Source: Desulfosarcina sp.
Lineage (GTDB): Bacteria > Desulfobacterota > Desulfobacteria > Desulfobacterales > Desulfosarcinaceae
Assembly: GCA_014237405.1 (NCBI GenBank)
Contig: JABZFO010000146.1
Span: 28,642-92,641, forward strand
Direction: 5' to 3'
DNA: 64,000 nucleotides
Position numbers and translations under genes: made by a program. Below, piece after piece: positions 1 to 64,000 of this stretch; within the stretch, counting starts at the first letter, position 1, and every line of letters begins with the position of its first letter. The notes under the pieces were generated by a model that was not told the DNA's origin, did not search any database, and was given only the letters and a program-made list of their open reading frames with translations.

Positions 1-3000
1 CGGCCAGCTTTTCCGCCGAACGGCCGAACAAGTCGTCCACGGCCACATCGTCCAGGTAGTCGTCGGCCCAGGGAACACTGTTCTCCTGGACGATGTTTTT
101 GATGTGCTCGCATTTCCCGCCCAGCGCCTTGATTTTCTTCTCCAGCGGTATGGCTTCCTTAAACGCGATGTTCAGCAGCAGCAGATAGCGGATGCGGCTG
201 CCGTCCGTGGGATCATCGGATGTGGCCGGAATCACAACGATGCTGCGCCCGTCTTTTCTCCCCTTGCCGATATAGATGTTACCCTGGCGCACGATGATGC
301 GTTTGGTGCCTTTCAGGACAGGGTCTGTCTCCACACGCGAGGACAACTGGGCCAGGATGCCCGTTTTTTTCAGGATGGCAATGGTGGTCTGATCCGTGGG
401 ATCGCCCAGCAGGCCCAGGCCATCGATGCGGTATAGAATGCTGCCCGCGACGTGATCGATAACACCCTGGATGTTTTTCATGACGATGACGTTGCGGTTG
501 ACCACTTGAGCGATGTCCAGATCGTGGTCGCCCAGGGTGTCGAAGAGGATGCCCTCAACCCGTTCGCTGATTCGGCTGGTTCCCACGGTGACGGTTTTGG
601 CTTGGTGTTTGATGGCGTCCACCGGGCGGGACATGAGGTTGATGGATTCTCCCAGCACGCGGAACAGGGCGTTGAGCACATTTTTGGCCGTGCCCTTGAG
701 GCCGAAATCCATCTCGAAATCGGTCAACGGCAGCCGGCCCGAAAGATATTTGAACAGCAGGGTGAGATCCGACGCATGGGTGATGGCCGTGGGGAACCGG
801 TTAGCCTTGCGTTTGTTTCGAAAGGCCTGATAGAAGCCGGCAATTTTCTCTCTGAAGGACTTTTCCAGAATTACCTCGTAGACATCCAGGCCCTGTTCGG
901 CAAGGTCGTCCAGGGTATTGCGGATGGATTCACGGACGTCGTGGAGGAATCGGGAGCCTTCATGTATGGCCAGGGCGGCGTGGTAGCCCCAGATGTGACC
1001 CACCAGCGTGTTGAGAATGGGCGCAAACTGGGGGCTCACCTGGGGAACGTGAAAGACGTCTTCGGCATAGGGCCCGAAGCGCTCCTCACCCTCGTCGGTG
1101 ATGACCACTGGGGCGGCCTTGTGTGCTTTGAAGATGGCGGTGTCCTTGATGATGTCCCCGATGACGGTGCCCTTGGACCCGGCGGCGCAAACGATGATCA
1201 GCGGCTCGGAGGAGAGGTCGATGTGCTTCTTGTCCTCCACAAAATCCGAGGAGATGGTTTTGTAGCACAGTTCGCTGAGCTTGATGCGGATCTCGTCAGC
1301 CGAGGACTTGTTGGGACCGCTGCCCACGGCGGCCCAGTAAGTCTTGGTGGCCGCCAGACGCCGGGCCGAAGCCTGGATTTGCTCTCCCATGGCCAGAACG
1401 GTGCGCATGTGATCGGGGATCCGGAGCAGCTCCGCGATCTGGTCCGAGAGGAATTCGGTGGACCGTCGACCCTTAATACTCGCCACTTTCAGGCTCAGCA
1501 GGGCCCCGGCGACGATCTGTGAGTAAAAGGCCTTGGTGGAGGCCACGCTCATTTCGATATCCCTGCCGCTGGAGGTATACAATACGCCGTCCACCTTGAA
1601 GGTGATGTCCGAGTCCCGCCGGTTCACGATTGCCAGGGTGTGGGCGCCACGGGCCTTGACCATGTCCACGGTGCGGTTGGTGTCGGTGGTGGTTCCCGAC
1701 TGGCTGATGGCAACGACCAGGGTGTCGGCCATGCTGGCGTCGTCGTCCCCTTCGTTCAATTCGAATCCGCTGAGTTCCGAGGCCTTGAGGGCGCGAAGCT
1801 GAATGGCGGGATCGGCCAGATAGGATTTCAGGATGTCGGCACAGGCCTGGGCGGCCACACCCGCAGTGCCCTGTCCCACGAAAAAGACGCGCCGAATTCG
1901 ATCTTCGGTGAAGGCTGCCTCCAGCGAGCGGGGAAAGAGCCGTTCGTCAAGATGGATGACATAATGCTGGCCGTCGCCGTTGTCGACAATCTTCCAGCGA
2001 TTGAGCAGGGTACGTTCCACCGACAGGGGTGCTTCGGAAATCTCCTTTAAAAAATAGTGGGGAAAGTCCTGGCGATCGATATCCCTTGAGGTGATCTCCG
2101 TGTGTTTGACGTCTTCGTCGGTGAGTTGGATGGGGGTGCCGTCGTAGTACATGGCGGTAACACCGGCAAGTCCCCCAGAGGAGCGCTGATCCAGAATGAA
2201 GATCTGGCCCTGTGTTTTTCCGATCTTCCCGTCCACCACCTTTTCGCCGTTCATCTTCAAGAAATGGTGTGTCTCTTCGATGAACCCGTACACCTCGGAA
2301 GCCGGCATGTAGTGATCTTCGGCCAGTCCCACGAAGACGGCCTGGCCGCTGCCCTTTTGGGCCAGGAAGAACTTTCCCGGGGCCAGGTCGGTATGCATGG
2401 CGATGGCGTGGGAACCCTTAAAATTGCTCACCGCCAGCCGGAAGGCCTCGGCCACGTCGACGCCGGTTCCCAGGTAGTGCTCGATCTGCAGCGGGATGAT
2501 CTTGGTGTCTGTGGTGATCGACTCGGGAATGGTGCACCCGGACGCTTCCATTGCCGCTTTGAGTTCCAGGTAGTTGTCGATGTCGCCGTTGAGGCAGGCG
2601 TGGATGATGGGGCGGTCCTTCAAGGTGGCGCCGGTCACGGTATTGTCTACCGGATGGCAGTTGGGTTCGGTGATGGCGCCCACCGATGCCCACCGCGTGT
2701 GGGACGATACCGTGTGAAAGGTGTGGGGCACAGCGGCGATTTGCTGCAGGATCTTGTCCTGTTGGATCTGCTGGCGCAGGAACCGGATATTATCCCCCAG
2801 GCTGCCGATTTCGGCGGCGATCTTATAGACCACGGTGAGGGCCACGATCGGCTGACCTTCGTTTGTGGTCGACCGGTTCAGACTGATGCTGGTGTTTCCC
2901 AGCACGTCACTCGCCATGCGGCGTTCGAAGTTTGTGGTGAGACCCTTGTCGTCCAATTCTGCTGAAAGTGTTTCGTACGCGTCAGCTGGCAGGATAAACA

Positions 3001-3751
3001 AAATGGAGATGCCCGCCGAATCCCGGCCCCGTACCTCAAGCCGGTCAATGCTGTTGAGTACGGCGTTGATCTGCCGGAAAAGGGCGATGCAGCTGTCGGG
3101 GCCATGGTCGGAACGGCCGGGCATCAGCGACTGGATTCGCCCGATGTTGCCGGCCAGTTCCACATCCAGACACCAGATCATGTCCTTGAGCGCTTCGATG
3201 CGTGTGGAGATGACATCCACCGCCTGGGTTTCAAGATTGCCCAACTGTCTGGCCAACAGCGCCTGCTCCCGTTCCAGAATCTTCGACAGTCGGCCAGACA
3301 GATCGGCCAGCGCCTTCTGGGCGGCTGGATTCTTGAACAGGGAGAGGAACGGCACCTCCTGCTTGAGGAACCGTATTTTTCCCAGCAGGGTGTCCAGGGC
3401 TTCCTGTCCCCCCAGGAACCCGCCGACGATAGCTTCCGTTTGCTGCAATTGGGATTCCAGTCCGGACGTATCAGCGGTGTCGACGAGAGTAGCTAATGGG
3501 GAAAGATCCATGGCTGTTTCCCGGCCCGCTCTTCCCTTGACCGCGATGATGCCGGCCAGGCCGCAGCACAGCCGGTTGGTGGAGCAGGGGAACAGGATCA
3601 CCGCCGGCCCGGACACCGATGCGGGATGACGCCCCCAATGGATGACCGGCAATCGTGAAATCCGGCGTCGTATCTTTCGAGTCAGATGAGACATGTGGTG
3701 AACGGTGCGAACGGCATGCCTGGCCACTGTGGCGATAAGGTCATGTTTCAT
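1..3751 (-). CDS. Giant GlmS-like amidotransferase/SIS-domain protein (C-terminus beyond window)
   Basis: This open frame is missing from the ORF track because it runs off the left edge. I read it from the reverse complement. The start ATG at 3751 has an AAGGA site 6 nt upstream and lies 10 nt after kdnB. GlmS landmarks appear in order: CCGLAG (Cys62/63), VRGRDSAG, HTRWAS, a CLNGDIDN loop and, in the isomerase part, SGRDIEMS followed by STKAF. It departs from GlmS (about 610 residues) in three ways: about 60 basic residues precede the nucleophile Cys, a coiled-coil-like insert of about 150 residues separates that Cys from VRGRDSAG, and several hundred extra residues follow the second SIS domain. 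At least 1,250 residues are visible. The expected activity is glutamine-dependent amination or isomerisation of a sugar phosphate. The operon suggests envelope sugar metabolism. Whether the Cys is freed by propeptide cleavage is unknown. Confidence 0.8.
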   Translation of the reverse strand, partial: MKHDLIATVARHAVRTVHHMSHLTRKIRRRISRLPVIHWGRHPASVSGPAVILFPCSTNRLCCGLAGIIAVKGRAGRETAMDLSPLATLVDTADTSGLESQLQQTEAIVGGFLGGQEALDTLLGKIRFLKQEVPFLSLFKNPAAQKALADLSGRLSKILEREQALLARQLGNLETQAVDVISTRIEALKDMIWCLDVELAGNIGRIQSLMPGRSDHGPDSCIALFRQINAVLNSIDRLEVRGRDSAGISILFILPADAYETLSAELDDKGLTTNFERRMASDVLGNTSISLNRSTTNEGQPIVALTVVYKIAAEIGSLGDNIRFLRQQIQQDKILQQIAAVPHTFHTVSSHTRWASVGAITEPNCHPVDNTVTGATLKDRPIIHACLNGDIDNYLELKAAMEASGCTIPESITTDTKIIPLQIEHYLGTGVDVAEAFRLAVSNFKGSHAIAMHTDLAPGKFFLAQKGSGQAVFVGLAEDHYMPASEVYGFIEETHHFLKMNGEKVVDGKIGKTQGQIFILDQRSSGGLAGVTAMYYDGTPIQLTDEDVKHTEITSRDIDRQDFPHYFLKEISEAPLSVERTLLNRWKIVDNGDGQHYVIHLDERLFPRSLEAAFTEDRIRRVFFVGQGTAGVAAQACADILKSYLADPAIQLRALKASELSGFELNEGDDDASMADTLVVAISQSGTTTDTNRTVDMVKARGAHTLAIVNRRDSDITFKVDGVLYTSSGRDIEMSVASTKAFYSQIVAGALLSLKVASIKGRRSTEFLSDQIAELLRIPDHMRTVLAMGEQIQASARRLAATKTYWAAVGSGPNKSSADEIRIKLSELCYKTISSDFVEDKKHIDLSSEPLIIVCAAGSKGTVIGDIIKDTAIFKAHKAAPVVITDEGEERFGPYAEDVFHVPQVSPQFAPILNTLVGHIWGYHAALAIHEGSRFLHDVRESIRNTLDDLAEQGLDVYEVILEKSFREKIAGFYQAFRNKRKANRFPTAITHASDLTLLFKYLSGRLPLTDFEMDFGLKGTAKNVLNALFRVLGESINLMSRPVDAIKHQAKTVTVGTSRISERVEGILFDTLGDHDLDIAQVVNRNVIVMKNIQGVIDHVAGSILYRIDGLGLLGDPTDQTTIAILKKTGILAQLSSRVETDPVLKGTKRIIVRQGNIYIGKGRKDGRSIVVIPATSDDPTDGSRIRYLLLLNIAFKEAIPLEKKIKALGGKCEHIKNIVQENSVPWADDYLDDVAVDDLFGRSAEKLA

Positions 3752-3761
3752 AGCGTTCCTT

Positions 3762-4898
<1,137 letters not shown>

Positions 4899-4902
4899 TT
4901 AT

Positions 4903-5071
4903 AGGGTTCGAGGGGTCAAGGATTCAAGGGTTCAAGGTGGATGAAACCAGGGGGTAAGGGTGAAGTTTTAGGTGTTAAGAAAATACTGTATCAAAGAGAC
5001 AACCGACACTTGCACTTATCGTTAAAGCGTGTTGGCCCTCTTTTCCCTTGACCCCTTGAATCCTCGAATCC
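4903..5071. repeat. Inverted pair of GATTCAAGG-type repeat arrays between kdnA and kdnB
   Basis: Bases 4903-4937 hold a run of related units (GGGTTCGAGG, GGTCAAGG, ATTCAAGG, GTTCAAGG). Bases 5045-5071 hold the same units on the other strand (CCTTGACC, CCTTGAATCC, TCGAATCC). The two arms could fold into a long imperfect hairpin in the kdnA-kdnB transcript. A third, single copy lies at 53149-53170. No ORF or transposase is present. This looks like a MITE- or REP-like intergenic element. Confidence 0.55.
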
Positions 5072-5085
5072 TTTTATCCTGTTAA

Positions 5086-7238
<2,153 letters not shown>

Positions 7239-7632
7239 CCAGACTGGTGCTCACCTGGTAGGGGCGGCCGTCGAAGTCCACCTTTATCGGCTGCGCCTCC
7301 AGGTTGATCAGTCGGGTTTTGCCCAAAAGGATATGGACATCTGTTTTTTCGATCAGTTCTGCGGCCTGTGCCGTCTGTGGCGGGATTGAATCGGCGACAC
7401 GCCTGACGGTTTCTTCATTGCCGCCTGTGATGAAAAGCCAGCAGATCCCCACAAGCACCAGAACTATCAGCCCGGCAGCCGCACAAAGACCCTGCTTCAG
7501 CCGGTTGCGTCCAGCCAACCGTCGCTGACGCTGGAGGTTTTCCTGATACGCTTTCCAGGCAGGCTGGGATGACGCATACGTATGGCGTTTAAACAAGCCG
7601 GTCATTGCCGAAAATAAAGCTCCTATGGCCCG

Positions 7633-9555
7633 TCAGCTCAACGGCGTGCCGGGCGTGACGGATTTGTCCAGTGTCGCAACGGTGACACCGGCGTCATCTG
7701 TTGCCGCAATAAGCATGCCTTTGGACAAAACGCCCATGAGCTTGGCCGGCTTGAGATTGGCTACAACGATGACCTGTTTGCCCACCAGTTCCTCGGGGGT
7801 GTAGCTACCGGCAATGCCGGAGACGATGGTTCGCTTTTCGCCCAGGTCTACCTCCAACTGAAGCAGCTTTTTGGCCCGGGGAACGGCCTGGGCAGACACC
7901 ACGGTGGCCACACGCAGGTCGATCTTGGAAAAATCGTCGATGGTGATTTCCGATTTGATGGGTTTGTCCATTTTCTGGGATCCGGCCTTTTCCATGGATT
8001 GCCGTTGTTTTTTGTCCAGGTCGATGCGGGGAAACAGGGATATGGATTTTCTCAGCTTTACACCCGGCTTCAGCCCTCTCCACGAGGTGAGCCGGGCCAG
8101 CTTGTAAAAATCGTCATCACCGGCAAGCCCCAGGTGCTTTTGCATATTGGCGGCGGTATCGGGCATCACCGGATAGATCAGGCCGGAGATGATACGAAGC
8201 CCTTCCAGCAGGTTATAGATCACCGTCTCCAGTTGTTTCCGGGTTGCCTTGTTTTTTGCCAGCACCCACGGGGCGGTCACGTCCACATACTTGTTCATGT
8301 GGGTGATGAACTCCCAAACCGCTGCCAGGCCTTTGTGAAAGGCAAACTCGCCCATGCTGGCCGTGTAGGTATCGATGGCGGCCCGGGCGTTGCTCTCCAG
8401 CCCCAGGTCCATCTCTTTTTCCACATCGGGGTTTGGTTCGGGAACCACGCCGTCGAAATACTTATGGGCCATGGTGAGCACCCGGGAAAAGAGATTGCCC
8501 AGGTCGTTGGCCAGGTCCGCGTTGATCCGCTGAACCAGGGCTTCTTCACTGAAGTTGGAATCCAGGCCGAACACCATGTCCCGCATGAGAAAAAAGCGGA
8601 AGGCGTCCAGGCCGTAAACGTTTTTCATCTCCAGGGGTTCCACCACATTGCCGATGCTCTTGGACATCTTGCTCTGGTCCACGTTCCAGTACCCGTGGAC
8701 ATTCAGGTGCTGGTAAACGGGGATTCCGGCTGCCTTGAGCATGATGGGCCAGTAAATTCCGTGGGGCTTGAGGATATCCTTGGCCACGATGTGCTGGGCT
8801 ACGGGCCAATAGGTTTTGTACAATTCACCATCCGGGTAGCCCAGTGCCGACACATAGTTGAGCAGGGCGTCAAACCATACGTAGGTCACGTATTCGGGTG
8901 CAAAGGGCAGAGTGATGCCCCACTTGATGCGGGATTTGGGCCTGGAGATGCAAAGGTCGTCCAGCGGTTCACGCAGAAATGCCAGCACTTCGTTGCGGTA
9001 GCGTTTGGGACGGATAAAGTCGGGATGCTGCTTGATGTGGTCGATAAGCCATTGCTGATAGCGGCTCATCTTGAAAAAATAGTTGGACTCCTTGATGGTT
9101 TCCGGCGGGCTTTGGTGATCCGGGCAGCAGCCGTCCACCAGCTCCCGTTCGGTGTAGAAACGCTCGCAGCCAAAGCAGTAAAGCCCTTCGTATTCGCTGA
9201 AATAGATGTCGCCGGCATCGTAGATGCGCTGGAGGATGGTCTCCACCACGGCCATATGGGCCGGGTCCGTGGTGCGGATGAAATAATCGTTGGAAATGTT
9301 GAGTTCCGGCCACAGTTTCCTGAAAAGGCCGCTGACCTGATCCACGTACTCCCGCGGCGTCCGATTTTCCTTTTTGGCGGCGCGGACGATTTTGTCCCCA
9401 TGTTCGTCCGTACCGGTGAGAAAATAGGTCTGGTCGCTGGACATGGTATGAAACCGCCTGATCACATCCGCTGCAATGGTGGTATAGGCGTGGCCCAGGT
9501 GGGGTCGGGCGTTCACATAGTAGATGGGGGTGGTTATATAAAACGGCGAGGCCAT
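7633..9555 (-). CDS. metG: Methionyl-tRNA synthetase
   Basis: A 640-residue class I synthetase that charges tRNA-Met. The HIGH-type motif is HLGH in the opening PIYYVNARPHLGHAY, and KMSKS is in SKMSKSIGN. A zinc knuckle is visible (CFGCERFY, then CCPDH). A C-terminal tRNA-binding domain of about 105 residues (from DFSKIDLRVATVV) follows a short linker, giving the long dimeric form. The start lies 3 nt after ricT. The large plus-strand ORF 7999-9858 is its shadow. The gene appears complete. Confidence 0.97.
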   Translation of the reverse strand: MASPFYITTPIYYVNARPHLGHAYTTIAADVIRRFHTMSSDQTYFLTGTDEHGDKIVRAAKKENRTPREYVDQVSGLFRKLWPELNISNDYFIRTTDPAHMAVVETILQRIYDAGDIYFSEYEGLYCFGCERFYTERELVDGCCPDHQSPPETIKESNYFFKMSRYQQWLIDHIKQHPDFIRPKRYRNEVLAFLREPLDDLCISRPKSRIKWGITLPFAPEYVTYVWFDALLNYVSALGYPDGELYKTYWPVAQHIVAKDILKPHGIYWPIMLKAAGIPVYQHLNVHGYWNVDQSKMSKSIGNVVEPLEMKNVYGLDAFRFFLMRDMVFGLDSNFSEEALVQRINADLANDLGNLFSRVLTMAHKYFDGVVPEPNPDVEKEMDLGLESNARAAIDTYTASMGEFAFHKGLAAVWEFITHMNKYVDVTAPWVLAKNKATRKQLETVIYNLLEGLRIISGLIYPVMPDTAANMQKHLGLAGDDDFYKLARLTSWRGLKPGVKLRKSISLFPRIDLDKKQRQSMEKAGSQKMDKPIKSEITIDDFSKIDLRVATVVSAQAVPRAKKLLQLEVDLGEKRTIVSGIAGSYTPEELVGKQVIVVANLKPAKLMGVLSKGMLIAATDDAGVTVATLDKSVTPGTPLS

Positions 9556-9558
9556 GGT

Positions 9559-10365
9559 TTATCCCCTGTCTTTGATAATGTCATCGAGGCTGATCTCTGC
9601 TTCCCCGCCTTCTTCCAGTCTCACCGTCAGGCGGTTGCAGATAACGTTGTGGCGGGTTACCTTTCCCCGGCCGTTCTTGGTGGTCACGACTTTTCCGATT
9701 TTGGGGAAGTCCTGTTTCAGTATCCGGTATGTCTCATTTTCAAAGGTCAGGCAGCACATGAGCCTGCCGCACTGGCCCGATATTTTGGTCGGATTCAAGG
9801 AGATCCCTTGCTGCTTGGCCATCCGGATGGATACCGGTTCGAACTTTTCCATGAATGATGAGCAGCAGAATATACGCCCACAGCGGCCAAGGCCCCCGCA
9901 CATCTTGGCCTGGTTTCGAATGCCCACCTGTCGCATCTCGATGCGGACCCTGAACTGCTTGACCAAAATTTTGACCAGCTGCCTGAAGTCCACCCGCCCG
10001 TCGGCGGTGAAAAAGAAGGTGAGCCGGCTGGCGTCGAAGGTGCTTTCAACGGAGAACAGGTTCATCTTCAGCCCAAGCGCCTTGATGCTTTTCAAGCAAA
10101 ATGCATGGGCCTCACGCTCCAAGGCCATGTTGTGCTCGACCCGGGTCAGGTCCTTTTCATTGGCTTTCCGAAAAACCGTTTTCAGCGGCTTGCCTGGTTT
10201 GTCAGTCTCCTCGATCAGCTCCGGAGCCGTCTCCACCGTACCGAAACCCAGTCCTTTTTCCGTTTCAACGATAACCTGGTCGCCTACGTTGAGGACAAAG
10301 GCACCGCAGCTGAAGTCATAAATTTTGCCACCGGTTTTGAACCGGATTCCCACTTTTTTCTTCAT
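9559..10365 (-). CDS. ricT: RicT/YaaT-like PSP1-domain protein
   Basis: A 268-residue PSP1 C-terminal domain protein. The conserved cysteines are present: CGGLGRCGRIFCC and, further on, CGRLMCC, the pattern that holds [4Fe-4S] clusters in the Bacillus RicAFT complex. In Bacillus, RicT acts with RicA and RicF on RNase Y. In proteobacteria the role is not settled. The holB-ricT-metG order is widespread in bacteria and supports the call. It starts 11 nt after holB on the same strand. The last third is basic and resembles a KOW-type barrel. Confidence 0.85.
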   Translation of the reverse strand: MKKKVGIRFKTGGKIYDFSCGAFVLNVGDQVIVETEKGLGFGTVETAPELIEETDKPGKPLKTVFRKANEKDLTRVEHNMALEREAHAFCLKSIKALGLKMNLFSVESTFDASRLTFFFTADGRVDFRQLVKILVKQFRVRIEMRQVGIRNQAKMCGGLGRCGRIFCCSSFMEKFEPVSIRMAKQQGISLNPTKISGQCGRLMCCLTFENETYRILKQDFPKIGKVVTTKNGRGKVTRHNVICNRLTVRLEEGGEAEISLDDIIKDRG

Positions 10366-10376
10366 GATCAGTTCAA

Positions 10377-11423
10377 TTAATTGTTTCCGAGGCCATAGGC
10401 CCCTGCCATTCGAAGGACCATGGCGTCCAGTGTCAATCTCACGTTCGTATTGGATCGCAGCGCCGTCAAAGCGTGATCTACCGCATTGATCTGTTCGAGC
10501 AGCTGCGCCTGGCTGACGTGTTTTGCAGCCGCTGAAAGCGTTTCCAGTCGATCTTGATTCAAAACGTGTTGCGGGTCACATCTGACGACCAGCATATCCC
10601 GTAGCCACATTGTAATGATTTCCAGAGATTCTTCAATAAGATCCTTTTTCTTTACCAACATTTCAGACAAAGCCAGCCAGGTTCGAATCTCCGGTTTGCC
10701 GTTATTCGCCGTATGGCTGCCCATTGCCCGGATGATCCAATCCCGGCGGCTCAGCCATCGGCTGTCGATCAGTGTCCGCGCGCGGGTGTAGCTGCCGCCG
10801 CAAAGGGAGGCAACGGTTTCTACGGATTCCGGTTCAATCCCGCCAGCCGCAGTCAGTAGCCGTTTAATATCTTCCGCACGAAGGGGGAAAAACCGGATGT
10901 GCCGGCACCGTGAAACCACCGTGGGCAGCAGGTCGGATGTCTGTCGTGCCGTCAGCACCAACAGGGTCCGGTCCGGCGGCTCTTCCAGCGCTTTCAGCAG
11001 TGCATTGCCCGCTTCCGAATTCATGGTTTGCGCCTCGGACAGGATGACCACCCGTCGGTCCGTCTCATTGGGCTTCAACGTCAGGATTTGAAGCAGTGTT
11101 CGGATCTGGGCGATTTTGATGACCGACGAAAGAGGGGCGACACGGATGATGTCTGGATGGTAGTTTCCAGCAATCTTTCTGCAGGGGGTACAATCACCGC
11201 AGGCATCAATAACATCGAGATGGGGGCTGTGGCGCAGCGCAGATTTCAACGTCAGGCAGTTGCAGGCCATGGCAAATGCCGTAGCCGTCATTTTTTTCCC
11301 TACTCCATCGTCACCGGTAAAGAGCAGCGCGTGGGGCAGTGTCCCGTTGCGAATAAAGGTCTTGAGCAGCCTGATGGGGTGCTGTTGGCCAACGATGGCG
11401 TTAAATCCGGTTGCCGTCGTCAT
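10377..11423 (-). CDS. holB: DNA polymerase III delta' subunit
   Basis: A 348-residue AAA+ clamp-loader subunit. The P-loop region reads FTGDDGVGKK, the four-cysteine zinc module is C...CGDCTPC, and the sensor segment runs ILSEAQTMNSEAGNALLKAL. VVSRCRHIRF is the usual SRC region. It loads the sliding clamp together with DnaX and HolA. It starts the holB-ricT-metG run. Its usual partner tmk is not adjacent and lies 5 kb away on the other strand. The gene appears complete. Confidence 0.92.
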   Translation of the reverse strand: MTTATGFNAIVGQQHPIRLLKTFIRNGTLPHALLFTGDDGVGKKMTATAFAMACNCLTLKSALRHSPHLDVIDACGDCTPCRKIAGNYHPDIIRVAPLSSVIKIAQIRTLLQILTLKPNETDRRVVILSEAQTMNSEAGNALLKALEEPPDRTLLVLTARQTSDLLPTVVSRCRHIRFFPLRAEDIKRLLTAAGGIEPESVETVASLCGGSYTRARTLIDSRWLSRRDWIIRAMGSHTANNGKPEIRTWLALSEMLVKKKDLIEESLEIITMWLRDMLVVRCDPQHVLNQDRLETLSAAAKHVSQAQLLEQINAVDHALTALRSNTNVRLTLDAMVLRMAGAYGLGNN

Positions 11424-11522
11424 TTTCTTTGGATCCCAGGAGGTTGAATCGGCACGGCGCCTTTATCGACCGGGACCCGTTGCCAAGGGGACTGACCGCC
11501 AGGACTGGTGTCTGCATGCCGC

Positions 11523-11798
11523 CTATTGATCCACCCGTTCCTTGAGCTCTTTTCCGGCTTTGAAAAAAGGAAGCTTTTTGGGTTTGATGGTGACCTTTTC
11601 CCCGGTTTTGGGGTTTCTACCCGTATAACTTTTGTACTCTTTCACGAAAAAGCTGCACAGTCCGCGTATTTCAACTCGTTCTCCATCGGACATGGTGCCA
11701 GCCATGCTGTCAAAAAAGATCTGGACCACTTTTGCCGCTTCGGATTTGGATATGTCGGCCTTGGTCTTCAAAGCGGAGATGAGCTCCAGTTTATTCAT
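11523..11798 (-). CDS. HU/IHF-family DNA-bending protein
   Basis: A protein of about 91 residues. The track ORF begins 13 codons upstream, but the ATG at 11798 has a strong AAGGAGG site (rc ccaaggaggatat) and gives the classic start MNKLELI. The DNA-intercalating proline arm is visible as GRNPKTGE. The C-terminus is FKAGKELKERV. It is a nucleoid-associated dimer that bends DNA. HU and IHF subunits cannot be told apart safely from sequence alone. It has its own spacing from holB (about 100 bp), so it is probably transcribed separately. Confidence 0.92.
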   Translation of the reverse strand: MNKLELISALKTKADISKSEAAKVVQIFFDSMAGTMSDGERVEIRGLCSFFVKEYKSYTGRNPKTGEKVTIKPKKLPFFKAGKELKERVDQ

Positions 11799-11878
11799 AT
11801 ATCCTCCTTGGCCAATCGGTAGTGTATACGGATTCAAAAATGTTTTTATAAAATAGAACTTAATAGAAAGTCAAGTAG

Positions 11879-12475
11879 TTATGATAATATTTCCGGCAGT
11901 TTCTCCACATCGGCGGCATCGACGTTAACGGCGGCGAACTGCCCAAGGGCCTCGATATTGACGATGACGCGACCGTCGCCGCGGTAGCTGGAAAAAATAC
12001 CCGTCACACCGGCAAATGGGCCGCTGACCACCATCACCCGATCCCCTTTTTTAAACTGGGTACCGGTGATCACTTCTCCGTCCGTTGAAACCATGATCTT
12101 GAGGGAATCAATGGTGGCATCGGCAATAGGCACCGGACCCCGGGTGTTGCCGATGAGCCGAACGGCACCCGTGGTCTTGAGAATCTCCACATGTTCATAT
12201 GGATTCAGATCGGTCCTGACAAAAACATAGCCGGGAAAAAGGGGCACACGGATCATCTTGTGACGGTCCCGCCGACGGCTTTTTACCGTAATTTTCGGCA
12301 GGAAGGCGTCCAGCGTCTTTTTGTCCAGTCCTTCGTTGACCACATTTTCAAAGCGGCTTTTTGTGTGAAGCGCATACCAGGCGCGCGTCAGTTTGTCTCC
12401 GGCCATAGGTGGTGGTCCCGTTGTTAGTGCCCATCCAGAAACGGTCTTTTCACCCAATCTCCGAGTTATGCTCAA
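11879..12475 (-). CDS. NusG-like/UpxY-type transcription antiterminator
   Basis: A 198-residue NusG paralogue. The NGN domain begins WYALHTKSRFE and includes FPGYVFVRTDL. A KOW domain follows (FKKGDRVMVVSGPFAGVTGIFSSYRGDGR). The track start is a TTG at 12475 with a GAGGA site 8 nt upstream. The ATG at 12406 (MAGDKLTR) would put the NGN domain closer to the end but has no clear ribosome site. It lacks the secE/rplK context of housekeeping NusG, so it is more likely a specialised RfaH/UpxY/LoaP-type factor for a long operon. Its target is not visible. Confidence 0.85.
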   Translation of the reverse strand: MSITRRLGEKTVSGWALTTGPPPMAGDKLTRAWYALHTKSRFENVVNEGLDKKTLDAFLPKITVKSRRRDRHKMIRVPLFPGYVFVRTDLNPYEHVEILKTTGAVRLIGNTRGPVPIADATIDSLKIMVSTDGEVITGTQFKKGDRVMVVSGPFAGVTGIFSSYRGDGRVIVNIEALGQFAAVNVDAADVEKLPEILS

Positions 12476-12531
12476 AATTTTATCCTCGGAATATCAACTA
12501 TATGCCTGTGGTAAATTTTTTCGCATGCCTT

Positions 12532-12569
12532 GATCTTGAACGAAAATCCTCGTTTCTGGACGGACACTA
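12532..12569 (+). repeat. Dispersed 38-bp repeat A, copy 1
   Basis: A 38-bp block beginning GATCTTGAACG and ending GGACGGACACTA. It is identical to 29938-29975, and the last 17 bp recur inverted at 19817-19833 with one mismatch. It lies in the 275-bp gap between the NusG-like gene and lptD. A second shared word, TTATTTTTCCGCGG, lies about 130 bp further on here and about 100 bp before the block in copy 2. No gene was found in this gap. Confidence 0.8.
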
Positions 12570-12750
12570 TTTAAAATCAATTGATCTGAAACGTTACGCC
12601 AGTTGATCCGATGGAGCATCAAAGGAGGATTCGTGTAGCATCTCTTTGACCAAAAGGCAATGGGGATAACGACAACACGCCAAAATCATTGTAGTTGCGA
12701 TTTATTTTTCCGCGGTCCTTACCATTTAACATTGGGTCAATTGGCATCTG

Positions 12751-15099
12751 TTATTGTCCGAATCCGCCGATGCCCATCAGATTGATGAAGAAAGAGAATT
12801 TATTGTCGGCGCCTTCCACGGCATAGAAAAAATCAACGGACCAGCATTGGGCGGTATAGAGAAACCCGGCGCCCTTGATAATGTCCCTCTCGTCCAGCAG
12901 GTTGCGCTCGTACTCGCCCCTGGCGGTGAGGTGATCGGTGATTTTGACAGACAGGGTGCCGCGTATGGATTCATATGCGTCTTTTTCGTAACGGTGCTCC
13001 ATCCACAGCCGGTCTCCCCGGTGGTCGACCACTGCCGCGCCCACGTTGTGGGTGGAGAACCGTGCGTCGTAGGTGTTGTAACGGGCATCGGTATCCATGA
13101 TGAAATAACGCCCGAGATTGAAATCCAGCTCACCATAGATGTCCGAAAAGGGTTCGGGCAGATCCTCTCTGGCCGCGGCGATGTCATAGCTTTGCTCCAG
13201 ATAAAAACGACAAAAGCGATTGTAGTCAAAAGGTGCCGGTGCCGGCGGATCTGCAAGCATCCGGTCCGGCAGCCTTTCTTCTTCTGTAAAAAAGGCGCCA
13301 TCGCCGGTTGTTGTGCTGGATCGGGCATTCTTCGCCGTCCTTGCCGTAAAGGTGTTGGTGAGGGAGTAAGTGACCCGGTTTTTCTCATCGATGCGGTCCA
13401 GATCGGTAAAAAATGGCAGGTCCGACTGGTCCTGGTCCGGGATATATTCGTAAATTACCTGGGGTTTGACACTGTGGCGAATACGATCCACGGCCGCCAC
13501 TGGCGACCCCATGACTTTTGAAAATTCCGTGGAAAGGTCCAGCCGAGCGTCATAGATCTGACGATAAGTGGAATGGTCCAGGGTGTCGTCTTCCCAGCGG
13601 TCCATCACCCAGGCGGTCTGGCGCCAACCGGTCGATGGCTCCAGCGACAGGTAGTTTTTCCATTTCAAGGGCAGATAGACTCTTGGGTAAAGGTCCGTTC
13701 GATGCCCGCGCTGTCCGTCTTCCCGGTAAAAGTAGGTATATTCGGAATCCAGGTCCCAGTACACGCCGGTATCAATCGCTTGCTGTTTGGCGCCGTTGAA
13801 TTCGATAACCGGGAGTTTTTGAAGGGTATCGTCGGACGCTTCCCAGCGCCGGTTGGTCACATTGTCGTTCCATAAGAGATCGCCGTTGAGGGTGAACTTG
13901 GACCAAGTCCGGTTGATATTCAGTCGATTGGTGCGTGTGGATTCATCGTAGGTGTCCAGGTCCCGGCCGAATGCCTCCAGAAAATAATCCCGGGTTTCGT
14001 TGAACCCGCTCCGACCGTCTTTGAACTCAGTGAGGTAGTCCTGATCGCTGACAATGTCCAGATCCAGTCGCGCCAGGGCGCCCCAGGGCAGTTCCTGGTC
14101 CAATTTGGACCTCAGCCAGTAGCGGTCCGTGTTGGGTCGATCGTAGGCATCATCGGCATAGCCCCATTTTATGGTATTATCCGGGGTGCCGTCATCGATT
14201 TTACGGTCCTGCAGGCCATCGGCCATGATGGCCCCAAAAGAAGCGTCGGTCAGAGCATAGCGATATTCCAGACCGATCTTGGCGCCCCTTTCCTGCATGT
14301 AGTGGGTATACAAGGTGGCATCGGTGCTATCGCTGATGGCCCAGAATAGCGGCTGGTCCCAGGCAAAGCCCTTGCGGTCCGAATAGCCTGCCTCCGGAAA
14401 GAGCAGGCCCGTCTGGCGCTTGGTTTTTGCCGGAAACAGGATGTATGGTGTATACAGCACCGGCACACCTCGTGCCCTGAGCACGGCGTGTGTGGCGCTG
14501 CCGTATCCCTCGATGGTTACCTTGAGCGTTCGGCCGGTGATGATCCAGTCCGGCCGGTCGCCGTCGCAGCTGGTGATGGACCCCTTTTCCGCCCGATAGG
14601 TGTCCTTGCCGGTTTTTTCGATGCGCTCGCCGTGGATGTAAAAATGATTCTCCTTCAGGAAAACGGTGCCGCCATGCACCACCCCGGTCTCCTGATTCAG
14701 GTTCAGTTCCAGACGCTCCCCCGTTAAAATATCGTCGCCCACGGTCATTACCACGTGGCCGGCGGCTGAGGCAGTCATGGCTTTATGATTGAAGGAAACC
14801 ACATCGGCCACCAGGCGGGCGGCCTGCTTTTCGATGATCACATTTCCCCTGGCGTGATAGGTGGTGGATTTGGCATCGTACGCCACCGTGTCCGCGCTGA
14901 TTTGCCAGGGCACCTTCGGGCTTCCGGTGAGCCGGTCCGTGATGGACTGGGCGTGGGCACAAGGACCCCAAAGCGTCCAGACGAAGATGGCCAGGATCAA
15001 AACCGAATAGCTTGTGGCGGGAGATGATGGTCTGAATATGAACGGACGCATCAATTGAATAAAGGCATCGACTTTATGGGAAAGATGTGCTTTCAGCAT
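12751..15099 (-). CDS. lptD: LPS-assembly outer-membrane protein LptD
   Basis: A 782-residue protein with an uncleaved-looking basic start and a hydrophobic signal (SYSVLILAIFVWTLWG...AHAQ). An OstA/LptA-like jellyroll follows (WQISADTVAYDAKST, ARGNVIIEKQ, MTVGDDILTGERL), then a long C-terminal beta-barrel rich in alternating aromatic residues. LptD with LptE inserts lipopolysaccharide into the outer leaflet, which shows an LPS-bearing diderm. The start at 15099 is the first Met. Met17 (15051) is an alternative, and neither has a strong ribosome site. It diverges from surE across about 160 bp. Confidence 0.92.
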   Translation of the reverse strand: MLKAHLSHKVDAFIQLMRPFIFRPSSPATSYSVLILAIFVWTLWGPCAHAQSITDRLTGSPKVPWQISADTVAYDAKSTTYHARGNVIIEKQAARLVADVVSFNHKAMTASAAGHVVMTVGDDILTGERLELNLNQETGVVHGGTVFLKENHFYIHGERIEKTGKDTYRAEKGSITSCDGDRPDWIITGRTLKVTIEGYGSATHAVLRARGVPVLYTPYILFPAKTKRQTGLLFPEAGYSDRKGFAWDQPLFWAISDSTDATLYTHYMQERGAKIGLEYRYALTDASFGAIMADGLQDRKIDDGTPDNTIKWGYADDAYDRPNTDRYWLRSKLDQELPWGALARLDLDIVSDQDYLTEFKDGRSGFNETRDYFLEAFGRDLDTYDESTRTNRLNINRTWSKFTLNGDLLWNDNVTNRRWEASDDTLQKLPVIEFNGAKQQAIDTGVYWDLDSEYTYFYREDGQRGHRTDLYPRVYLPLKWKNYLSLEPSTGWRQTAWVMDRWEDDTLDHSTYRQIYDARLDLSTEFSKVMGSPVAAVDRIRHSVKPQVIYEYIPDQDQSDLPFFTDLDRIDEKNRVTYSLTNTFTARTAKNARSSTTTGDGAFFTEEERLPDRMLADPPAPAPFDYNRFCRFYLEQSYDIAAAREDLPEPFSDIYGELDFNLGRYFIMDTDARYNTYDARFSTHNVGAAVVDHRGDRLWMEHRYEKDAYESIRGTLSVKITDHLTARGEYERNLLDERDIIKGAGFLYTAQCWSVDFFYAVEGADNKFSFFINLMGIGGFGQ

Positions 15100-15259
15100 G
15101 GATTCCGCAGGGGCGGGTGCAGGATAACCGCTTGCACATAAATGAAAAATTCAATATAAAGCTAACCTGCTTGAAATTGCAACAACAGTTTTACACGGTG
15201 ACGATTGATGGGTGCAAGGGCCCGTTGATCATCCGGGTATAAAAGAGAAACGAGTGTTC

Positions 15260-15937
15260 ATGCGAGTACTGCTGACCAATGACGACGGCATCCACGCGCC
15301 GGGATTGTGGGCCCTGTACCATGCGTTTTCAGTTCGGCACCAGGTAACCGTGGTGGCACCGGATCGTGAACGCAGCGCCGTGGGCCACGGGATCACCCTG
15401 CACCAGCCCATCCGTTTCGAAAAGACCCGGGTCAACGGCGGCATGACCGGTTTTGCCGTTAACGGCACGCCGGCAGACTGTGTGAAACTGGGGTTGGCCG
15501 AGCTTTTGGACACCGCTCCCGAGCTGGTCGTCTCCGGCATCAACCCGGGCGCCAATGTGGGCATCAACGTCAACTATTCCGGAACAGTGGCCGCAGCCAA
15601 AGAGGCCGCCATGGCCGGTATTCCCGCCATGGCGGTGTCCATCATTGCGCCCGGCGCCCGGTATGTTGATGCCGCTGCCCGGTTTACCGAAGCGCTGTCG
15701 CTGCAGGTAATGGGGCGGAGGCTTCCTGTAGGCACCTTCCTTAATGTTAATTTTCCCGACCTGCCGCTGAAAAAGTTACGCGGTGTGCGCTGGAGCCGGC
15801 AGGGAACCGGTGCGTTTGCCCAGCATTTTGAAAAGCGGACGGATCCGCGAGACCGGTCGTACTACTGGCAGGGGTGTGACAGCCAGGGGGCCTATGACCA
15901 GCCACTGGCCCGGTGGGACATTCCCGTAAACCCCTAA
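15260..15937 (+). CDS. surE: 5'-nucleotidase SurE
   Basis: A 225-residue SurE phosphatase that hydrolyses nucleoside 5'-monophosphates. The start is at MRVLLTNDDGIHAPG (15260), since LTNDDG must be N-terminal. The upstream 16 codons of the track ORF are not conserved in type. The metal site residues DD of TNDDG, the SAVGHGIT loop and SGINPGANVG are all present. The C-terminus (YYWQGCDSQG, then ARWDIPVNP) stops early. Members usually carry about 20-30 more residues, so sequence may be missing here as in other genes of this window. Confidence 0.9.
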   Translation: MRVLLTNDDGIHAPGLWALYHAFSVRHQVTVVAPDRERSAVGHGITLHQPIRFEKTRVNGGMTGFAVNGTPADCVKLGLAELLDTAPELVVSGINPGANVGINVNYSGTVAAAKEAAMAGIPAMAVSIIAPGARYVDAAARFTEALSLQVMGRRLPVGTFLNVNFPDLPLKKLRGVRWSRQGTGAFAQHFEKRTDPRDRSYYWQGCDSQGAYDQPLARWDIPVNP

Positions 15938-15947
15938 CGGCCGTTAG

Positions 15948-16931
15948 ATGGTGACATCGATGACCAAACGTTTTGTCTCTGAACTTGTTGCGGGAAGCGC
16001 CATCGACGAGGTATTTTTGCTGGCTGAGCGCACAATGGCCCATAAGAAAGATGGAAACCCCTTCTTGAACGTGACCCTGTCGGATCGCACCGGCCAGGTG
16101 AAAGGAGTGGTGTGGGACCAGGTGGAGCGCATCGTTGCGGCTGCTGCCGAGGGTGATTTCGTGCATGTCCGGGCGCAGGTGGGCGAATATCGGGGCAGCC
16201 TTCAGCTGGTGGTCAAGGATATGGCCCGGGTGCCGGCGGGGCAGGTGGATGCAGGGGACTTCCTGGCGGCTACCACCCGTGACGTGGCCAAGATGTTTGA
16301 CCGGCTCAAGGAGATGACCGGCCGGATGCAGACCCCGTATCTGAAGGCGCTATTCGAGGCCTTCTGGGCTGATGAGACGTTTGTGGCCGCCTATACCCGG
16401 GCACCGGCGGCCAAGCGCATGCACCACGCCTATATCGGCGGGCTTTTGGAACATACCCTCTCCATGGCCATTTTGTCGGAATTGATTGCCGGGCATTACA
16501 GCGGCGTGGACCGGGATTTGCTGCTGGCCGGTGTGATCCTTCACGACGTGGGCAAGATCCGGGAGCTGGAATACACCCGCCGCATCGATTACACCGATGA
16601 AGGCCGGCTGCTCAGCCACATCGTCATCGGCCTGTCCATGCTGGATGAAAAACTGAAGCAGGTACCGGATTTCCCTGAAACCCAGGCCCAGCTCCTCAAG
16701 CACATGATCGTCAGTCACCATGGCGCCCGGGAGTTCGGCTCCCCCGAGCCGCCTAAAACCATCGAGGCTGTTCTGCTCAACTATATCGACGAGATGGACT
16801 CCCGGGTCAACAGCATCCGCGCATATGTGGCCGAGGATCCGTCGGATGGGTCGTGGACGCCTTATCACCGGCTCCTGGAGCGCCATTTTTACAAAGGCTC
16901 CGGAGTGAGCGATCCACCAGAAATGAAATAA
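15948..16931 (+). CDS. YhaM-like OB-fold/HD-domain 3'-5' exoribonuclease
   Basis: A 327-residue protein. An N-terminal OB-fold of about 90 residues (KKDGNPFLNVTLSDRTG) is followed by an HD phosphohydrolase domain with HHAYIGGLLEHT, LHDVGK and HMIVSHHG metal ligands. This architecture matches the YhaM exoribonucleases of Gram-positive bacteria and their deltaproteobacterial relatives. The ATG at 15960 (MTKRFVSEL) is an equally good start. It sits 10 bp after surE and 7 bp before tmk, probably one transcript. Confidence 0.85.
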   Translation: MVTSMTKRFVSELVAGSAIDEVFLLAERTMAHKKDGNPFLNVTLSDRTGQVKGVVWDQVERIVAAAAEGDFVHVRAQVGEYRGSLQLVVKDMARVPAGQVDAGDFLAATTRDVAKMFDRLKEMTGRMQTPYLKALFEAFWADETFVAAYTRAPAAKRMHHAYIGGLLEHTLSMAILSELIAGHYSGVDRDLLLAGVILHDVGKIRELEYTRRIDYTDEGRLLSHIVIGLSMLDEKLKQVPDFPETQAQLLKHMIVSHHGAREFGSPEPPKTIEAVLLNYIDEMDSRVNSIRAYVAEDPSDGSWTPYHRLLERHFYKGSGVSDPPEMK

Positions 16932-16938
16932 TTCGATT

Positions 16939-17403
16939 ATGTTCATCACCCTCGAAGGCATTGAAGGATCAGGGAAGACCACCCAGATTCAAGCGATTGC
17001 CCAATGGCTGACGGCGGCCGGCTGTGACTGCCTGATCACCCGGGAACCCGGCGGTACGCCCATTGGCGGTCAGATTCGTTCTGTCCTGCTCCACCCGGAC
17101 AACCGCGATCTGGCGCCCACGGCCGAACTGCTGCTCTACGTGGCGGACCGGGTCCAGCACCTGGAAACGGTCGTCTGTCCGGCTCTGGCAGCCGACAAGG
17201 TGGTGGTCTGCGACCGCTATTTCGATGCCACTCTGGTCTACCAGGGTTATGCACGGGGGCTGGACAGTGATATGATTCGCCAACTCCACCAACTGGCCTG
17301 CAAGGGCTTGACACCCGATTTGACCCTGCTGATGGATCTGGAACCCGAAGCCGGGCTGGCCCGCGCCTGGCGCCGTCCACATCATCGACGCCGACGTCGA
17401 TAA
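16939..17403 (+). CDS. tmk: Thymidylate kinase, frame-broken near the C-terminus
   Basis: dTMP to dTDP kinase. The P-loop is EGIEGSGKTTQ, the REPGGTP lid-partner motif is present, and CDRYFDATLVYQGYARGL is the usual DRY block. The frame is correct to LARAWR (about 17380), then runs into a spurious RPHHRRRRR tail. A +1 frame picks up immediately with VHIIDADVDKQAVR and continues to a TAA at 17474-17476, which is the expected Tmk C-terminus. About 30 residues of the flexible lid/helix region are absent between the two. The total of about 179 codons is short of the usual 205-215. As tmk is normally essential, an assembly gap is the likelier cause. Confidence 0.88.
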   Translation: MFITLEGIEGSGKTTQIQAIAQWLTAAGCDCLITREPGGTPIGGQIRSVLLHPDNRDLAPTAELLLYVADRVQHLETVVCPALAADKVVVCDRYFDATLVYQGYARGLDSDMIRQLHQLACKGLTPDLTLLMDLEPEAGLARAWRRPHHRRRRR

Positions 17404-17525
17404 GCAGGCGGTGCGTGTGCAGATTGAAGCCGCGCTCAAGGCGCATGTTAAACGCCGGGCCGATGGTGCAGAATAAAATTTATTGGGTGCCTATCTAAAT
17501 TTAACCAAACATAGTTGTAATTTTT

Positions 17526-17625
17526 AATGTTGAATTATGAATTTTGAATTAATGTATTCTTATTTTAAAACGATAGAACGCCTTAATTCAAAATTAAGAA
17601 TTCATAATTCATAATTCATAATTGG
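17526..17625. repeat. AT-rich inverted repeat between tmk and the cysK-cysS fusion
   Basis: The left arm TTGAATTATGAATTTTGAATT is answered by right-arm copies TTAATTCAAAATTAAG and AATTCATAATTCATAATTCATAATT (three tandem AATTCAT units). Base composition is far more AT-rich than the flanking genes. The palindrome could form a long hairpin. The 160-bp gap has no ORF. It could be a MITE remnant or a transcriptional boundary. Confidence 0.55.
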
Positions 17626-17637
17626 ATTTCCGTTCTC

Positions 17638-19200
17638 ATGAGCCACAGCATCCTGAATCATATCGGCAATACCCCACTGGTGGAGATCCGGCGGCTGAAT
17701 CCAAACCCACATGTCCGGGTGCTGGCCAAGCTGGAGTACCTCAACCCCGGCGGTTCCATCAAGGACCGGCCGGCGCTGTCCATGATCGAGGAAGGGGAAC
17801 GATCGGGCGAACTGAAACCGGGCAAGACGGTGATCGAAGCCACCAGCGGCAACACCGGTATCGGCCTGGCCATGGTGTGTTCGGTCAAGGGCTACCGGCT
17901 GCTGCTGACCATGAGCGATGCAGCCAGTGTGGAGCGGCAGAAGATCCTCAGGGCACGCGGTGCGGAGATTCTGCTTACGCCCGGTCACCTGGGCACCGAC
18001 GGTGCCATTGAGGAGGTGTACCGCCTGGCCCGGGAGAATCCGGACACCTATTTCATGACCGACCAGTACAACAACCCGGCCAACTGGAAGGCCCACTACA
18101 ACGGAACAGCCGTGGAGCTCTGGAAGCAGACCGGCGGGACGCTGACCCACATGGTGGCCACCATGGGTACCTCGGGCACCCTGATGGGATTGTCCCGGCG
18201 GCTTAAGGAATTCAACCCCGCGATCCGGATCATTGGCGTGGAGCCCTATCTGGGGCACCGGCTCCAGGGGCTGAAAAACATGAAGGAGGCCTACCAGCCG
18301 GAAATATTCGAGAAACGTCTGCTGGACGAGAAAGTCAACATTGAGGACGAGCCAGCTTTCGAGATGACCCGGCGCCTGGCCCGGGAAGAAGGCCTCATGG
18401 TGGGGATGAGCAGCGGTGCCGCCATGGTGGTGGCCGCCGAAATCGCCAAGACCCTGGAGCAGGGGACGCTGGTGGTGATTTTTCCCGACGGCGGTGAACG
18501 CTACCTTTCCACCCCGCTTTTTGCCGTCCAGGAGAAGGTTGTCCTCAAGCTCTTCAACACCATGACCCGCAAAAAAGAGCGTTTTTTGCCCATGAATCCG
18601 GGGAAAGTTTCCATGTACGCCTGTGGCCCTACAGCCCATGCCCGCATGCACGTGGGGGAGGGGCGCCGCTTCGTCTTTTCCGACCTGCTGGCCCGCTATC
18701 TGGCCTACCGGGGATACGCGGTCAAACAGGTGATGAACATCACCGACCTGGACGACAAAACCATCGAAGGGTCGGAACAGGCCGGCATGTCCCTGGAAGA
18801 CTTCACCGGCATGCACATCGATGCATTTCATAAGGACCTTCGCACGGCTACGCCTACGAAAAGCTTCGTTCCATATATTTCGACATTTCGCGATTCAAGG
18901 ACTACGGGCAGCTGTCGGGCATTGATCTCAACAAGATCCGCATCGGCGCTACCGTGGATCTGGACGAGTATGAAAAGGACAACCCCCGCGATTTTACTCT
19001 GCTCAAACGCACCCGGCTGTCGGAACTCAAGCGGGGCATTTACACCAAGACCGACTGGGGCAACATGCGTCCTTCCTGGCACCTGCAGTGTGCGGCCATG
19101 TCCATGCGTTACCTGGGGGATTGCTACGATATCCACTGCGCCGGCCGGGAACTGGTTTTCCCCCACCACGAGAACGAGATCGCCATTGCCGGTGCGTTGA
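17638..19200 (+). CDS. Cysteine synthase fused to cysteinyl-tRNA synthetase (N-terminal fragment)
   Basis: Residues 1 to about 305 are a complete O-acetylserine sulfhydrylase: PLP lysine K42 in NPGGSIKDRP, EATSGNTGIG, ATMGTSGT and SSGAAM. The same frame then enters a cysteinyl-tRNA synthetase: MYACGPTAHARMHVGEG (zinc Cys and a HIGH-like MHVG) and ITDLDDKTI, up to AFHKDL. From about 18840 the ORF is out of frame. The alternative frame resumes with HGYAYEKLRSIYFDISRF and joins 18954-19832. About 30-35 residues are missing at the join. One polypeptide would make cysteine and load it onto a carrier, normally tRNA-Cys. The fusion itself does not depend on the damaged spot, as the linker is intact and in frame. 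Confidence 0.88.
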   Translation: MSHSILNHIGNTPLVEIRRLNPNPHVRVLAKLEYLNPGGSIKDRPALSMIEEGERSGELKPGKTVIEATSGNTGIGLAMVCSVKGYRLLLTMSDAASVERQKILRARGAEILLTPGHLGTDGAIEEVYRLARENPDTYFMTDQYNNPANWKAHYNGTAVELWKQTGGTLTHMVATMGTSGTLMGLSRRLKEFNPAIRIIGVEPYLGHRLQGLKNMKEAYQPEIFEKRLLDEKVNIEDEPAFEMTRRLAREEGLMVGMSSGAAMVVAAEIAKTLEQGTLVVIFPDGGERYLSTPLFAVQEKVVLKLFNTMTRKKERFLPMNPGKVSMYACGPTAHARMHVGEGRRFVFSDLLARYLAYRGYAVKQVMNITDLDDKTIEGSEQAGMSLEDFTGMHIDAFHKDLRTATPTKSFVPYISTFRDSRTTGSCRALISTRSASALPWIWTSMKRTTPAILLCSNAPGCRNSSGAFTPRPTGATCVLPGTCSVRPCPCVTWGIATISTAPAGNWFSPTTRTRSPLPVR

Positions 19201-19832
19201 CCGGTAAAACTATGGCCAAATACTGGGTGCACTGCGACCGTGTGCTGGTGGACGGTAAAAAAGTGGATGAAAAGGGTGATGCCCTGACCATTCAGGCCCT
19301 GTTGGACATGGCGTTCACGGGGCGGGAGATCCGCTACTGGCTGCTCTCGGTGAATTACCGGAAGCCGGTCCTGTTTTCCGTGGAGCGCCTGAACCGAGTG
19401 CGAAAGACCCTGGGACGACTGGACGCCAGCGTCCGCGCCCTGAAGAATGTCCGCCGAGGAAATTCATACGGGGAGTTGGATCAACTGTGCTACGACATCA
19501 AGAATGGCTTTACCACCGCCATGGACGACGACCTGAACATCTCTGCCGCATTTGCATCTTTGTTTACCGTGGTCAAGCGGATCAATACCTTGATTTTGGA
19601 AAAGGGAATCGATCCTGCCGGGGCTGAAAAAGTGCTGGAAACACTGGCCCGCGTCAATACGGTGGTGAACATATTCGATTTTGAAGACGAAACACAAAAC
19701 CCGGCGGTGCAACAATTGATGGCGGAACGGGATCGCGCCCGGCTGACAAAGGACTGGGTCCTTGCGGACCGGCTGCGCGACCAACTGCTGGCCATGGGGG
19801 TGGTCCCCCGGGATGATAGTGTCCGTCCATAA
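18954..19832 (+). CDS. Cysteinyl-tRNA synthetase C-terminal fragment of the CysK-CysS fusion
   Basis: The frame actually opens upstream, from about 18843 (HGYAYEKLRS). The ATG at 18954 is not a real start. Zinc ligands are conserved (WHLQCAAMS, then HCAGRELVFPHHENE). The catalytic loop that should read KMSKS instead reads KVDEKGD within LVDGKKVDEKGDALTI. A DALR-like anticodon-recognition helical domain follows (YDIKNGFTTAMDDDLNISAAFASLF) and a C-terminal ERDRARLTKDWVLADRLRDQL segment. The last codons (DSVRP) are written by the inverted repeat-A end at 19817. The altered KMSKS raises the possibility that this is a CysRS paralogue with another acceptor, as with MshC. Confidence 0.82.
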   Translation: MDLDEYEKDNPRDFTLLKRTRLSELKRGIYTKTDWGNMRPSWHLQCAAMSMRYLGDCYDIHCAGRELVFPHHENEIAIAGALTGKTMAKYWVHCDRVLVDGKKVDEKGDALTIQALLDMAFTGREIRYWLLSVNYRKPVLFSVERLNRVRKTLGRLDASVRALKNVRRGNSYGELDQLCYDIKNGFTTAMDDDLNISAAFASLFTVVKRINTLILEKGIDPAGAEKVLETLARVNTVVNIFDFEDETQNPAVQQLMAERDRARLTKDWVLADRLRDQLLAMGVVPRDDSVRP

Positions 19833-19833
19833 A
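19817..19833 (-). repeat. Partial copy of dispersed repeat A inside the cysS stop region
   Basis: TAGTGTCCGTCCATAAA matches the reverse complement of the right end of repeat A (copies at 12532 and 29938) with one mismatch in 17 bp. It supplies the last codons and stop of the fusion gene, which suggests that the element can land at gene ends. Confidence 0.5.
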
Positions 19834-20193
19834 TGGTATCCCCCCAAGTAAATAACAATAGCCAAAAGCCAAATAACAAATAAATCACAATGACTAAAAT
19901 TCCAAATTCCAAACCCTATAATCTTAAAGAAAGCTGATGCCCTTGTTTTTATCTTTACTTGGCGGGCTTGGCGACTTGAGCGAAGCGGGCGAGAGGAAAA
20001 AAGATGTTTGACGCAAAGACGCAAAGGCGCAAAGGCGCAAAGAAAATTAAAAAGAACTGTTGCCCTTGTTTTGATCTTGTTTGAGATTTGGATATTGTAA
20101 TTTGGATATTGTATTTAAAATTTGGTGCTTGCAATTTGTTGTTTGCGGCGTACGCCTTTCCAACAGCACCGGTTTATCCGGATTAGGAAAATA
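19834..20193. repeat. 360-bp gene-free stretch with tandem CGCAAAG and direct repeats
   Basis: No supported gene. Four perfect-length 8-bp units (ACGCAAAG x2, GCGCAAAG x2) run from 20011 to 20042. A longer imperfect direct repeat (GCTGATGCCCTTGTTTTTATC at about 19933, CTGTTGCCCTTGTTTTGATC at about 20057) brackets them, with further TTTGGATATTGTA doublets near 20090-20115. The composition is AT-rich and unlike that of the flanking genes. Similar CGCAAAG runs occur between genes in many bacterial genomes. The function is unknown. Confidence 0.6.
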
Positions 20194-21213
20194 ATGGAGA
20201 AAACCATGACCCCCGCATACATGCCGTTTACCTATCTGTCGGAACCCACGGCTCGCCTACTGAACGCCCTTGTGGGACCGGTGGTGCTTTATCAGCCATT
20301 GGAAAAAAAAATTCCTGAAAGCCTGTCTGCCTTGGCGTCACAGGGACTCGTTGAGATCCGGACACCGATGACCCGGGATGACGACCGGCTGCAGGCCGCC
20401 CTTGCGGAGTTCACGGATTGGGCGCGCATGAATCCGGGAAGGTCTACCCCGGGTACCGGTTTTTTCAGTGCCCGACAGGGGGAAATCCCTTTTTTCGACG
20501 AAACCGCCATCAATCGGATCCGTTCCGACATCAAACGGTATCGTCAATCCGATCATCTGGCGGATCATCAGTCGGATGAAACAGAGGTGGGATTCAGTGC
20601 TCGGCTGTTTCTGGCTGTGGCTCAGGAGAACGACATGGCTGCCGACCGCCTGGACCATGACCTCAACCGGTTCAAAGCGCTGGAAAAGGATTTCCTGGAG
20701 GTACTGAAGGATGCCGATGAGGCGGGGTTCAACCGTCAGACCCACGGCGGAACGATCTGGCGGGAAGATCCGGGGACAAAGCTGACCGGGCAACGGATTC
20801 GTGCCTGGGCCGCTCTGGCCGCTGCCGATGCCAAGCTGCCGGAACTGCTGGTCACCACCAGCTCAGCGGTGATCGATACCCTGTTGGAAACCAGTGGCGA
20901 AGCGCTACGTCTCGAAAAGCTGGCCGACATGCGTCTTTGCGTCCCATCTGCCGGCACTACGCCGGTATTGGGCCGGGTGCTGGCTGATCTGGCCGTCCAG
21001 GAAACCCTGCCTTCGGCCGACCTTTCAGCCTTCGCGTCGCTGGCCGCCGAGTTGGCTTCCGAGCCGGCCGTCACAGTTACTCTTTTTGTCGCCGCCAATC
21101 GGACACCCGCAACGGTCATCAGCCGGGTGGCCCCTGCAACCGCATCCCCACCTGAGGAAAATGGGAAACCGAAATCGGTTCGCCACACCCTGATCGTCCT
21201 GGTGGAAGGTTGA
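20194..21213 (+). CDS. Protein of unknown function
   Basis: I do not recognise this protein of about 339 residues. The track ORF starts at 20122, but the ATG at 20194 (MEKTMTPAYMPFTYLSEP) has an AGGAAAA site and lacks the implausible Cys/Arg-rich leader. It has no signal peptide or membrane helix. It is mostly helical in appearance, with an acidic/basic central region (VAQENDMAADRLDHDLNRFKALEKDFLEVL) and an Ala/Leu-rich second half. PFTYLSEPTARLL at the start and VTLFVAANRTP near the end look like structured strands. It stands alone between the repeat region and the ferredoxin promoter. Confidence 0.6.
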   Translation: MEKTMTPAYMPFTYLSEPTARLLNALVGPVVLYQPLEKKIPESLSALASQGLVEIRTPMTRDDDRLQAALAEFTDWARMNPGRSTPGTGFFSARQGEIPFFDETAINRIRSDIKRYRQSDHLADHQSDETEVGFSARLFLAVAQENDMAADRLDHDLNRFKALEKDFLEVLKDADEAGFNRQTHGGTIWREDPGTKLTGQRIRAWAALAAADAKLPELLVTTSSAVIDTLLETSGEALRLEKLADMRLCVPSAGTTPVLGRVLADLAVQETLPSADLSAFASLAAELASEPAVTVTLFVAANRTPATVISRVAPATASPPEENGKPKSVRHTLIVLVEG

Positions 21214-21292
21214 TTTCAAATTCGATGAAATACCCAACTGGTGGGGAATTGAGGGCTATTTTGTGGTGTTCTGAAAAAAAAGGTTTCAACGC

Positions 21293-21319
21293 TTGACGGG
21301 GTGTTTTATTTGGTATAAG
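21293..21319 (+). promoter_or_regulatory. Putative sigma-70 promoter of the ferredoxin gene
   Basis: TTGACG at 21293-21298 and TATAAG at 21314-21319 are separated by 15 bp, a little short of ideal. The ferredoxin start is about 70 bp downstream of the likely start point. The boxes are the best match in this intergenic region. Confidence 0.4.
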
Positions 21320-21396
21320 CCCTTTCCCATTAAAAGGAATCAGATGTTGGTAATTGGATTAACACGAATAGAACCTATTGAAAGGAGGCTTTTAAA

Positions 21397-21585
21397 ATGG
21401 CTTTTATCCCGACCGTAGACGAGGCTAAATGCGTTGGCTGCGAAGAGTGCGTCGATGTGTGCCCCACGGAAGTGTTCGAGATGGAGGATGAAAAATCTGT
21501 CCCGGTGAACGCAGAAGAGTGTCTCGGCTGCGAAAGCTGCGTGGAAGTGTGCGAAGAGGGCGCCATCACCGTCGAAGAAACCTAA
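21397..21585 (+). CDS. 2x[4Fe-4S] bacterial-type ferredoxin
   Basis: A 62-residue protein with two cluster motifs: CVGCEECVDVCP near residue 12 and CLGCESCVEVCEEG near residue 42. It is a small acidic soluble electron carrier typical of strict anaerobes. In sulfate reducers such proteins serve low-potential oxidoreductases. A strong AAAGGAGG site lies 8 nt ahead of the ATG, a sigma-70-like promoter lies upstream, and a perfect terminator follows, so it is a single-gene transcript that is probably highly expressed. Confidence 0.95.
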   Translation: MAFIPTVDEAKCVGCEECVDVCPTEVFEMEDEKSVPVNAEECLGCESCVEVCEEGAITVEET

Positions 21586-21610
21586 TCATTGACGGCGTTA
21601 AAGACGTCCC

Positions 21611-21646
21611 AACCCCCGTCGGTTTTGCCTGCCGGGGGTTTTTTAT
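21611..21646 (+). terminator. Rho-independent terminator of the ferredoxin gene
   Basis: AACCCCC at 21611-21617 pairs with GGGGGTT at 21634-21640, followed by an uninterrupted T run and TTATTTTT. It lies 25 bp after the ferredoxin stop. Confidence 0.85.
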
Positions 21647-21675
21647 TTTTACATTGAAAACCTGGTCCTCTGGGC
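21639..21675 (+). repeat. Dispersed 37-bp repeat B, copy 1
   Basis: The block starting at the terminator T run (TTTTTTATTTTTACATTGAA) and ending CCTGGTCCTCTGGGC matches 28304-28340 at 36 of 37 positions. Here the second half of the hairpin is degraded (CTAGAATTTT). Confidence 0.75.
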
Positions 21676-21736
21676 TAGAATTTTTATTCCTGCAACGGAT
21701 CAACGACCGATCTGTTCGGGTCGCGAAAGGCTTCCC

Positions 21737-22240
21737 ATGAACCGCTATCAAATTGTCGAGACTGCTTTTGGGTATGGTGCCGTGGCCTTTTCCGTCGAGC
21801 CGTTCAGGCTTCTTGAAATCAAGCTTCCCCAAACCGATATCCATGCGCTTTGTCAGGCATTCGACGATGCATTTTGGCTTATTGACAGCAGCAATCCAAA
21901 AGCATCAAAAATCGCTGACATTCTGGTCTGCTATTTCAATGGAGAACCGATCGATATTCCCTGGCCGGTCATGGACCTCGCCGGTTTTACTCCCTCCCAG
22001 CAGGCCGTTTACCGCACTGTGGCCAAAATCCCCTACGGCGAAACCGCATCCTACGGTCAGGTGGCCCGGATGGCCGGCGTTCCCCGTGCCGCCCGGTTCG
22101 TGGGCACCACCATGGCCAACAACCCTTACCCGGTTTTCATCCCCTGTCACCGGGTGGTTAAAAGCGATGGATTCCCGGGCCGATTCGGCGGTGGAACCGC
22201 CCTTAAAGTGAAAATGCTGGTCCTTGAGTCTGCCTCCTAA
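21737..22240 (+). CDS. ogt: Methylated-DNA--[protein]-cysteine S-methyltransferase
   Basis: A 167-residue suicide DNA repair protein that removes O6-alkyl groups from guanine. The acceptor cysteine is in FIPCHRVVKSDG. The helix-turn-helix and Asn hinge are seen in IPYGETASYGQVARMAG and GTTMANNPYP. The N-terminal half is the short Ogt-type domain. There is no AraC-like Ada domain. A weak AAAGG precedes the ATG. It stands alone between repeat B and the convergent subtilase gene. Confidence 0.93.
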   Translation: MNRYQIVETAFGYGAVAFSVEPFRLLEIKLPQTDIHALCQAFDDAFWLIDSSNPKASKIADILVCYFNGEPIDIPWPVMDLAGFTPSQQAVYRTVAKIPYGETASYGQVARMAGVPRAARFVGTTMANNPYPVFIPCHRVVKSDGFPGRFGGGTALKVKMLVLESAS

Positions 22241-22276
22241 TTGCTGTGCAACGATAGGAATAACAACGGTTTTGGC

Positions 22277-23584
22277 TCAATTCCCTTCGACGAGTATTCG
22301 CAAGATGGTTTCCCGATCGGCATCGGGGTTCTGGTTTAAAATGGCGGCCACGCGGCGGGCAGTGTAGGCGGTTGCGATGGAGGTACCGGCATAGGTCCCC
22401 GGATCGCCTTGGTATCCAACCGGCAAATCGGCCACACCCGGTGCGGTCACGGATACGAAATCGCCGAAGTTGGACTGGTCCCACGGATCGCCGTTCGGGG
22501 CCAGGGCTCCTACGCCAATCACGCTATCATAGGCGGCCGGATAGACCGGATTGCCCGTGGGGGCGTTGCCTGCGGCGGCTACCAGAATCAATCCCTTTGC
22601 AGCAGCATAGCGGATGGCGGACTCCAGAAGCGGACTGGGCGTCTCCGACCCCCAGCTCAGGCTCAACACCCGTACGCCCTTTTCAACGGCAAAATCGATA
22701 CCCCGGATCAGGGTGTAGTTGGACGTGAAACCATTGTCGTCAAATGCACGGATGGCGACCACCGGGCTTCCGGCAGGTGTGTCAGGTCCGGCCCCCAAGG
22801 GGTTGACTGCCCCTGCGGCAATGAGGGCCATCTGTGTGCCGTGGCCCAATCCATCACTGACCTCGGCGCCCGGTGAGACGGCATCATATGCGGCCTGAAC
22901 ATAGGGGCTGCTTGTATAATCTGAAAGCAACCCGCTGTCCATCACCGCGACAGGTGTTGTGCCAGTCGATGGGGAACGGGACGGTGGTGGCGGCGGCGAC
23001 GACGGATCCAACCGTACGGGACTGCCCCCTTTCAGCGGATGGGCATAGTCCGGTTCGGCGTCCTGGATGCCGGGGGTGTTGGTGATTGTTTCAGCGATTG
23101 CCGGCACATCACTGCCATGGGGCAGGCGCAGCCGAACGATTCCCAATGGTGTGTATGCATCTATGATGGTGGCGCCCAACCGGTCCAGAAGGGCTGCCAG
23201 GGCGGCTTCCGTCATGTCCGGCGCCAGCCGGATCAGCAGGATGTCCTTCACGTGATAGGCGTCGACGCCCTTTTTGACGACGTTCAGGTTCGCGCTTTGT
23301 TGCAGCGGCCGGATCCGCGATTCCTGACCCTTATAAAAAATGCGGATTTCCCAGAGCCGAGGTTCGCTGGTTGTGGACGCCTTGTCCTTTCTCCAAATGA
23401 GAGCATAGTCGACGGATTTCAAGACACTTGATATGGCCAGAATGGTTGAAAGCGCCTGATTTTTTACGTCCAGGGTGAGCCGGTCATCCTGGATAAGCAC
23501 AACCGAGTCGGACGCCATTGTAATGGAAGGGGGTGGCGCCAGGCAGATCATGAGAATGAAAGTTACCGGTTTAAGCAGTTTCAT
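22277..23584 (-). CDS. Secreted S8-family subtilisin-like serine protease
   Basis: A 435-residue protein with a signal peptide (LKPVTFILMICLAPPPSITMAS). The catalytic triad is readable: Asp in VAVMDSGLLSD, His in GLGHGTQMALIA, Ser in YAGTSIATAYTA, with the oxyanion Asn in VAAAGNAPTGN. The first 200 residues before the catalytic domain include a strand-rich segment resembling a short regulatory/propeptide domain and a proline-rich linker (SSPPPPPSRSP). The start has a GAGGTGA site 8 nt upstream. It begins 20 bp after the AsmA-like gene. Substrates are unknown. Confidence 0.9.
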   Translation of the reverse strand: MKLLKPVTFILMICLAPPPSITMASDSVVLIQDDRLTLDVKNQALSTILAISSVLKSVDYALIWRKDKASTTSEPRLWEIRIFYKGQESRIRPLQQSANLNVVKKGVDAYHVKDILLIRLAPDMTEAALAALLDRLGATIIDAYTPLGIVRLRLPHGSDVPAIAETITNTPGIQDAEPDYAHPLKGGSPVRLDPSSPPPPPSRSPSTGTTPVAVMDSGLLSDYTSSPYVQAAYDAVSPGAEVSDGLGHGTQMALIAAGAVNPLGAGPDTPAGSPVVAIRAFDDNGFTSNYTLIRGIDFAVEKGVRVLSLSWGSETPSPLLESAIRYAAAKGLILVAAAGNAPTGNPVYPAAYDSVIGVGALAPNGDPWDQSNFGDFVSVTAPGVADLPVGYQGDPGTYAGTSIATAYTARRVAAILNQNPDADRETILRILVEGN

Positions 23585-23604
23585 GGGTTGTTCACCTCGT
23601 CCCT

Positions 23605-24378
23605 TCAGGGGCTTTTTGGGGTGGGGGCAACCGGCGTTGCTTCCGTTGCGGATTTTTCCGACCCCAAATCCGCAGCACTCTCCACCAGCTTGAAGGGCGC
23701 CTTCAGCGTCCGCCCCATGATGCCGAGCAGGCCTTGGCCCACGGCTGACGGCGGTATGTGCACGACGGATACGTCGCTTAGCTTTCCCTCAATCCGCAAC
23801 GGTACGGTAATCAGGGACCCGCCGATGATATAGCTGATGATGGGCAGTTTATTGACAATGCGATCGACGGTTTTCAGGGGCGCGGTCAGCAGGATAATAT
23901 CAACCGTGGTGTCTTTCAGATCGATCTCTCCCTGGCCGGTGATCTTCAGGGAATTTCCGTCCAGCAGAATTTCGTCGAACTGCAGCTTCCCCCCACCGAT
24001 CTCGGCTTTTACATATGCTTTTGTATAACCGTATCCCTTTTCGGTGAGATCGGATTTTCCACCGGTGAATACCTCGGTGACATTGAGAATGGAAAAGATT
24101 TTCATCAGCACATTGGCATGCTCAATCCTTCCGTTGTCCGATGAGAATTCCATCTGCCCGGACATGAATTGGGCCGGGTCTTCCCGGGTGGGCGGCAGGT
24201 TGATCTCTCCGGTAAGGCTGTACTTTGCATCGGCCCTTACCGGCCTGTGCCAGAGGCAGGCGGCGGTCTCCTGAAGCGACGCGTCCGTCGCCGTGGGGGT
24301 GATGTGCAGACTCACGCCGTGGGGTGAGAATTCCAACTCCCCGGTGGTGGAGATACCGCACAGGTCTGCTTCATTCAC
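23605..24378 (-). CDS. AsmA-like protein, C-terminal fragment (3 of 3)
   Basis: This frame carries the conserved C-terminal AsmA_2-type repeat: an MEFSSDNGRIEHANVLMKIF block, FDEILLDGNSLKITGQGEIDL, DIILLTAPLKTVD and a closing VPLRIEGKLSDVSVV. The open frame extends upstream of the listed Met. It joins fragment 2 near 24405-24428. The S8 protease follows 20 bp downstream. AsmA-family proteins are inner-membrane-anchored periplasmic proteins thought to move phospholipids or aid outer-membrane biogenesis. Only the three fragments together make the gene. Confidence 0.75.
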   Translation of the reverse strand: MNEADLCGISTTGELEFSPHGVSLHITPTATDASLQETAACLWHRPVRADAKYSLTGEINLPPTREDPAQFMSGQMEFSSDNGRIEHANVLMKIFSILNVTEVFTGGKSDLTEKGYGYTKAYVKAEIGGGKLQFDEILLDGNSLKITGQGEIDLKDTTVDIILLTAPLKTVDRIVNKLPIISYIIGGSLITVPLRIEGKLSDVSVVHIPPSAVGQGLLGIMGRTLKAPFKLVESAADLGSEKSATEATPVAPTPKSP

Positions 24379-24929
24379 CTGAATGCGGGTGTTGTCGCCG
24401 TCCGAGGGACAAACGTGGATGGTGTTTTTTGTTTCTCTGTCGTGTCGTTGTCGTTTCCTGCGGGTTTAAGGGCCCGGATCAATTCTTCGTCCAATCGGTC
24501 GGCTTCCACATTCATGTCAAATGTCAGGTCACCGCCCTTATGATCCACGATGCCGTCAACAACCAGCAGGCTGCTGCACAGGGATACCTCCGAGGGGGCG
24601 ATCGTCAGTTGGCCGCTGCTGCCGTCGATGGAAAATTTTCTCACGTCGATAGGATCGGAAACCAGACTGTGAATATGGAGTCCTTCTCCGGCCAGTTTTC
24701 CGGTAAATGAGGAATTCAGCGGTGCATGGGTGTCGATCACGGCCTGAAAATCCCCCTCGAGCCTGCCGGACAGGATTTGATTGTTTCGCAGCAGCCGGTC
24801 GGCAGTCTGTTTTTCGACATTTCCAGAAAAGGCCAACTCGATAACGGAAGCCTGTTTTCGTGCCGAAGCCCTTGCCTTTGAACGGTTTTCAACCCACCCA
24901 TGAAAGAAAACGTATCGGTGTCGTTCCAT
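24375..24929 (-). CDS. AsmA-like protein, middle fragment (2 of 3)
   Basis: The real coding portion starts around ASVIELAFSGN (about 24855) and runs to about EKQK (24430), giving beta-rich repeats (LEGDFQAVIDTHAPLNSSFTGKL, LTIAPSEVSLCSSLLVVDGIVDHKGGDLTFD). Both ends leave the frame. The upstream join with fragment 1 is near 24860-24905 and the downstream join with fragment 3 near 24405-24428. Some residues appear to be lost at each join, but the family is too variable for me to count them. Confidence 0.7.
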   Translation of the reverse strand: MERHRYVFFHGWVENRSKARASARKQASVIELAFSGNVEKQTADRLLRNNQILSGRLEGDFQAVIDTHAPLNSSFTGKLAGEGLHIHSLVSDPIDVRKFSIDGSSGQLTIAPSEVSLCSSLLVVDGIVDHKGGDLTFDMNVEADRLDEELIRALKPAGNDNDTTEKQKTPSTFVPRTATTPAFR

Positions 24930-26794
24930 ACGATGTTGACGCCGGAGAGATCCACGGGCGGTTTCATCTGCAGGCGCTCAGGGAAGGGCAGAATCGTGTT
25001 CAGCCACTCAATGGCCGCCTGACCCATGGATCCGTCGATATGCCACGTTACGGATTCAGTGTCGATGATGCCTTTGGATTGGTATGACGAAACAAAGGAG
25101 CCGTCCAGGAACTCAATGCTTACGTCTGTTGCTCGCTCCTTCCCGGGAATGTAGGTGATCTCACCACCGGAGAGCCTGACATCAAAGGGCACCAGGGGGC
25201 CTGTTATGCGAATGTCTTCCGGTGTACCGGAAATTTCGAAGGCCCAGTTTTCCGGTTCGGTGAGCGGGCCGCTGATCTCCAACATAGACACGCTTGCGTT
25301 GCCGGTTACCGCTTCGACATATTCGTAAGCCTTTTCCAGACCTTCGAAACCGGTGAGCCAGGTGTACAGGGGCGCTGCATCGACCGCCACCGAACGGCTC
25401 GATATCTTCAGAGTCGCTTCCTTTTCCCAATCGATGGCGGCATCCAGTCCTTTGAAAGTGGCACCCTTGAAGTGGCCGCTCACATTTTTAAAATCCACCC
25501 GGGCATCTTCATAGACAACATCGCCATCCATGCGTTCAAGATCGGCCTCGATGCCCGGGATGGTGACCAGACCCTGTGCCAGGTGGCCCGCAGCCTTCAT
25601 CTTGGTCAACTGCAAGCCGTTGCTGCCGGTTTCAAATCCGGCGAAATAGGTGGCATCGGTCAGGTGTCCTTCTTTGGCAACGGAAAAGGCCGTCCGGATT
25701 GCATCCAGGTCGCCGGCGATGGCACGGGTGACAGCGCCGGCAACGGCCACATCCAGCTGGCTGGCGGTGGCACGCACCTCGATGACAGATCTGCCCGCAT
25801 CACCCGCGGGTTTGATGATAGCGGCGGCCGAGAGGTCCAATGCCGGCTGAGCGGACTGCAGGGTGTCGATGGATAGCGAGAGGCTTTTGTCGGCATAGTC
25901 AACGGCACCTGCGATGGTGGCCGCGTCCAGATCCAGCTTCAGGCCCTTGCGCATGACCGTCAGGGAGGGGAACTGAAGGTCAAACCGGCAATGCATTGTT
26001 TCAGGTCCGTCGACGGTGAAGGTGGCTTTGACCGTTGCCTGGGTATCTTCGGTGGTGATGTCGCCGGGAAGGGAGGCATAGAACAACAGGGGACGCACGT
26101 TTATGTCGGTCAGCGTGACTTGTCCGCTGGCCTGCATGGCTTCAATGTCGGCTTTGGCACTGACGTCCAGATTACCGGTAAGGTCTGATCGGCAGAGCAG
26201 GTTCAGCGACAGGTTACCGTCATCATTTTCCACAGAGGCATCGATGCCGGCAATCCGAAGATCCGGTGCATCGGGGAACGCCAGGGTAACCGTTCCCCCC
26301 TCAATCTGCAGATCCGTTCCCGGATCGATGGCCGCCAGGGCGCCAAAAAGACCTCCGATGGTCGTTTTGACTCCATCTTCAAGAGAACGGCCCCCTTTAT
26401 CCTTCGGCGAATCCGGTGTCTTGCTCGAGTCTGAACCCACGAGGACCTTGATTTCGGGGGAAGCCAGCACAAGGCGCCGGACGCTGAACCGACCTGTCAG
26501 GAGCGGCAAGATCCTGGGGTAGACCGACAACTCCTTCGCGTAGACTTCGAATGCCTCCGGCCGGCGCAGATGAATGTCGCGGGCCTTCAAGTGTGGCAGG
26601 GGCAGAAAGCTGATGTCCAGACGGTCATAATCCAATGCGCCGCCGGTTGCCTGGGCGGTTTTGGTGACGATGAACGATTTCACCATCTCGCGGTTGGCCA
26701 GCAGGTGGGTGATCAGGGCAGCCGCCAGCAGCAGGGCCATGACGATGCCGGCGCACCCGACACTGACCATGAATAGTTTTTTGGTACGGCGCAT
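24737..26794 (-). CDS. AsmA-like protein, N-terminal fragment (1 of 3)
   Basis: It starts MRRTKKLFMVSVGCAGIVMALLLAAALIT, a single N-terminal membrane anchor, followed by the AsmA N-terminal block (YDRLDISFLPLPHLKARDIHL). Long beta-repeat segments follow, as in AsmA/TamB-like bridge proteins. The valid frame ends at about TDTFSFMGGLKT (24890), and the last 50 residues of the ORF are out of frame. The start has an AAGGAAAAT site overlapping the stop of the K+ channel gene, so the two are translationally coupled. The whole gene spans 26794 to 23605, about 1,060 codons without the lost sequence. Confidence 0.78.
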   Translation of the reverse strand: MRRTKKLFMVSVGCAGIVMALLLAAALITHLLANREMVKSFIVTKTAQATGGALDYDRLDISFLPLPHLKARDIHLRRPEAFEVYAKELSVYPRILPLLTGRFSVRRLVLASPEIKVLVGSDSSKTPDSPKDKGGRSLEDGVKTTIGGLFGALAAIDPGTDLQIEGGTVTLAFPDAPDLRIAGIDASVENDDGNLSLNLLCRSDLTGNLDVSAKADIEAMQASGQVTLTDINVRPLLFYASLPGDITTEDTQATVKATFTVDGPETMHCRFDLQFPSLTVMRKGLKLDLDAATIAGAVDYADKSLSLSIDTLQSAQPALDLSAAAIIKPAGDAGRSVIEVRATASQLDVAVAGAVTRAIAGDLDAIRTAFSVAKEGHLTDATYFAGFETGSNGLQLTKMKAAGHLAQGLVTIPGIEADLERMDGDVVYEDARVDFKNVSGHFKGATFKGLDAAIDWEKEATLKISSRSVAVDAAPLYTWLTGFEGLEKAYEYVEAVTGNASVSMLEISGPLTEPENWAFEISGTPEDIRITGPLVPFDVRLSGGEITYIPGKERATDVSIEFLDGSFVSSYQSKGIIDTESVTWHIDGSMGQAAIEWLNTILPFPERLQMKPPVDLSGVNIVWNDTDTFSFMGGLKTVQRQGLRHENRLPLSSWPFLEMSKNRLPTGCCETIKSCPAGSRGIFRP

Positions 26795-27460
26795 TTATTT
26801 TCCTTCGGCTCGGCCCAAAAATTTGCCCACCAGCATGGCAATGAGGATGGTTAAGTACAGCTGACCGGTGACGGCGATGAGCACCGCCATGGATCGGGAC
26901 AGATGGTACACCGGGGTAACGTCCCCGTAGCCCAGGGTGGATAGGGTCACAAAGCTGAAATAGATGAAATCATTAAACTGCGGCGTGCTTTCACCGGGGA
27001 AGTTGATCGCATGGCTTCCTGAAGTAAAAACAGAGTGATGCATCACATCTGAAATGGCCAGCAGCACTCCGCCCAAAACACCGAGCAGCAGGTAGCCGTT
27101 GATGGAACTGAGGATGATGGTGGGGGTTACATCCTGGCTGCGGGCGATGTTGCGGATCATCATAACGACGATGGCCACCAGGAAAAGGAATGTCGTGATA
27201 CTGTCTACCAAGTAAACAATGTGGTTTTCTACGAAATGGCCGATCCACGTGGTGGCTGCCGTTGCCGTTCCCATCGGAAGAAGTATTTTTAACGATTTGG
27301 TGGAGAAATCCACCGAGAAAATGCCCGAGAAATAAATTGCCGTCAACAGCAGGTCCCGCACCAGTGAATCCCTGCCTCTGAACAAGGGAAACAGGATGAT
27401 CAGGGCCAGCAGGCAAACCAGCAGGGTAATGTTGTTGCGGGCGAGGTTTTTTAACTTCAT
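26795..27460 (-). CDS. Potassium channel with TLGYGD filter
   Basis: A 221-residue membrane protein. About four hydrophobic helices in the N-terminal part (LLVCLLALIILFPLF; LLLTAIYFSGIF; LFLVAIVVMMI; LLLGVLGGVLLAI) precede the pore loop FSFVTLSTLGYGDVTP and a final helix. The selectivity filter TLGYGD identifies K+ selectivity. There is no cytoplasmic RCK or cNMP domain, which is unusual for a regulated channel. Its stop abuts the AsmA start. Two substrate-binding lipoproteins lie upstream on the same strand. Confidence 0.88.
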   Translation of the reverse strand: MKLKNLARNNITLLVCLLALIILFPLFRGRDSLVRDLLLTAIYFSGIFSVDFSTKSLKILLPMGTATAATTWIGHFVENHIVYLVDSITTFLFLVAIVVMMIRNIARSQDVTPTIILSSINGYLLLGVLGGVLLAISDVMHHSVFTSGSHAINFPGESTPQFNDFIYFSFVTLSTLGYGDVTPVYHLSRSMAVLIAVTGQLYLTILIAMLVGKFLGRAEGK

Positions 27461-27661
27461 GTCGAAAACAGTTCCGGCCGGCTTGCCATGTCTGCGATTG
27501 CCGGCCCGGAACCGAGACGTTGTGGTTTCCGGCGGTCTTGTCTGCCGGTAATGGTTTCCCTGCGGTTCGCATCCTCCCGGCAGGCTATTGAGCCAGCGGG
27601 ATCCACCGCTTGATAACGGTTTGCATCTTGCCCTGCCGGTTGGCCTGGCCGATGAAGGCGT

Positions 27662-28294
27662 TCACCGCTTCAAGCAGATCGGGGTCATCATAGGCGCATC
27701 GTGGATGAATACATCGATACGCCCGGCGACCAGGGCCTTCAAGGCCTCCTCCTGATTTGGAAAGGCCTTTAAGGATTTGGCACCGGTGCTCTTGCGGCGG
27801 GTGAATGATTCCCCGGTAGTGCCTTTAACCACGCCTATTCGCCAGGTGATGGACTGGGCCAGTACGGTTTCAACATTCTTAATGAACGCAAACTTGTGCA
27901 AATCCTTCACTAAAATCATCAGCCCGCTTTTAAAATAGGGCTTTGAAAATGCAATCTTATATTCTCTTGCCAGGGTGACGGACATACCGGACATGATGAT
28001 ATCCGTCCGGTTGTCCAGCAGTGCGGGTATCTGGTCTTCCCATGGGATTTCGACAAACACAGCGGTCTTTTCGAGGTATTCCGCCAAGGCCACGGCCATC
28101 TCGGCTTCAAGGCCGGTAATCTCCTCACCCTGCTTGTAGATCAGCGGCGGTGAGTCCGCTGAAACCCCCACCCGCAAAATGCTCGGATCCGCCTCGACGA
28201 CAGCAGGCGGCGTTGTGGCGCACCCGAACAGGGTCAAGGCAAAACCAACAGTCATTGCCAGAACGCACCGTGTCATTCGAAAAGAGATCTTCAT
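27662..28294 (-). CDS. Amino-acid-type periplasmic substrate-binding lipoprotein, frame-broken
   Basis: A family 3 (SBP_bac_3) binding protein with a lipobox signal (GFALTLFGCATT). The frame is good to VFIHDAP (about 27697) and then reads a short wrong tail (MMTPICLKR). Another frame continues YDDPDLLEAVNAFIGQANRQG and ends WIPLAQ at a TAG at 27595-27597, so the real gene is 27595..28294. Family members have about 35-40 more residues at the join. No permease or ATPase gene is adjacent. It could be a sensor-type or orphan binding protein. Confidence 0.8.
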   Translation of the reverse strand: MKISFRMTRCVLAMTVGFALTLFGCATTPPAVVEADPSILRVGVSADSPPLIYKQGEEITGLEAEMAVALAEYLEKTAVFVEIPWEDQIPALLDNRTDIIMSGMSVTLAREYKIAFSKPYFKSGLMILVKDLHKFAFIKNVETVLAQSITWRIGVVKGTTGESFTRRKSTGAKSLKAFPNQEEALKALVAGRIDVFIHDAPMMTPICLKR

Positions 28295-28303
28295 GCGTCA
28301 GCC

Positions 28304-28348
28304 TTTTTTATTTTTACATTGAAAGCCTGGTCCTCTGGGCCAGGCTTT
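28304..28348 (+). repeat. Dispersed repeat B, copy 2, with intact hairpin
   Basis: Bases 28304-28340 match 21639-21675 at 36 of 37 positions. Here the hairpin is perfect: AAAGCCTGG (28322-28330) pairs with CCAGGCTTT (28340-28348) around TCCTCTGGG, followed by TT and ACATT. As a terminator it points along the plus strand, but no plus-strand gene ends here. It lies between two minus-strand genes, so it is better seen as a mobile hairpin element. Confidence 0.75.
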
Positions 28349-28368
28349 TTACATTCAACGCACAAACG

Positions 28369-29187
28369 CTATTTCAAATTTAACAACCATGAAGGGTCTT
28401 CGATCCATTTGACCTTCATCTTGATCAACTCGTCGGACTCCCTCATGGTATTGAGAAAGTTGGTGGTCCAATTCATCAGGTGCGCATCTCCCGCCGGCAT
28501 GGCGATGCCCAGCGGTTCGTAGGTAAACGGGGTGATCAGTGAAACCAGCCCTTCGTCGGGGTGCCGCAACAGCGACAGTATACAGACGTGGTAGTCCGCC
28601 ACCAGAGCATCCACCTTGTTGGTGAGAACCATGTCTACAGCGTCCTCGTAGTTTTTGGCCGTGACCAGACGGGCTTTGGGCATCAGCGTCTCCACCAGGG
28701 TGGCACTGGTGGAGCTCTCCAGGGCCGTGTAGGCGAACGCCTCCGAATTGAGTTTTGAGGTGTCCTCGGAGGTCACCAGGGACTTGAACCTGGTCAACAG
28801 AGCTTTGCCGGAGATGTGGTAGGGGCCAGCAAAGGCAACTTTCATGTTTCGTTCGGGGGTGATGGTCATGCCGGAAATCACCATGTCCACTTCACCGGCT
28901 TCCAGTGCGGGCAGCAGATCGGGGAAGGGTTTGATCACCAGGCTCAGTTCAACTCCCATGGCACTGGCCATATATCTGGCCAGATCCACATCCAGACCCA
29001 TGGGGACACCGGATTTATCCAGCATATTCAGCGGCGGCATATTGGCTGCCGTGCCCACGCGAAGGACACCGCTTTGGGTAATCCGGTCCAGGTTCGGGGA
29101 TGTCATTGTACCGCTGTTCGTATGGGCACACGCTGTGGCAAAAACAAGAACAAGTAACAGGAGCAGGCCGCGTTTAAACTGTTTCAT
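28369..29187 (-). CDS. Amino-acid-type periplasmic substrate-binding lipoprotein
   Basis: A complete 272-residue SBP_bac_3 protein. A lipoprotein signal ends FATACAH. The usual blocks LRVGTAANMPPLNML, GLDVDLARYMA, DMVISGMTITPERN and VDALVADYHVC are present. A GAGGAG site precedes the ATG. It is probably a paralogue of the neighbouring frame-broken protein (shared VISGMS/TIT-type block and layout). No transporter partner is present within 10 kb. The ligand cannot be read from sequence. Confidence 0.9.
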   Translation of the reverse strand: MKQFKRGLLLLLVLVFATACAHTNSGTMTSPNLDRITQSGVLRVGTAANMPPLNMLDKSGVPMGLDVDLARYMASAMGVELSLVIKPFPDLLPALEAGEVDMVISGMTITPERNMKVAFAGPYHISGKALLTRFKSLVTSEDTSKLNSEAFAYTALESSTSATLVETLMPKARLVTAKNYEDAVDMVLTNKVDALVADYHVCILSLLRHPDEGLVSLITPFTYEPLGIAMPAGDAHLMNWTTNFLNTMRESDELIKMKVKWIEDPSWLLNLK

Positions 29188-29269
29188 TTCTTTTCTCCTC
29201 TTTTCGGTAAATGGTGATTGAGATAAACGAATAGCATATATATAGGTCGTTCAACGGGTGGGATGGCGG

Positions 29270-29707
29270 TTATTCCCAGCCGGCCACCTCATACCCTTTT
29301 TCGAAAAGGCAGCGTTCGACAATCCCTCTGAACACTGGGGGCGGATTGTCCTGCGCCATCATGCCGACAGCCATCGAGGCCGTACCGCCGCCAACGGCAC
29401 CGGCCACGGCACCCTGACCGGGATCACCCCCAAGTACGGCGGCAGCGGCTGCGCCGGCGACGGCTAGGGCGGCAGCATCGTTGGCTGCATCCTGAGATAC
29501 CTGCGCTTCACTGTTCTCACTGGCACCGGTTTCCCGGGCCATCATCCAGCAGTCTTCAATATCCGCCAGAGCAGCTTCTCTGCCCATGATTTCAAAGTGG
29601 GCATTGGGGTATAGGATCGGTCGTTTGACCGACTCATCAAAGGCCGATGCCGTCAGCGGAGACAGCAAAATCAGAATGCTCGCACAGGCAGTTATGAATT
29701 GTTTCAT
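29270..29707 (-). CDS. Small secreted glycine-zipper protein
   Basis: A 145-residue protein with a clear signal peptide (FITACASILILLSPLTASAF). An acidic middle with two Cys flanks (EDCWMMA, ERCLFEKG) surrounds an Ala/Gly-rich stretch (AAALAVAGAAAAAVLGG, then GQGAVAGAVGGGTASMAVG). This is a glycine-zipper pattern typical of outer-membrane-associated lipoprotein-like proteins. The two cysteines could form a disulfide. An AAGGTGG site precedes the ATG. The function is unknown. Confidence 0.75.
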   Translation of the reverse strand: MKQFITACASILILLSPLTASAFDESVKRPILYPNAHFEIMGREAALADIEDCWMMARETGASENSEAQVSQDAANDAAALAVAGAAAAAVLGGDPGQGAVAGAVGGGTASMAVGMMAQDNPPPVFRGIVERCLFEKGYEVAGWE

Positions 29708-29937
29708 ATGCCACCTTTCAGTTCAAGAAAATCCTGGAACCTATCCGGCTGCCGCCAGGATACCGAATGAAAATAAGTGATCTTTTCAGTTTGCCAGCGG
29801 GCAGAATCATACCCGCGCAGGTGATGGCAGGTCAATTTATTTTTTCCGCGGCCCTAATCTCAATGGGACCCAAGGATGACAGATGGTTCATTCTTTTGCA
29901 GGCCTTTCGTCTTCGCAAAGGCTTTGCCGGGACACGT

Positions 29938-29975
29938 GATCTTGAACGAAAATCCTCGTTTCTGGACGGACACTA
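29938..29975 (+). repeat. Dispersed 38-bp repeat A, copy 2
   Basis: Identical over 38 bp to 12532-12569. It lies in the 269-bp gap between the glycine-zipper gene and the 3' end of the DAC-like gene. The gap also holds a TTATTTTTTCCGCGG word near 29836, likewise found near copy 1. The rest of this gap shows no gene. Confidence 0.8.
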
Positions 29976-29976
29976 C

Positions 29977-31467
29977 CTAATCACCGTTGCTGTCCACCCA
30001 TTGGTCCAGGGGGACCGGCTGGACAATACGGCATGACATGGGCTTCCATTGGCAGGCGGCGCTGATTTCGATTCCGGACTGGATGATGGATACCGGACGG
30101 TCCGATGAGACCACCACGACGATGATATTCTCATGTTCGGCGGTAAATCGCAGGGCCGAATTGTAGCGGGCACCGCGGGCCCGGTTTTCGCCCATGATGG
30201 CCCGTCCGTCCAGCAGACAGGCAAACCCGTGAAGGTGAAGGTCGGCGCCGATGTGAAGGGCGCCGTCCACCCGGAACAGGGATTTGGCCAGGTCGAGGAT
30301 TGCCGGCTCCCGCAGGTCCAGGGGACGGCCGAAACATTGGCCGGAGATGGCCACCGGCGAGGGGTTTAGGTCCAGGACCAGGGTGGCCCCGTGCTTCTGG
30401 TCTTCGGCCTGATGAACCAGCGCGGTAATAATTTTATAAACGGTGTTGCCCGTTTCCGGATCGAGGTCCGATTCCAGCAGCACCTCTTCCAGATGAACCA
30501 GGTTGGCCCGCCGGGTGGTGGACTGGTAGGTGCCATCGGCAAAGCTGCATACCGTGTCGTCAACGACCCGCAGAAAACCGTGCCTTCCATTGAAGTCGGC
30601 GGTTATGAAAAAATCCGGCAGGTTGTCGTCGGCAATCCCGGCCACGCAGCGGCCGTCGGAAATCAGTTTGAGGTCCGACTGCTCCACGGCGGCCAAAAGT
30701 TTGCGAACATGTTTGATGTTTTCCATGGCTGGCTGTTCCGAGTGGGAAAACTGGGCCAGAAACGGTATGTGAGCCAGTGCCTTGGGTTCCACGAACACCA
30801 GTTTTCCCCGGGGCCATGCCCCCTCTTCCATGGTTCTCGAGATTTCAAGAATCGCATCCAAAATGGGGTATATCCGAAGCTTGGTGTCCCAGCCCAGGAG
30901 CACGTTCATGCGGTCTACCACATCATCGCGGACGGCATGGGTGGCGTATTCTCGAAGGAAACTGCCCGAGATGCCGGTGTAGAAGACACTCTCGCTGGCC
31001 ATGTCATGAGAAAATCGCCAGGCCGCATGTTCCATCCACCGTTCGGTAGGCCCGGTGCTGCACATGTCCGGGTGATGCTCGGTAAACCACATCTGGTAGT
31101 AAACGGAGCCGGAACGGCCGCCATGGGAAATCAGTCCGGCCAGTTGAAGGTTCTTTTCCCGTATGATGTGGCTGTATTTCAGGCTGCCGCGTTGGATGGG
31201 GAGGTGTTTTCGCCATGCCTGGTTCTCCATATACAGTTCCTTCAACCGCGGTTCGTGGCCGGATAGAAGGTTCTGCGGATCAAAGACGAACATGGGTTGT
31301 TCCGGTCCCATGGCAAAGACGATGGCTGCCCGGCTGGGGCCCGAAAAATGGGACAGACCATCACGAAGGCCATCCAGGGTGTCGCCGATGCAATGGCAGG
31401 TAAAGGCGTTGATGTTCACGTTGATGTTCCGTAGGTTTTCGGATTCGGAAAAAGGACCATCAGACAT
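29977..31467 (-). CDS. Diadenylate-cyclase-like (DisA_N/DAC fold) protein
   Basis: A 496-residue soluble protein. The C-terminal 120 residues look like a DAC nucleotidyltransferase domain: a DGA motif in RVDGALHIGADLHLHGF, then GARYNSALRFTAEHENIIVVVVSSDRPVSII. In active c-di-AMP synthases the second motif is RHR (GTRHRAA). Here it is RYN (GARYNSA), seen in divergent DAC-like families whose activity is uncertain. The first 370 residues are an unrecognised sensor-like region with several Trp/His-rich strands. There is no membrane helix. The start at 31467 has no strong ribosome site. It diverges from cspA. It may be a c-di-AMP synthase or an inactive nucleotide-sensing relative. Confidence 0.68.
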   Translation of the reverse strand: MSDGPFSESENLRNINVNINAFTCHCIGDTLDGLRDGLSHFSGPSRAAIVFAMGPEQPMFVFDPQNLLSGHEPRLKELYMENQAWRKHLPIQRGSLKYSHIIREKNLQLAGLISHGGRSGSVYYQMWFTEHHPDMCSTGPTERWMEHAAWRFSHDMASESVFYTGISGSFLREYATHAVRDDVVDRMNVLLGWDTKLRIYPILDAILEISRTMEEGAWPRGKLVFVEPKALAHIPFLAQFSHSEQPAMENIKHVRKLLAAVEQSDLKLISDGRCVAGIADDNLPDFFITADFNGRHGFLRVVDDTVCSFADGTYQSTTRRANLVHLEEVLLESDLDPETGNTVYKIITALVHQAEDQKHGATLVLDLNPSPVAISGQCFGRPLDLREPAILDLAKSLFRVDGALHIGADLHLHGFACLLDGRAIMGENRARGARYNSALRFTAEHENIIVVVVSSDRPVSIIQSGIEISAACQWKPMSCRIVQPVPLDQWVDSNGD

Positions 31468-31616
31468 AATCTGCCCAAGGTCTTAATTCACCCTGTTGGT
31501 TTTGTCAATTGACTGCCGGGATGCTGTCCGCGATACCCTGGTCCATCCATGCCATCGATAGATATTACCTATCGGGAATCGCTTTGGGAAAAAACGCAGA
31601 AATGCAAATAATTTTC

Positions 31617-31644
31617 TTGATTTCCCCTATGGCGGTGCTATTAT
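31617..31644 (+). promoter_or_regulatory. Putative sigma-70 promoter with long leader for cspA
   Basis: TTGATT at 31617-31622 and TATTAT at 31639-31644 with a 16-bp spacer. The likely start point near 31651 leaves a leader of about 120 nt before cspA, as is usual for cold-shock genes whose leader acts as a thermosensor. The remaining 150 bp of the 303-bp gap (31468-31770) shows nothing else. Confidence 0.5.
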
Positions 31645-31770
31645 TGCGGCAATCGAAGGTTCGTTTCATCTTGGCGGGCCGGTTTCGTTATGAAGGTGTT
31701 GGTCATGTTCGTCAGTGGCACCCTTTATGTATGAAGCAAGAGAATTTTTTTTTGAAAGGAGGGTGCCAGC

Positions 31771-31971
31771 ATGGTTAACGGCGTAGTTAAGTGGTTTAAC
31801 AGCAGCAAAGGCTACGGCTTCATTGAACAGGAAGATGGGCCGGATGTGTTCGTCCATCATTCAGGTATCAATTCAGACGGTTTCCGGTCTCTCAACGAAG
31901 GCGACCGGGTCACCTTTGAGATCGTTCAGGGTCCCAAAGGACCGTCCGCAGCTAACGTAACGGTTGTCTAA
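31771..31971 (+). CDS. Cold-shock domain protein
   Basis: A 66-residue single CSD protein that binds single-stranded nucleic acids as an RNA chaperone. RNP1 is KGYGFIEQ and RNP2 is VFVHHSGI, preceded by [11 protein letters not shown]. The start has a strong AAAGGAGG site. A promoter with a long leader and a perfect terminator make it a single-gene unit. Confidence 0.95.
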
Positions 31972-31990
31972 AGTTCCGATCTGATAAGAA

Positions 31991-32035
31991 AAAAAAAGGG
32001 GCATGTTCGTTCCACCGAGCATGCCCCTTTTTTTA
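31991..32035 (+). terminator. Strong bidirectional terminator after cspA
   Basis: A7GGGGCATG pairs with CATGCCCCT7 around a 14-nt loop. It has T runs on both strands, so it can also stop transcription from the other direction. It lies 20 bp after the cspA stop and just before the SNF2 gene. Confidence 0.88.
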
Positions 32036-32043
32036 AAGAAAGT

Positions 32044-35000
32044 GTGTCAACAATGAACGATGTGAAAGCAACAGCGAACGTTACCACCGAGGATCCGTTC
32101 TTTTTTGACCAGGAGCGGTTGCAGGCCATTGCCGGCAAAACAATCGTCAGTCATGGCCTGGAAGACCACAGGGAAAACCGGGTGATGGAGATCGACCGGG
32201 ACCAGGATCTTCTCTGGGGCCGGGTGGAAGGGGCTGACCCTGAAATACCAAATAATGTAACTATCCGATTGACCGGAAATGGGTTTTCCTTTGCCTGTGA
32301 TTGCGATGATGACAACAGGAATGGTGCCTGCCGCCATGTTGTTGCCGTACTCTTCAGGTATGCCGATCAATGCGGTGAAACCGATAAACTGCTGACTGCC
32401 ACGGACAGTGCCATCAAAGACCGTATCAAACGGGGACGCTCGGAAGTCATCGTTGAATCGTTGAGCGGTGAGCCCTGGTTCGGATCCTGGCGGGCATCCT
32501 CTCTGGGCGGCGGCAGCCATTTCTCACGCAGTTACCGGGTGACCATCCGCAGCCTGCGGCAGCGGGCCAACTTTTGCTCTTGTCCCGATTTTGCGAACAA
32601 TCAGCTTGGCACCTGCAAACATATTGAAGCCGTTCTACACAAGGTCCAAAAACATCCGCAGTATGAGCAGTTCAAGATTCAGCCGGCACCTTTTCCCTAT
32701 GTCTACCTGGCCTGGGAGGTAGAAGACGCCCCGCAGCTCAAGCTGTATAAAACTGCGGATATGCCCCATGACCTGCAGGATATTCTGGACCGGTTTTTCA
32801 ATAGCTCCGGGGAGTTCAAGGGCCGCCTGCCCGATGATTTTTTTCATTTCACGGAGCTTGTTGATGCTCGCGGCGATGTCCACCTGGGCGAAGATGCAGT
32901 TGACTATGCCAGGCAACTGGCGACAGCAGCGGCCCACAGGCAGCGATCGGTCGAGATTAAAAGCCGGATCAAGGCCAATAACAGGATGCCGGGGGTCAAA
33001 GCCCGTCTCTATCCCTACCAGGTGGAAGGCGTTGCCTTTTTGGCCGGTACCGGCAGGGCCTTGCTTGCCGACGACATGGGACTGGGCAAGACGTTGCAGG
33101 CCATCAGTGCGGCGGCCTGGCTGAGGGAATACGAGGGCGTACGAAAAACCCTCATTATCTGTCCGGCGTCCCTGAAACAGCAATGGGCTCGTGAAATCGC
33201 CAAGTTTACCGATCACGACGCCCAGGTGATCCAGGGGCCTCCCCCGCAGCGCGGCGTTCAGTACCGGCGCGAGTGCGGCTTTTTTATTCTCAATTACGAG
33301 CTGCTCCTGCGTGATCGGTCGCTGATCAATGAAATTGTCAGGCCGGACCTGATTATACTTGATGAGGCCCAGCGGATCAAAAACTGGCGCACCAAAATCG
33401 CTTCGGCCGTCAAGCTGATTCCTTCCCGCTATGCCTTTGTGCTTACCGGCACACCGCTGGAAAATCGGCTGGAAGACCTCTACAGCCTGATGCAGGTTGT
33501 AGAGGCGAAAATTTTAGGACCGCTGTGGCGTTACATGATCGATTTCCACGTGACGGATCAGCGGGGCAAGGTGCTGGGCTATCGCAACCTGTCCGTTTTG
33601 CGCCGAAGGCTGGCGCCGGTGATGCTGCGCCGGGATCGACGCGTGGTCAGTGACCAGCTTCCGGGCCGTATTGTTACCCGCCTGGATGTGGAGATGACTG
33701 CTAAACAGGTGGAACTGCATGATACGGCCATGAGTGCCGCCGGCCGATTGGCCACGATTGCCAAACGGCGCCCCCTGACCCCCACCGAGCAGAACCGCCT
33801 GATGGCGGCCCTGCAGCAGGCCAGGATGGCTTGTGATGCCGCCGGCCTGGTGGATAAGGAGAGCGAGGGCTCGCCGAAAATTGATGAGCTTTCTGACATC
33901 CTGGAAGAAGTCTGTCAGCAATCCGGATTAAAGGTGGTGGTATTTTCCCAGTGGGAAAAGATGACCCGGATGGTGGAAACCCGACTGCGACGCATGGGAA
34001 TAGGTTTTGTCCGTCTGCACGGCGGAGTGCCGACCGCCAAACGGGGCCCCCTCATGGACAGTTTTCGGGAAGACGACAGTATCCAGGTCTTTCTCTCCAC
34101 CGATGCCGGTGGCGTAGGGTTGAACCTGCAAAGCGGTTCTGTGGTGGTGAATCTGGATGTGCCCTGGAACCCGGCGGTTCTTGAACAGCGCAATGCCAGG
34201 GTTCACCGATTGGGCCAAACCAGGACCGTGCAGGTGATTACCATGGTGGCCGCCGATTCGTACGAAGAACATGTGCTCTCTCTGGTGCAGGGAAAACAGG
34301 ATCTTTTTGACAACGTCATTGCCGAGGATGCCGACCGTGACGTGGTCGGGGTCTCCAAAAAACTGCTGGAAACGCTGGTGGATGACCTGGCCGACGATAC
34401 AACTCAGTCTGCAGGAGAAAAACTGGCCGACAGGGACGAGGCCACGGAAGATGTTCAGGATGACGGGGTTGAGACTGTCGGGGACCGTGCAACCGGCGTG
34501 GATGATGGCGTGGAACGGGAGATAACCTTGTGCATCGAGGAGTTGCAGGCCGCTTTTGGAGCGCGAATTGAGCGCATTCTCGGTTCTGGAGGGGGCTTGC
34601 TGGCAGTCCTTGACCGGGTGGGAGCTGAAGAGGACCGGATGGCCACTGCATTATCCGAAAGAGTTCCGGTGGCGGTCATCGACCAGCGCACCCTGGCCGG
34701 ACTCGATCGACTGGGGGCCGGATCGCCGGTGGCCGAAAGCCGAACCTATTATGACGCGGCACAGCAGGGTGACGAGCAGGCCCTTCCCCGCTTACTCATC
34801 ATGGCCACTGAAAAGGTCAAAGCCGCCACCGTGTTAATCGAGCAGCAGTGTTTCAGCGGCGCCACGGAGTTGTTGATGTCTGCGATGCTGGCCGCGGCAG
34901 CCGAGCGGGCAGGACTGGAAACGCCTGTCATGGTGCAGGATGCCGGGGTGTGGCTGTATGGTGACGCCCTGCCCAAGGGGTTGCTGAACCAGGAAGAGGC

Positions 35001-35106
35001 TGCCCTGATGATGCGGGCCGTGTCCCTGGCTCAGTCACCATCCGTTCCGGAACCCCTGCTTGCGGAGTTAAGCATGGATGTGGAAAGTTTTGTAACGCAG
35101 GGATAA
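32044..35106 (+). CDS. SNF2-family helicase with two SWIM zinc fingers
   Basis: A 1,020-residue protein. Two SWIM-type CxC...CxH zinc sites lie in the first 200 residues (FACDCDDD...ACRH and NFCSCPDF...TCKH). The SNF2 ATPase follows: Walker A LADDMGLGKT, Walker B DEAQ, VLTGTPLENRLED, then the helicase C motifs STDAGGVGLNLQ and QRNARVHRLGQT. The final 270 residues after the motor are unrecognised and acidic at first. SWIM-SNF2 proteins of the RapA/HepA-like class remodel nucleic-acid-bound complexes. The GTG at 32044 or ATG at 32053 may start it. Neither has a strong ribosome site. Confidence 0.9.
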   Translation: MSTMNDVKATANVTTEDPFFFDQERLQAIAGKTIVSHGLEDHRENRVMEIDRDQDLLWGRVEGADPEIPNNVTIRLTGNGFSFACDCDDDNRNGACRHVVAVLFRYADQCGETDKLLTATDSAIKDRIKRGRSEVIVESLSGEPWFGSWRASSLGGGSHFSRSYRVTIRSLRQRANFCSCPDFANNQLGTCKHIEAVLHKVQKHPQYEQFKIQPAPFPYVYLAWEVEDAPQLKLYKTADMPHDLQDILDRFFNSSGEFKGRLPDDFFHFTELVDARGDVHLGEDAVDYARQLATAAAHRQRSVEIKSRIKANNRMPGVKARLYPYQVEGVAFLAGTGRALLADDMGLGKTLQAISAAAWLREYEGVRKTLIICPASLKQQWAREIAKFTDHDAQVIQGPPPQRGVQYRRECGFFILNYELLLRDRSLINEIVRPDLIILDEAQRIKNWRTKIASAVKLIPSRYAFVLTGTPLENRLEDLYSLMQVVEAKILGPLWRYMIDFHVTDQRGKVLGYRNLSVLRRRLAPVMLRRDRRVVSDQLPGRIVTRLDVEMTAKQVELHDTAMSAAGRLATIAKRRPLTPTEQNRLMAALQQARMACDAAGLVDKESEGSPKIDELSDILEEVCQQSGLKVVVFSQWEKMTRMVETRLRRMGIGFVRLHGGVPTAKRGPLMDSFREDDSIQVFLSTDAGGVGLNLQSGSVVVNLDVPWNPAVLEQRNARVHRLGQTRTVQVITMVAADSYEEHVLSLVQGKQDLFDNVIAEDADRDVVGVSKKLLETLVDDLADDTTQSAGEKLADRDEATEDVQDDGVETVGDRATGVDDGVEREITLCIEELQAAFGARIERILGSGGGLLAVLDRVGAEEDRMATALSERVPVAVIDQRTLAGLDRLGAGSPVAESRTYYDAAQQGDEQALPRLLIMATEKVKAATVLIEQQCFSGATELLMSAMLAAAAERAGLETPVMVQDAGVWLYGDALPKGLLNQEEAALMMRAVSLAQSPSVPEPLLAELSMDVESFVTQG

Positions 35107-35167
35107 CGAGTTCCAGGCTGACCTGATTGTCAAAATGTCACTCCATCTCTATTCATTCGGGTGTAAA

Positions 35168-36001
35168 ATGAAAAAAACCATGCTGTGGCTAGGGGTGGCC
35201 CTGGTTTGTCTGCCACTGAACATCTATGCCATGGAGATAATGCTTCCCCAAATCTATAAAGAGAGTATAGATGTTTCCAACTGGCTAGTGAGTGAAAAGC
35301 TGGACGGGATTCGGGGGTATTGGGACGGAAAAAGGCTGCTCAGCAAAAACAGTGTTCCCCTGTATCCACCCGCAGCATTTACTGACAGCTTCCCTCCTTT
35401 TGCCCTGGAGGGAGAAATCTGGGGCGGCCGGGGAACTTTTGAGAAAACTGTGTCCATTGCTAAAAAGCAGCAACCCCATGACGGCTGGCTGAAGCTGCAA
35501 TTTGCGATATTTGATGTGCCGCAGGCAGCAGGAGGATTTACCCGGCGATTGAAAAAGGCAAAGGACTGGTTTGCTCATCACCACACACGTTTTGCCTTTA
35601 TCATTCCACAAAAGACGATCAAGGATAAAGGGCAGCTGAAGGCCGAACTGAAACGGGTGGAGGAAATGGGTGGTGAGGGATTGATCGTCAGAAAGCCTGA
35701 CGCGCTCTACACCAAGGGGCGCAGCCGGGAGATCTTAAAGGTTAAAAGTTACCTTGACATGGAGGCCGTGGTCATTGCCCACATCGAAGGCAAAGGCAGG
35801 AACCAGGGACGGCTTGGTTCACTACTTGTGGAGTTGCCGGATAAAACCCGGTTCAAGATAGGAACCGGTTTCAGTGATGACGAACGGATCAATCCGCCAC
35901 CCGTCGACGTTATTATTACCTTTAAATATTACGGCTTTTATGAATCCGGCCGCCCCAGGTTTCCCTCTTTTCTCAGGATCAAGCCGGACAATGATCTGTG
36001 A
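35168..36001 (+). CDS. Exported ATP-dependent DNA ligase
   Basis: A protein of about 277 residues starting MKKTMLWLGVALVCLPLNIYA, a cleavable signal peptide, so it is probably periplasmic. The adenylation lysine is in motif I SEKLDGIRG. Later motifs are ALEGEIWGG, GGEGLIVRKP and ILKVKSY, and an OB-fold part follows (GRLGSLLVELPDKTRFKIGTGF). This is the small Lig E-type ligase of Gram-negatives such as Haemophilus and Neisseria, thought to seal nicked DNA in the periplasm during DNA uptake. The ATG at 35168 is chosen because the signal peptide begins there. Confidence 0.88.
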   Translation: MKKTMLWLGVALVCLPLNIYAMEIMLPQIYKESIDVSNWLVSEKLDGIRGYWDGKRLLSKNSVPLYPPAAFTDSFPPFALEGEIWGGRGTFEKTVSIAKKQQPHDGWLKLQFAIFDVPQAAGGFTRRLKKAKDWFAHHHTRFAFIIPQKTIKDKGQLKAELKRVEEMGGEGLIVRKPDALYTKGRSREILKVKSYLDMEAVVIAHIEGKGRNQGRLGSLLVELPDKTRFKIGTGFSDDERINPPPVDVIITFKYYGFYESGRPRFPSFLRIKPDNDL

Positions 36002-36045
36002 TGCTTCTGTCTGAAAGCCCGACAGGACAGGTCCGGCTCATGGAG

Positions 36046-36183
36046 TCAATCTGTGAGCGAAGTAACATGAAACGCGCTGTCAGCCGTTTTATCGAAAAGA
36101 AACTACGGCTGAAGGTAAACCGGCAAAAGAGCGCTGTGGGTCGACCATGGGATCGCAAATATCTGGGTTTTTGTATGACCAAT
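36046..36183 (+). pseudogene. Group II intron reverse transcriptase/maturase remnant
   Basis: About 45 codons (AVSRFIEKKLRLKVNRQKSAVG, then RPWDRKYLGFCMT) match the segment between the RT and maturase domains of group II intron-encoded proteins, where the typical text is LKVN..KS...RPW.R.FLGF. Nothing recognisable as RT lies upstream, where the frame collides with the ligase stop, and the frame ends at 36237 inside the 3' end of the convergent gene. It is a degraded insertion scar. Confidence 0.7.
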
Positions 36184-36187
36184 TCTC

Positions 36188-36961
36188 TCAAAGCTCTTCT
36201 AAAACACCAATTACGGTCGATTTCAGAGCATCTTTAATCCTCTGGTGTTCTTCAGGATACAGTTGCCCAGTCCACTCATCCATGAAGAACTTCTTGAACT
36301 CGATGGACAGAGAACAGCCCGTCTCAGGGTAATTCTCGTCCACCCATCGGGACAACTGGCCACCGCGGAATTTAACGTTTTCCCGTACATCGAGTCGCCG
36401 GCCTCCAAAATCAAATTTCCTCAGGTCGTTCATAAACCGCGCCACCACCGCCGCCCAAAGCTCCCGGTTCATTGTGCCGGTACCAAGATTTACTTCCGGA
36501 TTCCTCTTGGCGTCTTCCGGCTGGCTTTCCGGACCCTTGCGCCGGTGGTTATAAGAATGCAGATCGAACACCACGAAACGCCCATATCTGCTCTCAATTT
36601 CCGAAAGGATGTGGCGAAGCTCAGAGTAAAACTCATCGTACTCTTCAAGAGAGGTTTTTATAAGCTTATCCGTCGGCTGATGCTTCCAGATTTTTAAACC
36701 CCACGCATCTTCAGGTTGAATGTACACGGATTTATCGCGAGGCCGGTTCAAATCTACTTCGAATCTTGATCGCAAACCGATAATATGAGTTGGAGCAATC
36801 ACGGCCCAATCGCCAGTGTATGGATCCTCTTCCCGCAACCGATCGTCCTTAGAAATTGCAAAAAGCTTCCGGACATCCGGTCGAACGTCATGACCACTAT
36901 GGATGGCTGTTGCGACTATCGGACCGTTTCCCTTCACTACTTTCCAGACGGGCTCACTCAT
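36188..36961 (-). CDS. N-formylglutamate amidohydrolase family protein
   Basis: A 257-residue Zn-dependent FGase-fold protein. The landmarks are TAIHSGHDVRPDV, REEDPYTGDW, FEVDLNRPRD, VVFDLHSYNHRRKG and a closing SIEFKKFFMDEWTG. In histidine catabolism the family cleaves N-formyl-glutamate, but no hut gene is nearby. In this cluster with ATP-grasp and GNAT enzymes it more likely acts on a peptide-like or acylated amino-acid metabolite. The start has an AAAGGAGAG site. It lies 109 bp after the PP-loop gene on the same strand. Confidence 0.85.
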   Translation of the reverse strand: MSEPVWKVVKGNGPIVATAIHSGHDVRPDVRKLFAISKDDRLREEDPYTGDWAVIAPTHIIGLRSRFEVDLNRPRDKSVYIQPEDAWGLKIWKHQPTDKLIKTSLEEYDEFYSELRHILSEIESRYGRFVVFDLHSYNHRRKGPESQPEDAKRNPEVNLGTGTMNRELWAAVVARFMNDLRKFDFGGRRLDVRENVKFRGGQLSRWVDENYPETGCSLSIEFKKFFMDEWTGQLYPEEHQRIKDALKSTVIGVLEEL

Positions 36962-37070
36962 TCACTCTCCTTTCCCGCGACCGGGGGGGGACTCTGCCAC
37001 AAAGGAGCCTCCTGTTCCACACATTTCATTTTTGGTCGTGTCCAAACCAAAATATGTAGCTCCAGGTTAT

Positions 37071-38198
37071 TTAAAAACCTTTCAGCTTTCCTTCTATTTT
37101 TTCTGCCAGATCATCCCTGCCACGGGCCCGCAGCGGCTCGATGAGTTCTTCGTAGAAGGGTTCTCTCACCCGGATGATGATGCTGAAGGCATCCAGCCAT
37201 GACGGATCCACCGCATTTTCTTCGAATGCCCTGGTCTTGTTCAAAAGGCCCAGGGCTTCGAGTTCAAGCATGGTGCGCACGCACTTTTCGCAGCGGCCGC
37301 AGTTGAGTTTGTCCGGCACGTTGGCCAGGCAGACGCGAAAATTCTGGAATGCCACATCCCAGCCGGCGACGATCTTCAACTTCTTCATACGGGACAATCC
37401 GGCATCCCGGTGGCGGATGCAAAGATCGTGGCTGCCGTATTCCGGGTCCAGCAGCGGATGGGACCCACAGGGGTGCAGGTGGGGGATGTCATAGGAAGAG
37501 GCCAGCCAGGCCAAGTTGATGCGTTTGGAAAAGACGTGGGCGGCAGCGACCAGCACGGCGCCGAAGAACTGGTTTAGCCATAGATCTCGATCGTCGCACA
37601 GGTGGCGGATGTTGGTGTAGATAGGAATGAGCGTGAGGCCGGCGTCGGTCGCTACCGGTGCCATGGCCGTCTTGGCCCGCTCGAACACGGGGTACTTCGC
37701 CCCGCGCTTCACCACGCCGCCGATGTCGAACCCGTGGACCAGCAGGGCGTCTTTGGGCGCGCTGGGGTGGGTATCGGCATAATTGTCTTTGATCAGTTTG
37801 AGGGCGGCAAGGGAATCCATACCACCGGACAGAAAAACCGCCGCGTGTCGGTTCCTGTCCTCGTGCAGGGCTGTTTTTGCCAGCGATGCATCGATGGCCA
37901 GCGGCTGAAGTTTTCCTTCGGTCCAGTGGTGCATGAGGGCCATGACTGTCTCCAGCCCCTCTTTCAGCCGGGGGCAGATGGTCTCATCGATGAACAGCCG
38001 CCGTTCGCCGAAGTAAAGTGCCGGGATGATGCACCCCACGACAAAGGCATGGGGGTTGGCAAAGATGTCTTCGGCAAAGGTCGCTTCGGTTTCGATGAAG
38101 ATTTCCTGCTCCGGCTGGCCGCAATCTTCGTAGGCCACCGTGGCCACGGCCCGGATCAGGCCATCGTTTTCTCTCATATGAAGATTGGACAGTCTCAT
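37071..38198 (-). CDS. PP-loop (ATP pyrophosphatase) family protein
   Basis: A protein of about 375 residues with the SGGMDS pyrophosphatase P-loop (AAVFLSGGMDSLAALKLI, near residue 130) and a C-terminal zinc-like CGRCEKCVRT. It should adenylate a carbonyl, as asparagine synthase or QueC do, so that a nitrogen or sulfur nucleophile can be added. The track ORF starts at a GTG (38219), but the ATG at 38198 fits the stop of the upstream ATP-grasp gene (38200) better. The first 120 residues are a strand-rich unrecognised domain. It belongs to a GNAT, ATP-grasp, PP-loop, FGase gene run. Confidence 0.78.
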   Translation of the reverse strand: MRLSNLHMRENDGLIRAVATVAYEDCGQPEQEIFIETEATFAEDIFANPHAFVVGCIIPALYFGERRLFIDETICPRLKEGLETVMALMHHWTEGKLQPLAIDASLAKTALHEDRNRHAAVFLSGGMDSLAALKLIKDNYADTHPSAPKDALLVHGFDIGGVVKRGAKYPVFERAKTAMAPVATDAGLTLIPIYTNIRHLCDDRDLWLNQFFGAVLVAAAHVFSKRINLAWLASSYDIPHLHPCGSHPLLDPEYGSHDLCIRHRDAGLSRMKKLKIVAGWDVAFQNFRVCLANVPDKLNCGRCEKCVRTMLELEALGLLNKTRAFEENAVDPSWLDAFSIIIRVREPFYEELIEPLRARGRDDLAEKIEGKLKGF

Positions 38199-38199
38199 T

Positions 38200-39099
38200 T
38201 CATCTTTCTTGTTTCTCACGATACCGGTCTACGGCAAATTGGATCATCCGGGTGGCAATGTCCAGGCCGGTGGCTGCCTCCATCCCCTTGAACCCCGGCG
38301 AGTAGTTCACTTCTACGACCAATGGATAGCCATCGGCGCTCACCATCATGTCCACGCCGGCGATATCGCACCCCACGGCGGCGGCGGCGGCGATGGCGAT
38401 TCGTTGGCGTTTGGTGGAGAGAACCGTGGGCTTTATGTAGCTTCCCAAGTGAAAATTGGCACGAAAGTCTCCTTTTACCGGAGTGAGCGTCGCGGCGCAG
38501 ATCAATTCACCGCCGATCACCAATGCCCGGATGTCTTCACGATTCTCCGGCGGCAGGTACCGCTGGATCATCAGTCCCCGGCGTCGATCCAATGTCGACA
38601 GCACCCGCTGACGGGCATCGGCTGGGTCCATGATTCGTAGCACGCCGTCACCCTGCCGCCCGCTGACCTGCTTGACGACCACCGGGTAGCCGCCCAGCTG
38701 ATCCACCGCGTGAAAAAAGCCCGGCGCTTCGTTGACGAAGACGGTGTCGGGGCAGGGCAGGCCAGCGGCGGTCAGCACCTGCTGAGTGAGAAATTTATTG
38801 CGGGCGATGGTGACGGCACCAAGGTCGTTGACCAGCGGAATGCCCATGAGCTGGAACTGGCGGATCAGAGCCAGACTGGCGTCACCGATCTGGGCCCCCT
38901 GTCTTGGCAGCACCACGTGGGGCAGGGGGGAGGACTTTTCTCCGGTCAATCCCAATTGCCAGTTCACTATCGTTGGCCACAGGCGATAGGGGTGGATGAG
39001 ATTGCCTTTGTGGCCCGCCTGGTGAGTTGCCTCTATCAGTCGCCGGTTGGGGTGGTAGCCGGCGTCCCTAACGGTGATGATGCCCATGCGAACCGTCAT
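38200..39099 (-). CDS. RimK-like ATP-grasp ligase
   Basis: A protein of about 299 residues. The ATP-grasp signs are YPVVVKQVSGRQGDGV (phosphate-binding loop), MIQRYLPPENREDIRALVIGG and the metal site VDMMVSADGYPLVVEVNYSPGF. It would activate a carboxylate as acyl phosphate and join it to an amine, as RimK does when adding glutamate. The start at 39099 has a GAGGAG site 8 nt upstream and lies one base after the GNAT stop. The track Met at 39114 lies inside the GNAT gene. It is translationally coupled with both neighbours. Confidence 0.87.
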   Translation of the reverse strand: MTVRMGIITVRDAGYHPNRRLIEATHQAGHKGNLIHPYRLWPTIVNWQLGLTGEKSSPLPHVVLPRQGAQIGDASLALIRQFQLMGIPLVNDLGAVTIARNKFLTQQVLTAAGLPCPDTVFVNEAPGFFHAVDQLGGYPVVVKQVSGRQGDGVLRIMDPADARQRVLSTLDRRRGLMIQRYLPPENREDIRALVIGGELICAATLTPVKGDFRANFHLGSYIKPTVLSTKRQRIAIAAAAAVGCDIAGVDMMVSADGYPLVVEVNYSPGFKGMEAATGLDIATRMIQFAVDRYREKQER

Positions 39100-39100
39100 A

Positions 39101-40333
39101 TTAAGACTCCTCACTATTAGTGGTGTCGATCATCCATTCGGGCATCCAGATGCCCACCGGCTTGCCGGCTTTCTCACTCAAATAGGTGGCTACTTTCCGA
39201 GTGCGGTTGCGGATGGCGATAGTTTTGGTGGCCTCGTTGTTTTCGGCGATGACAGAAAAGATCTTCCGATCCCCGGCCCGTTGGGTCAGCCCATCGAGCA
39301 GCTTTGTCCCAATGCCCAGGCCCCGGTATTCGGGACGCACCGAGGTATATCCGCGTTCCACATATCCGGTGAGGTCCAGTCCCGACTGACGGCGGACGGT
39401 TTCTATGTATTCGGGCCTCGGATGCTTGAGGCAGGAGTTGCCCACGATAACGCCTTTTTCAAACACATAACCGATGAGGTAGGCCCGCTCCAGGTTGAAC
39501 CGTACGTGGTCGGTGGAAACCGTGCCGCCGGCCGATACCATGGCGCAGATGTCGTCTAAAAAACCATCAGGCAATTGGTCCGGGGGGCAGAAGTGGTAGC
39601 CAAGGTCTTCACCGACCGTATAGAGGTGGTCGCCGTCCTCGTCCACGCGCATCCTGAGAAATCCGTTTTTCCCCAGGCGATCCACGAGTAAAAAACGGTA
39701 AATCGGATCTCTCACCACCTGCCACAACGGTCGGCCGGGCAGGGGGCGAACCTGGCTGTACACCGGGCCAATGCTGTTCGGTCCACCGAGCGTCTCCGCT
39801 TCCCAGGAGTGAATGATGTTCGGCTGAAGAGAGACGATGGTGCAATTTTTTTTTGTTGCGGCATCACCATCCAGAATCAGATGGTTCCAGATGCCGGCCC
39901 GGGAAAATGCCATGAAATAGCGAAGATCCGGTAGCCGGTTCATCACCCGCCATTGGATTTGGACGATGGGCCCGCTATCAGCCATTGCCGTGAAATCCGA
40001 CGCGATGTCATTCTCCATGATGCAGGAGATGGACAGGCGAAACCCTGTCTGCCGCTTATTGAATCGGATCACCACGTTTTCTAATTGGGTCGGATTTATT
40101 TCATCCACACAGAAAAAATGGTGTGTATCGTTATTTGCCGACAGCTGCCCCAAAAGATCCGGCAATCGATTGCCGCCGTTGTTGAATCCATCCAAGTTTG
40201 CATCCCACATGTGGGTCGTTGTTGATGTATTAGACAAAAAACCCGTTACCTGGGCAAGGGTCAGAAGTGGTATGGCACGTGTTGCCGGGGGGGGGTGGAT
40301 CAGCAAAATGGTAAAGGGCGCAGAGGCAGTCAT
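39101..40333 (-). CDS. GNAT-domain protein with unusual N-terminal region
   Basis: A 410-residue protein. A C-terminal GNAT fold is clear: GYTSVRPEYRGLGIGTKLL carries the acetyl-CoA loop RGLGIG, and IAIRNRTRKVATY is the usual asparagine block. The first 50 residues (FTILLIHPPPATRAIPLLTL, then MWDANLDGF) resemble the opening of the B12-binding domain of radical-SAM enzymes, but I find no CxxxCxxC cluster motif in the rest. The middle 200 residues are unrecognised. GNAT folds in ATP-grasp clusters can act as aminoacyl or peptide ligases. It is the first gene of the minus-strand run. Confidence 0.75.
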   Translation of the reverse strand: MTASAPFTILLIHPPPATRAIPLLTLAQVTGFLSNTSTTTHMWDANLDGFNNGGNRLPDLLGQLSANNDTHHFFCVDEINPTQLENVVIRFNKRQTGFRLSISCIMENDIASDFTAMADSGPIVQIQWRVMNRLPDLRYFMAFSRAGIWNHLILDGDAATKKNCTIVSLQPNIIHSWEAETLGGPNSIGPVYSQVRPLPGRPLWQVVRDPIYRFLLVDRLGKNGFLRMRVDEDGDHLYTVGEDLGYHFCPPDQLPDGFLDDICAMVSAGGTVSTDHVRFNLERAYLIGYVFEKGVIVGNSCLKHPRPEYIETVRRQSGLDLTGYVERGYTSVRPEYRGLGIGTKLLDGLTQRAGDRKIFSVIAENNEATKTIAIRNRTRKVATYLSEKAGKPVGIWMPEWMIDTTNSEES

Positions 40334-40438
40334 TGGGGGTCGTAACCTGCTAGGCTATGGGGCCAGGGTTGCTAAATGGGTCAATCTGACGTAAATAAGA
40401 GGATCTTATCATATGCTTGGCAAAGGACAACCATCGAA

Positions 40439-41101
40439 ATGAAAATTGCCTATCTGATGGATCCGCTGGAAAGCATTCAGCCCGAAAATGAGACCACCAG
40501 CTACCTGATGTACGAATGCAACGAGCGGGGGCATACGGTCTATTTCCTGGAGCCCCACGATGTGTATATTCGCAACGGCCAGGTGGTGGCCCGTATGCGC
40601 AACATCACCGTGCAGCCGGGATTGGAGATGACCGACTACTGGATGGAGATCATCCAGTGCACCAAGCAGGACGACCTGATTTTCGAGGCCATCACCGAAC
40701 TCGATGCCCTTTTTCTTCGCAGCAACCCGCCGCTGAACTACCAGACCATCGAGTTTCTGCAGCCGGTGGACAACCACGTTTTCATCCTCAATAGTACCAC
40801 CGGCCAGATCATTGGAAACAGCAAGCTGTACAGTCTCAATTTCCCGGACATTATTCCCGAGACCCACGTCTCCAGGGACCCCTCCCGTCTTCGAAAAATT
40901 ATCGACGATTTTGGCGGGGCCATGGTGGTCAAACCCCTGCAGGGATTCGGGGGAGAGGGGGTGATCAAGGTGAGCAACCGGGACCGGGAAAATCTCAACT
41001 CCCTGATTCATTATTACGTGCGTGCGTACGAGCCCTATCGGTGCCATGTGTCGCCGGCCCAAAGAGGGAGATTTTCGAACCAACGTCCATGCCGGCGGTG
41101 A
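40439..41101 (+). CDS. Glutathione-synthetase-like ATP-grasp ligase, N-terminal fragment
   Basis: It starts MKIAYLMDPLESIQPENETT, very close to the GshB opening, and continues FLEPHDVYIRNGQVVARMR, FLRSNPPLNY and VVKPLQGFGGEGVIKV, the ATP-grasp glycine loop. The frame is valid to YYVRAYEPY (about 41040). The next frame continues GAMCRRPKEGDF, leaving out some 25-30 residues including the usual VQEYL...GDVR block. The ATG at 40439 is chosen over the track start because GshB begins here. The gene points away from the GNAT operon across 105 bp. No gshA lies nearby, so the substrate need not be gamma-glutamylcysteine. Confidence 0.83.
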   Translation: MKIAYLMDPLESIQPENETTSYLMYECNERGHTVYFLEPHDVYIRNGQVVARMRNITVQPGLEMTDYWMEIIQCTKQDDLIFEAITELDALFLRSNPPLNYQTIEFLQPVDNHVFILNSTTGQIIGNSKLYSLNFPDIIPETHVSRDPSRLRKIIDDFGGAMVVKPLQGFGGEGVIKVSNRDRENLNSLIHYYVRAYEPYRCHVSPAQRGRFSNQRPCRR

Positions 41102-41363
41102 GGTGTTTGCCCACCAGCCGTCCCGGCAGGAGCAGGAGATCTGCCGGGCGATCAAGGAAAAATTGATCGAGGATGGACTCTATTTCGTGGGCATTGACAT
41201 CATCGGCGGCAAGCTGGTGGAGATCAACTGTGTCAGCCCGGGCGGCATTCCGCGCATCAACCGGCTGAACAATGATCACCTCGAAGCAAAGGTTGTGGAT
41301 TTTATCGAGGAAGAGGTCAAGGGGATCACCGAAACCAATCATCGAGAGCGGTCTGTCCAATGA
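41022..41363 (+). CDS. Glutathione-synthetase-like ATP-grasp ligase, C-terminal fragment
   Basis: This frame completes the gene begun at 40439. Coding is meaningful from about 41042 (GAMCRRPKEGDFRTNVHAGG) and includes ICRAIKEKLIEDGLYFVGIDIIGGKLVEINCVSPGGI, the metal-binding EIN block of GshB (usually EINVTSPTG). The TGA overlaps the ATG of the transporter lipoprotein (ATGA), so the ligase and the transporter operon are translationally coupled. Confidence 0.8.
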   Translation: MRTSPIGAMCRRPKEGDFRTNVHAGGEVFAHQPSRQEQEICRAIKEKLIEDGLYFVGIDIIGGKLVEINCVSPGGIPRINRLNNDHLEAKVVDFIEEEVKGITETNHRERSVQ

Positions 41364-43081
41364 TTAGTCGGTGCCGATGGCTGTCGCACCTATGCCTCCT
41401 TTTTACTGTCATGGCCATCATGGCCTGCCATGAAGAATCCCGATCCAATGCCCTTAAAATCGGTCTGGCTGAAGAGCCCCGGACCCTCAATATCTGGCTG
41501 GCCAGTGACGCCAATTCCCGCAAGGTCCTCTCCCTGATTTACCAGCCCCTGTACATCTATGATCCCGACACCCTGGATCTGGTACCGTGGTTGGCCGAAT
41601 CCATGCCGATGTTCGATGAACAGAATCTCACATACACGGTCCGGCTCAGGAAGGCCAAGTGGTCGGACGGGACACCGTTTACCTCCCTGGACGTGGCCTT
41701 CACCGGTCGCCTGATTCAGTCTTTCAAGGTGCCCCGGTATTCGTCCAAGTGGAAATTTATCAAGCAGATCGAAACGCCGGATCTGCACACCGTCGTTTTT
41801 CACCTGAAAAAGCCCATGGCATCCTTTCTTACCGGGACCCTGTTCACCCCCATGGTCCAGGAAAAAGAGTGGGCGTCGGTGGCCGAAAAAGCCAAAACGA
41901 CAGAAAAACCCGTGGCAGCCTTGCTCAACCACCGGGTGCACCATCCCGTGGGCACCGGTCCATTCACCCTGGAACAGTGGCAGCGGGGAGCGTTTTTGCA
42001 CCTGAAGAAAAGTTCCTACTTTTTTGGTACCGGAAAAACCATCAACGGGCGAATTCTGGGGCCCTACGTGGACGATCTCGTCTATACGGTGTTCGGCACC
42101 TCGGACGTGGCGGTCCTGGCCTTGAAAAAGGGCAGCATCGACATGTTCTGGTGGCCCATCCAGCCCGGATACTTGGCAGACCTGAGCCGGCAAGCGGACA
42201 TTCGTCTGTTCACCAACGAAAAAAGTGCACTCTACTTCATCGGCTTCAACCTCAGGCATGCGCCATTTGACGATCCTGCGCTCCGCCGGGCCGTGGCCTA
42301 TCTCATTGACAAGGACTTTATCGTCTCACGCATTTTGCAGGGTCAGGGAACGAAGATGTTCTCTGTGGTGCCGGCGGAAAACCGATTCTGGTACGCTTCA
42401 GACCTGCCGCGATACGGGGACGGCCTGAGCCGGGAAAACCGTTTGAAGACTGCCTACCGCCTCCTTTCCGAGGCCGGCTACACCTGGACCGTTCCTCCGG
42501 TGGATGCCGACGGCGACATCCAACCGGCCAAAGCGATTCGGCTTCCCACCGGTCAGACCATGAATCGGTTCACCATCCTGACCCCGCCGGCGGACTACGA
42601 CCCGCACCGGGCCATCAGCGGGTTGATGATCCAAGAGTGGCTCCGGGATTTGGGCTTGCCCGCCTATGCCCGGCCCATGGCGTTTTCCTCTTTGCTGCAG
42701 CAGGTGAAGGGAAATCACGATTTCGACGCTTTTATCCTGGGATACGGCCGCTTGCGGCTGGATCCGGGGTATGTGCGCAACCTGTTTCATTCTTCAAATG
42801 ATAAATCCAGGGGCTGGAACATGAGCGGGTATCACAATCCGGCCTTCGACCGGGTGGCCGACCGGTCTGTCACGGAAATGGACCCTGGTAAACGGCAGGT
42901 CCTGGTGAAAGAGATGCAGAAGATGATCGCCCGGGATCTACCCTATATTCCCCTATACAAACCATCGGTGGTGGAGGCGGTAAGAAAGGATCGGTTCGAC
43001 GGCTGGGTGGAGATGCTGGAGGGCATCGGCAACATCTGGTCCATGTGTCAGGTCAAACCGGTGAAACACGATGGCGCTTAG
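41360..43081 (+). CDS. Oligopeptide-type ABC transporter substrate-binding lipoprotein
   Basis: A 573-residue SBP_bac_5 protein with a lipoprotein signal (LCLLFTVMAIMAC). The family blocks GLAEEPRTLNIWLASD, YTVRLRKAKWSDGTPFTSLDV, VGTGPFTLEQW and LRRAVAYLIDKDFIV are all present. It binds peptides, nickel complexes or similar solutes in the periplasm. It is the first gene of a five-gene transporter operon that overlaps the GshB-like ligase, which hints that the cargo is the product of that ligase or its precursor. Confidence 0.9.
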   Translation: MISRCRWLSHLCLLFTVMAIMACHEESRSNALKIGLAEEPRTLNIWLASDANSRKVLSLIYQPLYIYDPDTLDLVPWLAESMPMFDEQNLTYTVRLRKAKWSDGTPFTSLDVAFTGRLIQSFKVPRYSSKWKFIKQIETPDLHTVVFHLKKPMASFLTGTLFTPMVQEKEWASVAEKAKTTEKPVAALLNHRVHHPVGTGPFTLEQWQRGAFLHLKKSSYFFGTGKTINGRILGPYVDDLVYTVFGTSDVAVLALKKGSIDMFWWPIQPGYLADLSRQADIRLFTNEKSALYFIGFNLRHAPFDDPALRRAVAYLIDKDFIVSRILQGQGTKMFSVVPAENRFWYASDLPRYGDGLSRENRLKTAYRLLSEAGYTWTVPPVDADGDIQPAKAIRLPTGQTMNRFTILTPPADYDPHRAISGLMIQEWLRDLGLPAYARPMAFSSLLQQVKGNHDFDAFILGYGRLRLDPGYVRNLFHSSNDKSRGWNMSGYHNPAFDRVADRSVTEMDPGKRQVLVKEMQKMIARDLPYIPLYKPSVVEAVRKDRFDGWVEMLEGIGNIWSMCQVKPVKHDGA

Positions 43082-44048
43082 ACGATTCGTCCTCAGACGG
43101 CTGGTGGAGATCGCCGTGATCTTTTTCGTGATCATGACGGTGCTCTTTATCCTCTTCCGGCTGGCACCCGGGGACCCGGTGTCCCGGATGGTGGATCCGT
43201 CCATGACGCCGGAAGACGCCCGTCTGCTCATGGAGAGCATGGGGCTGGATCAGCCCCTGTGGACCCAGTATATCTATTATCTGAAAAATGTGGTGACGGG
43301 AAATATGGGGGTTTCCTTTCACTATGGTGAACCGGTAATCGGCATTCTCATGGATCGGCTGCCCAACACCATCCTGCTGTTTACCACCTCTATCATCCTG
43401 TCGGCCCTTTTGGGCGTGTTTTTAGGAAAGATCGCCGCCTGGAGGCGGGGGGAGCGCATCGACACGCTGATGACCATTGGCGCTCTCTTTTGTCACACCC
43501 TATTCTTGCCCTGGCTGGCACTGATCATGATCTGGTTTTTTGGCTACCGGGTAGGGTGGTTTCCCATCACCGGGATGATCTCCCCGGAGGTGTGGATCCA
43601 TCCCGACGCTGGTTTCATGGCCAAGGCGCTGGATGTGCTCTACCACATGGTGCTTCCGCTGATGACGTTGGTCTTGATCCATTTCGGCAGCTACCTGCTG
43701 GTGATGCGAAGCAGCATGCTGGACACACTGAAAGACGACTACATCATCACCGCCCGAGCCAAGGGCCTGGACGAAAAGACGATCCGGGACCATCACGCGG
43801 CCCCCAATGCGGCACTGCCCGTGGTGACCAGCGTGGGGCTGAGCCTGGCCTTTTCCATCAACGGCGGGGCCCTGACCGAGACGGTGTTTACCTGGCCGGG
43901 CATCGGGCGGGAGCTGGTCTTTTCCGTCAGCCACAGCGACTATCCGCTGGCCCAGGCCGCGTTCCTGCTCATCGCCATCGTGGTGCTGGTCGCCAACCTG
44001 GTGGTGGATGTGCTTTACGCCTACCTGGATCCGAGGATACGGTACTGA
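43071..44048 (+). CDS. Oligopeptide-type ABC transporter permease (DppB/OppB)
   Basis: A 325-residue inner-membrane permease with six predicted helices. The N-terminal signature is VLFILFRLAPGDPVSRMVDP. The EAA loop, which docks the ATPase, is in YIITARAKGLDEKTIRDHHAAPNA. The start overlaps the preceding stop by 11 bp. It pairs with the second permease 1 bp downstream. Confidence 0.93.
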   Translation: MALRRFVLRRLVEIAVIFFVIMTVLFILFRLAPGDPVSRMVDPSMTPEDARLLMESMGLDQPLWTQYIYYLKNVVTGNMGVSFHYGEPVIGILMDRLPNTILLFTTSIILSALLGVFLGKIAAWRRGERIDTLMTIGALFCHTLFLPWLALIMIWFFGYRVGWFPITGMISPEVWIHPDAGFMAKALDVLYHMVLPLMTLVLIHFGSYLLVMRSSMLDTLKDDYIITARAKGLDEKTIRDHHAAPNAALPVVTSVGLSLAFSINGGALTETVFTWPGIGRELVFSVSHSDYPLAQAAFLLIAIVVLVANLVVDVLYAYLDPRIRY

Positions 44049-44049
44049 C

Positions 44050-44916
44050 ATGGGACATCCATCTTCCCTATCCCCGACGCCGAAAAACACCCACAGCATC
44101 TCTGCGGGCAAACAACGTCACCACTGGGTGGAACGTTTCCTGGACGGCTGGGCGGTCTATAGGAAAAACACCATCGGGCGAATCGGCATGGCGTTGCTGG
44201 GCATTTTTGCCCTCATGGCTCTGGCCAGCTTTGTCCCGCAAATGGTGGATCCCATGTACCACCCCATGACCGGCGTGGATCCAGAGATTTCACACAGCAC
44301 CGGTCCCAGCATGCGGCACTGGCTGGGCACCGATTTCATCGGCCGGGACATCTTCAGCCAACTGCTGGCCGGTGCCCGCATCGCCTTCATGGTGGGCATT
44401 TCATCGGCCCTGATCAGCATCCTGTTCGGCACCACCATCGGCATGGTCGCCGGCTATGCCGGAAAGGGCACCGACATCTGGGTCATCGTCTTGATGATCG
44501 CCCTGTTCCGATGGCCTGGTGTCGCCCGGGTGATCCGGTCACAGACCCTGTCTTTAAAGCACCGGCCTTTTATCGAGGCGGCCCGCGTAGCCGGTGCCTC
44601 CCATGGGCGCATCATCTTCAGGCACATTTTACCCAACGTGATGCCCCTGGCTCTGCTTTATATGACATTTCGGGTCACTTCGGCCATCATTATCGAGGCG
44701 GCCCTGGCCTTTCTGGGGTTCGGGGACCCGGGAAGCGTCAGCTGGGGAATGATGCTCCAGTGGGTCTGGAAGACGGGCCACATGTTCCAGGCCCCCTACT
44801 GGCTGCTGCCCCCGGGTATCTGCATTTCCCTGATCACCATGGCCTTTTACATGGCCGGCCGGGCCATGGATGACGTGCTGGACCCGCGGCTGCGTAAAGA
44901 GGAGATCAAACCGTGA
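44050..44916 (+). CDS. Oligopeptide-type ABC transporter permease (DppC/OppC)
   Basis: A permease of about 288 residues. The track ORF begins 14 codons too early, inside the previous gene. MGHPSSLSPT at 44050 follows the upstream stop by 1 bp. The usual OppC N-terminal cytoplasmic tail and helix precede HWLGTDFIGRDIFSQLLAGAR, the family signature. The EAA loop is FIEAARVAGASHGRIIFRHILPN. The stop overlaps the GTG start of the ATPase. Confidence 0.93.
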   Translation: MGHPSSLSPTPKNTHSISAGKQRHHWVERFLDGWAVYRKNTIGRIGMALLGIFALMALASFVPQMVDPMYHPMTGVDPEISHSTGPSMRHWLGTDFIGRDIFSQLLAGARIAFMVGISSALISILFGTTIGMVAGYAGKGTDIWVIVLMIALFRWPGVARVIRSQTLSLKHRPFIEAARVAGASHGRIIFRHILPNVMPLALLYMTFRVTSAIIIEAALAFLGFGDPGSVSWGMMLQWVWKTGHMFQAPYWLLPPGICISLITMAFYMAGRAMDDVLDPRLRKEEIKP

Positions 44917-45887
44917 CCTCAGCCTTGCTGGAAGTGGATAACCTGAGCATCGGCTACCGGACTGCCGGTGGGATTTCCCTGGCGGTGGACGGGGTGTCCT
45001 TTCGGGTGGACCGGGGCGGATCATTGGGGCTGGTTGGCGAATCCGGGTGTGGGAAAACCACCATCGGCATGGGACTCATGGGGCTTCTGGCACCCAATGC
45101 AACAATTGTTTCAGGCCAGGTCCGTTTCGAGGGCGAAGACCTCATGACAGCCAGTGATGCCAGGATGCGGCAGATCCGGTGGCGCCGAATTTCCATGATC
45201 TTCCAGGCCGCCATGAATGCCCTGAACCCGGTACACCGCGTCCAGGACCAGATCGCCGAAGCCATCATCACTCACGAACCGGACCTGTCCGGCCATTCGG
45301 TGGCCCATCGAACCCGCTCCCTGTTCGATCTGGTGAAGATCCCCGAAAGCCGGCTGCAGGACTATCCCCACCAGTTTTCCGGAGGCATGCGCCAGCGGGT
45401 GATCATCGCCATGGCCCTGGCCTGCAATCCCTCGCTGATCATTGCCGACGAACCCACCACGGCCCTGGATGTGATCGTCCAGAACCAGATTTTAAGTGCC
45501 ATCGGTACCTTTCAAGAGGAGATGAACATCGGGATGATTTTCATCTCCCACGACATTGCTGTGGTGGCGGATGTGTGCACCAATATCGGCGTCATGCACG
45601 CCGGCAGCCTGGTGGAATACGGCAGCCGGCAAGAGGTGCTGGACTGCCCGGGCCACCCCTACACCCGGATGCTGGTGGGCAGTCTGCTGACCTTGTCGGA
45701 TCAGCCGGCCGACTTGTCGGGCGTTGCCTGCGCCATGGGTGACAATGGGCCGGCAACGGTTGAGGGATGCCCCATCAACAGCATCTGCCCGGATGCCACC
45801 GCCGTCTGCCGCCGTGAACGGGCCGGATGGGTTGAACTTTCAACCACGCACCGGGTGCGCTGTTCACAGGCCGGGGAGGGGCGCTGA
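44913..45887 (+). CDS. Oligopeptide-type ABC transporter ATPase (DppD/OppD)
   Basis: A 324-residue ATPase. Walker A is GESGCGKTT, the signature is FSGGMRQRV, Walker B is [12 protein letters not shown], and the H-loop is ISHDI. The C-terminal oligopeptide extension holds clustered cysteines ([16 protein letters not shown]), which in relatives bind an iron-sulfur cluster or metal. The GTG start overlaps the permease stop (GTGA) with an AGAGGAG site. Confidence 0.94.
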
Positions 45888-45888
45888 C

Positions 45889-46872
45889 ATGGCCGACACC
45901 AACGCTTCCCCCATCCTTATGATGACCGATGTGACCAAGGTCTACCAATCCAGGGATTCGTTGTTTGGCAAATCGAGCAACCGTGTGGTGGCCCTGGACC
46001 GCTTCTCCCTTGCTGTTAACCCCGGGGAGATTTTTGGTCTGGTGGGAGAGAGCGGCAGCGGCAAAACCACTGCCAGTCGCCTGATCGTGGGGTTGGAAAA
46101 ACCCGATGGCGGACGCATGCAGTTTGACGGGCAGGAGATCGTTGGCCTGTCGGGTCGGACCCGGCGGGAATTTACAAAGAAGGTCCAGGTGATTTTCCAG
46201 GACCCCTACCAGAGCCTCAACGCCCATTTCTCCATATTTGATACGGTGTGTGAACCGCTGGTTATCCACGGCATCGGCGATCGGGCGGCGTGTCTGGTTC
46301 GGGTATGTGAGGCCCTCGAGACCGCTGGACTGACCCCGCCGGAAACCTATCTGGACCGATACCCCCACCAGCTTTCCGGGGGGCAGCGCCAACGGGTGGC
46401 CATTGCCCGGGCCATGGTGCTGAATCCCCGTTTTTTGATTGCCGACGAACCCACGTCCATGCTGGATGCATCCATCTCTTTTCAGATTTTCCGTCTGCTG
46501 AATCATCTGCGGGAGGTGTTTGGTGTCGCCATGCTGTTCATCACCCACAGCCTGGCGGCTGCGCGCAACCTGTGCGACCGCGTTGGTGTAATCTACCGGG
46601 GGCGTCTGGTGGAGGAGGGAACGGCCCAAGAGACGATCATGCATCCCCGGCACCCTTACACCAAAGCACTGCTGGACGCCCATCCCCGCTTTGGGTGCAG
46701 CAGACGATCCGGCTATAATGCGCTACTTGAAACCGAGCGCCCCCGACCGGAGACCGACCACTGTCCGTTCTACCCGCGTTGCCGTCTGGCGGTGGACAAC
46801 ACTTGCAACCGGCGTTCACCATCCCTGAAAACCCTGGATGCCGGCCACCGGGTCTCCTGTTTCCTGTTTTGA
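45889..46872 (+). CDS. Oligopeptide-type ABC transporter ATPase (DppF/OppF)
   Basis: The second ATPase, about 327 residues. The real start is the ATG at 45889 ([14 protein letters not shown]), one base after the stop of the first ATPase and preceded by GGGGAGGGG. The 55 upstream codons of the track ORF are out of context. Walker A is GESGSGKTT, the signature LSGGQRQRV and Walker [13 protein letters not shown]. The C-terminal CPFYPRC...C motif matches OppF. It heterodimerises with the DppD-like subunit. Confidence 0.94.
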
Positions 46873-46976
46873 CGAATACTGGTGATTGTCTGGAGCGGTT
46901 ATGGGACTTATCTTAGCCGAAGGCGGTTCTTACATCCTTCACCGGTCAGCCATGACTGCCACCCGGTATCGTGCCC

Positions 46977-48413
46977 ATGAAAACGGAAACATCGTCCCAT
47001 CAGTCTGAAAAAAACAAAGACAAGGGCATCCGTGAGATCCTGCTGGCCGGTGTCTTCTGGCGGATTCTCGTCATTGAGATGATCCTGCTGGCCTGGTCCG
47101 TGGTCTACAAGATGGCCTCGGAGGATGCAAGCGGCACGGAACTGCTGTGGTATGCCGTGCGCATCATTCTGCTGGTGATCGTCATTTTGCTGTTCATGAT
47201 GGTGACGTTGCGCCGGTTTCTGGAAAAAAAGATCATCCGGCCCATGGAGGCCGTGTCCGTGGCCAATCGCCGCCTGAATGTGGACCGCCCGGAAGTGGAC
47301 AATGTACCGCTGGACGACGATGCCGCCGTGGAAATCCGGGAGATTGTCTCCACCCGATCCAAGATGCTTGCAGCCATATTGAATGTATCCAACCAGCGGC
47401 TTCAGCTGGTCAACTTCATCAAGGATACCTTCGGCCGATATCTTAGCCGTAAAATCGTCGATGAAATACTCGATTCTCCGGAAGGCCGGCGGATCGGCGG
47501 CCGCCGTCAGACGGTGACCGTGCTCATGTCCGATCTTCGGGGATTTTCCGATCTCTCTGATTCGAGGGACCCGGAGGAGATGGTCCGAATACTCAACCGG
47601 TATCTGGAAGCCATGACCCAGGTGATTCAGCGCTATGACGGCGTCATCGACGAATTTATCGGCGATGCCATTCTCACCGTGTTCGGGATCCCCGAGGAAA
47701 AGGAGGATGATTCCCTTCGGGCCGTCGCCTGTGCCCTTGCCATGCAGCAGGCCCTGGCCGACCTGAATCGGGGAATGGTTGCCGATGGGCTCCCGTCCCT
47801 GGAAATGGGCATCGGGATCAACACGGGGCCGGTGGTGGTGGGAAACCTGGGTTCTGAAGCCAGGACCAAATACGGCATCGTCGGCGCCGTGGTCAATATC
47901 GCATCTCGCATCGAATCCAACACCGTCGGCGGCCAGGTGCTGGTGGGCGAGGCCACATACGCGCAGGTCAACGCGCAGGTGACGGCCCAGCCACCCATGA
48001 CCGTCATGATGAAGGGGCTGAAGCGCCCCCTGGTCTGCTACCTGATAACCGCCATCGGTCCGCCTTACGACATCCGCTTCACCCTGAAAACACGTGATCC
48101 ACTGGTGGAGATTCGCCTGCCGTTTCAGCTGTGGCGGCTGGACGGCAAAAAAGTGGCTTCCCGCCCCATCGCGGGTGAAACCCGTCAACTCAATGAAACC
48201 ACCTTTGTCATGAATTTCACGGAGGCGCTGGCACCGTTGACAAATGTGAAGCTCTTATTTACGTTCTGCCAGGAGGCGCACTGTTTTTCCGATATTTACG
48301 CCAAGGTGGTCGATGTGGACAACACCAGCCAGCCGCCCGTTTACCGGCTGCATGTCACCTACATGGATCAGCAGGACCGAGCGCTGTTGAGCCGCTGGAT
48401 CCGGGCTGCCTGA
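46977..48413 (+). CDS. Membrane class III nucleotide cyclase with C-terminal PilZ-like domain
   Basis: A protein of about 478 residues. Two N-terminal membrane helices (IREILLAGVFWRILVIEMIL and AVRIILLVIVILLFMMV) and a HAMP-like linker precede a guanylate/adenylate cyclase catalytic domain: metal Asp in LMSDLRGFSDL, a second in DEFIGDAILTVFG, and the YGIVGAVVNIASRIE block. The last 120 residues (PLVEIRLPFQLWRL...TTFVMNF) look like a PilZ beta-barrel, which would let c-di-GMP control cAMP or cGMP synthesis. The sensing part between the helices is tiny. The nearby nucleotide transporter with a cNMP-binding domain may be a target. A GTG at 46971 is an alternative start. Confidence 0.82.
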   Translation: MKTETSSHQSEKNKDKGIREILLAGVFWRILVIEMILLAWSVVYKMASEDASGTELLWYAVRIILLVIVILLFMMVTLRRFLEKKIIRPMEAVSVANRRLNVDRPEVDNVPLDDDAAVEIREIVSTRSKMLAAILNVSNQRLQLVNFIKDTFGRYLSRKIVDEILDSPEGRRIGGRRQTVTVLMSDLRGFSDLSDSRDPEEMVRILNRYLEAMTQVIQRYDGVIDEFIGDAILTVFGIPEEKEDDSLRAVACALAMQQALADLNRGMVADGLPSLEMGIGINTGPVVVGNLGSEARTKYGIVGAVVNIASRIESNTVGGQVLVGEATYAQVNAQVTAQPPMTVMMKGLKRPLVCYLITAIGPPYDIRFTLKTRDPLVEIRLPFQLWRLDGKKVASRPIAGETRQLNETTFVMNFTEALAPLTNVKLLFTFCQEAHCFSDIYAKVVDVDNTSQPPVYRLHVTYMDQQDRALLSRWIRAA

Positions 48414-48463
48414 CCCCACGAAATGAATTACCGTTATAGACCCATTTCCATCAAAGGTGAGAT

Positions 48464-49393
48464 ATGATGTTGGATGCCCAAAACCCCATCCTAAGACCCC
48501 TGCATGCCATACGGAGATTTTCCCATGATCGCAAATGCCAAAAAAAAACCTTTTTTAATCGGCCTCTGCCCATTCTCGCTTTAGCGATTGTGCTCCAACT
48601 GGCAGTCGCGGGCTATGCCCAGGAAAAAAAAGCGGTCAATTCCCTCGGCATGGAATTTGTGTTGATCCCCGCCGGCATGTTTATCATGGGAAGCCCAATT
48701 GACGAAGCCTACCGGGGTGTTTCCGAAATCCAGCATCAGGTCACCATCACTCGCCCATTTTACATGCAGACCACTGAGGTGACCGTGGACCAGTGGCGGG
48801 CGGTCATGGGAAAGCGGTTTCTGGCCCGGAAAAAAGGGTCCGGCGACATGCCGGTGGTCAAAGTATCTTGGCATGATTGTAACAAATTCATTCGCAAGCT
48901 GAATAAAATGACCGGTGATGTGTACCAGCTGCCCACCGAGGCCCAATGGGAGTACGTTGCCCGGGCCGGCAGCACGGACGCCTATTTCTGGGGCGCCCAG
49001 ATCGACTGCACCCGGGCCATGTTCGCCAACAATCCCATGAAGTACGACGGGTGTGTCTCCACAAACACTGCTTTGGGGCTGAAACTCGGCCGACCGGCAC
49101 CGGTGAAACGCTATCCCCCCAATGCCTGGGGGCTGTATGACATGCACGGCAATGCCTGGGAGTGGTGCGAGGACCGTTTCGATCAGTACGATGCCGTCTC
49201 GGTGGTCGATCCCTGCGAAACCGAATCGGGCCAAGACCGGGTGCGTCGCGGGGGGAGCTGGTTCGGTTCCGGCTATTCGTGCCGCAGCGCCAACCGCGCC
49301 TATGGCCACCCCATGAGCCGGCTGCAGAACACCGGCTTCCGACTGGTCATGGCATTGTCTGCCGGGCAAAACGACACTTCTCAGCCCCAATAA
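48464..49393 (+). CDS. Exported formylglycine-generating-enzyme-like (SUMF1) domain protein
   Basis: A 309-residue protein with an internal signal-type helix (LPILALAIVLQLAVAGYAQ) after a basic lead of about 30 residues. It has a SUMF1/FGE fold: GMEFVLIPAGMFIMGS, TTEVTVDQWRAVMG, YQLPTEAQWEYVARAGS, MHGNAWEWCEDRF, RRGGSWF and GFRLV. True FGE uses a cysteine pair or copper site to make formylglycine. Many bacterial homologues lack that activity and act as binding modules. An AAAGGTGAG site precedes the start. It lies between the cyclase and the transporter gene. Confidence 0.85.
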   Translation: MMLDAQNPILRPLHAIRRFSHDRKCQKKTFFNRPLPILALAIVLQLAVAGYAQEKKAVNSLGMEFVLIPAGMFIMGSPIDEAYRGVSEIQHQVTITRPFYMQTTEVTVDQWRAVMGKRFLARKKGSGDMPVVKVSWHDCNKFIRKLNKMTGDVYQLPTEAQWEYVARAGSTDAYFWGAQIDCTRAMFANNPMKYDGCVSTNTALGLKLGRPAPVKRYPPNAWGLYDMHGNAWEWCEDRFDQYDAVSVVDPCETESGQDRVRRGGSWFGSGYSCRSANRAYGHPMSRLQNTGFRLVMALSAGQNDTSQPQ

Positions 49394-49490
49394 CGTGGCG
49401 ACGCCTTTATGGACAACTATTCGACCAGTATCTACGGCCGTTTTCAACGGACTGGGGTGATGCCTTGCCGCTCGAAAGGGAAGATCCTCA

Positions 49491-50867
49491 TTGGCAATCC
49501 ATAAAAAAATAGGCCGCTGGTTCAATGTCCATGAAGAGGAGGTCGGCCTGTTCCTGTGGACGGCTGCCCTGCTGTTCCTGGTTCGCAGTTCGGGGATGTT
49601 TCTGAACAACTATGCCGAGACCGCCTTTCTAAAGCGCTACGGTGTAGAGTACATGCCCATCGTCAACATGATTAACGCGGTGATGACCTTCTTCGTCATG
49701 GGGGTCATGACCGGTTTCATGACACGCCTGCCCGGCGCTCGATTGCTGTCCCGTCTCTTCGTTTTTTGCGGCCTTTCCATGGCAGGCATCCGGGCCATCA
49801 TCCCGCTGGGGATCGACTTGGTCTATCCCGCCCTGTTCATGCTCAAGTCCCAGTATGAAGTCCTGTTGGCCCTGTTGTTCTGGAACCTGGCCAACGACTT
49901 GTTTAATACCCGACAGTCCAAGCGGCTCTTCCCGCTGATCACCGCCGGCGGGGTCATCGGTCAGATCCTGGGCAGTTTTGCCACCCCCCTGGTGGCCCGC
50001 TGGCTGCACCTGGACAACCTTCTGCTGGTCTACATGGTCACCGCCCTGGCCGGTGCCTGGGCGGTGCAGGCCATGGGAAGGCGGTATCCCACCCTGCTGT
50101 TCCAGAAGAAAGAAGGAGGTGGGAAAAAAAGGCGGTCCTCCATGATTGAGGAGTTCAAAACGGTCATTCCCATGATGAAATCCTCGGTGCTGGTGAAAAT
50201 ATTGGTGGTGCTCACCTTCATGCCCAATGTGGTGATCCCCATCATGAACTACCAGTTCAACTTTGCCGTGAACGAACAGTTCGCCACCGAATCGGGCCTC
50301 ATCGAATTCTTAAGTTATTTCAGGGGAGTGCTAAACATCATCAGTCTGGTGATCCTGCTCTTCGTGGGCAAGCTTTACGACCGCTTCGGGCTGCCCGTGG
50401 CCCTGATGTTTCACCCGTTCAACTACATGCTGGTGTTCATCACCTTTCTCTTTCGTTTTGATGCGTTGGCGGCCATGTATGCCCGCATGTCTTCCAATAT
50501 TATCCGGACCACCATCAACATCCCGGCTACTGCGGTGGTGACCGGTCTGTTCCCGGAATCCTACCGGGCCATGATCCGGCCTTTTCTCCGAGGCACTGTC
50601 GTCCGGATCGGTCTGTTTCTCGGATCCGGACTCATTTTGCTCTCCGACACCCTGTTCCACCCGCGCTACCTCTCCCTGGTGGCCATGCCCTTTGTTCTCG
50701 CCTGGGTGGTCACCCCCTTTATTCTCAAACGCCGGTATGCCGGCATCCTTTTAGACCTGGTTTCCGACGACAGAATCGATTTCGGCGTGCATCCGGAGAG
50801 AACCGCCTGTGGATCGGCCGGTTGCTCAAATCCATCTCCGTCCCGGATCTGGACACCCACTTGTTAG
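49491..50867 (+). CDS. ADP/ATP-translocase-like (NTT/MFS) transporter part (fragment 1 of 3)
   Basis: About 430 valid residues of a 12-helix transporter. The opening VGLFLWTAALLFLVRSSGMF and blocks such as LIEFLSYFRGVLNIISLVILL match the Npt/NTT-like transporters of environmental bacteria that carry C-terminal HEAT repeats. It starts with TTG at 49491. The frame is right to LLDLVSDDRIDF (about 50790) and then drifts. ENRLWIGRLLKSISVPD in the next frame takes over, with about 20-30 residues missing. The complete protein would span 49491-52550, about 1,020 residues or more. Confidence 0.8.
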   Translation: MAIHKKIGRWFNVHEEEVGLFLWTAALLFLVRSSGMFLNNYAETAFLKRYGVEYMPIVNMINAVMTFFVMGVMTGFMTRLPGARLLSRLFVFCGLSMAGIRAIIPLGIDLVYPALFMLKSQYEVLLALLFWNLANDLFNTRQSKRLFPLITAGGVIGQILGSFATPLVARWLHLDNLLLVYMVTALAGAWAVQAMGRRYPTLLFQKKEGGGKKRRSSMIEEFKTVIPMMKSSVLVKILVVLTFMPNVVIPIMNYQFNFAVNEQFATESGLIEFLSYFRGVLNIISLVILLFVGKLYDRFGLPVALMFHPFNYMLVFITFLFRFDALAAMYARMSSNIIRTTINIPATAVVTGLFPESYRAMIRPFLRGTVVRIGLFLGSGLILLSDTLFHPRYLSLVAMPFVLAWVVTPFILKRRYAGILLDLVSDDRIDFGVHPERTACGSAGCSNPSPSRIWTPTC

Positions 50868-51628
50868 CCGGCATCCGGGAGGAAGTGGACAGCCGTATCC
50901 GCATCGGGCTGATCGAACTGTTGCCGGACCATGCCGGTCCGGCGGCCGTTGAACCCTTCACCGAACTGATCAAGACAGGGGAGCCCGAACTGGCCATGGC
51001 CATGATCGATGCCGGCCACCGGATGTCACCGGAAACTTTTGCCCCTTTTAACCGACGCATTTATGCATCGTCCTTTCCTCTTGACGTCAAGGCCCATGCC
51101 GTGGGATCCCTTTATGCTCGGGACCCGGCCCGATTCGGCCCGCTTATCGAGGCGTGGCTGATGTCTGAAGATACCAGCACCCGCAGCCTCGGCATCATTG
51201 CTGCCGGGGTTTGCCGCGATATGCGTTTTGCGGACCGGCTGAAGATCCTTTTGTCGATGTCCGATGATGATGCCACGCTGCTTTTAGTCCTGGACAGCCT
51301 TTGCACCATCAACGTGACGGGCCTCAACCCCCTGGTAGTGCTCCGCCTGGGGGATCCGGATCCGAGCATGCGGCGCGCTGTGCTCGACGTCTACCAGATT
51401 GAAGATGAGGCCTCTTTGAAAAACGTGATTCCGCTGCTGGGGGATGATTCCGAGGACATTGCCGGGCTTGCCCGTGAGAAGATCAGGACCGCCGACTACC
51501 AGAACAGCCTGCGGCTGGTAAAATCCCTTTCGCTTCCCCAGAAAAGAGTGAGAGAAGCGCTGTTTAACCTGCTGGGGGCAGCTTCCCGGCGGGGCCCTGC
51601 AGGAGTTGCTGGCGGTCCATCTGGATGA
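50822..51628 (+). CDS. HEAT-repeat part of the NTT-like transporter (fragment 2 of 3)
   Basis: The frame opens upstream of the listed Met (ENRLWIGRLLKS from about 50803). It consists of tandem HEAT-like helical pairs: PDLDTHLLAGIREEVDSRIR, AMIDAGHRM, LVVLRLGDPDPSMRRAVLDV and IPLLGDDSEDIAGLAREKI. Valid reading ends at ALFNLLGA (about 51578), after which another frame resumes with GGALQELLAVHLDERV. HEAT repeats form a solenoid that probably relays the state of the C-terminal cNMP domain to the membrane part. Confidence 0.75.
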   Translation: MLKSISVPDLDTHLLAGIREEVDSRIRIGLIELLPDHAGPAAVEPFTELIKTGEPELAMAMIDAGHRMSPETFAPFNRRIYASSFPLDVKAHAVGSLYARDPARFGPLIEAWLMSEDTSTRSLGIIAAGVCRDMRFADRLKILLSMSDDDATLLLVLDSLCTINVTGLNPLVVLRLGDPDPSMRRAVLDVYQIEDEASLKNVIPLLGDDSEDIAGLAREKIRTADYQNSLRLVKSLSLPQKRVREALFNLLGAASRRGPAGVAGGPSG

Positions 51629-52550
51629 GCGGGTCTGGTTTACCCTGCAGACGACGCTGCGGGTACTGGCAGCCCAGGATCAATCGGGACGGATGCGTAT
51701 GATCGCCAGGAGCATCTTCTCGACGGACAAGCGCCAGCGGGCCAACAGCCTGGAGGTGATGGATGACATCCTGGACAAAAGCCTGGTTCGGTTGCTGACG
51801 CCGCTTTTCGATGACATGGATATCTCGGAGCGCATCGCTGCAGGACAAAGACTTTTCCCCAACGAATTGCAGGAGCCGACGACATGGGCGCTTTTTGACG
51901 GTCTGCTGATCAGCCGAAACTGGGTTTCCCTCGTGTTGACGCTCACCCTGATTCGGCAAATGGCGGTTTCGCCCGAAGATCCCACCCGCATCCTGGCACT
52001 TGCTGAACACAAAAATTCGCGCGTATCCCTTGCGGCAATAGAACTACTTAAAAAAACGGATTCCCCATCCGGGCAGGAGACAGCAATGGAAACAGCAACC
52101 TCGATTCCCTTGACCGATAAAATTTTACACCTTAAAAATATCGAGATTTTTACCGACCTGTCCATTAACGAACTGGCAGCCGTGGCCTCGGTCACTGAGG
52201 AGGCATTCTCTGACGAGGGGGATGTCGTCTTCCGGGAGGGGGCGCGGGGTGACACCCTGTTCCTGATAGTGGATGGCGAAGTGGCAGTGATCAAGGATTG
52301 CAATGCGGATAAGGAAATCGAGTTGGACAGTATCGGCAGCGGTGACTATTTTGGGGAGATGGCTCTGTTCGGCGACGATCGCCGCTCGGCAACGATCCGG
52401 GTAAAAAAGGCCGCCCGGTTTTTAACCCTTCACAAGCAGGAACTTCAGGAAATCGTACGCGAGTATCCCCAGATCGCTCTACATGTCTGCCGGGTGCTTA
52501 GTATGAGAATACGCCGCCTGCACGGCAAAATTTCCGACCAGAGCTGCTGA
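51606..52550 (+). CDS. HEAT/cyclic-nucleotide-binding part of the NTT-like transporter (fragment 3 of 3)
   Basis: The real reading begins near 51592 (GGALQELLAVHL). About 180 residues of HEAT-like helices lead to a cNMP-binding domain: IFTDLSINELAAVASV, FREGARGDTLFLIVDGEV and the phosphate-binding cassette GDYFGEMALFGDDRRSATIRV, with the conserved Glu and Arg for binding cAMP or cGMP. A nucleotide cyclase lies 3 kb upstream. The fragment ends correctly. About 35 residues are missing at the join with fragment 2. Confidence 0.78.
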   Translation: MLAVHLDERVWFTLQTTLRVLAAQDQSGRMRMIARSIFSTDKRQRANSLEVMDDILDKSLVRLLTPLFDDMDISERIAAGQRLFPNELQEPTTWALFDGLLISRNWVSLVLTLTLIRQMAVSPEDPTRILALAEHKNSRVSLAAIELLKKTDSPSGQETAMETATSIPLTDKILHLKNIEIFTDLSINELAAVASVTEEAFSDEGDVVFREGARGDTLFLIVDGEVAVIKDCNADKEIELDSIGSGDYFGEMALFGDDRRSATIRVKKAARFLTLHKQELQEIVREYPQIALHVCRVLSMRIRRLHGKISDQSC

Positions 52551-52718
52551 AAGCGCCACTGATCTTTTATCTGTGAGCATGCCGCCAACGCTTTTGTTTC
52601 TACAAACGATCACCCTACCAACAGATAGACCGAAAATTGACTTTGTTCATGTAGATTGGTACTCTCCTGGCCTAAGGGCCGCGGCCCTGATTGATAGGAT
52701 TTTAACTGGATATGACCG

Positions 52719-53120
52719 ATGAAGAATAAGCGAAAGCCCCTTTTCAGACATCCGAAGATTGTTATTTCTCCATGTGGTTTTGGCCATGGGATCTTTACGA
52801 CAACGTTTATCCCCGCGGATACCACCCTTGAAGAGTGCCCTTATCTTCGGATAAAAGATGACGAATGCACCGGTGCCCTTGATGACTATGTGTTCAATCT
52901 GGAATCAGCGGAAGAAAACGGCCAATCGGATTATTATTCCCTGGTGCTTGGCTGGGGAAGCCTGTTCAACCATTCCTACGATCACAATACTGAATACTGG
53001 CACGATACGGACCGTGATCTGATTGTGTTCTACACAATCAAAGCGGTCACCTCCGGTAAACAGCTTTTTGTTAATTACGGTAAAGAATGGTGGGAATCAA
53101 GAGAATTGGCTCCTGAATAG
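52719..53120 (+). CDS. SET-domain protein (predicted protein methyltransferase)
   Basis: A 133-residue protein with the SET core: an opening FGHGIFTTTFIPADTTLEECP (compare GRGVFA...I..G..IE), GWGSLFNHSYDHNTEY (the pseudo-knot NHS motif), a YTIKAVTSGKQLFVNYG strand and the GKEWW end. Such single-domain bacterial SET proteins probably methylate lysines on proteins using S-adenosylmethionine, but targets are rarely known. It stands alone between the transporter and the acyl-CoA ligase. Confidence 0.85.
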   Translation: MKNKRKPLFRHPKIVISPCGFGHGIFTTTFIPADTTLEECPYLRIKDDECTGALDDYVFNLESAEENGQSDYYSLVLGWGSLFNHSYDHNTEYWHDTDRDLIVFYTIKAVTSGKQLFVNYGKEWWESRELAPE

Positions 53121-53148
53121 AGAGCCATGGGCCGATGCCTTCCCCGAT

Positions 53149-53170
53149 AGGATTCGAGGGGATCAAGGGA
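53149..53170. repeat. Single copy of the GGATTCGAGG/GGATCAAGG repeat (family C)
   Basis: AGGATTCGAGGGGATCAAGG matches units of the arrays at 4903-4937 and 5045-5071. It lies between the SET gene and the acyl-CoA ligase start. Confidence 0.5.
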
Positions 53171-53199
53171 AATGCTTAAGAATGACACAGGGAGGAGCC

Positions 53200-54999
53200 A
53201 TGTACACGTTGGACAAACCGGATAATTTGGTGGAAATGTTTGCGCAAAGTGTGGACAGGTTCGGCGGCAATCTTTGGATGGGAACGAAGAACAGGGCGAA
53301 GGACGGCTACGACTGGGTGACCTACGACCAGGTGGCCCGACGAATCACGAATCTTCGCGGCGGCTTGGCACACCTGGGTATTCAGAAAGGCGATGCGGTC
53401 GGCATCATCGCCAACAACCGCGTGGCGTGGCCCGTGGCCTGCTATGCTACTTACAGCCTTGCCGGGCGCTATGTGCCCATGTATGAAGCCGAGCTGGAAA
53501 AAACCTGGAAGTATATTATCGAGGATGCGGCGGTTCGGGTGCTTTTTGTTTCCAGACCGGAGATTCTGGCCAAGGTGAAAGGCTGGCCTGAGGAGATCGA
53601 GACCCTGGACCATGTGGTCCTCATCGAGGGGCAGGGTGAGGGAACCATGGAGGCGCTGGAGCGGTATGGAAAAGAACACCCCGCCCCAGCAGTTTACCCG
53701 GATGCGGACGACATCGCCGGCCTGATCTATACCTCGGGCACTACGGGCGCTCCCAAAGGTGTATTACTCTCCCACGGCAATCTAACCAGCAATGTCCACG
53801 CCGCTACCAAAGCCTACCCCCAGCTGGATGAGAACCTGCGGACCCTCTCTTTTCTTCCCTGGGCGCACTCCTATGGACAGACGGCCGAGCTGCATTTTCT
53901 CATGCGACTGGGTGGCTCCACCGGGTTTGCGGAAGGTCCCCTGACCATCGTTGACGATCTGGCGCTGGTCAAACCGACCTTTCTCATCGCCGTGCCCCGC
54001 ATCTTCAACCGGGTGTACGACGGTCTGAACACGAAGATGAACGAGCAGGGCGGGTTGGCCAAGAAACTGTTCGACATGGGCGTCAATGCCGGGATCGAGC
54101 GGCGGCGATTGAAAAAGGAAGGCCGGACCAGTTTGGTCAATAATCTGAAACTGAAAATCGCCGATGCCATTGTGTTCAAGAAAATCCGAGAAAAGTTCGG
54201 CGGCCGGCTCATGTATTCGCTGAGTTCCAGTGCGGCGCTGAGTCCCCACATTTCAGAATTCTTCGAAGATGTGGGCATTCCCGTATACGAAGCGTGGGGA
54301 ATGACCGAACTGTCGCCGGCGGGCACCATCAACAGCCTGCAGCACAACAAACTGGGCAGTGCCGGCAGACCCATCGACAAGGTTCGCCTGGTGATTGACA
54401 AGACCTTTGACAGCGACAACCCGGAAGAGGGTGAGCTGATCGTTTACGGCCCCAACGTCATGAAGGGCTATCACAACAAACCCGAGGAGACCCGGGCCAC
54501 CATGACCGAGGACGGTGGGCTCCGCACCGGAGACCGGGCCTATATCGACGAAGACGGGTACCTGCACATCACCGGCCGCATCAAGGAGCAGTTCAAACTG
54601 GAAAACGGCAAGTTCGTTTCTCCGGCCACCATGGAAGAGGAGATCAAGCTGCTGCCCTGCGTGGAGCATACAATGATCTATGGGCTCAACCGGCCGTTTA
54701 CCGTAGGCCTCGTTTTTCCGGACTTCATCGTCATGGACAAACTGGCCCGGCAGAACGGGTGGCCCGCGGAGCCTGCGGCCATGGTTGCCGATGATGCGTT
54801 CAAGGCGTATATCGAAAGCAAGATCCTCGGCAGTCTGAAAGGCAAATTCGGGTCCTACGAGATTCCGAAAAAGTTCATTATCCTCAGTGAAGGCTTTTCT
54901 ATCGACAACGGCATGCTCACCCAGACCTTCAAGCTCAAACGCCGCGAGGTGCTCAAAGCGTATCAGCCGATGATCGAAGAGGCGTACCGGAAGAAATAG
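53200..54999 (+). CDS. Long-chain acyl-CoA synthetase (AMP-forming)
   Basis: A protein of about 599 residues of the ANL adenylating family. The A3 P-loop is IYTSGTTGAPKGVLLSH, A5 is YEAWGMTELSP, A7 LRTGDRAYIDEDGYL, A8 GRIKEQFKLENGKFVSP and the final catalytic-lysine region EIPKKFIIL...TQTFKLKR. It activates fatty acids to acyl-CoA, fitting a beta-oxidising sulfate reducer. The track ORF begins inside the SET gene. The ATG at 53200 follows GGAGGAG directly and gives the normal N-terminus (LVEMFAQSVDRFGGN). Confidence 0.93.
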   Translation: MYTLDKPDNLVEMFAQSVDRFGGNLWMGTKNRAKDGYDWVTYDQVARRITNLRGGLAHLGIQKGDAVGIIANNRVAWPVACYATYSLAGRYVPMYEAELEKTWKYIIEDAAVRVLFVSRPEILAKVKGWPEEIETLDHVVLIEGQGEGTMEALERYGKEHPAPAVYPDADDIAGLIYTSGTTGAPKGVLLSHGNLTSNVHAATKAYPQLDENLRTLSFLPWAHSYGQTAELHFLMRLGGSTGFAEGPLTIVDDLALVKPTFLIAVPRIFNRVYDGLNTKMNEQGGLAKKLFDMGVNAGIERRRLKKEGRTSLVNNLKLKIADAIVFKKIREKFGGRLMYSLSSSAALSPHISEFFEDVGIPVYEAWGMTELSPAGTINSLQHNKLGSAGRPIDKVRLVIDKTFDSDNPEEGELIVYGPNVMKGYHNKPEETRATMTEDGGLRTGDRAYIDEDGYLHITGRIKEQFKLENGKFVSPATMEEEIKLLPCVEHTMIYGLNRPFTVGLVFPDFIVMDKLARQNGWPAEPAAMVADDAFKAYIESKILGSLKGKFGSYEIPKKFIILSEGFSIDNGMLTQTFKLKRREVLKAYQPMIEEAYRKK

Positions 55000-55161
55000 A
55001 AGTTCCTGTAAAGGACGCGGGGTCACCCATTAAAGGGCGCCCCTTTGATTTCAACTGCCTATGCCGTTTTTTTATCCGTTGCACATTACTGGATATTTTT
55101 TTATTGTCCCCTTATGGCATTGAATCTTGTACCCTATTTTGTACCCAGCGAAAAAAGGCAA

Positions 55162-55196
55162 GAAAAAAGGGCTTGCATTGGATTTGCAAGCCCTTT
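55162..55196 (-). terminator. Terminator downstream of tRNA-Pro
   Basis: AGGGCTTGCA (55168-55177) pairs with TGCAAGCCCT (55185-55194) around a 7-nt loop. On the minus strand it is followed by a T6 run. The plus-strand side also ends TTATTTCTTTTT, so it may stop the acyl-CoA ligase transcript too. Confidence 0.8.
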
Positions 55197-55213
55197 ATTT
55201 CTTTTTAAAAAAC

Positions 55214-55290
<77 letters not shown>

Positions 55291-55303
55291 ACAAGAAGGC
55301 AAA

Positions 55304-55332
55304 CTTTTAGCATCATCATCAACCAGTGTCAA
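55304..55332 (-). promoter_or_regulatory. Sigma-70 promoter of tRNA-Pro
   Basis: On the minus strand TTGACA (55332-55327) and TAAAAG (55309-55304) have a 17-bp spacer. The start point would lie about 7 bp before the tRNA. The -35 box shares bases with the plus-strand AAGGAGG site of the downstream carboxypeptidase gene. Confidence 0.7.
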
Positions 55333-55351
55333 GGAGGCACAAGCAAAAAAA

Positions 55352-56278
55352 GTGAACCCCCAGAGCCATTCTGAACCGGCGCTGCCCCGGGCCCTGAAAC
55401 CCGGCGACACCCTAGGCATTGTCGCACCGGCCAGCCCCTTTGACCGACAATCATTTGATGCCGGCGTCCGGGGCCTGGAATCCATGGGCTTCAACCTCGT
55501 CATTCCAGAGGATATTTTTAATAAAAACGGCTATATGGCAGGTTCAGACCAGCGCCGGGCGGATCTGTTGAACCGGCTGTTTGCCGACCCTGACATTGAC
55601 GGCATCATCTGTGCCCGCGGGGGATACGGCGCCATGCGAGTCCTGCCGCTGCTGGACGCGGATGCCATATCCCACCATCCCAAGGTGTTTGTCGGATTCA
55701 GCGACATCACGGTGCTGTTGGGTTTTCTGGTGGAGCGCTGCCGTATGGTGGCGTTTCACGGACCCACGGTCACCACCTTGGGCAACGGTGATCCCTCGAC
55801 CCGGAACCGTTTCTTGTCGGCGCTGACAAAACCGGCACCGCTGTCTCTTGCAGCTGCGTCGAACCATGTGATTCAAGCCGGCAGTGCCACAGGGCGGTTC
55901 TTTTGCGGGAACCTGACCTTGTTTTGCCACCTGACGGGCACCCCGTTTCAGCCGGATTTCAGCGGCTGCATTCTGCTCATCGAAGACCAGGGGGAGGCGC
56001 CCTATCGCATCGACCGCATGCTGACCCAGATGATGCTGGCCGGCTGTTTCGACGGGTTGGCCGGACTGGCCTTGGGGGCGTTTACCAACTGTGGATCAGT
56101 CGAGGAGATTCACCGCATCGTCTCCGACCGGCTGGGCCGGCTGAATATTCCCATTCTGGCCGGATTTGACGTTGGCCACGAAGCGGTAAACATGACCCTG
56201 CCTGTGGGATTGCCTGTACTAATGAACACCAGCTCTGGAACGTTGACCTTTACAGGTCCCGCCGTCGGGTGGCAGTAA
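55352..56278 (+). CDS. LD-carboxypeptidase (peptidase S66)
   Basis: A protein of about 308 residues. The track ORF starts at 55127 and crosses the tRNA, which is impossible. The GTG at 55352 (VNPQSHSEPALPRALKPGD) has an AAGGAGG site 14 nt upstream. The family landmarks are LGIVAPASPFD, ARGGYGAMRVLPLLD, GFSDITVLLG (usual nucleophile region), RFFCGNLTLFCHLTGTP, LLIEDQGEAPYRIDRML and GFDVGHEAVNMTLPVG. It trims the terminal D-Ala from murein tetrapeptides in the cytoplasm, aiding recycling. A beta-lactamase-fold gene follows by 6 bp. Confidence 0.88.
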   Translation: MNPQSHSEPALPRALKPGDTLGIVAPASPFDRQSFDAGVRGLESMGFNLVIPEDIFNKNGYMAGSDQRRADLLNRLFADPDIDGIICARGGYGAMRVLPLLDADAISHHPKVFVGFSDITVLLGFLVERCRMVAFHGPTVTTLGNGDPSTRNRFLSALTKPAPLSLAAASNHVIQAGSATGRFFCGNLTLFCHLTGTPFQPDFSGCILLIEDQGEAPYRIDRMLTQMMLAGCFDGLAGLALGAFTNCGSVEEIHRIVSDRLGRLNIPILAGFDVGHEAVNMTLPVGLPVLMNTSSGTLTFTGPAVGWQ

Positions 56279-56284
56279 CCTGCG

Positions 56285-57364
56285 ATGAATACCAACTCCG
56301 TTCACGATCTGATGCAGCAGGGCCTCCGGGAAAAGGTCTTTCCCGGAGCGGTGCTGCTGGTGGGCAAAGGCGAGCCGCCGCTTTTTTTCAAGGCCTATGG
56401 CAAGGCCAACCTGTTCTCAGGCCTTCCCATGACCCGGGAAACCGTGTTTGATCTGGCATCGCTGACCAAGCCCCTGGCCACCACCCTGGCGGTGGCCAGA
56501 CTGGCTGATCAGGGGCGGATCGGTTTGGACCAACCGGTGGCGGGATGGCTTCCTGAACTGGCCGGCAGCGACAAAGCGACGATTACTGTCCGCCAGCTGC
56601 TTTGCCATCAAAGCGGGTTTCCCGCCCACCGCCTTTTCTACATGACGCTCAAATCCCTCGCGCCGAGGGAGCGCAAATCTGCTGTGCTGGACCTGCTGAA
56701 GCACGCACCACTGGCGTACCAACCAGGAGAAACGACCCTATACAGCGATCTGGGCTTCATGCTGCTGTGCCGGCTGGTTGAAGCGGTGGCCGGTTGCCCC
56801 ATGAATCACTTTTTAAAGGTCGAAATCTATGACCCAGTGGGATTGAACGATCTCTTTTTCGTGGATCTCACATCCAACCAGCGGCCCCACAGACCGTATG
56901 CCGCCACAGAGCTTTGCCCGGTGCGAAACCGGTTGCTGGTCGGCGAGGTGCATGATGATAACGCCTGGTTTGCCGGGGGCATTGATGGGCACGCCGGCCT
57001 GTTCGGCACGGCCGAGGCTGTTTTTCAGCTCCTGCGATTTCTTATTGCGGACTTTCGGGGCCGTGTGTCAACATCTATTTTTTCAAGGCAAATACTCTCC
57101 GAAGTCTTCCACGGAGTAGAGAAAAACCCATTGCCGCTGGGCTTTGACCGCCCGTCGGTGCAAAACTCCAGTGCGGGCCGTTATTTTTCTGCCAACACCG
57201 TTGGGCATCTGGGATTTACCGGTGTCTCCTTCTGGATGGATCTGGAGAAAGACTTCTCTATCATTTTGCTTACCAACCGGGTGCACCCCTTCCGTTGGAA
57301 TAGCCGGCTGGGTCAATTCCGTCCCAATATCCACGATCGGATCATGGAACATTTTGAAATATAA
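56285..57364 (+). CDS. Class C beta-lactamase-fold serine hydrolase
   Basis: A 359-residue protein without a signal peptide, so probably cytoplasmic. The active site SxxK is in FDLASLTKPLATTL. The second motif is YSD in ETTLYSDLGFMLL and the third HLG in NTVGHLGFTGV. Such proteins are esterases, D-Ala-D-Ala carboxypeptidases or peptide hydrolases, rarely true beta-lactamases. Its position just after the S66 peptidase and before mreB suggests a peptidoglycan-recycling role. Confidence 0.87.
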   Translation: MNTNSVHDLMQQGLREKVFPGAVLLVGKGEPPLFFKAYGKANLFSGLPMTRETVFDLASLTKPLATTLAVARLADQGRIGLDQPVAGWLPELAGSDKATITVRQLLCHQSGFPAHRLFYMTLKSLAPRERKSAVLDLLKHAPLAYQPGETTLYSDLGFMLLCRLVEAVAGCPMNHFLKVEIYDPVGLNDLFFVDLTSNQRPHRPYAATELCPVRNRLLVGEVHDDNAWFAGGIDGHAGLFGTAEAVFQLLRFLIADFRGRVSTSIFSRQILSEVFHGVEKNPLPLGFDRPSVQNSSAGRYFSANTVGHLGFTGVSFWMDLEKDFSIILLTNRVHPFRWNSRLGQFRPNIHDRIMEHFEI

Positions 57365-57433
57365 TCGGATTAAACCTGATTTCAACAAATTAAGTCTTGA
57401 AATCACAGGCTATTTCTGGTACCCGTTCGGTGA

Positions 57434-58480
<1,047 letters not shown>

Positions 58481-58488
58481 CGGGTACC

Positions 58489-59325
58489 ATGTTTTCCAAA
58501 CGGATGATTTTCGTTGCCGTGGTGATCATTCTGGTCGCGGTGAATGTCATCCTCCTCACCATCACCGGCAAACACACCCAGACTCCTTCCGGTCTCGGCC
58601 GGGGAGCTCTCGTCATTGTTTCTCCCTTTCAGAAGCATCTCACCACTTTTGTTCAGTCCGTCAAGGACACATGGAACCAATACTTCTTTCTGGTCTCCAC
58701 GGCCAAGGAGAACCAGCGGCTGAAAAAGGCCCTGGGGCAGAGCCTGCAGCAGCTCAACCGGTGCAGTGAAACCGATCTGGCCAACGACCGGCTCCGTCAT
58801 CTGTTAGGCTTTGAAGAAGCGATTGTGCGGCCGATGATCGCCGCCCAGGTGGTGGGCAAGGATCCGTCTCCCTGGTCAAAGACCGTCATTGTGGACAAAG
58901 GGACCCAGGACGGCGTCCGGCAGGGCGATCCCGTGGTGATCCCCGAGGGAATTGCCGGCGTGATTGTCGAGGCGTCGGCTCGGTATGCCAAGGTGCTCCT
59001 GCTGATCGATCCTAACAGTGCCGTCGATGCCCTGGTGCAGCAAACCCGGGCGCGGGGAATTGTCAAGGGCGGGGGTGCCGGTTACTGCGTGTTCGACTAC
59101 GTCCTTCGAAAACATGAGATCAGCGTGGGAGACACGGTGGTCTCTTCGGGCCTTGACGGAGTGTTTCCCAAAGGGCTTCGGGTGGGGCACATTTCCGAAA
59201 TCGTTCGTCTGAACGCCGGCATCTTCCAGAAAGTGTCGGTAACCCCATACGTGGATTTCGAGATCCTCGAAGAGGTGTTTATCATTTCCGAACCGGCTTC
59301 CGAAGACCTTCCCGGGGAACTATGA
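58489..59325 (+). CDS. mreC: Rod-shape-determining protein MreC
   Basis: A 278-residue bitopic protein. One membrane helix (MIFVAVVIILVAVNVILLTI), a coiled coil (TAKENQRLKKALGQSLQQLNRC) and two beta-barrel domains (AAQVVGKDPSPWSKTVIVDKG; VVSSGLDGVFPKGLRVG) follow in the usual order. It joins MreB to the periplasmic elongation enzymes. It overlaps mreD by four bases (ATGA). Confidence 0.93.
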   Translation: MFSKRMIFVAVVIILVAVNVILLTITGKHTQTPSGLGRGALVIVSPFQKHLTTFVQSVKDTWNQYFFLVSTAKENQRLKKALGQSLQQLNRCSETDLANDRLRHLLGFEEAIVRPMIAAQVVGKDPSPWSKTVIVDKGTQDGVRQGDPVVIPEGIAGVIVEASARYAKVLLLIDPNSAVDALVQQTRARGIVKGGGAGYCVFDYVLRKHEISVGDTVVSSGLDGVFPKGLRVGHISEIVRLNAGIFQKVSVTPYVDFEILEEVFIISEPASEDLPGEL

Positions 59326-59849
59326 TTTACGGCTATCATCTGATCATCTGCCTGTTTCTGATCATTTTTCAGACCACGCTGTTGGTGGGTGGCGGCCCGG
59401 CGCACCTGTATGATCTGCTTGCCCCGTTCGTGGTTTATTTGGGCGTTTACCGCCTGCCACGGGAAGCTGTTCCTGTCCTGGTGCTCGGTGGCCTGGCTAT
59501 GGACGGCATCTCCGGCGGTGTGTTCGGCGTTCACCTGACCGCCTATCTGTGGCTGTACGTGGGCGTGCGTTGGGCCATCCAGTTCCTTCACGTTGGCAAT
59601 GTGATTCTGCTGCCGTTGCTTGTAACGGCCGGAGTGGCTTTCGAGAGCCTGGTGGTGGCCTTCTCCGCGGTGGTACTGGCGTCGGCGGCCTGGCCGGTGG
59701 AGTTCATGTTTTCCGTTGTTTCCAGGCAGGTATTGTGGGGGGCAGTAACCGGCCCCTTTCTGATGCTGTTTTTCATCCGTGGACAGAAATCCGTGGATCG
59801 GGCAAGAAAATCCTTTTTTGCGGAAAAAGACCCGTTGAGGACCTCTTGA
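59322..59849 (+). CDS. mreD: Rod-shape-determining protein MreD
   Basis: A 175-residue membrane protein with five or six helices (HLIICLFLIIFQTTLLVGG; PVLVLGGLAMDGISGGVFG; VILLPLLVTAGVAFESLVVAF). FGVHLTAYLWLYVGV is typical of the family. The ATG overlaps the mreC stop, and its TGA overlaps the TTG start of mrdA, so all three are translationally coupled. Confidence 0.88.
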   Translation: MIYGYHLIICLFLIIFQTTLLVGGGPAHLYDLLAPFVVYLGVYRLPREAVPVLVLGGLAMDGISGGVFGVHLTAYLWLYVGVRWAIQFLHVGNVILLPLLVTAGVAFESLVVAFSAVVLASAAWPVEFMFSVVSRQVLWGAVTGPFLMLFFIRGQKSVDRARKSFFAEKDPLRTS

Positions 59850-60493
59850 CCAACTACCTGGACAATGTGGACAGCGAGTGGTACAGCCAGCGACTTAGCG
59901 CTGTTCTGATCGTGGTAATTGCCGCCTTTCTTGTGCTGATTGCCCGGCTGCTGTTCCTTCAGGTGGTCGAAGGTGGGGAACTTCGGCGGCTGTCGGAAAT
60001 CAACAGCATTCGGTTGAAAAGCGTGGATGCGCCCCGTGGGCTGATTTATGATACCCATGATCGGCTGATGGCGGACAACCGGCCTTCCTATGACCTGAGT
60101 ATCATCGTCAAGGACGCCGATCCGCTGGAGCAGACCATCGAAAAACTGTCCCGATACACGGGTATCGACGAAGCGAGATTGTGGGAAAGCCTGGAGAAAG
60201 CCAAGAAGACACGCGCCTACAAACCCGTGCTGCTCAAGCCCGATATCGGCCGGGATGCACTGGCGGCCATCGAGGTGAACCGGTGGGACCTGCCCGGCAT
60301 CGTGGTCAATGTTTCACCTAGAAGGGATTATATCTTCAGCCCCAGTTCAGCCCATATTCTGGGTTATATGGGGGAGATCGATGTCGAAGAACTGAAAAAC
60401 AAGATCTACAGGGGGTGGCCAGCAGGTGGAGGTCAACGCCACCGGTCAGGTGGTACGGGTGCTCAGTACGGTGGATGCGGTTCCCGGCCATAA
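59846..60493 (+). CDS. mrdA: Penicillin-binding protein 2, N-terminal fragment
   Basis: The true start is a TTG at 59846 overlapping the mreD stop (TTGA). The track ORF begins inside mreD. A membrane helix (AVLIVVIAAFLVLIARLLFL) and the PBP dimerisation region follow (LRRLSEINSIRLKSVDAPRGLIYD, IVVNVSPRRDYIFS, SAHILGYMGEID). The frame is right to KNKIYRG (about 60413), then goes wrong. GGGQQVEVNATGQ in the next frame continues the protein. About 25-30 residues, normally GY..GD..G..G.E..YE..LRG, are missing at the join. Confidence 0.88.
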   Translation: MTNYLDNVDSEWYSQRLSAVLIVVIAAFLVLIARLLFLQVVEGGELRRLSEINSIRLKSVDAPRGLIYDTHDRLMADNRPSYDLSIIVKDADPLEQTIEKLSRYTGIDEARLWESLEKAKKTRAYKPVLLKPDIGRDALAAIEVNRWDLPGIVVNVSPRRDYIFSPSSAHILGYMGEIDVEELKNKIYRGWPAGGGQRHRSGGTGAQYGGCGSRP

Positions 60494-61646
60494 CATTGTT
60501 TTGTCCATCGACCAGACCCTTCAGATGAAAGCGGAACAGTTGCTCGCCGATCAGGCGGGGGCCGCCGTTGCAGTGAATCCGTCCAACGGGCAGATCCTGG
60601 CCATGGCTTCGAGCCCCTCCTTTGACCAGAATGCATTCATCTCCGGCATGTCCCACGATGCGTGGAAGGTGCTGATATCGGACCCCTTGCATCCTCTTGA
60701 AAACAAGGCCATCCAGGCCGAATACCCGCCGGCATCAACGTACAAGATTATCGCTGCGGCCGCCGGGCTTGAAGAGGGCGTGATCGACAAGAACACATCG
60801 GTTTTCTGCCCCGGTTTTTTAAAGTTTGGTAACCGTACTTATCGGTGCTGGAAAAAATGGGGCCACGGGGAGGTGGCTTTGCTCAAGGCGCTCAGCGAAT
60901 CCTGTGATGTCTATTTTTACAAGCTGGGCCAGGAACTCGGCGTGGATCGACTCGCCTGGTACGCCAGTGCCTTTGGCCTGGGAGAGCCCACAGGTGTGGA
61001 CCTGGATCACGAAGCGGGCGGCCTGATTCCCACCGCCCAATGGAAGAAAAACAGGACGGGTGTCTCATGGCAGAAGGGGGAAACCCTGTCGGTGGTCATC
61101 GGGCAGGGGTTCAATCTGGTCACCCCCCTTCAAATGGCCATGGTGGCAGCTACCGTTGGCAACGGAGGCACGCGCTATCGTCCCAAGATCGTCAAAACCA
61201 TCCGGACTGCTGACGGGAAAACCGTTTACGAGAGTGTCCCCGAGGTCAAGGGAAAGTTACCGATCAGCGACGAAACCTTGCGACTGGTGAGGGAAGGACT
61301 GTTCAAGGCCGTCAATGATCGGCGTGGCACGGCCTGGGCCAGCCGGCTTGAGGGGCTTGCCATGCATGGAAAAACCGGCACGGCCCAGGTGGTTGGACGG
61401 CGGGACGATGACGCCGAAGGTGAACGGGAGGGCGAGCCGATAAAGGATCACGCCTGGTTTGTGGCCTATGCTCCTGGGGAGAATCCGAAGATTGCCGTGG
61501 CGGTTATCGTGGAGCATGGGGAGCACGGATCCAGTGCCGCCGCCCCGGTGGCGGCTGAAATCATCCGATTTTACTTGTGCGGAGGGAAGCCTAAAGGCGA
61601 TTTGCCTTTGGCAGTGGCCCGGACCATACCCACCGAAGGGTATTGA
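60426..61646 (+). CDS. mrdA: Penicillin-binding protein 2, transpeptidase fragment
   Basis: It completes mrdA. The frame opens at about 60413 and the listed Met is internal or spurious. SxxK is in PPASTYKIIAAAAG, SxN-type in SESCDVYFYKLG and KTG in MHGKTGTAQVVG, and YAPGENPKIAVAVIVE lies near the end. The enzyme cross-links wall during elongation and pairs with RodA, encoded 47 bp downstream. It ends normally at 61646. Confidence 0.9.
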   Translation: MEVNATGQVVRVLSTVDAVPGHNIVLSIDQTLQMKAEQLLADQAGAAVAVNPSNGQILAMASSPSFDQNAFISGMSHDAWKVLISDPLHPLENKAIQAEYPPASTYKIIAAAAGLEEGVIDKNTSVFCPGFLKFGNRTYRCWKKWGHGEVALLKALSESCDVYFYKLGQELGVDRLAWYASAFGLGEPTGVDLDHEAGGLIPTAQWKKNRTGVSWQKGETLSVVIGQGFNLVTPLQMAMVAATVGNGGTRYRPKIVKTIRTADGKTVYESVPEVKGKLPISDETLRLVREGLFKAVNDRRGTAWASRLEGLAMHGKTGTAQVVGRRDDDAEGEREGEPIKDHAWFVAYAPGENPKIAVAVIVEHGEHGSSAAAPVAAEIIRFYLCGGKPKGDLPLAVARTIPTEGY

Positions 61647-61693
61647 ACTGCCGGCACACATACGGCGGCCGGCATTTTGCGGGATAGTAGACC

Positions 61694-62797
61694 ATGTTTG
61701 ACCGACGATTGCTGCAATGCTTTGACTGGGGGTTGCTGGTGCTCACCCTTTCCATCGGGTCTGCGGGGCTGGTGGTGCTGTATAGCGCCGTATCTGCCGG
61801 TGCGGTTGAGCCGGATATCGTACTGTTTAAAAAACAGCTGATCTGGTACGGCGGTGGCATAGGGATCATGGTCTTCTGTTTTTTGTTTGACTACAAACAG
61901 CTCGAACGGTTTGCCAACTTCATCTACCTGGCATGCGTAGGCTCATTGACGGCAGTGCTGTTTTTTGGCAAGTACGTGGGCGGGTCCCGGCGCTGGCTGT
62001 CCTTGGGGCCCTTTTCACTCCAGCCCTCCGAAATGGCCAAGGTTGCCGTCATCATCGTTCTGGCCCGTTACTATGCCAGGCTCATCAATACCGAAGGACT
62101 TACGCTTCGGGACCTGATGGTCCCTGCTTTTCTAACGGCGGTACCCTTTGCCCTGGTTGTCCGCCAGCCGGATCTGGGCACGGCCATGGTGATTGCGCTC
62201 ATTGCCGGTGCAATGACCCTTTTTGCCAAGATCGAACGCAGGGCGCTCAGTTGGCTGGTGGCCACTTTCACCATGCTCGTACCGTTGGTCTGGTTTTTTT
62301 TGCGAGGCTACCAGAAGCAGCGGATCCTGACGTTCTTGAATCCAGACCGGGATCCGCTGGGAGCCGGTTATCATATTATCCAATCCAAAATTGCCATCGG
62401 ATCGGGGATGCTCACCGGGAAAGGGTTTTTAAAGGGAACCCAGAGCGCCCTGTCATTCCTTCCGGAACAGCATACCGACTTCATCTTTTCGGTGCTGGCC
62501 GAAGAGTGGGGGCTGATGGGGGCGCTGACGGTGATCATTCTGTTTTTGATTGTCATTGCCTGGGGGCTGAGTATTGCCGGCCGATGCCGGGATCCCTTCG
62601 GCACCGTCTTGTCCGTTGGGGTGACCGCCATGATTGCCTGGCAGGTGTTCATCAACATCGGGATGGTCATGGGGCTCATGCCGGTGGTGGGAGTGACCCT
62701 GCCTTTCGTTAGCTATGGCGGGTCCTCGATAATTACCATGATGATGGGCATCGGCCTGCTCATGAATGTGAGCATGCGTCGATTCAAATTTGAATAA
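61694..62797 (+). CDS. rodA: Peptidoglycan polymerase RodA
   Basis: A 367-residue SEDS-family glycosyltransferase with about ten membrane helices. The family marks GGSRRWLSLGPFSLQPSE, FLPEQHTDFIFSVLAEEWG, LPVVGVTLPF-like MPVVGVTLPFVSYGGSS and the terminal NVSMRR are all present. It polymerises lipid II with PBP2 for elongation. The gene appears complete. Confidence 0.96.
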   Translation: MFDRRLLQCFDWGLLVLTLSIGSAGLVVLYSAVSAGAVEPDIVLFKKQLIWYGGGIGIMVFCFLFDYKQLERFANFIYLACVGSLTAVLFFGKYVGGSRRWLSLGPFSLQPSEMAKVAVIIVLARYYARLINTEGLTLRDLMVPAFLTAVPFALVVRQPDLGTAMVIALIAGAMTLFAKIERRALSWLVATFTMLVPLVWFFLRGYQKQRILTFLNPDRDPLGAGYHIIQSKIAIGSGMLTGKGFLKGTQSALSFLPEQHTDFIFSVLAEEWGLMGALTVIILFLIVIAWGLSIAGRCRDPFGTVLSVGVTAMIAWQVFINIGMVMGLMPVVGVTLPFVSYGGSSIITMMMGIGLLMNVSMRRFKFE

Positions 62798-62863
62798 CCG
62801 CAGCAGCCGGTCATTATGGGCGGAGCGTGAAAACAGTTTTAGGATCGTAAACAGGGGGAAACG

Positions 62864-63241
62864 ATGAAAAAAAAAGAACGTGCGGACCATATCTCTACCC
62901 TGCTGGGAATTGGAACCACCATCGAGGGGACCCTGGAGTTTAAAGACACTATCCGGCTGGATGGTGCGGTCAATGGAAAAATATTTTCGGAGAAGGGCAC
63001 GGTGATTATTGGTGAACGGGCTGTGGTGGAGGCACAGATCCGCGTGGGAACAGCCATTGTCAAGGGGACCGTCAATGGGCATATCCAGGCATCGGACCGC
63101 ATCGAAGTCTATCCGCCGGCCAAAATCACCGGGGATATCCAGGCACCATTTAATGGAAATTGTAGCATGGCCAGGCTTGAACCCCTGCCGGTTGAAAAAA
63201 AAAAGACGGATGCAAAGCGTGATGAAAAGAAATCCGGATGA
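62864..63241 (+). CDS. Bactofilin
   Basis: A 125-residue polymer-forming cytoskeletal protein. A central right-handed beta-helix of about 100 residues shows the repeating GxIxGxV pattern (VNGKIFSEKGTVIIGERAVVEA, VKGTVNGHIQASDRIEVYPPAKITGDI). A short basic Lys-rich tail follows (VEKKKTDAKRDEKKSG). Bactofilins form filaments that localise wall enzymes, which suits its place after mre-rodA. In Desulfobacterota a bactofilin just ahead of the atp operon is common. Confidence 0.92.
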   Translation: MKKKERADHISTLLGIGTTIEGTLEFKDTIRLDGAVNGKIFSEKGTVIIGERAVVEAQIRVGTAIVKGTVNGHIQASDRIEVYPPAKITGDIQAPFNGNCSMARLEPLPVEKKKTDAKRDEKKSG

Positions 63242-63262
63242 CGGATTTATTTTAAAAAACCT

Positions 63263-63292
63263 TTGACATTTCAGCGATGCTGATGGTATAGA
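63263..63292 (+). promoter_or_regulatory. Sigma-70 promoter ahead of the atp operon
   Basis: TTGACA (63263-63268) and TATAGA (63287-63292) with an 18-bp spacer. The start point near 63300 leaves a leader of about 85 nt, AT-rich near 63310-63365, ahead of the ATP synthase b genes. Confidence 0.65.
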
Positions 63293-63385
63293 CCGCCGGA
63301 GTTCGCACCTTTCGTAACTTATATCATTTATAGACAATATATTGTTTTCGGCAATATTTAATCGTACTTCAACGGAGGCCCTCAG

Positions 63386-63811
63386 ATGGTAAGCGTCGAT
63401 GGATCCATAGTCTTGCAGATCGTGAATTTCTTGCTGTTGATTTGGATTTTGAACATGGTGCTGTACAAACCCATCCGTAAGATCCTGGTGGAACGGAAAG
63501 AGAAAATGACCGGACTTCAGTCAGGTATCGACGACTCCGCCCAGCAGGTTAAATCAAAAGAAGAGGCCTATGCCGAAGGCGTGCGTCAGGCCCGGGCCGC
63601 CGGACAGAAAGAAAAAGAAGTGATGATTCAGGCCGCCGCGGAAGAGGAAAAGGCGATCGTTGGCAAGATCAACGAATCCGCCCAGGCCGAACTCAAGGCG
63701 GTCAAGGAAAAGATCACCCAGGAGGTGGGCATCGCCAAATCAGCGCTTGAAGAAGAAATTGAAGCATTTGCAGATGCGATTGGACAAAAAATATTGGGGA
63801 GGGTTGCTTAA
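63386..63811 (+). CDS. atpF: ATP synthase F0 subunit b (first of two)
   Basis: A 141-residue subunit with one N-terminal helix (IVLQIVNFLLLIWILNMVLYKP) and a long amphipathic helix of Glu/Lys/Ala repeats that forms the peripheral stalk. It is the short b (b') type without signal peptide. A GGAGG site precedes the ATG. The TAA overlaps the ATG of the next b gene (TAATG), so the two stalk subunits are coupled. Confidence 0.93.
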   Translation: MVSVDGSIVLQIVNFLLLIWILNMVLYKPIRKILVERKEKMTGLQSGIDDSAQQVKSKEEAYAEGVRQARAAGQKEKEVMIQAAAEEEKAIVGKINESAQAELKAVKEKITQEVGIAKSALEEEIEAFADAIGQKILGRVA

Positions 63812-64000
63812 TGAAGGTTCCAATTTTCAGCGGGAAGCGCAGCCGTAGCACCCGGTGGACGTTGCCACTGGCCTTGGCCGTGCTTCTTTTGTTTAGTGGC
63901 ACCGTAGCTCTTGCGTCCTCCGACGGGGGGCATGGTGATGCAGGCAGCAAAGGATGGGTGAAAACAGACACCTATCGGGTGATGAATTTTGCCGTTCTGG
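63811..64000 (+). CDS. atpF: ATP synthase F0 subunit b (second), start only
   Basis: 63 codons up to the right edge: a basic lead (MKVPIFSGKRSRSTR), a signal-like helix (PLALAVLLLFSGTVALAS) and an Asp/Gly/His-rich linker reaching TYRVMNFAVL, where the membrane helix of subunit b begins. Long b subunits with an extra leading helix are typical of Desulfobacterota atp operons. The rest lies outside the window. Confidence 0.85.
   Translation, partial: MKVPIFSGKRSRSTRWTLPLALAVLLLFSGTVALASSDGGHGDAGSKGWVKTDTYRVMNFAVL

Follow-up and report, generated by a model that had tools for sequence, protein, structure and literature searches.

The first amino sugar on the way to the cell wall comes from glucosamine-6-phosphate synthase (GlmS), an essential textbook enzyme and drug target with a length of ~600 residues. 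The glutaminase needs a free alpha-amino group on its nucleophilic cysteine, and in Escherichia coli GlmS, K603 is the Schiff-base lysine that binds fructose 6-phosphate. Two other class II amidotransferases, PurF (GPRAT) and GltB, are made with residues ahead of the nucleophilic cysteine, the propeptide of Bacillus subtilis PurF being 11 aa long. In PurF-type enzymes, the propeptide is cleaved autocatalytically, exposing the N-terminal cysteine, and some PurF members have a propeptide while others do not (PMC7056826).

The window analyzed here, a 64,000-nucleotide stretch of Desulfosarcina DNA, encodes a GlmS homolog that shares with E. coli GlmS (b3729; PDB 1JXA) the order class II GATase, SIS, SIS, C-terminal loop, but is 1258 rather than 609 aa long. 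The additional sequence comprises a 62-aa leader, a helical insert of ~150 aa, an insertion of ~110 aa before the C-terminal loop and a domain of ~200 aa after it. This giant GlmS is a new form of a known enzyme, twice the normal size, and no description of it was found in the open-access papers and family databases searched. The features of the gene are as follows, with the source of each assignment in parentheses.

1..3751, minus strand: giant GlmS gene, start codon 3751-3749, with 26 nt more beyond the left window edge (ORF, host contig)
3566..3751, minus strand: basic N-terminal leader, 62 aa, residues 1-62 (present in 41 homologs, absent in 19)
3566..3646, minus strand: leader core, 27 residues (36-62), [YF]xG[RK]xPxxVPxx[SA][IV][IV]FFP-x7-Cys (ungapped in all leadered homologs)
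3563..3565, minus strand: Cys63 codon; Cys63 is the nucleophile of the glutaminase and corresponds to E. coli Cys1 (Cys in 41/41)
3077..3538, minus strand: helical insert, residues ~72-225, separating strand 1 of the GATase domain from its helix 1 (alignment, AlphaFold)
2684..2701, minus strand: HTRWAS, glutamine site, R353 and W354 being E. coli R73 and W74 (alignment)
2582..2596, minus strand: CLNGD, oxyanion hole, N388 and G389 being E. coli N98 and G99 (alignment)
1679..1705, minus strand: phosphosugar loop of SIS1, SQSGTTTDT, residues 683-691 (Pfam, alignment)
1223..1294, minus strand: catalytic stretch of SIS2, E820-H843, with E. coli E481, K485, E488, K503 and H504 (structure match, alignment)
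629..961, minus strand: helical insertion of ~110 aa, residues 931-1041, which sets the C-terminal loop apart from SIS2 (alignment, AlphaFold)
581..625, minus strand: displaced GlmS C-terminal loop PVDAIKHQAKTVTVG, residues 1043-1057, with K1052 being E. coli K603 (alignment)
1..580, minus strand: C-terminal domain of ~200 aa, residues 1058-1258, found only with giant GlmS (profile searches)

The start codon, an ATG, is closely preceded by AAGGAA, and the stop codon of the preceding gene lies 10 nt before it; the sequence-only reading, which took the ribosome site to fix the start, is borne out. Leftward extension of the contig, which that reading had proposed as a check, showed that the ORF, open at the window edge, closes at a stop codon 26 nt further on and is intact over 1258 aa. 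Eight relatives were identified in named genomes, including the Desulfosarcina alkanivorans and D. widdelii genomes, which are titled complete, with best-segment identities of 80-84% and nearly the whole length covered. Therefore, giant GlmS is a real, stable gene, and an artefact of a contig edge or frameshift is ruled out by the intact ORF in the host contig and in the genomes titled complete.

Pfam detects SIS and a weak GATase_6 in the giant protein and nothing else, and the nearest solved structures in a PDB comparison are GlmS and human GFAT. Unlike canonical GlmS, the giant scores below the cut-offs of TIGR01135 and PRK00331: the NCBIfam GlmS models match it over two stretches with 230-255 bits and, for TIGR01135, the score is ~230 bits against a curated cut-off of 418, so that the protein is not an equivalog by this model. 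We class it as a GlmS variant, not an equivalog; TIGR01135 has no place for the inserts. Given that standard GlmS models score the giants under cut-off, annotation may call the pathway absent. A plasmid search returned no record covering 80% of the query, the rows listed being annotated canonical GlmS or unannotated, and Rfam gave no match at all, and hence no glmS ribozyme, in positions 1-8000 of the window.

Forty-one homologs were aligned to GlmS of E. coli and to two canonical enzymes of this order, and 30 E. coli positions were checked; at 25 of them, all 41 homologs were invariant and identical to E. coli. The invariant glutaminase positions include (E. coli numbering) Cys1, R26, G27, D29, S30, R73, W74, H86, N98, G99 and D123, among them the class II GATase residues that mark membership in GlmS (C1, R73, W74, N98, G99, D123). 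In the isomerase, they include Q348, S349, T352, V399, A400, S401, E481, K485, E488, K503, H504, A602 and K603, and the giant thus also shares with E. coli GlmS the diagnostic isomerase residues E481, K485, E488, K503, H504 and K603, the last of these found as K1052 past the insertion. The glutamine-site motifs HTRWAS (351-356) and CLNGD (386-390) are retained, as noticed in the sequence-only reading, and the loss of catalytic residues, which that reading had named as potential counterevidence, was looked for in the alignment of the 41 homologs and not found. This invariance rules out a pseudo-enzyme. The altered positions are T76, replaced by S, H77, replaced mostly by V, S347, which is T or S among the giants, S303 in the sugar-phosphate site, replaced by A, and E608, replaced by G; the latter two replacements occur together in one of the canonical enzymes in the alignment. 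The changes at T76, H77, S303 and E608 (S, V, A, G) count against a plain GlmS reading. Judged by its residues, the giant is best described as a glucosamine-6-phosphate synthase of expanded architecture, not a degenerate relative.

The ~60 basic residues previously noticed before the cysteine correspond to a leader of 62 residues with 11 K/R, 7 H and a single D/E. Among 60 homologs, a set that takes in loci chosen for a late start, 41 have residues before the cysteine and 19 begin with Met-Cys; among the loci of the phylum sample, which were not chosen for a late start, the leader is present in 27 of 30. When right-aligned to the cysteine, all 41 leaders are gapless over 27 positions, with constant spacing to this residue. 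The conserved features are hydrophobic residues at -26 to -24, G at -23 (34/41), V/L/A at -17, S/A at -13, V/I at -11 (41/41), F at -9 and P at -8 (39/41 each), and mostly L or F at -2. This core is common to two deep clades with proteins only ~43% identical, and its profile, searched over 11 genomes, matched the start of giant glmS only (best other match, E 0.03). In the leader, dN was below dS in 11 of 11 pairs, with weaker constraint than in the body for most pairs; the leader is under purifying selection. Given the gapless core in two clades, the dN values below dS and the restriction of the core to this protein among those searched, the leader is a real, selected part of the protein.

Like PurF and GltB, the giant carries an extension before the nucleophile, which is conserved at the protein level as expected of a propeptide-type class II amidotransferase, and as in PurF, this extension is present in some members and lacking in others (PMC7056826). 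The giant differs from both enzymes in its synthase domain, in having its own conserved leader motif and in showing no evidence of an Fe-S cluster, and its leader is longer than the propeptide of B. subtilis PurF. The residue preceding the cysteine is variable (C, N, F, G, S, L or Y), with no cleavage-site signature, which counts against processing, and no alignment column clearly co-varied with the presence of the leader. In the leadered homologs, no ATG, GTG or TTG codon adjoins the cysteine (two have CTG there); therefore, an alternative start site does not explain a free cysteine, and together with the conservation of the leader as protein, this rules out a mis-called start.

Removal of methionine does not place a cysteine at the N-terminus of the window gene product, whereas it does so in the 19 Met-Cys homologs. 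These are homologs with a start aligned at the cysteine, which the sequence-only reading had considered potentially fatal to its interpretation; they argue for the need of a free cysteine, not against a leader that is conserved in the majority. The leaderless genes have Met-Cys behind a ribosome site, and several of them show a stop immediately before it. In a tree built from the bodies of 59 proteins (quick search, LG+G4), the leader state changes at least 8 times, and well supported branches force at least 4 of these changes, although the tree does not separate gain from loss. Most of these changes should be losses because the same ungapped motif would hardly arise more than once. Given that Met-Cys starts occur in scattered lineages, the enzyme would work with a free N-terminal cysteine, and the leader is dispensable in evolution. 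Leadered and leaderless forms exist with the same catalytic core, so that what a propeptide does for a class II amidotransferase could be tested cleanly. A divergent giant GlmS (L069, genome G210), with 36% identity and the same architecture, is leaderless and forms a very long branch; it may bear on whether the leader came after the inserts.

If the leader were never removed, the glutaminase would be silent in the leadered members, and the isomerase would run on free ammonia, which is plentiful in anoxic sediment. Without a start codon by the cysteine, these members indeed cannot have an N-terminal cysteine unless cleavage occurs, but C63, R353, W354, N388, G389 and D415 are invariant in 41/41, leadered or not, where disuse should bring decay, and Met-Cys starts recur in scattered lineages, so that we consider permanent retention of the leader quite improbable. 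The best reading, by analogy with the cleavage of the PurF propeptide, is that the leader is a propeptide that would be removed to expose Cys63.

The distribution of the giant was assessed in an order sample of 116 genomes from 87 genera and a phylum sample of 247 genomes. In the order, the giant profile matched 112 of the 116 genomes, with one match (G007) being canonical GlmS, so that the giant is present in 111. GlmS scoring above the cut-off was found in only two genomes of the order, G007 and G074, both without the giant, so there is no overlap. In the phylum sample, the giant is present in 30 genomes and canonical GlmS in 202, with both found in one (G284; Fisher p 4e-25, uncorrected for shared ancestry). 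The complete genomes of D. alkanivorans and D. widdelii contain the giant as their only GlmS. NagB, which could in principle run in reverse, was absent from all 10 genomes checked, including single-contig ones. Thus, the giant is the apparent sole GlmS and the only visible source of glucosamine 6-phosphate in these genomes, which argues strongly that it is active. By gene content, it has taken the place of canonical GlmS in a large group of sulfate-reducing bacteria: nearly an entire bacterial order, along with other lineages of the phylum, has swapped GlmS for a double-size form with the same active sites.

The one sampled genome that combines a canonical with a giant GlmS (locus L068, genome G284) is a natural case for studying a difference in role. 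Of ten giant-GlmS genomes (G000, G001, G002, G012, G048, G060, G063, G067, G098, G108), none had GlmU over the family cut-off, and 8 of the 10 showed the uridylyltransferase half alone, its ORFs being 267-323 aa long; in these genomes, the glucosamine-1-phosphate acetyltransferase step has to be supplied from somewhere else.

The sequences themselves show the architecture, the conservation of residues and leader, the replacement of canonical GlmS and the scattered Met-Cys starts, whereas activity, product and leader removal are what we infer from them. Probably, the giant is the sole GlmS of the cell, with the leader removed to free Cys63 for the glutaminase. In most members, the gene product has a structured leader in the way of the nucleophile, its last 27 residues adjoining Cys63. 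Once the leader comes off, probably by self-cleavage at Cys63 in the manner of PurF but perhaps through a separate protease, the free alpha-amino group would be available to the glutaminase site (Cys63, R353, W354, N388, G389, D415), which would draw ammonia from glutamine. The tandem SIS domains would receive this ammonia and use it to aminate fructose 6-phosphate, bound via K1052 and isomerized there; E827, K824 and H843 would take part in this as they do in E. coli GlmS.

The sequence-only reading had left open whether this is a processed enzyme or one remodelled for regulation. The processed branch is better supported, by the conserved glutaminase residues, the lack of a start codon beside the cysteine and the Met-Cys lineages, whereas regulatory remodelling alone does not fit because the giant is the only GlmS in these genomes. 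A further reading, which seems to us possible albeit doubtful, is that GlmS is made as a zymogen: a structured propeptide would silence the glutaminase, and cleavage at Cys63 would wait for folding, for assembly or for a signal read by the C-terminal domain. If so, envelope synthesis would be gated after translation at its first committed step, and the signal could be, for example, the level of UDP-GlcNAc or of a lipopolysaccharide precursor.

Two genes related to lipopolysaccharide synthesis lie upstream of the giant gene.

3762..4841, minus strand: kdnB-like 3-deoxy-alpha-D-manno-octulosonate 8-oxidase, separated by 10 nt from the start of giant glmS (PDB 5k8c, E 4e-146)
5086..6279, minus strand: kdnA-like 8-amino-3,8-dideoxy-manno-octulosonate transaminase (PDB 5k8b, E 1e-166)

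We take kdnA and kdnB to be the enzymes named for making 8-amino-Kdo (Kdo8N), a lipopolysaccharide sugar. In 22 of 42 distinct main-clade loci, kdnB is found on the same strand within 250 bp of the giant, and in three more, within 2.6 kb; the second-clade loci have no kdnB neighbor, with ~1.5 kb upstream covered for most. Both the kdnAB and the GlmS branch feed into the outer membrane; this agrees with a role as GlmS but is no proof of it. The co-location in the main clade could alternatively mean that the product is not glucosamine 6-phosphate but a different amino sugar, such as one linked to Kdo8N, and the S303 to A change in the sugar-phosphate site points in the same direction. However, the remaining sugar-phosphate residues are kept, the second clade lacks the neighbor within the region covered, and these genomes have no other GlmS or NagB, which makes a different product highly improbable.

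The operon with kdnA-kdnB is also compatible with a leader that is chiefly a targeting or assembly element, such as a basic amphipathic membrane-binding helix holding the enzyme near the site of lipopolysaccharide synthesis, and is cut by a host protease; the residues ahead of the 27-aa core are basic and are modelled as a helix at low confidence. Given that the strongest conservation adjoins the cysteine and not the basic helix, and that leaderless members exist as the sole GlmS of their genomes, this role appears unlikely compared with that of a propeptide.

The other additions were analyzed by alignment and with AlphaFold models built from 7 and 9 sequences (mean pLDDT 53 and 47), which are usable for the helical inserts only; neither model is good enough to locate the leader or the C-terminal domain. 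The ~150 helical residues that had been noticed between the cysteine and RGRDSAG are indeed there: this distance is 178 residues, compared to 25 in E. coli, and the insert is modelled as helices with pLDDT mostly 74-91. In all but two of 28 homologs, the distance is 173-186 residues. No other region of the protein changes as fast as this insert, in which most homologs share 22-36% identity with the window protein, and its profile yielded only generic, weak coiled-coil matches in PDB and Pfam.

After the SIS domains, several hundred extra residues had been described as a C-terminal extension. About 330 are present, but they are not pure extension: the displaced C-terminal loop AKTVTVG (1051-1057) lies inside this region, so that the tail consists of an insertion and an extension. 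In the giant, QAKTVTVG, with K1052, corresponds to LAKSVTVE of E. coli, where K603 is five residues from the C-terminus, and AKTVTVG is conserved in 28 of 28 homologs checked. The ~110-aa insertion ahead of the loop is modelled as helices, with fair (higher) pLDDT over the first ~80 residues.

Two of the added regions belong to no known family. The C-terminal domain, searched as a profile of 28 sequences, still had no convincing Pfam or PDB match. In the phylum sample, it is present in exactly the 30 giant-bearing genomes, and its matches sit within the giant ORF (or its continuation, in one split assembly), bar two short fragments. The helical insert, the pre-loop insertion and this domain would be lineage-specific additions with structural or regulatory roles. 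Besides a contig-end fragment, the sole match outside giant GlmS is a small ORF (154 aa; G061:C41:28433-28612) that resembles the last part of the C-terminal domain and lies ~7 kb from a giant gene.

The genome from which the window comes also encodes another, distinct giant protein with SIS domains (1452 aa; L017:5434-9792, host contig C111), which reaches 76-86 bits to the GlmS models. Like giant GlmS, it is long and has, besides the SIS domains, a motif resembling the C-terminal loop, NRAKSMTIG, with several hundred residues and a further HGP motif after it; unlike giant GlmS, it has a degenerate GATase-like part (HGRWA) and no clear nucleophile start.
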